Source: Clostridiales bacterium (GTDB taxonomy: Bacteria; Bacillota; Clostridia; Lachnospirales; Lachnospiraceae). Taken from it: DNA of 39,257 nucleotides. The notes under the pieces were generated by a model. It did not search any database. It was given only the letters and a program-made list of their open reading frames with translations, and was not told where the DNA came from. Positions 1 to 39,257 of this stretch are shown one piece after another (positions within the stretch are counted from its first letter, which is position 1; the number at the start of each line of letters is the position of its first letter). The stretch is from contig JAAYRC010000126.1 of assembly GCA_012518975.1 (NCBI GenBank), forward strand, positions 1 to 39,257. The letters are read 5' to 3'. The position numbers were made by a program, and so were the translations under genes.

Positions 1-2603
1 GCCTGAGCTGCTGCAAGTCTTGCGATAGGTACTCTAAATGGTGAGCAGGATACATAATCTAATCCTACTTTGTAGCAGAACTCAACGGTTGAAGGATCTC
101 CGCCGTGCTCTCCGCAGATACCAAGCTTAAGATTAGGCTTAGTTGCACGTCCTTTTTCAGCTGCCATCTTAACAAGCTGGCCTACGCCTTCCTGGTCAAG
201 TCTTGCAAATGGATCAGACTCATAAATCTTATTCTCATAATAAGCATCTAAGAATCCACCAGCATCATCTCTAGAGAAACCAAATGTCATCTGAGTTAAG
301 TCATTGGTTCCAAAGGAGAAGAATTCAGCCTCATCAGCAATCTCATCAGCTAATAAGCAAGCACGAGGAATCTCTATCATAGTACCTACTTGGTATGAGA
401 TGTCAGAATTCATTTCTTTCTTCACAGCTTCTGCTGTCTCTACTACAACATCCTTAACATATTTAAGTTCTCTCTTTTCACCTACAAGAGGGATCATGAT
501 TTCAGGAACGATATCGAATCCTTTTTCTTTCTTTACTTCTATAGCAGCTTCCATAACCGCTCTGGTCTGCATTCTAGCGATTTCAGGATAAGTAACTGCT
601 AGACGGCATCCTCTGTGACCCATCATAGGGTTAAATTCATGTAATGACTCACATGTAGCTTTAACCTCTTCAAATGTTAAGCCCATTTCCTTAGCTAGTG
701 CCTCAATATCAGCATCTGCTGTAGGAACGAACTCATGTAGAGGAGGATCTAAGAAACGGATAGTAACAGGTCTTCCTTCCATAACCTCATAGATACCCTT
801 AAAGTCATTTTTCTGGAAAGGAATTAATTCCTCTAATGCAGCTTCTCTTTCTTCTGCAGTCTTGGATAAGATCATCTTTCTAATCTTAGGAATCCTGTCA
901 GGCTCGAAGAACATATGCTCTGTACGAGTCAGACCAATACCTTCTGCTCCAAATTCAATAGCCTTTGCAGCATCTGCAGGTGTATCTGCATTAGTTCTAA
1001 CCTTCATGGTTCTGATTTCATCAGCCCATGACATAATTGTATCAAAATCTCCACTGATTTCTGCATCAACAGTTGGAATGTCCCCTAAGTAGATATTACC
1101 TGCTGTTCCATCAAGTGAGATGTATTCACCTTCTTTAATTGTATTACCGTTTAATGTAAAGTATTTGCCCTCTTCATTAATCTGAATAGCTTCACAACCG
1201 GATACACATGCAACACCCATACCACGAGCAACAACTGCTGCGTGAGATGTCATACCACCACGAGCTGTTAAGATACCCTCTGCTGCGTGCATACCTTCGA
1301 TATCTTCTGGAGAAGTCTCAAGACGAACTAGAATTACTCTTTCACCTCTATCGCCTGCTTCCTTTGCAGTCTTTGCTGTAAAGTATACTTTACCTGCTGC
1401 CGCGCCAGGAGATGCTGGTAGAGCATTTCCGATTGGTGTAGAAGCCTTTAGTACTTTTTCGTCAAATCCTGGATGAAGTAATTGGTCTAATGCTTTAGCA
1501 TCAATTCTTGCAATTGCTTCTTCCTTAGTAATTAAACCATCTTCAACTAGCTCGCATGCGATTCTTAAAGCAGCAGTAGCTGTTCTCTTACCACTACGAG
1601 TCTGAAGAATGTATAGTTTCTTATCTTCAATTGTGAATTCCATGTCTTGCATATCTTTATAATGCTTCTCTAATTGATCTGCAATTCTAATGAAATCTTC
1701 ATAAGCTTCTGGTAGTTCTTCTTCCATCATGGAGATAGGATGAGGAGTTCTAATACCTGCAACAACGTCTTCACCCTGTGCATTGATTAAGTACTCACCA
1801 TACATTTTATTCTCACCAGTAGATGGATTACGTGTGAATGCAACACCTGTACCAGATGTATCACCCATGTTACCAAATACCATAGCCTGAACGTTAACTG
1901 CAGTACCCCAACTTCCTGGAATGTCGTTCATTCTTCTGTAGTAAATAGCACGAGGGTTGTCCCATGAACGGAATACAGCTGTAATAGATGCTATTAACTG
2001 CTCACGAGGATCTTGAGGGAAGTCCTCTCCAAGTTCATTCTTATAAACTTCTTTAAATCCTTTAACTATTTCTTTTAAGTCATCTGCTGTCAAATCTGTA
2101 TCTAATTCAATTCCTTTTTTCTCTTTAACAGCGTCAAATACTACATCAAACTTCTCTTTGCTAACTTCCATAACAACGTCAGCATACATCTGAATAAATC
2201 TTCTATAGGAGTCATATGCAAATCTTGGGTTCCCTGTTCTTGCTGCAAAACCTTCTACTGCAACATCAGTTAAACCTAAGTTAAGAACTGTATCCATCAT
2301 ACCTGGCATAGATGCTCTTGCACCTGAACGAATAGAAACTAATAATGGATTCTCATTATCTCCAAATTTCTTACCTTGTTCTTTTTCTAACTCAGCTAAA
2401 GCATCAAAAATCTGTGCTTTAACTTCATCAGCAACCTGCTTGCCTCTATCATAATAGTCATTACAAGCTTCCGTTGTAACAATAAATCCTTGTGGGATTG
2501 GAAGACCTAATTTAGTCATCTCAGCAAGGTTGGCACCCTTTCCACCAAGTAGATTTCTCATGGAAGCGTCGCCTTCTTTAAACAAATAAACCCATTTTGT
2601 CAT
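1..2603 (-). CDS. ppdK: Pyruvate, phosphate dikinase (3' end cut by window edge)
   Basis: Interconverts PEP + AMP + PPi and pyruvate + ATP + Pi in the cytoplasm. The frame is open from ATG at 2601-2603 to the window edge, giving 867 codons; the family is about 875 residues, so only a few C-terminal residues are missing. The N-terminal ATP-grasp region starts with MTKWVYLF and a GGKGANLAEM motif. The swivelling phosphohistidine domain has GGMTSHAAVVARG, with the phosphorylated His at residue 454. The C-terminal TIM-barrel carries the catalytic Cys at residue 830 in GICGEHGGDP. A strong AGGAGG lies 11 nt before the ATG. It has its own likely promoter and is separated from upstream glyS by 159 bp. 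With pyk and hppA in the same window it points to PPi-linked glycolysis. Confidence 0.97.
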   Translation of the reverse strand, partial: MTKWVYLFKEGDASMRNLLGGKGANLAEMTKLGLPIPQGFIVTTEACNDYYDRGKQVADEVKAQIFDALAELEKEQGKKFGDNENPLLVSIRSGARASMPGMMDTVLNLGLTDVAVEGFAARTGNPRFAYDSYRRFIQMYADVVMEVSKEKFDVVFDAVKEKKGIELDTDLTADDLKEIVKGFKEVYKNELGEDFPQDPREQLIASITAVFRSWDNPRAIYYRRMNDIPGSWGTAVNVQAMVFGNMGDTSGTGVAFTRNPSTGENKMYGEYLINAQGEDVVAGIRTPHPISMMEEELPEAYEDFIRIADQLEKHYKDMQDMEFTIEDKKLYILQTRSGKRTATAALRIACELVEDGLITKEEAIARIDAKALDQLLHPGFDEKVLKASTPIGNALPASPGAAAGKVYFTAKTAKEAGDRGERVILVRLETSPEDIEGMHAAEGILTARGGMTSHAAVVARGMGVACVSGCEAIQINEEGKYFTLNGNTIKEGEYISLDGTAGNIYLGDIPTVDAEISGDFDTIMSWADEIRTMKVRTNADTPADAAKAIEFGAEGIGLTRTEHMFFEPDRIPKIRKMILSKTAEEREAALEELIPFQKNDFKGIYEVMEGRPVTIRFLDPPLHEFVPTADADIEALAKEMGLTFEEVKATCESLHEFNPMMGHRGCRLAVTYPEIARMQTRAVMEAAIEVKKEKGFDIVPEIMIPLVGEKRELKYVKDVVVETAEAVKKEMNSDISYQVGTMIEIPRACLLADEIADEAEFFSFGTNDLTQMTFGFSRDDAGGFLDAYYENKIYESDPFARLDQEGVGQLVKMAAEKGRATKPNLKLGICGEHGGDPSTVEFCYKVGLDYVSCSPFRVPIARLAAAQ

Positions 2604-2723
2604 CTTGTATAAAACCTCCTAAAAATTATTTTATAATCCGTCTCTCACAATAAATATTAGGACGGATACATTTACCAGTATAAAATCACTATAAATTTTT
2701 CTAGTCCCCTTAGTCCAAAAAGC

Positions 2724-2752
2724 ATTATAGCACATTTGCTTCATATAAGGAA
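2724..2752 (-). promoter_or_regulatory. Probable ppdK promoter (extended -10)
   Basis: On the minus strand a perfect TATAAT (2724-2729) is preceded by TGC, making an extended -10. A weak -35 (TTCCTT, 2747-2752) lies 17 nt upstream. It sits between glyS and ppdK, about 120 nt before the ppdK start, leaving a leader of roughly 110 nt. Confidence 0.5.
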
Positions 2753-2762
2753 AGCCTTTTTT

Positions 2763-4151
2763 CTAAAATCTGAACTTATTCTCAAAATATGCCTTTAAAT
2801 CAGCTATCTTTATTCTCTCCTGCTCCATAGTATCTCTATCACGGACAGTAACGCTTTCATCTGTTTCTGAATCAAAATCATATGTGATACAGTAGGGTGT
2901 ACCTATCTCATCTTGTCTGCGATAACGCTTACCGATATTACCTCTATCATCAAACTCACAGTTATAATACTTAATAAGGTCTAGATAGATTTTCTCTGCC
3001 TTATCAGACAGTTTTTTAGACAAGGGCAGTACACCTATCTTAATAGGAGCAATAGCAGGATGGAAATGAAGTACTGTTCTGACATCCCCCTCACCTATCT
3101 CTTCTTCATCATAAGCAGCACATAAAAATGCCAATGTAACACGATCTGCACCAAGAGATGGCTCAACTACATAAGGAATATACTTAGTTTTCTTTTCATC
3201 ATCAAAGTAACTCATATCAACCTTGGAATGATTTTGATGCTGTGTTAAATCATAATCAGTACGATCTGCTATTCCCCAAAGCTCACCCCATCCAAATGGG
3301 AATAAGAATTCAATATCCGTAGTAGCCTTGCTATAGAAGGAAAGCTCTTCAGGACCATGATCTCTTACCCTAAGCTCTTCATCTTTTAGACCCAGATTTT
3401 TCAACCAATCAATACAAAATTGCTTCCAATATGCAAACCACTCTAAGTCTGTACCCGGCTCACAGAAAAACTGTAATTCCATCTGTTCAAATTCTCTTAT
3501 ACGGAAGATAAAGTTACCAGGCGTTATTTCATTACGGAAGGACTTACCTATCTGTCCTATACCAAAGGGTATCTTCTTACGGGATGTTCTTTGCACATTT
3601 TTAAAGTTAACGAATATACCCTGTGCTGTTTCAGGTCTTAAATATACTACATTTTTGGAGTCCTCAGTAACCCCTTGGTGTGTCTTGAACATTAAATTAA
3701 ACTGACGTATATCAGTAAAATTACGCTTACCACAGCTTGGGCAAGCAATGTTTTTATCATCAATATATTTTTTCATGTCTTCATTAGACCAGGCATCTAC
3801 AGCCTCTTCTGATTCTATCTCTTGGCCTGCCATGTAATCTTCAATAATTTTATCTGCACGGAAACGTTCATGACATTCCTTACAATCCATCAAGGGATCT
3901 GCAAATCCTGAAAGATGACCAGATGCTTCCCATGTCTGGGTATTCATTAAGATAGCACTGTCTATACCTACGTTATAGGGATTCTCCTGGATAAACTTTT
4001 GCCACCATGCCCTTTTTATATTGTTCTTAAGTTCAACTCCAAGATTACCATAATCCCAAGAGTTAGCTAAACCTCCGTATATCTCTGAACCAGGATATAC
4101 AAAGCCTCTCGCTTTTGCTAAAGCTACAATTTTGTCCATTGTTATTTGCAT
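2763..4151 (-). CDS. glyS: Glycyl-tRNA synthetase, homodimeric (alpha2) type
   Basis: Charges tRNA-Gly with glycine. The 462 residues match the single-chain class II enzyme of many Gram-positives, not the two-subunit GlyQ/GlyS form. Visible features are the N-terminal [20 protein letters not shown], a zinc-binding insertion with CKECHERF near residue 90 and CPSCGKRNF near residue 138, class II motif 2 around [21 protein letters not shown], motif 3 near EPSLGADRV, and a C-terminal anticodon-binding domain. The chosen start (MQITMDK) is preceded by GAGGATGA; the in-frame ATG four codons later is also possible. It lies 41 nt after the lipoprotein gene and is probably co-transcribed with it. No T-box leader is visible. 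Confidence 0.96.
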
Positions 4152-4192
4152 AATCTCATCCTCACATAATCATTTATACTATAATATTTCAT

Positions 4193-4795
4193 TTACATAG
4201 GCTTGTATATAACAACTGTCATATCTTCACTAGCACTATGAATTTTATTTTCTTCAATATATGTTGCATTCTCACTATAGAACCTTACTTTACCCTCTAA
4301 TATTATATCGAAGGGCTCATACACAACTAAGACTTGATCCTTTTTACTTTTAAATGCATCCTCCTTGCTTACTAAGGTTTCCTTTTTTGCATTAATGTAT
4401 TGTGCTGGGAGGTCTAAATCTACATTATCTGTATCTGCACTAAAATACGCTACTTGTATATTGTTAAATGCACTGTAATGGGCCATCTTGCTATATCTAA
4501 TAATCATTACTGCCTTATCATTTTTTATCTCCAGTGATTCTAAGCTTACCTCATCACTACCAACCTCATCATTATATGCTTTAACTTCCTTTGAAACAAA
4601 TTCATTAAGTTCACTGAGGTTATAATGGCTTTTATCAAAATCCTCAACTATAGCTACATATATACTTCCATCTCTTTTTACTAACATAGTATTAAATGCA
4701 ACATCTTCTGTTGTAATAAATATTTCTTCCTTACTACAGCTAGTAAAAGCCAAAATACCAAAAAGCATTATAAATATTAGAATCCCTCTCTTCAT
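4193..4795 (-). CDS. Predicted lipoprotein of unknown function
   Basis: I do not recognise a named family. The 200-residue protein begins MKRGILIFIMLFGILAF and has a lipobox-like LAFTSC, so it is probably a lipid-anchored extracytoplasmic protein. The rest is soluble, acidic and beta-rich, with no catalytic motif that I can see. I chose the ATG at 4795 because GGAGG lies 7 nt upstream. The longer reading from ATG at 4828 would begin right next to the -10 box of a clear promoter (4832-4860) and lacks a ribosome-binding site. It precedes glyS by 41 nt and probably shares its transcript; the link to tRNA charging is positional only. Confidence 0.75.
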   Translation of the reverse strand: MKRGILIFIMLFGILAFTSCSKEEIFITTEDVAFNTMLVKRDGSIYVAIVEDFDKSHYNLSELNEFVSKEVKAYNDEVGSDEVSLESLEIKNDKAVMIIRYSKMAHYSAFNNIQVAYFSADTDNVDLDLPAQYINAKKETLVSKEDAFKSKKDQVLVVYEPFDIILEGKVRFYSENATYIEENKIHSASEDMTVVIYKPM

Positions 4796-4831
4796 ATCCA
4801 TCCCTCCATTACTAGGTACTGAGTTCATATC

Positions 4832-4860
4832 ATTTTAACCCTAAAGATTAATTATTTCAA
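4832..4860 (-). promoter_or_regulatory. Promoter for lipoprotein-glyS unit
   Basis: On the minus strand TTGAAA (4855-4860), a 17-nt spacer and TAAAAT (4832-4837) form a good sigma-A promoter. The predicted start of transcription is near 4825, just upstream of the GGAGG serving the lipoprotein. Confidence 0.65.
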
Positions 4861-4953
4861 CTCATATTTATAAAATCGTTTTCATCATGTCTGACTTTAT
4901 ATAAAATTAATAATATTCGACACCTAATTGCTTTTATTTTAGTAAGAAATCTT

Positions 4954-5694
4954 TTATAGGCTTCCTATTAATTCAGCCGATTTAAATTCATGGTCTATAT
5001 GATGCCTCAAGTATTGTCTCACACAAAATATAAGCTCATTAAGAACCTCCTTACTAACCTTAAAAGTATATAATTTTTCCACATCCCTAGATATTATGTA
5101 TTGTAAGGTATAAATGGATGAAGTGGTTAATCTGATGGACTTGGGATCATATACCTTACATTCTTCACATAGGAGTCCTCCTGCATCTGCAGAAAATCTA
5201 TATCCCTCTTCTGATTTTCCACATTTTACACATTCAAAAACCTGGGCTGCAAGTCCACTGAGTGACAAAGCCTTAAATTCAAATACTAGGCGAATTAAAG
5301 CTAGGTCTATTGTTTTTTTTGCCACCGCCCGAAGTGTCTGATATAAAAGTTTTAGTATTTCCTTTTCATCATTAGCTTCCCTAGTAATGTAATCTACAAA
5401 TTCGCAAAAGTATATTCCATAATACATGCTTTCTATATCATCCCTTAGTTCTGAAAAGTAATTAGAAATATCAGCTGACCTTATAGTGTATGAATTTCTA
5501 CCAGAATACAGGTCAAACTTTCCAAAGGAAAAGGGTTGGCTACATGCCAATAAGGCGCTATTAGGTCTCCTAGCGCCTTTAGCAAATGCCGATATCTTTC
5601 CTGTCTCCTTTGTCAAAATAACTAAACGCTTGTCATAATCTCCAACCGGCATGGCTGATAGAACTATTCCCGTCACATTTATTAATGCCGGCAT
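4954..5694 (-). CDS. recO: DNA repair protein RecO
   Basis: RecO is a RecFOR-pathway mediator that binds ssDNA and SSB, anneals strands and helps load RecA. The 246 residues have the N-terminal OB-fold (VTGIVLSAMPVGDYDKRLVILT), the helical middle, and a C4 zinc site with Cys155, Cys158, Cys176 and Cys179. The start MPALIN was chosen over an upstream in-frame GTG because GAGGG lies 8 nt before this ATG. The gene overlaps the small upstream YqzL-like gene by 62 nt in another frame. Gene order with era matches the common Firmicutes era-yqzL-recO arrangement. Confidence 0.95.
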   Translation of the reverse strand: MPALINVTGIVLSAMPVGDYDKRLVILTKETGKISAFAKGARRPNSALLACSQPFSFGKFDLYSGRNSYTIRSADISNYFSELRDDIESMYYGIYFCEFVDYITREANDEKEILKLLYQTLRAVAKKTIDLALIRLVFEFKALSLSGLAAQVFECVKCGKSEEGYRFSADAGGLLCEECKVYDPKSIRLTTSSIYTLQYIISRDVEKLYTFKVSKEVLNELIFCVRQYLRHHIDHEFKSAELIGSL

Positions 5695-5830
5695 GAAAAC
5701 CACCCTCTTTTTCTCTGTTTACATCTTGCCTATAATCACTAATTTCTTCCTTAGTACATGCGATGTAATTTAAGTAATCATCAATTTTACCAGTTTTGAT
5801 AAAATCACTCCAATAATCATAATTGTTCAT
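5633..5830 (-). CDS. YqzL-like small protein between era and recO
   Basis: A 65-residue protein starting MNNYDYWSDFIKTGKIDDYLNY. The W..F..TG.ID.YL pattern at the N-terminus resembles the YqzL family, which in Bacillus sits at exactly this place between era and recO; its function is unknown. GGGGG lies 7 nt before the ATG at 5830. The frame stays open upstream to 5938, but that part has no ribosome-binding site and lacks protein-like character, so I left it out. The last 62 nt overlap the start of recO in another frame, suggesting translational coupling. The C-terminal third, inside recO, may be unconserved. Confidence 0.7.
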   Translation of the reverse strand: MNNYDYWSDFIKTGKIDDYLNYIACTKEEISDYRQDVNREKEGGFHAGINKCDGNSSISHAGWRL

Positions 5831-6044
5831 AAATGAGCCCCCTAACCATGATAATATGTTCGTCTTACAGGTTGAGTATTTATAACCTATAAGTAAAGAC
5901 AGAATCTTGCTTGTCTTCTTACCTTTTAGGTTTCCCATCTAATAACTTTCTAAACTGGTTAGAATATCCCATTTTTATTTTAATATTCAGTCTTGACAAT
6001 TTTTAAAAAACAAGCTATATAGACTTTTGTAGTTTTTTTCTTTT

Positions 6045-6971
6045 CTATATCATATCCTTATTATTATAACCATAATTCTTCAGTAAAAAATCACTATCTC
6101 TCCAATCCTTTTTTACCTTGACCCAAAGCTGGAGATTAACCTGGCAATCTAGAAGATTCTCTATCTCCTGTCTAGCTTGGCTACCTATCTTTTTCAACAT
6201 AGCTCCACCCTTGCCTATAATGATTCCCTTATGGCTATCCCTCTCACAGATAATTGTGGCATGAATATCTATAATATCTCCAGACTGATTTTTGCCATAA
6301 CTTCGTTCCTTCATCTGTTCTATACTCACAGCCACTCCATGGGGTATTTCTTCTTCCAGGTTGCGAAGGGCTTTCTCTCTAATTAGCTCAGCTACAATCT
6401 GTCTTTCCGGCTGGTCAGTTATGGTATCCTCATCAAAATATTTTGGTCCAAAGGGGAGATATTTAAAGATAGCATCCATAAGCTCCTTGGTATTCTCACC
6501 CTTTAAAGCAGATACTGGAATAATTTCAGCAAAATCTAGTATATCCTTATATGCTTCAATAAATTTTAAAATCTCATTTTTATTAACCTTATCAATCTTA
6601 TTAATTATCAGAAAAACCGGAGTCTTTATCTTAGCAAGCTGGTCTCCTATATGACGTTCACCAGCACCTATAAAGGTACTAGGCTCCACAAGCCAAAGTA
6701 CGACATCAACCTCCCTCAATGTCCTTTCTGCCACGTTAACCATATACTCTCCTAGCTTATTCTTAGCCTTATGAATACCGGGCGTATCAATAAATATAAT
6801 CTGACCTCGCTCATCTGTATGGACCGTCTGTATCTTATTCCTAGTTGTTTGAGGCTTGTTGGAGGTTATGGCTATTTTTTGTCCTATCAAATGATTCATA
6901 AGGGTGGACTTTCCAACATTGGGCCTCCCTATTAAGGTTACAAAACCCGATTTTGTATTATTATCCTGCAT
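6045..6971 (-). CDS. era: GTPase Era
   Basis: Era binds the 3' end of 16S rRNA and assists 30S subunit maturation. The 308 residues show the P-loop GRPNVGKST (15-23), the switch region with PQTTRNKI, G3 DTPG (62-65), G4 NKID near residue 124, and a C-terminal type II KH domain with GIIIGKGG near residue 250. GAGG precedes the ATG by 5 nt. It follows the M16C protease gene by 29 nt and probably shares its transcript; 214 nt separate it from the YqzL-like gene. Confidence 0.97.
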   Translation of the reverse strand: MQDNNTKSGFVTLIGRPNVGKSTLMNHLIGQKIAITSNKPQTTRNKIQTVHTDERGQIIFIDTPGIHKAKNKLGEYMVNVAERTLREVDVVLWLVEPSTFIGAGERHIGDQLAKIKTPVFLIINKIDKVNKNEILKFIEAYKDILDFAEIIPVSALKGENTKELMDAIFKYLPFGPKYFDEDTITDQPERQIVAELIREKALRNLEEEIPHGVAVSIEQMKERSYGKNQSGDIIDIHATIICERDSHKGIIIGKGGAMLKKIGSQARQEIENLLDCQVNLQLWVKVKKDWRDSDFLLKNYGYNNKDMI

Positions 6972-7000
6972 ATTATCCTCATTCCTGTTTAAATTTTATA

Positions 7001-9940
7001 TTATTTCACCAAATTCTTTACTTCCTTAAATAAGTCTCTATCCTCTTCAATCTTACTCTCATTACCGATAACACAAATGTGGCCTTGATCAAGAACAGCT
7101 TCCACCAATCTGGCAAGTTCTCGGATATCCTCTTGAGTCACATTAATAATCTCATCTCTTTCCCTCTTAATGTCCTCATAGCTTAGGCCAGAAAGATATA
7201 GACTTAAAGACCTATACCCCATTGACTGCGGAGTTAAAGGCATATCAAGACTACTAATAGTTCCTATTACGCTCTTTGTTATATCCCGTTCATCTGCTGT
7301 AAAATTCCTTATAAATTCAGGTATCCTTTCATATACAAGGTTAGTATTTCTCAGGTTAGGGTCACGATATGATGTAAAATATACATCCCCATCCACTCCT
7401 GAAAATCCACACATACATCCATAAGCTCCGCCCTTTACTCTTAGGTTCTGCCACAGATAATCATAACTCAAAATCGTTCTAAGAACCTTAAGTGCACCAG
7501 TGTATTTATAGCCTGCTTTTAGAAAATTACCTGCCCTAGCAACATACTGAACCTGCATGGCTGCCTTAAAGCCTTCATTTAAACTCTTCGGCGTTAAAGG
7601 CCTATTATCATATGCTGCAAAAAGTCTTTCAGAAGCCTTCTCTGGCAAGCCTTCCATAAAGGATGAAAGATTCTGTGAAACCAAGTCATAACCAGCCTTA
7701 TCAGCCGTAATACTTACCATAAGCTTGTTTTTCACAAATATCATACCTATTAATTCTTTAAGCTTGTTAATAACTATATCCTTCTTCTCCCCATAGTTTA
7801 AGGTAAGGTCCTCTAAGAACTGATAAAATCCTATTCCCTGAGTAAGCTCATTGAACATAGCGTGAGCAGAATAATAGGACATAGCCCTACCTACAGCCAC
7901 ACTATGGCCAGAGCTTTGTAGGCTCATCTGGAGTCTTGACTTTATCTCATCAATAATTTCCTTAAGTCGCTTATAATCCTTTAAGTCTGTACGATATAGC
8001 ATCTCCTCTAACAATCTAAAGGCTTCAGGAAGCTTATCATATAATACCTTAGTTCCAATCTCAAATACAGGTAAATACTCTTGATAGCTACCAAGCTTAG
8101 AAAAACTTGTTAGATTCTGATAAATACCACCCGTATGAAGATTAACCTCATTAGTATATTCAAGATAGGTATAATTATCTGTATCCACATAGCCTAAAAC
8201 TAAAGATAGTAAAGACATATATGGAAGTAAGTCGTTTGGAATCTCCTTAACATCAAACAATAGACGTATATAAGCTATTTCATTAGTAAAAACCTCATGA
8301 TGTATTAGCTTAACACCGTCTATGAGTTTTTCTTCATTATATATGGGCAAAGGATTAGGCCCAATATCCTCTCTGGTAAGCAAGGGTATAGCTTCTATCT
8401 CCTCCTTTGTGGAAGGAGTCTCCTGATACTCTAGTAACCTCTTACTATCACTTATAATTTTTTGAAGCTCTTTACTAGATAAGCTTTCCTTATATCTAGC
8501 TAGTTTTTCCTTGGTCTCTTCCTCTCGGATTTTATTAAGTCCAGCCTTAGGCTTTAGAACCACAATCGAAGCATGGTTGTTATTTAAAATATAATCCTTA
8601 ATTAGGTTTTCAAAATATCCAGTTTCAATATATCTCTTCATATTATCGTAATAGATAGTATCCCTTAGATTTGAAAAAGGCTTATCATCATCATATAACC
8701 AGCTACCCATAATACGGAGACCATACATCAAACCCTTAGGATATCTTCCATAATCAGCCTCACGGTACCTAAATTCAAAGTAGTTAATAGCCGCCTGTAG
8801 AGACTTTTTATTGAGTCCTTCCTTAACTAAGTCCTCTAAGGTATTTCGTATTACTGACAGAAACTCTTGCTTTTTATCCTCATCAGAATTCTTTGCCACT
8901 ATAGAAAGCACCGGCTGAATATATTCATTGTTAGCCTGACTAAGGATATCCTTGCCTATGCCCGTATTAAGTAGAGCCTGCTTAACAGGTGCACCAGGTG
9001 CCTCAAAAAGCACATAATCAAGTATCTGTAAACCAAGAGTAAGTTCATTTGTTTTTTCTTCTCCTAGGACTATATTTAAGCTAAGATAGGTATTCTCTTT
9101 AGGATCTTCTTCCTCTCCAATAGAATAAAAGGATTCAACCTCCTTTATTGAATCAAAGCCCTTTTGAACTAAAATCTCAGACTCCACCTTCAGGTAATCA
9201 AATTTAGATAAATATTCCCTATCAAGCCACTCTAAACGTTCAGTAAAATCCATATCACCATACAAATAAATATAGCTGTTGGAGGGATGATAATAGGTTC
9301 TATGAAAATCTAAGAACTCCTCATAGGATAGGTCGGGTATAAAATCAGGATCACCACCAGATTCCACCCCATAGGCAGTATCAGGAAATAGGGAGTTAAG
9401 ATTAAGCCTAAATAACTGCTGCTCAGGGGATGAGAAAGCTCCCTTCATTTCATTATAAACCACTCCATTAATCTCTAAGTCTTCTCCCTCATCCTTTAGA
9501 TCATAATGCCATCCCTCTTGTTCAAAAATTTCTCTCCTATTATATATATTAGGATAAAAGACTGAATCCAAATAAACATGCATTAGGTTTTTAAAATCCT
9601 TATCATTTTGACTTGCCACAGGATAAACAGTTCTATCAGAATAAGTCATTGCATTTAGAAAGGTATTAAGCGAACCCTTTGCTAGCTCAATAAAAGGATC
9701 CTTTGCAGGAAAATTTTTAGATCCACATAAAACCGAATGTTCTAATATATGAGCTACTCCGGTACTGTTTTTGGGTGGTGTTCTAAATCCAATAGAAAAG
9801 ACTTTATTGGAATCATCATTTTTTATCAAAACTATTCTTGCTGCAGTTTTAATATGAACAAGATAGGCTCCCCATCCGTCCAAATCATCTAGCCTTTCAT
9901 CAAGAACTAATTTGTACTCAGAAGGTATATTTAATGTCAT
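7001..9940 (-). CDS. Zn-dependent M16C peptidase (presequence-protease-like)
   Basis: A 979-residue inverzincin of the PreP/Cym1 (M16C) type, which degrades short unfolded peptides inside a two-half clamshell. The inverted zinc motif HILEH lies at residues 64-68 (His64, catalytic Glu67, His68) and the third ligand is Glu164 in NEMKGAFS. The C-terminal half includes the conserved GGAYG near residue 850. Length fits the family (about 970). There is no signal peptide, so it is presumably cytoplasmic. GGAGG lies 7 nt before the ATG. It is the first gene ahead of era; a promoter and a catabolite-operator-like palindrome lie upstream. Confidence 0.93.
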   Translation of the reverse strand: MTLNIPSEYKLVLDERLDDLDGWGAYLVHIKTAARIVLIKNDDSNKVFSIGFRTPPKNSTGVAHILEHSVLCGSKNFPAKDPFIELAKGSLNTFLNAMTYSDRTVYPVASQNDKDFKNLMHVYLDSVFYPNIYNRREIFEQEGWHYDLKDEGEDLEINGVVYNEMKGAFSSPEQQLFRLNLNSLFPDTAYGVESGGDPDFIPDLSYEEFLDFHRTYYHPSNSYIYLYGDMDFTERLEWLDREYLSKFDYLKVESEILVQKGFDSIKEVESFYSIGEEEDPKENTYLSLNIVLGEEKTNELTLGLQILDYVLFEAPGAPVKQALLNTGIGKDILSQANNEYIQPVLSIVAKNSDEDKKQEFLSVIRNTLEDLVKEGLNKKSLQAAINYFEFRYREADYGRYPKGLMYGLRIMGSWLYDDDKPFSNLRDTIYYDNMKRYIETGYFENLIKDYILNNNHASIVVLKPKAGLNKIREEETKEKLARYKESLSSKELQKIISDSKRLLEYQETPSTKEEIEAIPLLTREDIGPNPLPIYNEEKLIDGVKLIHHEVFTNEIAYIRLLFDVKEIPNDLLPYMSLLSLVLGYVDTDNYTYLEYTNEVNLHTGGIYQNLTSFSKLGSYQEYLPVFEIGTKVLYDKLPEAFRLLEEMLYRTDLKDYKRLKEIIDEIKSRLQMSLQSSGHSVAVGRAMSYYSAHAMFNELTQGIGFYQFLEDLTLNYGEKKDIVINKLKELIGMIFVKNKLMVSITADKAGYDLVSQNLSSFMEGLPEKASERLFAAYDNRPLTPKSLNEGFKAAMQVQYVARAGNFLKAGYKYTGALKVLRTILSYDYLWQNLRVKGGAYGCMCGFSGVDGDVYFTSYRDPNLRNTNLVYERIPEFIRNFTADERDITKSVIGTISSLDMPLTPQSMGYRSLSLYLSGLSYEDIKRERDEIINVTQEDIRELARLVEAVLDQGHICVIGNESKIEEDRDLFKEVKNLVK

Positions 9941-10017
9941 ATAATTTCCTCCAATTCTTTGAATTTTATATGTCTAAAATATGTTTTATACTTAATATAA
10001 TAAGTATGGCAATTTCT

Positions 10018-10031
10018 AGTAAGCGCTTATT
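10018..10031. promoter_or_regulatory. cre-like palindrome near the M16C start site
   Basis: The 14-mer AGTAAGCGCTTATT matches the CcpA operator form TGTAAGCGCTTACA at 11 of 14 positions, with the core AAGCGCTT intact. It lies just downstream of the candidate M16C -10 box, where a repressor would block transcription. This is by-eye matching; a chance palindrome or another LacI-family operator is possible. Confidence 0.3.
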
Positions 10032-10032
10032 C

Positions 10033-10061
10033 ATAATAACATATAATTATTTATTTGTCAT
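10033..10061 (-). promoter_or_regulatory. Candidate promoter for the M16C-era unit
   Basis: On the minus strand ATGACA (10056-10061), 17 nt and TATTAT (10033-10038) preceded by TGT (extended -10). A second candidate, TTGCCA followed 16 nt later by TATAAA, lies closer to the gene, so the start is uncertain. Confidence 0.45.
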
Positions 10062-10115
10062 TTCATAAGCATATAAAAATATTAAGAAAATATTACAAAA
10101 CTCGCGAAAGAAGGT

Positions 10116-10144
10116 TTGACTTTTTTGTGTATTTGTGGTAAGTT
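10116..10144 (+). promoter_or_regulatory. Promoter of the cold-shock gene
   Basis: TTGACT (10116-10121), 17-nt spacer, then TAAGTT (10139-10144) preceded by TGG (extended -10). Predicted transcription starts near 10150, giving a leader of about 55 nt that opens with a CCATAA/TTATGG hairpin (10152-10167). Confidence 0.5.
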
Positions 10145-10204
10145 TAGGCTACCATAACTAATTATGGCAACACTAATATATTCTAGTTTTAGGAGGCATT
10201 TTGT

Positions 10205-10405
10205 ATGAAAAAGGGTACAGTAAAATGGTTTAATGCAAAAAAGGGGTTTGGTTTTTTATCTGATGAAGAAGGAAACGATGTATTCGTTCATTTTTCAGCT
10301 CTTCTTATGGACGGCTTCAAGGTTCTTGAAGAAGGCGACAATGTAGAATTTGAAGTAGTAGAAGGCGATAAGGGCCCTCAGGCTGCTAACGTAACAAAGT
10401 TATAA
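10205..10405 (+). CDS. csp: Cold-shock domain protein (CspA family)
   Basis: A 66-residue single cold-shock domain that binds single-stranded RNA/DNA and melts RNA structure. RNP1 is KGFGFL and RNP2 is VFVHFS, both intact, after the usual [12 protein letters not shown] opening. AGGAGG lies 7 nt before the ATG. It is monocistronic, with its own promoter and a shared terminator downstream facing purH. Whether it is cold-induced or constitutive cannot be told; the leader is short compared with the long cold-box leaders of enteric cspA. Confidence 0.96.
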
Positions 10406-10469
10406 TCAAAACTATATAATTATTTTTATATATTTATATAAAATATTAGATGTAGATTGTAACGAAAAT

Positions 10470-10496
10470 GCGGTATGAATTAAAAATTCATACCGC
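10470..10496. terminator. Bidirectional terminator between csp and purH
   Basis: A perfect 12-bp stem, GCGGTATGAATT paired with AATTCATACCGC, with a 3-nt loop. It is followed by TTATTTTAT on the plus strand and by ATTTTCGTT on the minus strand. It sits between convergent csp and purH and can serve both. Confidence 0.85.
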
Positions 10497-10512
10497 TTAT
10501 TTTATCTCTATT

Positions 10513-12066
10513 CTAATGTTTAAAATGTCTCATATTTGTAAATATCATAGTCACTCCATATTCATTACACTTTTTAATTGAATCCTCGTCACGAATAGCT
10601 CCACCTGGCTGAATAATTGCGGTTATTCCTGCCTTATAAGCAGCCTCTACACAATCATCAAAAGGGAAGAATGCATCGGAAGCAAGTACTGCACCCTTAC
10701 AAGCATCAGGGTCAATTAATTCAGCGGCATGGTCTATAGCCTGCTTTGTAGCCCATATCCTATTAACCTGGCCAGGTCCTATACCAACTGTCTGCATATC
10801 CTTTGCAATAGCTATACCATTAGACTTGACGAACTTGACAACCTTCCAAGCAAAGAGCAGGTCTTTCATTTCTTTTTCAGATGGCTCACGATCAGTCACC
10901 ACCCTCAGCTCATCCATATTTAAAAGCTTATTATCAACAGATTGTACAATTAATCCGCCATTAATCTTCTTTAGGTCGTAGGCATTGTCATCCTGACCTA
11001 CCTCTATATCAGCTAGCTCTAGAACTCTAATATTCTTCTTTTTCTGAAGAAGGTCCAAGGCTTCCTTTTCATAAGAAGGTGCAACAACTACCTCTAAGTA
11101 TATTTCACTCATCTCCTTGGCTATCTCTAGGGTTAGCTCACGGTTAAGTACTACTATTCCTCCAAATATTGATACCTTATCTGCCATGAATGCCTTACTC
11201 CATGCAGTGTATATATCATCTCCGCTGCCAACGCCACATGGATTGCCATGCTTACAAGCTACTACTGTTGGTTCAGTAAATTCCTTAAGTAGCTCTAAGG
11301 CCCCATTAGTATCATTTATATTATTAAAGGACAATTCCTTTCCATTTAACTGCTTAGCATCTGTAATTGAACCCCTTTTATTGCTGATTTCTCTATAAAA
11401 TGCTGCTATCTGATGAGGGTTCTCACCATATCTCATATCCTGTATCTTTTCAAAGGTCATGGTAAGGGTCTCAGGAAGGGAGCTATCATTTCTTTCCTTC
11501 TTCAAGTAGTCTGCAATCAGGGTATCATAAGCAGATGTATGCATAAACACCTTCTGCATTAAATAAAGCTTGGTGTCAAGACTAACCTCTTTTTGTGTCT
11601 TAAGCTCAGACAAGACCTTGTCGTAATCCTCTGGATCTACAACCACGGCTACATCCTGATAGTTCTTTGCAGCTGAGCGAAGCATGGTAGGTCCACCAAT
11701 ATCTATATTCTCTACAGCCTCTGCTCTTGTTACCCCTTCCTTTAATACTGTAGCCTTAAATGGATAAAGATTTACAACAACTAGGTCAATTGGTTTAATA
11801 TTAAGGTCAGCAAGCTGTTTCATATGAGAAGGATTGCTTCTCATAGCAAGTAATCCTCCATGTACCACAGGATGCAAGGTTTTAACCCGTCCATCTAAGC
11901 ATTCCGGAAAGCCAGTAAGTTCTGAAACCTCAATTGCTGGAATCTCAGCTTCCTTTAGCTTACTATAAGTTCCACCTGTTGAAATAATTTCAATACCAAG
12001 TGATACTAGGTCTCTGGCAAACTCAACAATACCACTCTTATCTGATACACTGATTAATGCTCTCAT
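10513..12066 (-). CDS. purH: Bifunctional AICAR transformylase / IMP cyclohydrolase
   Basis: Catalyses the last two steps of de novo IMP synthesis, formylating AICAR with 10-formyl-THF and then closing the ring. The 517 residues comprise an N-terminal MGS-like cyclohydrolase domain ([16 protein letters not shown] near 29-33, [10 protein letters not shown] near 57-66) and a C-terminal transformylase domain with the catalytic Lys272-His273 in CKHGNPCG. It ends in the typical MRHFKH. AGGAG lies 7 nt before the ATG. It stands alone with its own promoter; other pur genes are outside the window. The product IMP feeds guaB, 3 kb away. Confidence 0.97.
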
Positions 12067-12096
12067 GCCTACACTCCTTTTTATTATTATATAAAA

Positions 12097-12125
12097 ATAT
12101 TAACCTACCTAATTTTTAAAAACAA
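12097..12125 (-). promoter_or_regulatory. Candidate purH promoter
   Basis: On the minus strand TTGTTT (12120-12125), 17 nt, TAATAT (12097-12102), about 30 nt before the purH start. The -35 is only moderate. No PurR box or purine riboswitch was recognised here. Confidence 0.4.
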
Positions 12126-12184
12126 TTCATTATTTCTAATCTGTCTTATTACACCCACTTATGACTAGGGAAAAAGATTTTCAG

Positions 12185-12213
12185 TTGCAAACCAGCTTAA
12201 ATTGTACTATAAT
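12185..12213 (+). promoter_or_regulatory. Promoter for the DUF1461-type gene (and perhaps pyk)
   Basis: TTGCAA (12185-12190), 17-nt spacer, perfect TATAAT (12208-12213). It lies about 90 nt before the membrane protein gene. Since 98 nt with no clear terminator separate that gene from pyk, the transcript may continue into pyk and the deaminase gene. Confidence 0.65.
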
Positions 12214-12305
12214 TCCTATGATATGGGTTAAAGTATAATCAATAAATTAATTACTAAGATTAGCCAGTCTATAAACCCTACAAAGTATAGCATTAGGAGA
12301 AATAC

Positions 12306-12986
12306 ATGAAAAGACTTAAAAGGTTCAAATTAAGCGACCTATTAATTGGAGTCCTATTTGCCCTACTGTTTATATCTCTTGGCCTTATATTTACCATTAA
12401 TTTTAGGCCCTTATATTACATGGATGTAAAATTACTGAATATAGCCGAGAATACAGGGTACCCAAAGGATGATATCATTAAAAATTATAATGCATTAATA
12501 GACTATTCATCTCCATTTTATAAAGGAGAACTTTCCTTCCCAACCTTAGATGCATCCCCATCAGGCCTTCAACATTTTAAGGAAGTAAAGGATATTTTTA
12601 TATTTTTTTATGGCCTTTGTGCCGTAAGTATAATATTTTTAGTCCCAATTATAATAATAAAATATAGAAAGAGAGATATAAGCTATTTGCTCATATCCTC
12701 TATAACTGCAATTGTACTTCCCTTAATCGTCGGTTTGTTTTTAGCAATAGATTTTGATAAGTCCTTTATAGTTTTTCACAAATTGTTTTTCAACAATGAC
12801 TATTGGATTTTTGATCCAATTACTGATCCCATAATTAATATACTACCGGCGACTTTTTTCTTACATTGTGCCATATCAATTATTTTATTTGTAATTTTAG
12901 CTAGCCTTGTTTTATATTTGATATATCTATATCTAAAACGACGCTCAGGAATCAGATATCGCAAAAGTAATGGTATCAAGATATAA
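12306..12986 (+). CDS. DUF1461 / TIGR01906-type integral membrane protein
   Basis: A 226-residue membrane protein of unknown function. Four hydrophobic segments are visible, near residues 13-33, 97-117, 128-148 and 185-209. An extracytoplasmic loop follows the first, and the sequence FHKLFFNNDYWIFDPITDP precedes the last. The FDP.TDPIINILP signature and the segment layout fit the TIGR01906/DUF1461 family, recognised from memory. AGGAG lies 6 nt before the ATG. It lies directly upstream of pyk on the same strand with its own good promoter; a functional link to glycolysis is not implied by sequence. Confidence 0.8.
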   Translation: MKRLKRFKLSDLLIGVLFALLFISLGLIFTINFRPLYYMDVKLLNIAENTGYPKDDIIKNYNALIDYSSPFYKGELSFPTLDASPSGLQHFKEVKDIFIFFYGLCAVSIIFLVPIIIIKYRKRDISYLLISSITAIVLPLIVGLFLAIDFDKSFIVFHKLFFNNDYWIFDPITDPIINILPATFFLHCAISIILFVILASLVLYLIYLYLKRRSGIRYRKSNGIKI

Positions 12987-13084
12987 TTTACCTAGTCCTT
13001 AAGCATCCTAGTATAGAATATCTTTTGAATAAATTTAATACAACATTGACTCAAAATAGAGATCAAAAGGAAATGGAGAGTAAT

Positions 13085-14509
13085 ATGAGAAAAACAAAGA
13101 TTATTTGCACCCTTGGCCCAGCAACAGATAAGAACGGAATTATAAAAGACTTAATACTTCAGGGAATGGATGTGGCCAGATTTAATTTTTCCCATGGAGA
13201 CCATAATGAACATTTACAAAGACTTAAAAAAGTACAAAAGCTAAGGGATGAACTAAATATCCCTGTGGCTACTCTTATGGACACTAAGGGGCCTGAGGTG
13301 CGTATCGGTAACTTTAAAGAAAAAAAGGTGCAACTTAAGGCTGGTCAGTTGTTTTCATTAACAACCAGGGATGTTGAAGGTGACGAAAACCAGGTTTCCA
13401 TTAGCTACAATAGCTTGATTTATGATGTAGACCCTGGTATAAAAATATTAATAGATGATGGCCTAGTTGAGATGACTGTTGAAGAGGTAACTACTACCGA
13501 TATTATCTGTAGGGTTAAAAACAATGGAACTATCTCTGATAGAAAGGGAGTTAATATACCTGGTGTCCATTTGTCAATGCCATATATCAGCGAAAGGGAT
13601 AGATTGGATATTCTGTTTGCATTAGAGCAGAAATTTGATTTTATAGCAGCTTCCTTTGTAAGAACAGCCGAGGATGTTCGTGAAATTCGTAAGATGATAA
13701 CTAAGCATCAATCTCAGACAAAAATAATTGCAAAAATCGAGAATCTCCAGGGAGTTCATAATATTGATGAAATAATAAACGAAGCAGATGGAATAATGAT
13801 AGCTAGAGGTGATATGGGAGTAGAGATTCCTTATGAGGAATTACCTGCACTTCAAAAGAAGATTATCAGAAAAGTATATAAAAGTGGTAAGATAGTTATA
13901 ACCGCTACCCAAATGTTAGACTCAATGGTTAAGAATCCCAGACCGACCAGGGCTGAAATAACAGACGTAGCTAATGCTATCTATGATGGCACTAGCGCTA
14001 TTATGCTATCGGGAGAAACCGCCGCAGGTGACCACCCTATAGAATCTTTACAGGCCATGGTCAAAATAACCCTTAAAACCGAAGCAGATATAGATTACAA
14101 AAAACGTTTTGTTCTTCGTGAGAACATAACAAATCTAGATGTGACTGATGCTATATCCCGTGCCACGGTTACTATTGCCCATGACTTGGATGCCAGAATG
14201 ATTGTAACCGTTACTACTTCAGGTAAAACTGCCCGTATGATATCTAGGTTCCGACCTCAATGTCATATTATGGGCTGCACCACTGATCCTGTTGTATTCA
14301 GACAATTAAATATGTCCTGGGGTGTTACTCCTCTCCTAATAGCTACAGAGCATGACACCTTCGAATTATTCGACCATGCATTAGAAGCTGTTGAAAAATC
14401 CGATTATATTAACAAAGGAGAGCTTGCTGTAATGACGGCTGGAGTACCCCTTGGTATAGCTGGAACCACAAATATTATAAAAGTACAAGTAGCAGGTGAA
14501 ACCCATTAA
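13085..14509 (+). CDS. pyk: Pyruvate kinase, short form
   Basis: Converts PEP + ADP to pyruvate + ATP. I placed the start at ATG 13085 (MRKTKIICTLGPATD) because GGAG lies 7 nt before it and the family begins here; a TTG 20 codons upstream in frame gives an unconserved extension. The 474-residue protein has MDTKGPEVRIG, IAKIENLQG with the catalytic Lys, the metal-binding region EADGIMIARGDMG, and ATQMLDSM. It lacks the extra C-terminal PEP-utilising domain found in Bacillus-type enzymes and ends after the allosteric C domain. It coexists with ppdK, which can run the same step with PPi. Confidence 0.96.
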   Translation: MRKTKIICTLGPATDKNGIIKDLILQGMDVARFNFSHGDHNEHLQRLKKVQKLRDELNIPVATLMDTKGPEVRIGNFKEKKVQLKAGQLFSLTTRDVEGDENQVSISYNSLIYDVDPGIKILIDDGLVEMTVEEVTTTDIICRVKNNGTISDRKGVNIPGVHLSMPYISERDRLDILFALEQKFDFIAASFVRTAEDVREIRKMITKHQSQTKIIAKIENLQGVHNIDEIINEADGIMIARGDMGVEIPYEELPALQKKIIRKVYKSGKIVITATQMLDSMVKNPRPTRAEITDVANAIYDGTSAIMLSGETAAGDHPIESLQAMVKITLKTEADIDYKKRFVLRENITNLDVTDAISRATVTIAHDLDARMIVTVTTSGKTARMISRFRPQCHIMGCTTDPVVFRQLNMSWGVTPLLIATEHDTFELFDHALEAVEKSDYINKGELAVMTAGVPLGIAGTTNIIKVQVAGETH

Positions 14510-14568
14510 ATAGTAGATGAAGCAAGTTCTATAATACAAAGGATAATAACAAATTGGAGGGTCTGTAT

Positions 14569-15048
14569 ATGAAGAGAAAAGATTATATAAAATGGGATGA
14601 ATATTTTATGGGTATTGCTCTTTTATCAACCGAACGAAGCAAGGATCCAAGCACAAGTGTAGGTGCCTGTATCGTTAGCGAGGATAACAAAATCCTCTCT
14701 GTAGGATATAACGGAATGCCCATTGGTTGTTCCGACGATGAATTTCCATGGAACAGGGAAGGTGACCCCCTAGAATCAAAGTATCTATATGTATGCCATG
14801 CTGAACTTAATGCCATTCTTAATTATAATGGTGGCAATATTAAGGGAGCAAAGATTTATACAACCCTATTTCCTTGTAATGAATGCACAAAGGCAATTAT
14901 TCAAAAGGGTGTCAAAGAAATCATCTATATGGATGATAAGTACGCTGAAACTGATTCAGTAATCGCTTCAAAGCGAATGCTAGATGCCTCCAATGTAGCC
15001 TATCGCCAGTATAAGCCTGTAGGCAAAGATATTATTCTTTCATTATAA
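14569..15048 (+). CDS. comEB: dCMP deaminase (ComEB-like)
   Basis: A 159-residue zinc-dependent deaminase. His78-Ala-Glu80 (HAELNAIL) and PCNEC with Cys103 and Cys106 form the zinc site and the proton shuttle. The subfamily form with DPSTSVGACIV and SVGYNGMP fits dCMP deaminase, which makes dUMP for thymidylate synthase. The ATG at 14569 was chosen because GGAGG sits 8 nt upstream; an in-frame TTG overlapping that GGAGG is not usable. It lies 59 nt after pyk and ends at a strong terminator. ThyA and dihydrofolate reductase, which use the product, are about 4 kb away. Confidence 0.92.
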   Translation: MKRKDYIKWDEYFMGIALLSTERSKDPSTSVGACIVSEDNKILSVGYNGMPIGCSDDEFPWNREGDPLESKYLYVCHAELNAILNYNGGNIKGAKIYTTLFPCNECTKAIIQKGVKEIIYMDDKYAETDSVIASKRMLDASNVAYRQYKPVGKDIILSL

Positions 15049-15065
15049 TTTAATTGATTTAGCTT

Positions 15066-15123
15066 GCAAAACTCTCGCTCCGAGTCTGCCAGCTTGCTGG
15101 CAATATACCAAACTCGAGAGTGC
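15066..15123. repeat. Nested palindromic intergenic element
   Basis: Outer arms GCAAAACTCTCG (15066-15077) and CGAGAGTGC (15115-15123) enclose a perfect inner hairpin GCCAG-CTTG-CTGGC (15088-15101). It is more GC-rich than its surroundings, is not U-tailed, and lies just before a separate terminator. The layout looks like a small dispersed stem-loop repeat, but only one copy is in this window. Confidence 0.45.
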
Positions 15124-15131
15124 CTATTAAA

Positions 15132-15161
15132 AAACACAGGTTGTTTCGATAACCTGTGTTT
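15132..15161. terminator. Bidirectional terminator between dCMP deaminase and guaB
   Basis: An 11-bp stem, AAACACAGGTT paired with AACCTGTGTTT, with an 8-nt loop. A T-rich tail follows on both strands (TTCTTATAT on plus, TTTAATAGG on minus). It lies between convergent genes. Confidence 0.85.
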
Positions 15162-15185
15162 TTCTTATATACAATATCTTCAATA

Positions 15186-16682
<1,497 letters not shown>

Positions 16683-16697
16683 CTAAATATTTTTAAA

Positions 16698-16726
16698 AGT
16701 ATATCTAATTATTTAAGCATTGTCAA
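16698..16726 (-). promoter_or_regulatory. guaB promoter
   Basis: On the minus strand a consensus TTGACA (16721-16726), a 17-nt spacer and TATACT (16698-16703). It predicts a leader of about 50 nt, too short for a purine riboswitch downstream of this start. Confidence 0.8.
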
Positions 16727-16763
16727 CATGAAAGGCTAGGCGTTTCATAGTTTACCCTAATCT

Positions 16764-16810
16764 AAGGGGGTTATCGATATTCTTACAAACAAAAATACCA
16801 ATAACCCCTT
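16764..16810. terminator. Long stem-loop after the small membrane protein gene
   Basis: Arms 16764-16781 and 16794-16810 pair over about 17 bp with one bulged G and two G-T wobbles, around a 12-nt loop. It lies 44 nt past the minus-strand gene ending at 16854 and upstream of the guaB promoter. There is no clear U-run on either side, so termination is the likeliest but not proven role. Confidence 0.45.
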
Positions 16811-16853
16811 ATAAAATTCATTTTAAGTCATGCCATATTATCATATATCATAA

Positions 16854-17354
16854 TTAATATGTGACGAGTTTTCTTGCGTTTTTCTGCTTAATAATATCAA
16901 CCATCTTTTCACTAGGCTCAAATATAATTCTCATTTTTTTATTATCTGAGCTGGCAATGATAACATATGGCTTACTATCCTTGCTAAGAGAAGAAAAATC
17001 CCTTTTTTCAAGCTGCATGTTTTTATAGCTATCTAAAGCTGAAGAATCACTGGGAGCCATGATTTCTACCTGTTCAAAGTCTATTCGAAGCATTGTTTTC
17101 CGCTTAGATTTTCCTGTAATCCTATCAAAGTCAATCTGCCCATCTACATATATATATTCATAATCTATGTGTAGCTTTGGAAAAAGAAAAAACACTCCTA
17201 CTCCAATAGCCACTCCTACATAGCCAAATATACCACGTACTATTATTACCAAGAACAAAGCAATAAACACTCCAAGTATCATTAATACCTTGATAGCCAT
17301 AGTGGCCAGAGTATCTTGTCTTTTAACTCCAGCTTCCGCATACTGTTGATTCAT
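16854..17354 (-). CDS. Small membrane protein, DUF6106-like
   Basis: A 166-residue protein of unknown function. After a polar N-terminus (MNQQYAEAGVKRQDT) two close hydrophobic segments span about residues 20-58, followed by a soluble domain with YEYIYVDGQIDFDRI and a basic KSKRK. The layout resembles DUF6106-type proteins of Lachnospiraceae, a tentative match from memory. It lies 63 nt downstream of ilvE on the same strand, with no promoter seen between them, so it may be co-transcribed. The ribosome-binding site (AAAGAGGAAAGG) is a little farther from the ATG than usual. Confidence 0.65.
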   Translation of the reverse strand: MNQQYAEAGVKRQDTLATMAIKVLMILGVFIALFLVIIVRGIFGYVGVAIGVGVFFLFPKLHIDYEYIYVDGQIDFDRITGKSKRKTMLRIDFEQVEIMAPSDSSALDSYKNMQLEKRDFSSLSKDSKPYVIIASSDNKKMRIIFEPSEKMVDIIKQKNARKLVTY

Positions 17355-17417
17355 ATCAATACCTGTACCTTTCCTCTTTTAATATATAATAATACATAAA
17401 TTTTAGGTATGCAAGTA

Positions 17418-18488
17418 TTACTCAACTTCAATTGTCCAGTTATGGACATCAGTGACTTCTCCAAGCTGTATACCAGTCAGCTTATCATACAATTTTTGAC
17501 TCAAGTCACCTATACCTCCATCATTAACCTGCATAACCTCATCCTTCCAACGAAGATGGCCAACAGGTGATATTACAGCGGCTGTCCCTGTACCAAACAC
17601 CTCTTCAAGAATACCATTTTTATAAGCCTCATATACTTCATCTATGGAGATTATACGTTCCTCCACCTCAATACCCCAATCTTTACAAAGCTTTATAACT
17701 GAATCTCTTGTAACCCCAGGAAGTATACTTCCATTTAACATTGGAGTAACTACCCTGCCCCCTATTTTAAAGAATATATTCATAGCTCCAACTTCTTCAA
17801 TGTATTTTCTATAGATACCATCTAACCATAATACCTGAGAATAACCCTCCTCATTGGCCTTTACCTGAGCTCTAAGGGATGCCACATAGTTTCCACCAGC
17901 CTTAGCCTCTCCTATGCCACCCTTGACCGCTCTTACATACTCATCCTCAATCCAAATCTTAACTGGGTTAAGTCCTTCAGGATAATAGGCCCCTACTGGA
18001 GATAGGATAATAATAAACTTATATGTATGAGACGCTCTTACACCTAAAAAAGGAGATGTTGCAATTATAAAGGGTCTGATATAAAGAGATGTTCCCTCTT
18101 TAGTGGGAATCCAAGTCTTGTCAATGCCTACCAGCTCCTTGATGGCCTGAACAAAATCCTCCTCAGGTATTTCAGGCATGCAGAGTCTTTCACAGGTTCT
18201 GTTAGTTCGTTTAGCATTCATGTCTGGACGGAATAGGAGTATCCTTCCATCCCTGGCTTTATATGCCTTAAGTCCTTCAAACATTTCCTGTCCATAATGA
18301 AATACCATAGCTGAGGGCTCTAAGCTTAGGGGCTGATATGGTATTATTCTAGGATCATACCAACCCTCACCTAATTTATAGTCCATAACAAACATATGAT
18401 CAGTAAAGATCTTTCCAAATAATAATGGGTCATCCTTATCCGGTAAAGCCTTTGGTGCCTTAGTCCTTTCAATTTTAATGTCTAACAT
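17418..18488 (-). CDS. ilvE: Branched-chain amino acid aminotransferase
   Basis: A PLP enzyme of fold type IV that transaminates Leu, Ile and Val with their 2-oxo acids. The 356 residues have YGQEMFEGLKAY, the phosphate-binding region AGGNYVASL near residue 200, the Schiff-base Lys228 in RKYIEEVGAMN, and GTGTAAVISPVG near the C-terminus. The length fits the larger BCAT form. AAGGATGA precedes the ATG. It lies 110 nt downstream of folA on the same strand. No T-box or other leader structure was recognised in that short gap, so regulation is unclear. Confidence 0.96.
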   Translation of the reverse strand: MLDIKIERTKAPKALPDKDDPLLFGKIFTDHMFVMDYKLGEGWYDPRIIPYQPLSLEPSAMVFHYGQEMFEGLKAYKARDGRILLFRPDMNAKRTNRTCERLCMPEIPEEDFVQAIKELVGIDKTWIPTKEGTSLYIRPFIIATSPFLGVRASHTYKFIIILSPVGAYYPEGLNPVKIWIEDEYVRAVKGGIGEAKAGGNYVASLRAQVKANEEGYSQVLWLDGIYRKYIEEVGAMNIFFKIGGRVVTPMLNGSILPGVTRDSVIKLCKDWGIEVEERIISIDEVYEAYKNGILEEVFGTGTAAVISPVGHLRWKDEVMQVNDGGIGDLSQKLYDKLTGIQLGEVTDVHNWTIEVE

Positions 18489-18598
18489 ACTCTCATCCTT
18501 CTTTCCTTCTTATTCCTATAAAATAAATTACTTAGAACCAGCCAGCTATATATTAATTAGCCTTTGCCTTATTATGTTTTATCTATAATATTCCTTTT

Positions 18599-19126
18599 TT
18601 ATATTTTTTTCAAGTCCTTGTCAGTATTTTCTCTTTTTTCATATTTATAGAAGGTGTATATAAGGTCATGATAGGTTTGTTCATCAGATTCTCCTGTTAT
18701 GACCCAGTCCTCCATCTCATCCAAATTTGGAAAATATGTATCTGCCCTATATTCATAATCTATCTTTGTAACATGGGCGGTATCACAAAGGGAAAGCATC
18801 TGTCGATAGATACTTTCACCTCCTATAACATATATATCCTGAGAATCATAATCCTTAACTGCTTCCAGAGCTTTATCTATACTATTTACCACTACAGCAT
18901 CCTTCACATAATAATTAGGATCTGATGTAATAACTACATTTAATCGGTCCTTTAAGGGTTGGCCTCCCGGAAAGCTCTCCAAGGTCTTTCTTCCCATAAT
19001 AACCGCCTTATTTATTGTTTCACTTCGAAAGAAACGCTGGTCCTCAGGTATTCTAACTAGTAACTTATTTTGATACCCAATTGCCCAGTTACTATCAACT
19101 GCTACAATAAGATTCATATTATTCAC
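18599..19126 (-). CDS. folA: Dihydrofolate reductase
   Basis: Regenerates tetrahydrofolate from dihydrofolate with NADPH, in step with thymidylate synthase. The 175 residues show MNLIVAVDSNWAIG, the NADPH-binding VIMGRKTLESFP near residues 43-54 and YVIGGESIY near 100. The substrate Asp is in RIPEDQRFF near residue 27-30. The usual Trp of the LPW motif is replaced (LLVRIP) and the residue after the Asp is Gln rather than Leu, at positions that line the folate/trimethoprim pocket. GAGGTGA precedes the ATG by 5 nt. It follows thyA by 28 nt, forming a thymidylate-cycle operon. Confidence 0.93.
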   Translation of the reverse strand: MNNMNLIVAVDSNWAIGYQNKLLVRIPEDQRFFRSETINKAVIMGRKTLESFPGGQPLKDRLNVVITSDPNYYVKDAVVVNSIDKALEAVKDYDSQDIYVIGGESIYRQMLSLCDTAHVTKIDYEYRADTYFPNLDEMEDWVITGESDEQTYHDLIYTFYKYEKRENTDKDLKKI

Positions 19127-19154
19127 CTCTTCATATAATATATCAAGATAATTC

Positions 19155-19997
19155 CTAAATAGCCACTGGTATGTTCTTCACCTGAGGTCCATGTTTATAA
19201 TTTCTCAATTCAAAATCATCTACCGTAAACTGATAAAAATCCTTAATCTCTGGATTAATATAAAACTCTGGAGCTTCATAAGTAGGCCTGGCAATTAGGT
19301 CTTCTACAATTGGAATATGCCTGTCATAAATATGGGCATCCGCTATTACATGAACTAGCTCTCCAACCTGATAACCACATACCTGTGCAAGCATATGGAC
19401 CAATACTGCGTATTGGCATACATTCCAGTTGTTGGCTGTAAGAATATCACTTGACCTTTGATTAAGAATTGCATTCAATATAAGCTTGTCCGCCTTCTTA
19501 GTAACATTGAATGTAAGGCTATAAGCACAAGGATATAGGTTCATCTCATGAAGATCTTGATGTACATAAAGATTTGTAATAATTCTTCTACTATAAGGAT
19601 TGTTTTTTAGGTCATATATTAATCTATCTACCTGGTCCATATCTCCTTCTTTATATCTATGCTTAACAGACATCTGATAGCCATAAGCCTTTCCAATAGA
19701 CCCATCCTCATCAGCCCAACTATCCCATATATGACTTTTTAGGTCATTTATATTGTTTGATTTCTTCTGCCATATCCACAGCAATTCATCAATACAGCTT
19801 TTAAATGCTAGTCTCCTTAAGCTTAAGGCTGGAAATTCCTTGGACAGGTCATAGCGGTTTATGACACCAAACTGTTTGATTGTATAAGCAAAGGAACCAT
19901 CGTCCCATTTTGGTCTAACCTTCTCTCCCTCGGTACTGGTTCCATTATCTAATATATCTCTACACATATTTATAAATATTTGGTCAGCTACACTCAT
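19155..19997 (-). CDS. thyA: Thymidylate synthase, divergent ThyA type
   Basis: Methylates dUMP to dTMP using methylene-THF. The 280 residues keep the ThyA layout: phosphate-binding Arg pair in PYSRRII (137-138), catalytic Cys157, QRSSD (180-184), NWNV with the dUMP-binding Asn, DAHIYDRH near 220-227, and the closing NIPVAI. The active-site LPPCH is replaced by LYPCAY, so the usual His after the Cys is Ala. RS.D..LG..FN is altered to RSSDILTANNWN. This points to a divergent clostridial branch, still likely active. GGAGG precedes the ATG. It has its own promoter after the nrdD terminator and leads folA. Confidence 0.92.
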   Translation of the reverse strand: MSVADQIFINMCRDILDNGTSTEGEKVRPKWDDGSFAYTIKQFGVINRYDLSKEFPALSLRRLAFKSCIDELLWIWQKKSNNINDLKSHIWDSWADEDGSIGKAYGYQMSVKHRYKEGDMDQVDRLIYDLKNNPYSRRIITNLYVHQDLHEMNLYPCAYSLTFNVTKKADKLILNAILNQRSSDILTANNWNVCQYAVLVHMLAQVCGYQVGELVHVIADAHIYDRHIPIVEDLIARPTYEAPEFYINPEIKDFYQFTVDDFELRNYKHGPQVKNIPVAI

Positions 19998-20029
19998 CCT
20001 ATTACCTCCAACTTTATTTACTGATTATT

Positions 20030-20058
20030 ATTGTACATCACATGCCTTAGCTAGGCAA
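20030..20058 (-). promoter_or_regulatory. thyA-folA promoter
   Basis: On the minus strand TTGCCT (20053-20058), 17 nt, TACAAT (20030-20035), about 30 nt before thyA and just after the nrdD terminator. Confidence 0.6.
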
Positions 20059-20110
20059 GTCTTTAGTAAAAACAAGATGTGTCCTTGCTAGCAAAAATAA
20101 GCCAAAAAAA

Positions 20111-20148
20111 TCTGCATGCAAAAACATTTTATCGCTTCTGCATGCAGA
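20111..20148 (-). terminator. nrdD terminator
   Basis: On the minus strand a 10-bp stem TCTGCATGCA/TGCATGCAGA with an 18-nt loop is followed by a run of seven T, beginning 10 nt after the nrdD stop. Each arm contains the palindrome TGCATGCA. Confidence 0.85.
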
Positions 20149-20157
20149 GTTTTATCT

Positions 20158-22536
20158 TTATAATCTAATAAGCTCTTCCTCAACAAACTTCTTAATATTT
20201 GAAGCATTAGGGTACTTACTAACCACTCCATTTTTAATCTCAACCAAGGTAGGTGCTTGGAGAATCTTATATTCCATTGCAAGATTAGGATTTTCCTCTG
20301 CATCTACTAGGTTATAGGAAATGCCTTTTAAATATTCCCTAGCAATATTACAGTTTGGACAGGTCTTTGTGGTAAATAGATATAGTCCATCTCCCATATT
20401 AGTACCATCTAAATCCATCTGACTCTCACTGCTATTTCCGATTCCTACAGACATTTCTCTAGATTTGACAATATCATAAAGTCTTCTATTTTTATATTCC
20501 TGCGTCTTGCCCTCGTTCCAATTCTGTACAGGACGGTAATAACCAGTAATACGGCTATAAACTTCTGCCCTACCTCCACATTCAGGACAGGTAAAGTGCT
20601 CTCCATTTAAATACCCATGGGTACTACATACTGAGTAAGTTGGTGAAAGTGTATAGTATGGAAGCTTATAGTTCTCTGCTATAGTTCTAACAAGCTTTGA
20701 TGCAGCCTGCCAATCGGGAAGCTTTTCACCTAAGAAGGCATGGAATACAGTACCAGAGGTGTATAAGGTCTGAAGTTCATCCTGTATATCAAGAGCCTCA
20801 AATATATCCTCTGTATATCCTACAGGAAGATGAGAGCTATTAGTGTAATAAGGAGTCTCTCCATCCTTACCAGCCGCCTTAATATCTGGATAATGCTTTC
20901 TATCATGCTTTGCAAGACGATAACTAGTAGACTCTGCAGGGGTTGCCTCCAAATTATATAAATCACCATACTCTTCCTGATAATCAGAAAGACGTTCTCT
21001 CATATGATTAAGAACCTTAACGCTAAATTCCTTTGTCTCCTCATGTGCCATATCATTGCCAAGCCATTTGGCATTAAGACCAACCTCGTTCATTCCAAGT
21101 AGTCCAATGGTTGAGAAATGATTCTCAAATGTACCAAGATAGCGTCTTGTATATGGATAGAGACCTTCCTTTAATAGCTTAGTAATTACATTCCTTTTCA
21201 CCTTTAGGGAACGGGCGGAAATATCCATCATCCTATTAAGGCGTGTAAAAAACTCCTCTTCGCTTTCAGATAAATATGCAATTCTTGGCATGTTTATAGT
21301 AACAACACCTATGGATCCAGTGCTTTCACCTGCTCCAAAGAAACCTCCACTCTTCTTTCTAAGCTCACGCAAATCAAGACGAAGTCTACAGCACATGGAA
21401 CGAACATCACTAGGCTCCATATCACTATTAATGTAATTTGAAAAATAAGGTGTTCCGTATTTTGCAGTCATTTCAAAAAGCAAGCGATTATTCTCTGTAT
21501 CAGACCAATCAAAATCTTTAGTTATTGAATATGTAGGAATAGGATACTGGAAGCCTCTTCCATTGGCATCGCCCTCTATCATAATTTCAATAAAGGCTTT
21601 ATTAACCATATCCATCTCTTTCTTACAATCCTTATATTTAAAGTCCATTTCCCTACCACCAACTATACATGGCAGTTCTGCCAAATCATCAGGAACTGTC
21701 CAGTCAAGTGTTATGTTTGAAAATGGAGCCTGAGTACCCCAACGACTAGGCGTATTAACCCCATACACAAAGGATTGTATGCACTGCTTTACTTCTTTAT
21801 ATGTAAGATTATCTACCCTGACAAAGGGTGCCAAATATGAATCAAAGGATGAAAACGCCTGTGCCCCAGCCCATTCATTTTGCATGATTCCAAGGAAGTT
21901 AACCATCTGGTTACAAAGGGTAGATAAATGACTTGCAGGAGAAGATGTAATCTTACCTGGTATACCACCTAAGCCTTCCTTTATTAGCTGCTTTAAGGAC
22001 CAGCCAGCACAATAACCTGTTAACATGGATAAGTCATGAATGTGAATGTCTGCATTTCTATGAGCATTTCCGATTTCTTCATCATATATTTCAGACAACC
22101 AATAATTAGCTGTAACTTTTCCTGAGTTATGTAAAATCAAACCACCTACAGAATATGTAACAGTAGAGTTCTCCTTAACTCTCCAGTCTTCTTCCTTAAC
22201 ATAACTATTAATTGTTTCCTTATAGTCAAGGATTGTAGACTTCATATTACGCATTTTTTCTCTATTTTTACGGTAAAGGATATATGCCTTAGCCACATCA
22301 GTATAACCGGATTGCTCAAGTACCCGCTCGACACTATCCTGTATATCCTCTACATGGACCTTACTATCCTTAATCTTATCCTGGAAGTCCGCTGTAACAC
22401 GTAATGCTAGTAAGTTAATAATCTCATCAGTATAGATTTTCTCTGTTGCAGTAAAAGCTTTTGTAATTGCGTCACCGATTTTCTTCAATGTAAAATCTGC
22501 AACCTGTCCATCCCTTTTTAAAACGCTAATCATCAT
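20158..22536 (-). CDS. nrdD: Anaerobic (class III) ribonucleoside-triphosphate reductase with C-terminal glutaredoxin-like domain
   Basis: Reduces NTPs to dNTPs with a glycyl radical, so it works only without oxygen. The 792 residues contain an N-terminal ATP-cone (about 1-95, allosteric control), the large barrel, a zinc site with CSTHGYLNG and CPECGG, and the glycyl-radical motif RITGYYRPVQNWN. A further domain of about 75 residues follows, with LFTTKTCPNCNIAREYL, a glutaredoxin/thioredoxin-like CxxC, and the cis-Pro region QAPTLV. Such fusions are known in clostridial NrdD. The ATG at 22536 was chosen; an upstream TTG lies too close to GGGAG. No nrdG activase gene is adjacent, which is unusual. 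Two NrdR boxes lie upstream. Confidence 0.96.
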   Translation of the reverse strand: MMISVLKRDGQVADFTLKKIGDAITKAFTATEKIYTDEIINLLALRVTADFQDKIKDSKVHVEDIQDSVERVLEQSGYTDVAKAYILYRKNREKMRNMKSTILDYKETINSYVKEEDWRVKENSTVTYSVGGLILHNSGKVTANYWLSEIYDEEIGNAHRNADIHIHDLSMLTGYCAGWSLKQLIKEGLGGIPGKITSSPASHLSTLCNQMVNFLGIMQNEWAGAQAFSSFDSYLAPFVRVDNLTYKEVKQCIQSFVYGVNTPSRWGTQAPFSNITLDWTVPDDLAELPCIVGGREMDFKYKDCKKEMDMVNKAFIEIMIEGDANGRGFQYPIPTYSITKDFDWSDTENNRLLFEMTAKYGTPYFSNYINSDMEPSDVRSMCCRLRLDLRELRKKSGGFFGAGESTGSIGVVTINMPRIAYLSESEEEFFTRLNRMMDISARSLKVKRNVITKLLKEGLYPYTRRYLGTFENHFSTIGLLGMNEVGLNAKWLGNDMAHEETKEFSVKVLNHMRERLSDYQEEYGDLYNLEATPAESTSYRLAKHDRKHYPDIKAAGKDGETPYYTNSSHLPVGYTEDIFEALDIQDELQTLYTSGTVFHAFLGEKLPDWQAASKLVRTIAENYKLPYYTLSPTYSVCSTHGYLNGEHFTCPECGGRAEVYSRITGYYRPVQNWNEGKTQEYKNRRLYDIVKSREMSVGIGNSSESQMDLDGTNMGDGLYLFTTKTCPNCNIAREYLKGISYNLVDAEENPNLAMEYKILQAPTLVEIKNGVVSKYPNASNIKKFVEEELIRL

Positions 22537-22600
22537 ACGTAACAATCTCCCTTTCTTTTCTTTTTATCAGAGAATTTTTCCCGTTCTTCTTCATGAATTC

Positions 22601-22629
22601 ATACTATCAGAATTCAATTCCTAAGTCAA
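22601..22629 (-). promoter_or_regulatory. nrdD promoter
   Basis: On the minus strand TTGACT (22624-22629), 17-nt spacer, TAGTAT (22601-22606) preceded by TGA (extended -10). It lies directly downstream of the two NrdR boxes. Confidence 0.7.
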
Positions 22630-22636
22630 TAACAAA

Positions 22637-22652
22637 ATACTAGATATATGTA
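22637..22652 (-). promoter_or_regulatory. NrdR box, promoter-proximal
   Basis: Minus-strand TACATATATCTAGTAT resembles the NrdR consensus acaCwAtATaTwGtgt. It ends 7 nt upstream of the nrdD -35 box. Its centre is 31 bp from the second box, three helical turns, the spacing typical of NrdR operators. Confidence 0.7.
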
Positions 22653-22667
22653 AGTTTTTTAACCTCT

Positions 22668-22683
22668 ACACTATATCTAGTAT
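22668..22683 (+). promoter_or_regulatory. NrdR box, promoter-distal
   Basis: ACACTATATCTAGTAT fits the NrdR consensus well and shares TATATCTAGTAT with the proximal box in inverted orientation. NrdR is the ATP/dATP-sensing repressor of ribonucleotide reductase genes. Confidence 0.75.
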
Positions 22684-22720
22684 TTATAGTAATTAATGCC
22701 TATTAATTTATTTTAATGTA

Positions 22721-22742
22721 AGTCGACAAAAGTCAGTCGACT
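22721..22742 (-). terminator. Weak hairpin after hflX
   Basis: AGTCGAC and GTCGACT form a 7-bp stem with an 8-nt loop, 20 nt past the hflX stop. The following minus-strand sequence is AT-rich but has no strong T-run, so termination may be partial. Read-through would reach no same-strand gene before nrdD ends far downstream. Confidence 0.4.
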
Positions 22743-22761
22743 AAAGATTAAGCTTTTTAGC

Positions 22762-24006
22762 CTATATACTCCTTAACAGGTCCTTTGAGATATAAGCCTT
22801 AACTAAAATCCCATCCTCCCTATACTCCTCATCAATAAGCTGTCCATACTTACGAATAGCTTGAATCTTTCCTGCCTCATTATATGAGAATAGTTCCTCT
22901 ATTAAAATCTTTTGCTCCATTAATACCTTCTCAATAGTATCTAAAAGCTTATCTACACCCTTACCTGTCTTGGCAGAAATCCTTACGGTATAATCTGCTT
23001 TAAAATCCTTTAAGACTTGATCTGTCTCTAGCATATCCTGCTTATTAAATACTGTAATAATTGTTTTATCCCGTATTCCAAGCTCAGCCAAAGCCTCATA
23101 CACTATATGCATCTGCTTATAGGCGTCAGGATTAACACTATCAACCACATGAAGAATTATATCAGAGTATTTTGCCTCCTCTAAGGTACTACGAAAGGCA
23201 TTAATTAAATGATGAGGAAGCTTACGAATAAATCCAACCGTGTCCGTAAATAGGATCTGTTGTCCACTTTCCATGGTATAGGTCCTTGTTGTAGGATCAA
23301 GTGTAGCAAATAACTTATCCTCCTCTAGAACACCTGCATCGGTTAGGTGGTTTAATAAGGTGGACTTTCCTGCATTGGTATAGCCAACTATAGCTATCAC
23401 TGGAATATGGCTTCTGCTTCTTAGACTCCTAGTAGTCTCTCTGTTTTTCTCTAAGCTTTCTAACTCACGCTTTAGTTGTGACAGACGTTCCCTAATACGG
23501 CGACGGTCTACCTCTAACTTCCTCTCACCTGGCCCCCTTGTTCCAATTCCACCACCAAGTCTTGATAAAACATTACCTAAGCCAACTAGCCTAGTAGATC
23601 TATATCTTAATTGGGCCATCTCTACTTGAAGCTTACCTTCCTTTGTAGTGGCCCGTTCTGCAAAAATATCTAAAATAAGAATAGTCCTATCTAAAACAGC
23701 TGTTTGAAGTGCCTCTTCAAGATTTCTAAGTTGGGCAGGAGATAGCTCATCATCACAAATCACACCAGTAGCCTTTGTCTGAGATATTAGGTCCCTTACT
23801 TCTTCTATCTTTCCCTTACCAATATAGGTTGATGGATGTATTCTCTCCCTGTTCTGTATCACCTTACCTACCGTTAACCCTCCTGCTGTATCTACCAGCT
23901 CACTTAATTCTTCAAGGGATTCCTGTGTATCATCATTATCAGAAACAGCCACACCTATAAGTATGAACCTTTGCTCCTGATTATCTAATTCAAATAGATT
24001 TGTCAT
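22762..24006 (-). CDS. hflX: GTPase HflX
   Basis: A ribosome-associated GTPase that splits stalled 70S ribosomes under stress. The 414 residues have the N-terminal HflX domain with glycine-rich GGGIGTRGPGERKLE, a helical linker (RRRIRERLSQLKREL), the GTPase domain with P-loop GYTNAGKST near 208-216, DTVGF, NKQD, and a short C-terminal domain. The ribosome-binding site GGAG overlaps the stop codon region of the TPR lipoprotein gene, only 2 nt upstream, so translation is probably coupled. No link to the lipoprotein is known to me. Confidence 0.96.
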   Translation of the reverse strand: MTNLFELDNQEQRFILIGVAVSDNDDTQESLEELSELVDTAGGLTVGKVIQNRERIHPSTYIGKGKIEEVRDLISQTKATGVICDDELSPAQLRNLEEALQTAVLDRTILILDIFAERATTKEGKLQVEMAQLRYRSTRLVGLGNVLSRLGGGIGTRGPGERKLEVDRRRIRERLSQLKRELESLEKNRETTRSLRSRSHIPVIAIVGYTNAGKSTLLNHLTDAGVLEEDKLFATLDPTTRTYTMESGQQILFTDTVGFIRKLPHHLINAFRSTLEEAKYSDIILHVVDSVNPDAYKQMHIVYEALAELGIRDKTIITVFNKQDMLETDQVLKDFKADYTVRISAKTGKGVDKLLDTIEKVLMEQKILIEELFSYNEAGKIQAIRKYGQLIDEEYREDGILVKAYISKDLLRSI

Positions 24007-24008
24007 AA

Positions 24009-25184
24009 CTACTCCAATCTCGATTTAATAAAGGCCAGTTCTCTTTTTGCTTCCTCATCCTTAGGATAAGTAGCTACATAGGCTTGAAGCTTATTTAAGG
24101 CCTTGTCAAACATACCAAGGTATTCATAAACTATAATTTCATTTTTCTGTAATACCCGCATTACATTGTTTTGTCTAGTATTTTTATATAGGCTTATTCC
24201 CTCCTCTAGGTAGGGTAAGGCCTGGTCATAGTCTTCCATCTTTATAAGCAAGGAAGCAATTTGATTATATGCTGAAGGATTAATTGCTCCTCCTTCTTCA
24301 ATATATGTTTCATAATAATACTTTGCAGTAGAATAATCTTTCTTTTCATTATAAATTTCACCAATATACAGATATGACTCACTAAAACCATCAGTAAAAC
24401 TTTCACCAAGTTCAGCTAGGGCCTGGTCATAAAGTCCCTGATAAAAATGTATCTTGGCCAAATTAAACTTATCAGACTTAGTATCTATCTTTATCTCTGC
24501 CGCACGCCTCAAAACCTCTTGGGCATCATGGTGCCTATCCAAGTCTTTAAGCAGATAGTATTTACCAAAATAATAGTCAAAATTATCATCTTCAAGGGCA
24601 ATAGCCTTATCAAAGTCATCTAGCCCTTTTTCATACTCACCAATTTTTTGGTATGTATATGCCCGCTCTCCTAATACCTGAGCATCCTCTCCAAACTCTT
24701 CAATAAGCTTTGTATAGGTATCTATAGCACCATTATAATCTCCAATAGCCATAAGTGCTTTTCCCTTATAATACAATATGTCCATATTAAGTTCGGATAA
24801 TACACTAATATCTAATGCCTTATCGAACTGATTGATGGCTTCCCTATAATTACTCATGCTAAAGTAGGCAATGCCTCTTCCTCGTAAAGCCTGTTTATTA
24901 TTTTGAAGTACCATTAAAATCTTTTTATCCATAATAACTTGGTCAAACTGACTAATTGCTTCATCATATCTTCCTTGTCCAATCAGGGCCATACCATAGT
25001 CAATATAGTAGTTTGCTCGATTGGGATTTTCTGAAATAGCCGACATTAAATACTTGGCCGCCTCTTCATAGTCTCCACTAGCCAAGGATTTTCTTCCATT
25101 ATTATAATATCCCCCTGCCTTACTACAGCCGGACAAGACACCTGTTATAAATACAAATAATATAATGGATATCAGTTTTTTCAA
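24009..25184 (-). CDS. TPR-repeat lipoprotein
   Basis: A 391-residue exported lipoprotein with about ten tetratricopeptide repeats, likely a protein-interaction scaffold on the outer face of the membrane. It starts at TTG 25184 (KKLISIILFVFITGVLSGC, lipobox LSGC), preceded by GGAGG at 8 nt. A frame open to 25280 could add residues, but that stretch contains a consensus promoter (25239-25267) and is therefore upstream DNA. Repeats show the typical GDYEEAAKYL, GRYDEAISQFDQ, SNYREAINQFDKAL pattern and continue to the C-terminus. It leads a two-gene unit with hflX. The partner is unknown. Confidence 0.85.
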   Translation of the reverse strand: MKKLISIILFVFITGVLSGCSKAGGYYNNGRKSLASGDYEEAAKYLMSAISENPNRANYYIDYGMALIGQGRYDEAISQFDQVIMDKKILMVLQNNKQALRGRGIAYFSMSNYREAINQFDKALDISVLSELNMDILYYKGKALMAIGDYNGAIDTYTKLIEEFGEDAQVLGERAYTYQKIGEYEKGLDDFDKAIALEDDNFDYYFGKYYLLKDLDRHHDAQEVLRRAAEIKIDTKSDKFNLAKIHFYQGLYDQALAELGESFTDGFSESYLYIGEIYNEKKDYSTAKYYYETYIEEGGAINPSAYNQIASLLIKMEDYDQALPYLEEGISLYKNTRQNNVMRVLQKNEIIVYEYLGMFDKALNKLQAYVATYPKDEEAKRELAFIKSRLE

Positions 25185-25238
25185 AATAGTCGCCTCCATA
25201 AAGTAGTGATTCACCACTATATATTGTGCTTTTCTTAC

Positions 25239-25267
25239 ATTATACATCACCATCCCCCATATGGCAA
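25239..25267 (-). promoter_or_regulatory. Promoter of the TPR lipoprotein-hflX unit
   Basis: On the minus strand TTGCCA (25262-25267), 17 nt, perfect TATAAT (25239-25244). It predicts a leader of about 50 nt and fixes the TTG at 25184 as the likely start codon. Confidence 0.7.
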
Positions 25268-25357
25268 CATTTCCAAGCATTATAGTATGATATATTTTAT
25301 AGATATTTATATCCTATAAAAACAAGTAATATGGGTATGTTTTCAACTGTCACAGCT

Positions 25358-25392
25358 AAAAGGAGACACTGTAATTATCAGTGTCTCCTTTT
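25358..25392 (-). terminator. hppA terminator
   Basis: A perfect 14-bp stem, AAAAGGAGACACTG paired with CAGTGTCTCCTTTT, around a 7-nt loop, 30 nt past the hppA stop. The stem ends in TTTT on the minus strand. Confidence 0.85.
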
Positions 25393-25422
25393 GAAATATA
25401 TGTATTAATATTTATAATCTAT

Positions 25423-27549
25423 TTAGAAGATTGAGAATGTCAAAAATAGAGTTGCCAACATGGATGCTACTAATGTAACCACAGTAATCTGAGTATTTAT
25501 TGAAGGGCCTGCTGTATCCTTGAATGGATCACCTACAGTATCACCCACAACACCAGCTTTGTGGGCCTCAGAATTCTTACCACCATTATTCCCGGCTTCA
25601 ATATACTTCTTAGTATTATCCCATAGACCACCTGAGTTGGACATAAACAAGGCGAAAATCAATCCACTAACGATATTACCTGTTATAAATCCTCCTACAG
25701 CATTAACTCCACCAACAAATCCCACAATTAAGGTTGACACTATGGCCATCAGACCTGCTGGAACAAGCTCCTTCAAAGCACCCTCAGTTGCTATTTCTAT
25801 ACATTTATCATATTCTGGCTCAACTCCAGGCTTTCCTTCCTTTAAGCCAACTATCTCTTTGAACTGACGGTGGATTTCAGCTATCATACGCTGGGCATTA
25901 CGGTCAACTCCAAGCATAAGCATGGCAGAAAATACTGGAGGGATAGCAGCACCAACAAGTAATCCGAAGAATACTATAGGGTCAGTTACGTCAAATCCAG
26001 TAATCTTCTCAACACTCTTTCCAAATGCATCAACCGCATTAGCTCCACCCAATGCTTCAATTGCATCATTAACTTCAGTGATAAAGGCTCCCAGTAGGGC
26101 TATAACCGTAAGTCCTGCAGCACCAATGGAAAATCCCTTTGTTACTGCTTTAACTGTATTACCTGCACTATCTAAGGAGTCAGTTATTTCAAGGGCCTCG
26201 TCTCCAAGATCCCCCATCTCAACAAGTCCACGAGCATTGTCAACTATAGGGCCATAGGCGTCGTTTGAAATAATCATACCAACTATTGACAACATTCCAA
26301 CTGCAGCCATAGAGATACCAAACATACCATAGGCAACCTCATTACCACCCACTCCAAGAGGTGCAACAATCTTATATGCTGCAAGAGCAGATATTCCGAT
26401 ACCAATCATTGCAGGAAGAGTACTTAATAGGCCGTATGACACACCTGATGTAATGGTAAATGCAGGACCTGATTCACAAGCCTTTGCAACCATACGAACA
26501 GGTTTTTTCTTGTCATTGGTAAAGTAATCTGTTGCAACACCGATTATGGTACCTACAAAAAGACCTATAGCACTGGCACCCCAAATTCGCCAGTTAAAAT
26601 CAAAGGCATAAGTCGCTATGGCAGTTAAAACACCATATAGAAGAGTTGTTACATATGTATTAGTATTAAGAGCTCTAGTAGGATCCCCGCCTTCCTTCAT
26701 ATTAGCTGTAAATACTCCAATGATAGAAGCAAGTAATCCGATTCCTGCATAGCATAGAACCATCTTCATGTTTTCCTCAGGATTTCCAAGAGATGCTGCC
26801 ATAACCAAGGCTGCTGCCATAGAAGCAACATTAGAGTCAAACAAGTCAGCACCCATACCAGCCACGTCACCTACATTATCACCTACATTATCTGCGATAA
26901 CAGCTGGATTTCTAGGGTCATCCTCGGGTATACCTAGTTCAACCTTACCTGCAAGGTCAGCACTTACGTCTGCGGTCTTTGTAAATATTCCACCACCTGC
27001 CTTAGCAAAAAGAGCAAGAGAGCTAGCACCAAATGAGAAGCCTAATAGTGCAGTAGTGTTACCAGTAATAAGAAGAACAAGGGTTACGCCTAGTAAACTA
27101 GAGCCTACAACAGCCATACCCATAACAGCACCACCACGATAGCCTGCCATAAAGGATGGTTTAATTCCCTTAGTAGCTGCTTCTGCAGATTTCACATTTG
27201 CAATTGTAGCAATACTTATACCTATTTTACCTGCTATCCCAGAAAATACTGTTCCAAATATGTAGGATAAGGCCATAGTAATATTAATAACAGGATCTCC
27301 CTTCCAAATCGGCGAAGGTAAGAATACAAGTATTAGTAATACAGCTACTATACTAAAACGTAGTAAAGCCTTGTACTCCTTGGCAAGGAATGTATTAGCA
27401 CCTCTTTTAATTAATTGGCCAACCTCCGCAACCCTTTTATTGGATGATGGTTGTGAAACAACCCAACGGTATAGCCAAACCGCTGTTGCAAAGGCTAAGA
27501 CTGAAATAACAATAGATGCTACATGGAAAAAAGTTAAATCAAATCTCAT
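25423..27549 (-). CDS. hppA: Membrane-bound proton-translocating pyrophosphatase
   Basis: Couples PPi hydrolysis to ion pumping across the membrane. The 708 residues are almost wholly hydrophobic segments (about 16), with the PPi/Mg motif DVSADLAGKVELGIPEDDPR and then DNVGDNVGDVAGMGADLFDS, and the C-terminal DNTKKYIEAG and DTVGDPFKDTAGPS. Lys467 in GNTVKAVTKG occupies the position that is Ala in K+-dependent enzymes, so this should be a K+-independent, H+-pumping type (inference from the known signature). The ATG at 27549 is preceded by GGGAG at 9 nt; an upstream TTG overlaps that site. It can recycle PPi from biosynthesis and competes for it with ppdK. Confidence 0.96.
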   Translation of the reverse strand: MRFDLTFFHVASIVISVLAFATAVWLYRWVVSQPSSNKRVAEVGQLIKRGANTFLAKEYKALLRFSIVAVLLILVFLPSPIWKGDPVINITMALSYIFGTVFSGIAGKIGISIATIANVKSAEAATKGIKPSFMAGYRGGAVMGMAVVGSSLLGVTLVLLITGNTTALLGFSFGASSLALFAKAGGGIFTKTADVSADLAGKVELGIPEDDPRNPAVIADNVGDNVGDVAGMGADLFDSNVASMAAALVMAASLGNPEENMKMVLCYAGIGLLASIIGVFTANMKEGGDPTRALNTNTYVTTLLYGVLTAIATYAFDFNWRIWGASAIGLFVGTIIGVATDYFTNDKKKPVRMVAKACESGPAFTITSGVSYGLLSTLPAMIGIGISALAAYKIVAPLGVGGNEVAYGMFGISMAAVGMLSIVGMIISNDAYGPIVDNARGLVEMGDLGDEALEITDSLDSAGNTVKAVTKGFSIGAAGLTVIALLGAFITEVNDAIEALGGANAVDAFGKSVEKITGFDVTDPIVFFGLLVGAAIPPVFSAMLMLGVDRNAQRMIAEIHRQFKEIVGLKEGKPGVEPEYDKCIEIATEGALKELVPAGLMAIVSTLIVGFVGGVNAVGGFITGNIVSGLIFALFMSNSGGLWDNTKKYIEAGNNGGKNSEAHKAGVVGDTVGDPFKDTAGPSINTQITVVTLVASMLATLFLTFSIF

Positions 27550-27602
27550 TTTTCTCAACTCCCTATTATAATAATTTTTTGACTTATATAACTACATTTC
27601 TG

Positions 27603-27631
27603 ATAGTAACATGTTAGGTGGTTTTGTGCAA
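27603..27631 (-). promoter_or_regulatory. hppA promoter
   Basis: On the minus strand TTGCAC (27626-27631), 17 nt, TACTAT (27603-27608) preceded by TGT (extended -10), about 55 nt before the hppA start. Confidence 0.6.
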
Positions 27632-27804
27632 GTATAAAGTTATATATGATAATTCTTGGTGACTTATCACAAGTACTGTCGACACATTGTACAATATATC
27701 TACATAATACAGCATATTCTTTATATAATTTGCACTAAGTAGTATTGTTCTTAAAACTTGTGATTAATATTCTTTAATTCTTGCCAGTTTCTTTAGAATC
27801 ATCA

Positions 27805-27834
27805 TTGACATATACATTCATTTTGGGCTACAAT
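27805..27834 (+). promoter_or_regulatory. Promoter of the oadB-oadG unit
   Basis: Consensus TTGACA (27805-27810), 18-nt spacer, TACAAT (27829-27834). The predicted leader is about 125 nt. Confidence 0.7.
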
Positions 27835-27966
27835 TATATCGATTTCATTAAATTTCTATGGGCATGATTTATAGAATCTGTGGACAAGTTTTTTCATATC
27901 AACCACAGCTTTTGTTTTGTCTTGCTTAAAGTAGGAAATGCAGATCGACTAAGGAGGATTTATGTT

Positions 27967-29124
27967 ATGGAATTTTTATTTGAAGGGTTTTTGGCCATTA
28001 CCTGGCAACAATGGGTAATGTACGCCGTCGGCCTACTACTCATTTATCTAGCAATAGCTAGGGGTTTTGAACCTTCCCTTCTTCTACCAATGGGCTTCGG
28101 AGCTATCTTGGTTAACCTTCCCTATACCGGAGTATTGGATCAACCACTTACTGGATTAGGTGAAAATGCCCCTGGTATTATTCAGTGGTTGTTTGAAGTA
28201 GGTATTGATGCATCAGAGGCACTACCTATATTACTTTTTATAGGTATCGGAGCTATGATTGACTTCGGCCCCCTTTTATCAAATCCTAAGATGTTCCTAT
28301 TTGGTGCAGCAGCACAGTTTGGTATTTTTGCTACAATTCTTTTAGCTGCCGCCATAGGATTTGATCTAAATGATGCCGCTTCAATCGGAATCATAGGAGC
28401 AGCAGATGGTCCTACATCAATTTTGGTAGCAAAGATTTTAAAATCTCAGTATATGGGTGCTATAGCCGTAGCCGCATATTCTTATATGGCATTAGTACCA
28501 ATCGTTCAGCCCTTTGCTATCAAACTTGTTACAACAAAGAAAGAACGACTAATCCGTATGGATTACAATCCAAAATCAGTTACTAAAACCACCCGAATTC
28601 TATTTCCTATTATAGTTTCCTTTATAGCTGGACTTGTTGCCCCAACTTCAGTGGCTTTAGTAGGATTCTTGATGTTTGGTAACCTTATCCGAGAATGTGG
28701 TGTTCTAAATGCACTATCTGAGACTGCACAAAACACCTTAGCTAACCTCATCACCTTACTGCTTGGTATTACAATTTCATTTAGTATGCAGGCCGAGCAT
28801 TTTGTTAACAAAGAGACTGTACTGATTATGTGCTTAGGATTGATTGCCTTCGTATTTGATACTATTGGTGGTGTTTTATTTGCCAAATTACTTAATCTAT
28901 TCTTGAAGAAAGGCAAAAAAATCAACCCTATGGTTGGAGCAGCAGGCATCTCTGCATTTCCTATGTCAGCTAGAGTTGTTCAGAAAATGGGATTAAAAGA
29001 AGATCCATCAAACCACCTTTTAATGCATGCCATTAGCGCTAATGTTTCAGGACAAATAGCCTCCGTTGTTGCGGGTGGTGCAATCATAAAAATTGTCGTC
29101 GAAATATTAAGTAACATGGCATAA
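27967..29124 (+). CDS. oadB: Na+-translocating decarboxylase, beta subunit
   Basis: The membrane ion pump of oxaloacetate/methylmalonyl-CoA/glutaconyl-CoA decarboxylases; it decarboxylates carboxybiotin and exports Na+. The 385 residues have the family sequences GFEPSLLLPMGFGAILVNLP, DFGPLLSNP, IIGAADGPTSI (with the functional Asp) and SYMALVPIVQPFAIK, and about nine membrane segments. The ATG at 27967 is preceded by GGAGG at 9 nt; the longer in-frame extension from TTG 27880 runs across that ribosome-binding site and is noncoding. It is followed after 14 nt by a gamma-like subunit. The carboxyltransferase and biotin carrier subunits are not here, so substrate cannot be assigned. Confidence 0.93.
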   Translation: MEFLFEGFLAITWQQWVMYAVGLLLIYLAIARGFEPSLLLPMGFGAILVNLPYTGVLDQPLTGLGENAPGIIQWLFEVGIDASEALPILLFIGIGAMIDFGPLLSNPKMFLFGAAAQFGIFATILLAAAIGFDLNDAASIGIIGAADGPTSILVAKILKSQYMGAIAVAAYSYMALVPIVQPFAIKLVTTKKERLIRMDYNPKSVTKTTRILFPIIVSFIAGLVAPTSVALVGFLMFGNLIRECGVLNALSETAQNTLANLITLLLGITISFSMQAEHFVNKETVLIMCLGLIAFVFDTIGGVLFAKLLNLFLKKGKKINPMVGAAGISAFPMSARVVQKMGLKEDPSNHLLMHAISANVSGQIASVVAGGAIIKIVVEILSNMA

Positions 29125-29138
29125 GGAAAGGAGCTATT

Positions 29139-29288
29139 ATGAACGAAAATGTTATGTACGCCTTAGAAATAATGGGCAAGGGTATGGCTAGTATCTTTGC
29201 GGTTATTTTCCTTCTTACCTTGATTGTTATGCTTATGGCTAAATTAGCAGATAATAAGACCAAGGACATAGACCAGGATGAGGCATAA
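29139..29288 (+). CDS. oadG: Small OadG-like gamma subunit of the Na+ pump
   Basis: A 49-residue protein, MNENVMYALEIMGKGMASIF onward, with one membrane helix (about residues 17-36) and a charged, acidic C-terminal tail. The ALE.M..GM...F start of the helix is the OadG-type signature; the subunit stabilises and assembles the pump. GGAAAGGAG lies 6 nt before the ATG and the gene follows oadB by 14 nt. It is shorter than typical gamma subunits (about 80 residues or more), lacking the proline-rich linker and metal-binding tail. The family call rests on the helix motif and position. Confidence 0.75.
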   Translation: MNENVMYALEIMGKGMASIFAVIFLLTLIVMLMAKLADNKTKDIDQDEA

Positions 29289-29316
29289 TCAATAGATTCA
29301 ATATTACTAAAATATA

Positions 29317-29363
29317 AGAGTGCACCCATATTTCTCTTTTCAAAAAAGATATTGGTGCACTCT
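29317..29363. terminator. Terminator between oadG and the biosynthetic cluster
   Basis: Outer stem AGAGTGCACC/GGTGCACTCT (10 bp) continues inward through a partly paired AT-rich arm. TTTATAC follows on the plus strand and TTATATTTTAG on the minus strand. It lies between convergent oadG and the methyltransferase gene and can end both transcripts. Confidence 0.75.
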
Positions 29364-29412
29364 ATTTATACTTTCCAGATTATTTAAGTGAATCTTTCTA
29401 GATAAAAAACTT

Positions 29413-30078
29413 CTACTTGCTGCAAATATAAGTTATCCAATTACCTTGTTTTTTTACATCAACTTCATTAAAACCAACTTCATTCATTAGTAGTTTAAAA
29501 TCCTCAGGATTACTATACATTGGAGTATAGTAATCTATCTTATCCATTTCACATGTTATTAGTAGCTTCCCACTATCGTCAAGTACTCTATATATTTCAC
29601 TCAAACCTTTTTTCAACTCATCCCAGTAGATATGGGTCTGCATAGCTGTAACAAGAGAAAAACTTTCAGAGTCATAGGGAAGGTCAGCAACATCTGCTAC
29701 CTCTAAAGCAACACGGCCTTCTTTTATATACTTCTTATTAACCTTAGTAGAAGTTTTGATTGCTTCCTTAGAAATATCTATGCCATAAACCTTAGATGTT
29801 TTATTTTGTCCTGCCATATATTTAATTGTGGCTCCTCCACCACAACCAACATCTAATATCATATCATAGTCCTCAAGCTTAATTTGTTCTAATCCCCAAG
29901 CATTCATATCATCAAAATAGTCATTCCATATGTAAGTCATAAATTTACCTACTATGCCGCTAGGGTTTTTTGCTTGACCTATTAAATAATTTACAATTTG
30001 ATTATAGAATATGATAAAACAGAATAATAATACAAGAACTATACCTAATAATATTTTTCCTATTCTTTTCTTCTTCAT
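29413..30078 (-). CDS. Membrane-anchored SAM-dependent methyltransferase
   Basis: A 221-residue class I methyltransferase of the UbiE/Methyltransf_11 kind. A single hydrophobic helix (about residues 8-27, after KKKRIGK) probably anchors it in the membrane with the catalytic domain in the cytoplasm. SAM-binding motif I is ILDVGCGGGATIKYM near residue 74, the acidic residue is in GIDIS, and post-I is VADVADLPYDSESF. The start lies 1 nt after the stop of the hydrolase-like gene, so it is the last gene of the NRPS cluster operon and ends at the shared terminator. The acceptor is unknown; the cluster product or a membrane lipid are both possible. Confidence 0.82.
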   Translation of the reverse strand: MKKKRIGKILLGIVLVLLFCFIIFYNQIVNYLIGQAKNPSGIVGKFMTYIWNDYFDDMNAWGLEQIKLEDYDMILDVGCGGGATIKYMAGQNKTSKVYGIDISKEAIKTSTKVNKKYIKEGRVALEVADVADLPYDSESFSLVTAMQTHIYWDELKKGLSEIYRVLDDSGKLLITCEMDKIDYYTPMYSNPEDFKLLMNEVGFNEVDVKKQGNWITYICSK

Positions 30079-30079
30079 A

Positions 30080-30895
30080 CTATTTCTTCCTTTCTATTTT
30101 TACTAATTGCGTTTTATCATAATCTGTATTTTGTAAAAAGGATAAGATGGTTTTATTGAAAACCTCTGCATTTGTTCTCGGTAGGTTCTGGTTAGCATTC
30201 TTTACCAAAAAGCCTATGCTGTTAGGAATCAACTTAGTAAGCTTTATAGTCGATTGAATATTGGCTTTTAAGTCCTCGGCCCCAACAATCACTAGCACAG
30301 GTAACTCAATTCTTTCTATTCCCTTTAAACTAATATCCTTGATGAGACCCTCAGTAATAAGTTCCACTAACTTCTCAGGATTATAATTAAACATGTCTTC
30401 CAAGTAATTACTCCTATATTCCTCACTTACTCCATAAGCTTTACATGCTGTGATCTGAAAGTCTGGATTTTGAAGCTTTGCATATTTTTTATTAAATTCA
30501 TTTAGAATGATTTTTTTTGGTAGAATCTTATGAAATAAGGCTTCTTTAACAGATTTAATCATAATACCCGATAAGATTGCCTTTTTGACCAGATCCTCAC
30601 GCTTGTTTAATAATGAAAGTACAATTCTTGCACCCATCTCATGTCCGATAAGAATAGCCTTTTTCTCTTTGGTGCTATTTTCTATAATTTCAATTATGCT
30701 ATTAACAGAGTTTTCTATGGTAAATCTGCCTTGGTTTAGATTTAGTCCATGCTCCTGCATATCAAGAAAAATACATCTGTATTCCTCCATAAAACACTTC
30801 TGCCCATACCACATCCAACTACTAACTCCACATGCATGTATGAATATTATTGTTTCCCCTTCTTTATTCCCCGATTCCTGGTATATTAACCCCAT
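30080..30895 (-). CDS. Alpha/beta-hydrolase-fold protein lacking catalytic Ser and His
   Basis: A 271-residue single-domain protein of the alpha/beta hydrolase superfamily, with IIFIHACG (oxyanion region), the nucleophile elbow at residues 84-88, a helical cap, and LVIVGAED with Asp208. The elbow reads GHEMG: Glu86 stands where Ser (or Asp, as in GHDMG epoxide hydrolases) is expected. The C-terminal NANQN has Gln236 at the catalytic His position. It may be a non-hydrolytic binding, cyclase or chaperone protein, or a pseudoenzyme. The ATG has GGAG nearby and overlaps the end of the MFS gene by 32 nt; the following methyltransferase starts 1 nt after the stop. It is not a clear type II thioesterase. 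Confidence 0.82.
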   Translation of the reverse strand: MGLIYQESGNKEGETIIFIHACGVSSWMWYGQKCFMEEYRCIFLDMQEHGLNLNQGRFTIENSVNSIIEIIENSTKEKKAILIGHEMGARIVLSLLNKREDLVKKAILSGIMIKSVKEALFHKILPKKIILNEFNKKYAKLQNPDFQITACKAYGVSEEYRSNYLEDMFNYNPEKLVELITEGLIKDISLKGIERIELPVLVIVGAEDLKANIQSTIKLTKLIPNSIGFLVKNANQNLPRTNAEVFNKTILSFLQNTDYDKTQLVKIERKK

Positions 30896-32135
30896 TAATC
30901 TCCACTCCTTTTTTGTATGTTACGCCATAATACACTGTAATAATAAATATTATGACTGCAGTTATAACAAACGGAATTGCAGGATTCATCCATTTGAAGA
31001 TAAGTCCATATATAAACTGCCCAATTGGAATTGATGACATAATTAATGCAAGTACTAATGAAGAGATTCTTCCTAGCATCTCAGGCTTAATTTCCTTTTG
31101 CAACTCTGATTGGAAGGAAATTGTTATATTTATAGAAGCAATACCCAATAACAAATACAATCCTAACATAAAATAGAATGCTAGTTTCGCAGATAGAAAT
31201 CCCATGCAAACTACAGAAATAGAAAAGAAGCAAATTGAAATTAATCCTAACATTCTTACAAATAATTTATCACTCGAAATTCCCTTTTGCATTAATCCAG
31301 AGAATAAAGCTCCTAATATTACACCAAAGACAACTACTACTTCAATCATTGCATATTCATTATTAGTTACATTAAAAACAGTTTTTGCCACAAATGGTAT
31401 ACCTACTGTTGTAGCACCATTAAAAAATGCATTTTGTATGAAAATACATACTATAATTTTTACTATCCGCTTTTCATTCCAGATATATTTGAAACCATCT
31501 ACTAAATCTGATTTAAATCGACCTAATGACTTTATCTTATCCTCTACAGCAAATTTATCTACTTTAATAAATAAATTAAATAGACCACCAATTAAAAAGC
31601 TAAGAGCATTAAAGATTAATGTCACCCTAATTCCTGCTGCAGTATATAAAATTGCACCAAGTATTGGTCCTATGATATTACCTAATGATGATACAATCAT
31701 ATTAATCGCGTTTCCAGATTGTAAGTTTTCCTTGCTTACAATTGAAGGCATTATTGCCATTGTCGTAGGCTCATCCATAGCATTAATAATTCCTAATAGC
31801 ATACATATAAATGCAATCATGGCAACTGATAGATCATTACCTACGGTCAATCCAATTAACAGTAGAATACCTCCACTAATTACATCCAGAAAAATTAAGA
31901 GCTTCTTTCGGTCAAACCAATCCACTAATACGCCGCATAAGGGACTAAGAATCACCTTAGGAATAAGAGTAGCCATTAATATAGAAGCAAATAGCATACT
32001 ATCTTGCGTTTTATCAATAACATATAGGGCAAATGCTGTGCTTTGAACAAAGGTTCCTATTAATGAAGTAAATTTTGAAATTAATAAAAATATAAAACTT
32101 TTATTTTTTAATACATTTGACTTTTCCTTTTCCAT
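30864..32135 (-). CDS. MFS exporter of the NRPS cluster
   Basis: A 423-residue major facilitator with about 12 membrane segments and the loop 2-3 signature GVLVDWFDRKK, closest in style to the MFS_3 group (macrolide-efflux/EntS-like drug and siderophore exporters). AAAGGG precedes the ATG. It lies 65 nt after the first methyltransferase gene and overlaps the hydrolase-like gene by 32 nt, so it belongs to the NRPS operon. Its likely job is export of the peptide product or self-protection; the substrate is inferred from position only. Confidence 0.88.
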   Translation of the reverse strand: MEKEKSNVLKNKSFIFLLISKFTSLIGTFVQSTAFALYVIDKTQDSMLFASILMATLIPKVILSPLCGVLVDWFDRKKLLIFLDVISGGILLLIGLTVGNDLSVAMIAFICMLLGIINAMDEPTTMAIMPSIVSKENLQSGNAINMIVSSLGNIIGPILGAILYTAAGIRVTLIFNALSFLIGGLFNLFIKVDKFAVEDKIKSLGRFKSDLVDGFKYIWNEKRIVKIIVCIFIQNAFFNGATTVGIPFVAKTVFNVTNNEYAMIEVVVVFGVILGALFSGLMQKGISSDKLFVRMLGLISICFFSISVVCMGFLSAKLAFYFMLGLYLLLGIASINITISFQSELQKEIKPEMLGRISSLVLALIMSSIPIGQFIYGLIFKWMNPAIPFVITAVIIFIITVYYGVTYKKGVEINGVNIPGIGE

Positions 32136-32200
32136 ATATCCCTTTCGTATGATTATTTATAATCAATATCATACATTCTCCTTTTCAATGTTTTTTCATA

Positions 32201-32695
32201 TTACTTGAGAAAAATATTAAAAGATTGCTTATTATGCAAAAAATCATATCGGTTAGCCAAAGCAAATCCACACTCTTGCATGATCTCATATATTCTTTTT
32301 TCATCTGTACAATGTCCTGTTCTACTCTCCTTGCTTCTTCCATTGTTGAGAAAATCAATCACCGCCACTCGTCCTCTTGGTTTAGTTGCACGATAAACAT
32401 TAGTAAAATAATCAAATGGCTCTAAAATATCATGAAAAGTATCTCTTAAAAAGAATAGATCAACTGACTCATCAGGTAACTGGAGATAGCCTCCACTGGC
32501 TAATACAGGACATATATTATTCACTTGCTTTCCACTTGCTTTTTTAATTACATAGTCTAAATATTTTTGCTCAACGTCTACAGCATAAACTAATCCTTTT
32601 TTTCCTACAGCTTCTGCAAATCGAAGAGAATAATAACCTCCACCAGAACCAATATCTGCTACTATATCGCCTTCTTTGAGTGATAACTTTTCCAT
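32201..32695 (-). CDS. SAM-dependent methyltransferase following the NRPS
   Basis: A class I methyltransferase, 164 residues from ATG 32695, with motif I VADIGSGGGYYSLRFAEAVG, the acidic AVDVE, and VDLFFLRDTFHDI. The ATG has no good ribosome-binding site. The frame is open for 26 more codons upstream, up to the NRPS TAA, which is in the same frame. Those codons read like the family's usual N-terminus (LNIQASSKKSRPDLI), so the real protein may be about 185-190 residues. No ATG, GTG or TTG exists there; ATC 9 nt after the NRPS-terminal AGGAGG, an ATT, stop-codon read-through, or a recent mutation are options. Substrate unknown, probably the NRPS product. Confidence 0.8.
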   Translation of the reverse strand: MEKLSLKEGDIVADIGSGGGYYSLRFAEAVGKKGLVYAVDVEQKYLDYVIKKASGKQVNNICPVLASGGYLQLPDESVDLFFLRDTFHDILEPFDYFTNVYRATKPRGRVAVIDFLNNGRSKESRTGHCTDEKRIYEIMQECGFALANRYDFLHNKQSFNIFLK

Positions 32696-32773
32696 GATGA
32701 GGTCAGGCCTACTTTTTTTTGAGGAAGCCTGTATATTTAAAACTTCAAGTAAAATCGATGTTAAGATACCACT

Positions 32774-35700
32774 TTACCTCCTTCCTTCTATAGTGAAAAA
32801 ACTCTTCATAATCCCATACTCAACCATATTGTAAATCTGCTTGGCTGAAACAGCCTTCCATTGAAAGTCCAGCTCCTTCAAAATACTATCAGTAAGTGCA
32901 CTTGATAAGATAAAATCTGTCTGGCTTTCGGATCTAGTGAAATTTGAGTGAATTAATAGCATATCTACTAATTCATTCACCTCTTGCCGGTCATAATCAC
33001 TTATTATTTCATCTAGAAACTGTCTATAATCTACTAAATCAATGTCATAACCATTTTCATCTAGTAAGTTATACAAGTCTATATAACTTATATTATTAGG
33101 ATTGAATACATGATAATTTTTGTTTTTCGATATACTTCTGTCGAAAAGTATTCTGATAGCTTTAGCTGTTTCATCAACGAAGGAGAATTCAAGCTCCTTA
33201 GAGTCAGAGGCAGGTATTTTGCCCAAACCTATCAAGGCTCTTATCCGTTGATAGAAGGCATTTCCCTCTATATTAATCTGGAAACGTCCTGTTTCAGATT
33301 GAAACACTAAATTACCAACGCGAATGATGGTGATATCCATACCTTCCTCACGTAATTTATTTAGATACTCCTCTGCTTCGAGCTTACTCCTAACATAGTT
33401 GTTCTCCACAATCTGACCTAAACTCATATCATACTCAGTGAAAAGCTGTACTGACCGTTTTTCTATTTCTCCACTTCCTATGCTAGTAGTAGAAATATGG
33501 GTAAGTAACTTTTTCTTTGATTGTCTGCAAAATTCAGCCAGGTTCTTAACAGAAAGTACATTGCTTATATAGAACTGCTCATATTCACCGAAATGTCTAA
33601 CATCAGCAGCCGCATTTATTACACACTCACACTGACTTGCTAGTTTTTTATATAATTTCTTATCAAGACCTAACCACTCTTTTGTGATGTCACAATTATA
33701 TATCTCTACTCTATCCCGATAATCTATTAGCGATTTATCAAAATAAAACTTGATTCTTTCAGAAACTTTTTTTGAAGCTTCTTCAACAGATTTTCCTCGA
33801 ATTAATAGATGCAGTTTATATTCGGTGTTTTCCAACAACTCTCTTAATATATGTGCACCTAAGTATCCGGTTCCACCACATAGAAGAACATCTTTAATAT
33901 CCTCTCTCTGATTTAAATCTGATCTTCTTATGACCTCTTTAATTTTTCTTTGATAAGCCTCTTTCTGTATCTTTATGTCTTGTGTAGCTTCTTTAATTAC
34001 ATTTTTTCTTTCTTTGTCCAAGTTACTGCGTATATTCCTTAGGACTGCTAATGAATCCTCCTTGCTTTTTGTTACTACTTTTGCCATCTCTGTAATGTAT
34101 GGGTTTTTTATAACTTGGGAATAGGAAAGTTCATATACTGACCTAATTCGCTGAATAAATCTCATTACATTTAATGAATTAGCGCCAAATTCAAAGATAT
34201 TATCCCTTACCCCTAATTGGTCTATACCTAGAATATTTGATAGTTCCTTTAATAGGAATTCTTCAGTAGGATTTTGAGGAGGATCGATCTTTCGTTTGAA
34301 TTCAACATTAATACTTGTAAGCTTCTGTACATCCACCTTACCATTATCCATCATTGGAATTTTCTCCATAGTTATAAAGATAGATGGTATCATGTACTCT
34401 GGAAGGTAATTGTGTAAGCTACTTCTAATCTCACTTTGACTCATCTCCTCACTACTCCATTCAAGGAATGCACAAAGGTATTGATTGTCTTCCTTATTCT
34501 TCAATAACACCTTGGCTTTTTTTACGCCATTAAGTTTTAGAAGTACCTCTTCAATTTCCCCAAGCTCTATTCGATAGCCACGTAACTTAACCTGATTATC
34601 TGCCCTGCCAATGAATTCAACCTTTCCATCCTTTGTCCATCTCACGCAGTCGCCAGTTTTATAAATTCTATCCCCTTTAACAAATGGGTTATCAATAAAA
34701 CGCTCCTTAGTAAGATCATCACGATTAAAATAATCTCTTCCTACTCCTTCACCTCCGATATACAGTTCCCCAGTAACCTTGGGGGGAACTGGAATTAAGA
34801 ATTCATCAAGAATATATATCTGTGTATTAGCAATTGCCCTACCGATGGTGATATTGCTCGGATCTATAATCTCCTCAACCATAGACCAAACAGTAGTCTC
34901 AGTTGGTCCATACATATTCATAAGACGAAGTCCTTGTATACTTTTTAGCTTTTCAGCCATGTGTGATGTGAGAGGTTCACCACCTATTAATGCCATTTTA
35001 AGAGTTTTTGCAGCCTCCTCAAATTTAGGATCACCAAGTAATATCCCCCACCTAGAAGGTGTACTTTGGACAATTTCTATCTTGTTATTATGAATTAACT
35101 CTGCTATCCGATTACCATCAATATCTTCATTCGCCGAAGTTAAAACTATCTTCATACCAAACATAAGTGGAACCAATGTCTCAAGTACAAATATGTCAAA
35201 TGACATTGTGGTAATACATAGAATTGTGTGATACCTATCCATATCTATCGCATTCTTCATAGCATATGCAAAATTAACTACATTACGATTTTCTATACGC
35301 ACACCCTTAGGTCTACCAGTTGAACCCGAAGTATAGATTACATAGGCTAATCTCTTTGCCGCTTCTATCTGAGGCTTCTCTTCATCTTCATTCACAAGTC
35401 TCACCTTTATCTTGATTTCTCCTGACGCTTCACCATCTAATATCAGATATTTTGAACAGCTATCATCAAGAATATAACTGATGCGATCATTTGGATAAGT
35501 TGGGTCGATTGGTAGATAAGCTGCACCAACATTTAGAACACCTAAAATCGCAGCTATCATCTTGAGTGATCGATTCATCTTAACAGCAACCAAGTCTTCT
35601 TCTTTAACCCCTGCTTCAATCAGTAATTCAGATATTTTGTTAACCTCATCTTTAAGTTCTCCATAACTTATAGATAAATCGTTAAAGACCAAGGCTTCTC

Positions 35701-38700
35701 TACAAGGATATTGATTCATAGTATCTTCTATACAGTCCATAATAGTTTTTTCCCTTGGATAATCAAGATAAGTGTCATTATATTGATGTAAAATAGCATG
35801 TATACTCTTTGCATCCATAAGGTTTATACTACTAAGGACTTGATCAGTATCCTCAACAATCTTATATAGTATGTTTTTCATATAAGTAGAATATTGTTGA
35901 ATGGTCTCCTTTTTAAATAAGGAGCTTGCATAACTAAAGCATAAGGCAATACCCTTGTTTTCCTGGGTTGCGGTTAAAGTAAGATCATATTTTTCAGTTT
36001 CCTGCTGTAATTTAACTGACGATAATTTAAGACTGGATGACCCCATATCCTCTATATGCATGTTCTGCATTATAAACATCACATCAAACAATGGACTTCT
36101 AGATTGATTAGTGCTTATGTTAAGATCATTAATAAGCTTATCAAACTGATAGGTCTGATTATCATATGCTCCCAGTATCTTTCCTCTAGTATATTCCAAA
36201 TATTCCCTATATGTGAGATTATAATCTATCTGTGCATGAATTGCAATAGAGTTAATAAACACACCAAATATTTTCTCAAGCTGTGGTATTGTTCTTCCAG
36301 CTATGGGGCTACCAACCACCAAATCCTTTTGCCCGCTAAGCTTTGATAACATAAGCGTAAAAGCTGATAACAATACCATATATAGTGTGGTATTTGTATC
36401 TCTAGAAAGCTCCATAAGCTTTTTTGTTAAAACTTCATCCAAGAAAATTGTTACTTCTGCCCCATAATAATCTTTAATAGCTGGTCTTTGGAAATCAGCT
36501 GGCAGGTTAAGTGCTGGAATATCCCCCTCAAACTCTTTAATCCAGTACTCTTTTTGACTCTGGACTACTTTAGTATCATTTCGTATACTCCATTCAGAAT
36601 AATCCTTATATTGGTAAATTGCCGGCTCTAGCTCTTTGCCATCATATATTTGTATAAATTCCTCTGAAAATAATCCCATGGATACACCGTCGGAAACAAT
36701 ATGATGCATATCGATAAAGAGATATTTTTTCTCTTCCATATTTAGAATTGCGGCCCGCATAAGGGGAGCTTTAGTTAAGTCGAAGGGCTTGACTATTTCT
36801 CTAGCAGCCTTTTCAATATTATTGTCGAAAACAGTAATATTTTCCAGGTCAAATTCTTTTGTTTGATGGATTCTCTGAACAATTTGCTCCTTGCAAATAT
36901 AAAAACTGGTTCTTAATGCCTCATGTCTTTTCATCATATCGATAAATACATTTTTTAATTTTTCTTCATCTAATAATCCCTGTATTTCGAAAAGCAATGG
37001 CATATTATAAGCTGTTGTATCTGGGTTGGCCTGGCATTCAATAAAGATTCTCCTTTGCTGAGAAGACACTTCATATTCATATTGAATGTCTGCTTTTCTA
37101 AACTCAATATTATTAACTAAGCCCCTACTTTGAATGAGATTAGCCAATCCCTTAACTGTCGGATTTGTAAACAAATCCTTTAAGGAAATTTTAAATCCCA
37201 GCTCTTTCGCTACCCTACCCAACATAAATGTTGCATTCAGTGAATGTCCTCCAAGTTCAAAGAAATTGTTCTCCGTTCCAATCCTTGAAATAGATAATAC
37301 TTCCTTCCACATATGCAATAAGCTTTCTTCAATGTCATTTGCCGGTTCAATATAATCAATACCTGTATGGATATCGCCTTTTGGTTCAGGAAGTGCCTTA
37401 CGATTAACCTTGCCATTTGCCGTTAGTGGAATTTTTTCTAATTTTACAAAATAGCTTGGGATCATATAGGCTGGCAAAAACTTAAGTAGGTGCTCTCTAA
37501 GCTCATGTACATCGTATTCATCATCAGCAACATAATAAGCACAAAGAAATTGTCCGTCCTGACGCTCCTTCATAACTACAATTGCATCAGTTATATTTGA
37601 GTACTGTAGCAGATTAAGCTGTATTTCTTCTAGCTCGATTCTGTGGCCACGAAGTTTTACCTGAAAATCTAGTCTACCAAGAAACTCTATATACCCATGT
37701 GAAGTGAATACTCCCTTGTCACCCGTACGATAGATTCTTCCAAACTTATGATGATCGATAAAGCTGTAATTAGTCTTTTCTGGATCATTGATATATCCTT
37801 TAGCCACACCTACACCACCGATACAGATTTCACCAGGAACTCCTATCGGCTGTTGATTAAATCCTTCATCTAAAACATACATCTTTTGGTTGGCTAGAGG
37901 ATAACCATAAGGAATTGATGTCCATTCCTTATTTACTTTGTCAATAGGGTAATAAATAGACCATATTGACCCCTCTGTAGCACCTCCTAGGCTGGTTATA
38001 TCCGCCATAGGAAAAGCTTTACGGATTTTATCCGGTAAACTTAAGGGTATCCAATCCCCGCTTAAAAGTACATTCTTCAGGTGATAATTCTGATATCCCC
38101 TTTCTAAACTATTACAGAGCATATCCATGAATGCAGGAACCGAGTTCCACAAAGTTATACAATGAGTGTCTAATAGATATGATAGTTCATCCATGTTTTT
38201 AGAATCACTAGATATCACTACTTTTGCACCACTTGATAATGCTCCAAACACATCGTAAACAGATAAGTCAAAACCTATGGAGGAAACCATCAAAATCGAA
38301 TCTGTTTCACTAACCTGAAAACGCTGATTGATATCAAGAATTGTATTTATACATGCTTGATGCGTAATAATTACACCCTTTGGAACTCCAGTACTTCCAG
38401 AGGTAAATATAATATAAGCAATATCTTCAGGTTCATTTATAGTGTCTGGATTCTTGTGACATTTTCCTCGCATAAATCCTTCATTAATAATGACTACTTC
38501 GATATCTACAAGCTTTTCCAGCAACTCCTCATCAGTTAGTATTAACTTTAGCTCACCGGCTTTTACTATGTTTTTTATTCTTTCAATTGGGTAATCTACC
38601 TCAATAGGAACATAAGCTGCTCCAACTTTAAGAATTGCTACAATTCCTATAATTAAGTCTACAGATCGCTGTATTTTTATTCCTACGTGACTATGCCTTC

Positions 38701-39257
38701 CAATTCCTCTCTTTTGCAAGATTTCTGCCAGATGATTTGCCCTCTCATTTAACTGCTGATAGCTAAGTTCCTCTCCATTAGCAACAACTGCTATTAGGTC
38801 TGGGGTTTTTTGTACCTGGTCTTCAATTAATACTTTAAGTGATTTTTTCATTTGCAACATACAATCACTATTGTTATAATTTTCGTTTATTAGAGTCTTT
38901 TCATCCTCAGTAATTAGTTCAATATCCTTCACGCAAATATCTGTATTTTCTAAAATTGTATTAAGTATTTTTTGATAATGCAGTGTCATTCTTTGTATCG
39001 TTTCAGCCTTAAAAAGTGAAGTTGCATATCCGAAACTTATCTGAATATTTTCTTCGCTTTCATAACACTCGATAGTCATATCAAACTTTTCTATTGAATA
39101 GGTGGAAGAATATTTTTCAATATTAAGCCCTTCAGCCTTAAATTCACCCTCTTTATTATTTTGAAGTAAAAACATGACGTCAAAGATTGCATTCCGATCA
39201 GTCCTACGGGGAATATTTAGCTTTTCCACCAAGGATTCGAAAGGATACTCTTGATTA
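32774..39257 (-). CDS. Nonribosomal peptide synthetase C-A(Cys)-T-C-A(Gly)-T-reductase, N-terminus off window
   Basis: Visible are 2160 residues, open at the right edge. Order, numbered from the edge: end of a condensation domain (1-105, YPFESLVEKL); A1 (about 115-610, SGSTGVPKG at 286); T1 with phosphopantetheine Ser672 (GGHSL); C2 with HHIVSDG at 851; A2 (about 1150-1640, SGSTGRPKG at 1310); T2 with Ser1694 (GANSL); a thioester-reductase domain with NADPH motif GGTGYLG at 1794 and Tyr1954/Lys1958. Pocket residues read by eye give DLYNLSLIWK for A1 (cysteine) and DILQLGMVWK for A2 (glycine). The preceding C domain looks like an ordinary condensation domain, not heterocyclising. Release should be reductive, giving an aldehyde or alcohol. 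No MbtH or phosphopantetheinyl transferase is in view. Confidence 0.95.
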   Translation of the reverse strand, partial: NQEYPFESLVEKLNIPRRTDRNAIFDVMFLLQNNKEGEFKAEGLNIEKYSSTYSIEKFDMTIECYESEENIQISFGYATSLFKAETIQRMTLHYQKILNTILENTDICVKDIELITEDEKTLINENYNNSDCMLQMKKSLKVLIEDQVQKTPDLIAVVANGEELSYQQLNERANHLAEILQKRGIGRHSHVGIKIQRSVDLIIGIVAILKVGAAYVPIEVDYPIERIKNIVKAGELKLILTDEELLEKLVDIEVVIINEGFMRGKCHKNPDTINEPEDIAYIIFTSGSTGVPKGVIITHQACINTILDINQRFQVSETDSILMVSSIGFDLSVYDVFGALSSGAKVVISSDSKNMDELSYLLDTHCITLWNSVPAFMDMLCNSLERGYQNYHLKNVLLSGDWIPLSLPDKIRKAFPMADITSLGGATEGSIWSIYYPIDKVNKEWTSIPYGYPLANQKMYVLDEGFNQQPIGVPGEICIGGVGVAKGYINDPEKTNYSFIDHHKFGRIYRTGDKGVFTSHGYIEFLGRLDFQVKLRGHRIELEEIQLNLLQYSNITDAIVVMKERQDGQFLCAYYVADDEYDVHELREHLLKFLPAYMIPSYFVKLEKIPLTANGKVNRKALPEPKGDIHTGIDYIEPANDIEESLLHMWKEVLSISRIGTENNFFELGGHSLNATFMLGRVAKELGFKISLKDLFTNPTVKGLANLIQSRGLVNNIEFRKADIQYEYEVSSQQRRIFIECQANPDTTAYNMPLLFEIQGLLDEEKLKNVFIDMMKRHEALRTSFYICKEQIVQRIHQTKEFDLENITVFDNNIEKAAREIVKPFDLTKAPLMRAAILNMEEKKYLFIDMHHIVSDGVSMGLFSEEFIQIYDGKELEPAIYQYKDYSEWSIRNDTKVVQSQKEYWIKEFEGDIPALNLPADFQRPAIKDYYGAEVTIFLDEVLTKKLMELSRDTNTTLYMVLLSAFTLMLSKLSGQKDLVVGSPIAGRTIPQLEKIFGVFINSIAIHAQIDYNLTYREYLEYTRGKILGAYDNQTYQFDKLINDLNISTNQSRSPLFDVMFIMQNMHIEDMGSSSLKLSSVKLQQETEKYDLTLTATQENKGIALCFSYASSLFKKETIQQYSTYMKNILYKIVEDTDQVLSSINLMDAKSIHAILHQYNDTYLDYPREKTIMDCIEDTMNQYPCREALVFNDLSISYGELKDEVNKISELLIEAGVKEEDLVAVKMNRSLKMIAAILGVLNVGAAYLPIDPTYPNDRISYILDDSCSKYLILDGEASGEIKIKVRLVNEDEEKPQIEAAKRLAYVIYTSGSTGRPKGVRIENRNVVNFAYAMKNAIDMDRYHTILCITTMSFDIFVLETLVPLMFGMKIVLTSANEDIDGNRIAELIHNNKIEIVQSTPSRWGILLGDPKFEEAAKTLKMALIGGEPLTSHMAEKLKSIQGLRLMNMYGPTETTVWSMVEEIIDPSNITIGRAIANTQIYILDEFLIPVPPKVTGELYIGGEGVGRDYFNRDDLTKERFIDNPFVKGDRIYKTGDCVRWTKDGKVEFIGRADNQVKLRGYRIELGEIEEVLLKLNGVKKAKVLLKNKEDNQYLCAFLEWSSEEMSQSEIRSSLHNYLPEYMIPSIFITMEKIPMMDNGKVDVQKLTSINVEFKRKIDPPQNPTEEFLLKELSNILGIDQLGVRDNIFEFGANSLNVMRFIQRIRSVYELSYSQVIKNPYITEMAKVVTKSKEDSLAVLRNIRSNLDKERKNVIKEATQDIKIQKEAYQRKIKEVIRRSDLNQREDIKDVLLCGGTGYLGAHILRELLENTEYKLHLLIRGKSVEEASKKVSERIKFYFDKSLIDYRDRVEIYNCDITKEWLGLDKKLYKKLASQCECVINAAADVRHFGEYEQFYISNVLSVKNLAEFCRQSKKKLLTHISTTSIGSGEIEKRSVQLFTEYDMSLGQIVENNYVRSKLEAEEYLNKLREEGMDITIIRVGNLVFQSETGRFQINIEGNAFYQRIRALIGLGKIPASDSKELEFSFVDETAKAIRILFDRSISKNKNYHVFNPNNISYIDLYNLLDENGYDIDLVDYRQFLDEIISDYDRQEVNELVDMLLIHSNFTRSESQTDFILSSALTDSILKELDFQWKAVSAKQIYNMVEYGIMKSFFTIEGRR

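Follow-up and report, generated by a model that had tools for sequence, protein, structure and literature searches.

NRPSs of the AusA type are dimodular, with the domain order A-T-C-A-T-R and a free N-terminal amine. In linear gramicidin synthetase, which is not known to incorporate Cys, a Gly module precedes the terminal reductase, and the aldehyde is reduced further to the C-terminal ethanolamine of the product. Gut NRPSs have been reported to make dipeptide aldehydes, some of which are perhaps stabilized by an N-acyl tail (excerpts of PMC12327764 and PMC8210680). The mutanobactins of Streptococcus mutans are macrocyclic lipopeptides, some of which contain a thiazepanone. PMC8210680 describes their reductase release as an aldehyde and aldol macrocyclization, with the Cys thiol closing a thiazepane, and acid closure of the macrocycle in the laboratory is reported in PMC11763372. 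In the mutanobactin (mub, TnSmu2) cluster, a permease and an alpha/beta-hydrolase come after the terminal NRPS, as listed in Table 2 of PMC8112672. Lugdunin uses another chemistry, in which the amine and the thiol of a single Cys attack the aldehyde (excerpt of PMC8210680).

We compared these systems with an NRPS operon in the window, by which we mean the whole stretch of DNA analyzed (39257 bases), one whole contig in a 2.1 Mb assembly of 267 contigs that is 78% complete. We consider it fairly probable that this locus represents the 3' section of a cluster related to mutanobactin, with Cys-glycinal release, ring closure, methylation, and export. The observed basis of this reading was the gene order, the domain order, the motifs, the predicted Cys-Gly pair, and the kinship of the MFS and hydrolase proteins with their mub counterparts.

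Organization of the locus

Five collinear ORFs were found on the minus strand at positions 29413–39256, in the order NRPS, methyltransferase 1, MFS protein, alpha/beta-hydrolase-fold protein, and methyltransferase 2 (Table 1), with successive gaps of 78, 65, −32, and 1 bases. The side genes matched Methyltransf_11, MFS_1, Abhydrolase_1, and Methyltransf_11, respectively, in Pfam (E ≤ 0.001). The reading frame of methyltransferase 1 extended above its ATG up to a stop with no common start codon, so that its true start is uncertain. The hairpin on the 3' side of the cluster had a folding energy of −25.8 kcal/mol (z −5.65) that was equalled by 0 of 200 shuffles. These results confirmed the collinear five-gene operon and the terminator that an earlier note had described.

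Table 1. Positions of the operon genes, NRPS domains, and hairpin in the window
Feature	Position	Strand	Basis
NRPS, 2160 aa, open at contig end, C(partial)-A(Cys)-T-C-A(Gly)-T-R, residues predicted	32774..39256	-	ORF, Pfam, A-domain codes
Partial condensation domain, C-terminal 130 residues	38867..39256	-	Pfam
A1, code DLYNLSLIWK, Cys predicted	37337..38851	-	alignment
T1 carrier domain, LGGHSL, Ser kept	37112..37336	-	Pfam, motif
C2 condensation domain, HHIVSDG motif kept	35792..37111	-	Pfam, motif
A2, code DILQIGMVWK, Gly predicted	34292..35791	-	alignment
T2 carrier domain, FGANSL, Ser kept	34052..34291	-	Pfam, motif
R, thioester reductase (NAD_binding_4)	32777..33946	-	Pfam, GGTGYLG, Thr/Tyr/Lys residues
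Methyltransferase 1, class I SAM, 164 aa counted from ATG	32201..32695	-	Pfam
MFS protein, putative exporter	30864..32135	-	Pfam, 45% identity to mub permease
Alpha/beta-hydrolase-fold protein, Ser to Glu (GHEMG), His to Gln	30080..30895	-	Pfam, alignment; 43% identity to mub hydrolase
SAM methyltransferase 2, hydrophobic segment at N-terminus (by eye)	29413..30078	-	Pfam
Terminator-like hairpin, between converging cluster and decarboxylase operon	29317..29363	.	folding

In the NRPS, Pfam gave two AMP-binding, two Condensation (one partial), and two PP-binding stretches and one NAD_binding_4 stretch, and listed no thioesterase (E ≤ 0.001), in agreement with the earlier claim that a thioester reductase stands in place of a thioesterase. 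The R domain had the GGTGYLG motif together with S150/T151, Y182, and K186 (R-fragment numbering), and the latter residues were invariant across 9 aligned reductases. The A-domain codes were read by alignment, and Cys for A1 and Gly for A2 are presumed assignments; they reproduced the Cys-Gly pair predicted before. In their support, the bacillamide NRPS BmdB was the best PDB match of A1 after linear gramicidin synthase, and two mub domains with nearly the same codes stand in this order too. The best PDB matches of the whole NRPS were to LgrA, and the AusA reductase was also among the PDB matches.

The partial domain matched the Condensation model, and its motifs NQEYPFE and RRTDRNAIF are presumably those of an ordinary C domain and not of a heterocyclization (Cy) domain. 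It therefore differs from heterocyclizing Cys NRPSs, which have a Cy domain ahead of the Cys A domain. When 78 Cys-A loci kept from at least 548 relatives were scored by motif, the domain upstream of the Cys A domain was Cy in 39, C in 8, and undecided in 31. A thiazoline model was rejected: this Cys A group is often paired with Cy, yet C-type domains flank the Cys A domain here. Because C-type domains lie on both sides of it, a free thiol is expected, and the C domain ahead of the Cys module makes it improbable that Cys stands at the N-terminus.

The contig ends at position 39257 inside the NRPS reading frame, so the 5' part of the NRPS is missing. The earlier note had proposed extension past this position; a search of the assembly for a further Condensation domain gave none, as both matches were on the window contig; placement of the missing 5' part on another contig was rejected on this ground. 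AMP-binding ORFs were also present on contigs C181, C95, and C36, and KS genes on contigs C234, C95, and C165, of which those on C95 and C165 were of other kinds. No acyl-loading or PKS module like that of mub was found on the contig sequence read, which comprised C181, C95, and the initial 12 kb of C165.

The surroundings of the cluster were compared with those in relatives. Across the genus, the pyrophosphatase and decarboxylase genes are neighbours at 26 of 29 loci. Beyond the decarboxylase gene, the cluster genes were found in none of the 8 relatives examined there, and 7 of these had an ORF of 579–592 residues at that place. This absence indicated that the cluster is likely an acquired block. 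The G+C content of the side genes was 31.7–32.9% versus 36.6–36.9% immediately before them, but values of 32.7–32.9% also occurred at 4–6 and 12–14 kb of the window, and base composition is therefore weak evidence for transfer.

Comparison with the mub cluster

A match to the NRPS was found in 19 of 284 Streptococcus genomes, the best being in genome G884 (35% identity, 788 bits). This locus was identified as mub, since seven of its ORF lengths equalled those given for SMU_1345c, 1344c, 1343c, 1338c, 1337c, 1336, and 1334 in Table 2 of PMC8112672. Against the lengths in that table, the ORFs of 1340 and 1346 were off by 3 bases, that of 1335c by 9, and that of 1339 by 69 when counted from the earliest start. 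Three other Streptococcus genomes (G911, G793, and G906) gave 28% matches that covered the greater part of the terminal module; neither an MFS protein nor a hydrolase of the mub type was found in the two of them that were read, and their A-domain code differed.

The last two modules of mub have the codes DLYNLSAIWK (Cys) and DILQVGLVWK (Gly) and are followed by the reductase, the permease, and the alpha/beta-hydrolase. The window had the same final pair of predicted Cys and Gly modules ended by a reductase, and likewise an alpha/beta-hydrolase without Ser and His directly after the MFS gene. The two loci differed in that the Cys and Gly modules are in one protein in the window and in two in mub, and a methyltransferase gene lies between the NRPS and MFS genes in the window but not in mub; neither of the two methyltransferases has a counterpart in the mub order. 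On the 3' side, mub has an acyltransferase, an enoyl reductase, and a PPTase, whereas none of these follows the hydrolase in the window, where methyltransferase 2, the hairpin, and the decarboxylase operon are found instead.

The MFS protein was 45% identical to the mub permease over 402 aa, and the hydrolase was 43% identical to the mub hydrolase over 246 aa. Counting the genome of the window itself, 60 of 200 family genomes had an MFS match (best other, 31%) and 11 of 391 class genomes a hydrolase match (best other, 32%). Hydrolase matches were also present in 23 of 261 genomes of the Streptococcus order, with a best value of 28% among 6 places examined out of 24 listed. In a hydrolase tree of 15 rows (one of them long) and in an MFS tree of 7 rows, the window and mub proteins were sisters with 100/100 support in each; when four divergent rows were added to the MFS tree, they stood together with a Bacillus branch at 94/94 and the sister pairing was no longer recovered. 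From these comparisons, the MFS protein and the hydrolase are almost certainly kin to their mub counterparts.

The hydrolase, which the earlier note had called degenerate, lacked the catalytic Ser and His at the aligned positions, and this loss was shared with mub. The elbow Ser and the catalytic His were kept in all 16 other homologues examined (10 + 6); only the window and mub hydrolases carried Glu in place of Ser (GHEMGAR) and Gln or Asp in place of His. Both also have HACG at the oxyanion loop, and the stretch that follows the elbow is conserved between them. That the proteins are conserved at 43% across Bacilli and Clostridia argues that a function different from Ser hydrolysis has been retained. 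This putative non-hydrolytic role may perhaps lie in cyclizing the Cys-Gly aldehyde.

The NRPS domains gave a more distant picture than the MFS protein and the hydrolase. The terminal C-A-T-R region was 33% identical to that of mub (742 bits), A1 was 51% identical to the mub Cys A domain over 484 aa, and A2 was 39% identical to the Gly A domain. When the domains of the loci collected in this analysis, a set smaller than all public sequences, were ranked against each window domain, the corresponding mub domain was 10th for A1, 17th for A2, 82nd for the partial C domain, 99th for C2 (a different mub C domain was 87th), 148th for T1, and 61st for T2; for R it was 7th, or 5th when repeats were left uncounted. 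Thus, mub was nearest for none of the NRPS domains among these comparison loci. In a tree with the 26 best-scoring other reductases, which included no characterized aldehyde NRPS, the window and mub R domains fell within one 14-row clade (100/99) and were not sisters. This clade held 7 other Lachnospiraceae rows; an uncultured Clostridia bin and Pelosinus, whose R domain was 44% identical to that of the window, were nearest by path, and 13 rows apart from the clade were all of the same family. Either the S. mutans modules would have evolved fast, or different NRPS backbones would have come to use one finishing pair; on either view, the MFS protein and the hydrolase are linked to the Cys-Gly-aldehyde end.

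Searches for related clusters

Near the 78 Cys-A loci, the hydrolase and methyltransferase 1 were found in none, an MFS protein of about 25% identity in 3, a methyltransferase 2-like gene in 4, and an R domain in 8 (E ≤ 1e-6). At 20 other NRPS neighbourhoods and 8 syntenic sites, the hydrolase, the MFS protein, and methyltransferase 1 were found at 0 of 28 and a methyltransferase 2-like gene at 1 (E ≤ 1e-8). R-domain matches were present in 41 of 397 family genomes, a count that includes the genome of the window (best other, 35%). A scan of 84,980 species with exact R-domain peptides, by which only close relatives could show, returned 29 stretches and no relative. An IMG/VR scan with both hydrolases gave 36 stretches and no relative, and a plasmid scan gave 7 records with a best identity of 30%.

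Poly-Cys NRPSs with a terminal reductase from Lacrimispora, Hungatella, and Dorea phocaeensis shared the Cys code of the window and had their reductases in the same 14-row clade, and some had a SAM methyltransferase downstream, as in the window. Unlike the window, they had Cy domains, two to three consecutive Cys, and other side genes, and no mub-type MFS or hydrolase was found beside them. In the titles and abstract openings surveyed, no mutanobactin-like cluster outside Streptococcus was named, which is not proof of absence from print. The earlier view of an uncharacterized NRPS operon that would release its product reductively, with Cys-Gly predicted, in a clostridial genome (here one of Lachnospiraceae) was upheld, and no whole-cluster orthologue was found in these searches. 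Its statement that the tailoring set matches no known product is answered in part: the MFS protein, the hydrolase, and the Cys-Gly-reductase order fit mub.

Candidate products and the role of the hydrolase

The intact residues of the R domain would also suit a linear peptide aldehyde of the ruminopeptin kind, either N-acylated or longer. Such a product would be an uncyclized protease inhibitor, and the hydrolase-fold protein would do no more than bind the aldehyde or protect it. AusA and the gut dipeptide-aldehyde NRPSs (ruminopeptin) end in a thioester reductase as the NRPS in the window does, the gut products provide a precedent (excerpts of PMC12327764 and PMC8210680), and a mub-type PKS was absent from the contigs read. 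However, in the window a C domain stands ahead of the first visible module and the predicted residues differ from those of these NRPSs, the best matches of this partial C domain included several domains within a long elongation NRPS (L102), and the kinship of the MFS protein and the hydrolase favors mub. The thiol of a Cys-glycinal would, moreover, be expected to attack its own aldehyde. We therefore consider a linear aldehyde unlikely. The proposal of the earlier note that gut dipeptide aldehydes and pyrazinones are the nearest model was less well supported, given the condensation domain before the Cys module.

Further reduction of the aldehyde to a C-terminal ethanolamine, in the manner of linear gramicidin, would suit the R domain directly after the Gly module, an order that the two synthetases share; yet an aldo-keto reductase gene is not among the five genes, and we regard this outcome as improbable. 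A thiazolidine macrocycle like that of lugdunin, formed from an aldehyde and Cys (chemistry in the excerpt of PMC8210680), has in its favor that a predicted Cys and a terminal R domain are both there, but the Cys is penultimate here with its amine tied in a peptide bond, and we regard such a product as highly improbable. Closure of a Cys-Gly dipeptide aldehyde to an aureusimine-like pyrazinone is the least credible of all and was set aside, because the C domain upstream of the Cys module does not match the AusA type and makes an N-terminal Cys improbable, the MFS protein and the hydrolase point elsewhere, and the AusA profile, although best by score in NCBIfam (1573 bits), stayed under its cut-off of 2500.

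A mutanobactin-like product is thus the likely prediction for this cluster. In the pathway that we propose, the assembly line would pass the growing chain to the Cys module and then to the Gly module, and the reductase would free a peptide with a C-terminal Cys-glycinal and a free thiol, as no Cy domain is in the part present. By analogy with mutanobactin biosynthesis, the aldehyde would cyclize onto a carbon nucleophile further upstream in the chain and the Cys thiol would form a seven-membered ring of the thiazepane type. One or both methyltransferases may methylate the product, the MFS protein would export it, and the hydrolase-fold protein may take part in cyclization or shield the reactive aldehyde. 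The acid closure in the laboratory (excerpt of PMC11763372) means that spontaneous ring closure may still occur. Since mub does not hold the closest relatives of its NRPS domains, extra methyltransferases are present, and the 3' genes of mub are absent, the locus is better described as a mutanobactin-related new variant than as a proven producer.

A bolder reading, which is possible but which we hold only tentatively, is that the MFS protein and the dead hydrolase form a portable finishing cassette for Cys-Gly-aldehyde peptides. With its hydrolytic residues lost and a conserved set (HACG, GHEMGAR) in their place, the hydrolase fold would have become a cyclase guiding the aldol and thiazepane closures, which are described as non-enzymatic. 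Two dissimilar NRPS backbones would have received this pair, one in Streptococcus and one in Lachnospiraceae, with methylation added in the latter.

The orphan cluster gains a concrete chemical hypothesis, a sulfur-containing and perhaps methylated relative of mutanobactin from an anaerobe. The mub hydrolase gene now has a distant second copy, and because the two hydrolases can be compared and share the loss of their catalytic residues, whether mutanobactin cyclization is truly spontaneous becomes testable.

Translation start of methyltransferase 1

Upstream of its ATG, the frame of methyltransferase 1, which lies directly 3' of the window NRPS, was open (window 32696-32773) as far as a stop codon, near which there was an AGGAGG-like site. 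Neither ATG, GTG, nor TTG was present in this upstream extension. The frame, lacking a common upstream start, could have a rare start codon, an internal start, or a sequence error.

PKS- and fatty acid-like loci in the same genome

The PKS-like cluster L231 contained genes for a KR protein, KS and AfsA hotdog domains, an AMP-ligase, and an SDR-like protein, together with ABC genes. L232 resembles part of a fatty acid/PKS operon; its KS fragment was 192 aa long.

Positions of loci in the window's genome (G000) and the mub-bearing Streptococcus genome (G884)
Locus	Position	Content	Remark
L231	G000:C95:1-14071	PKS-like cluster	begins at contig edge
L232	G000:C165:3-3109	acyltransferase, nitronate-monooxygenase-like (enoyl reductase?), and carrier genes, then short KS fragment	
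L206	G884:C1:777000-796900	mub cluster	largest NRPS gene of the cluster interrupted by internal stop codon

NRPS loci in clostridial genomes

The window NRPS gave 98 matches in G477 (loci L113, L180, L187, and L188). This 4.7 Mb bin from uncultured Clostridia is an unusually NRPS-rich genome. Clostridial clusters seen repeatedly (L093 in genome G080, L141, L144, L147, L149, L162, and L084) encoded poly-Cys NRPSs with heterocyclisation domains and a terminal reductase, the Cys count being 2-3 where the NRPS was whole. Several also carried genes labelled by eye as methyltransferase, U32-peptidase-like protein, aminotransferase, and type II thioesterase. The predicted products of these heterocyclising clusters are poly-thiazoline aldehydes or amines.
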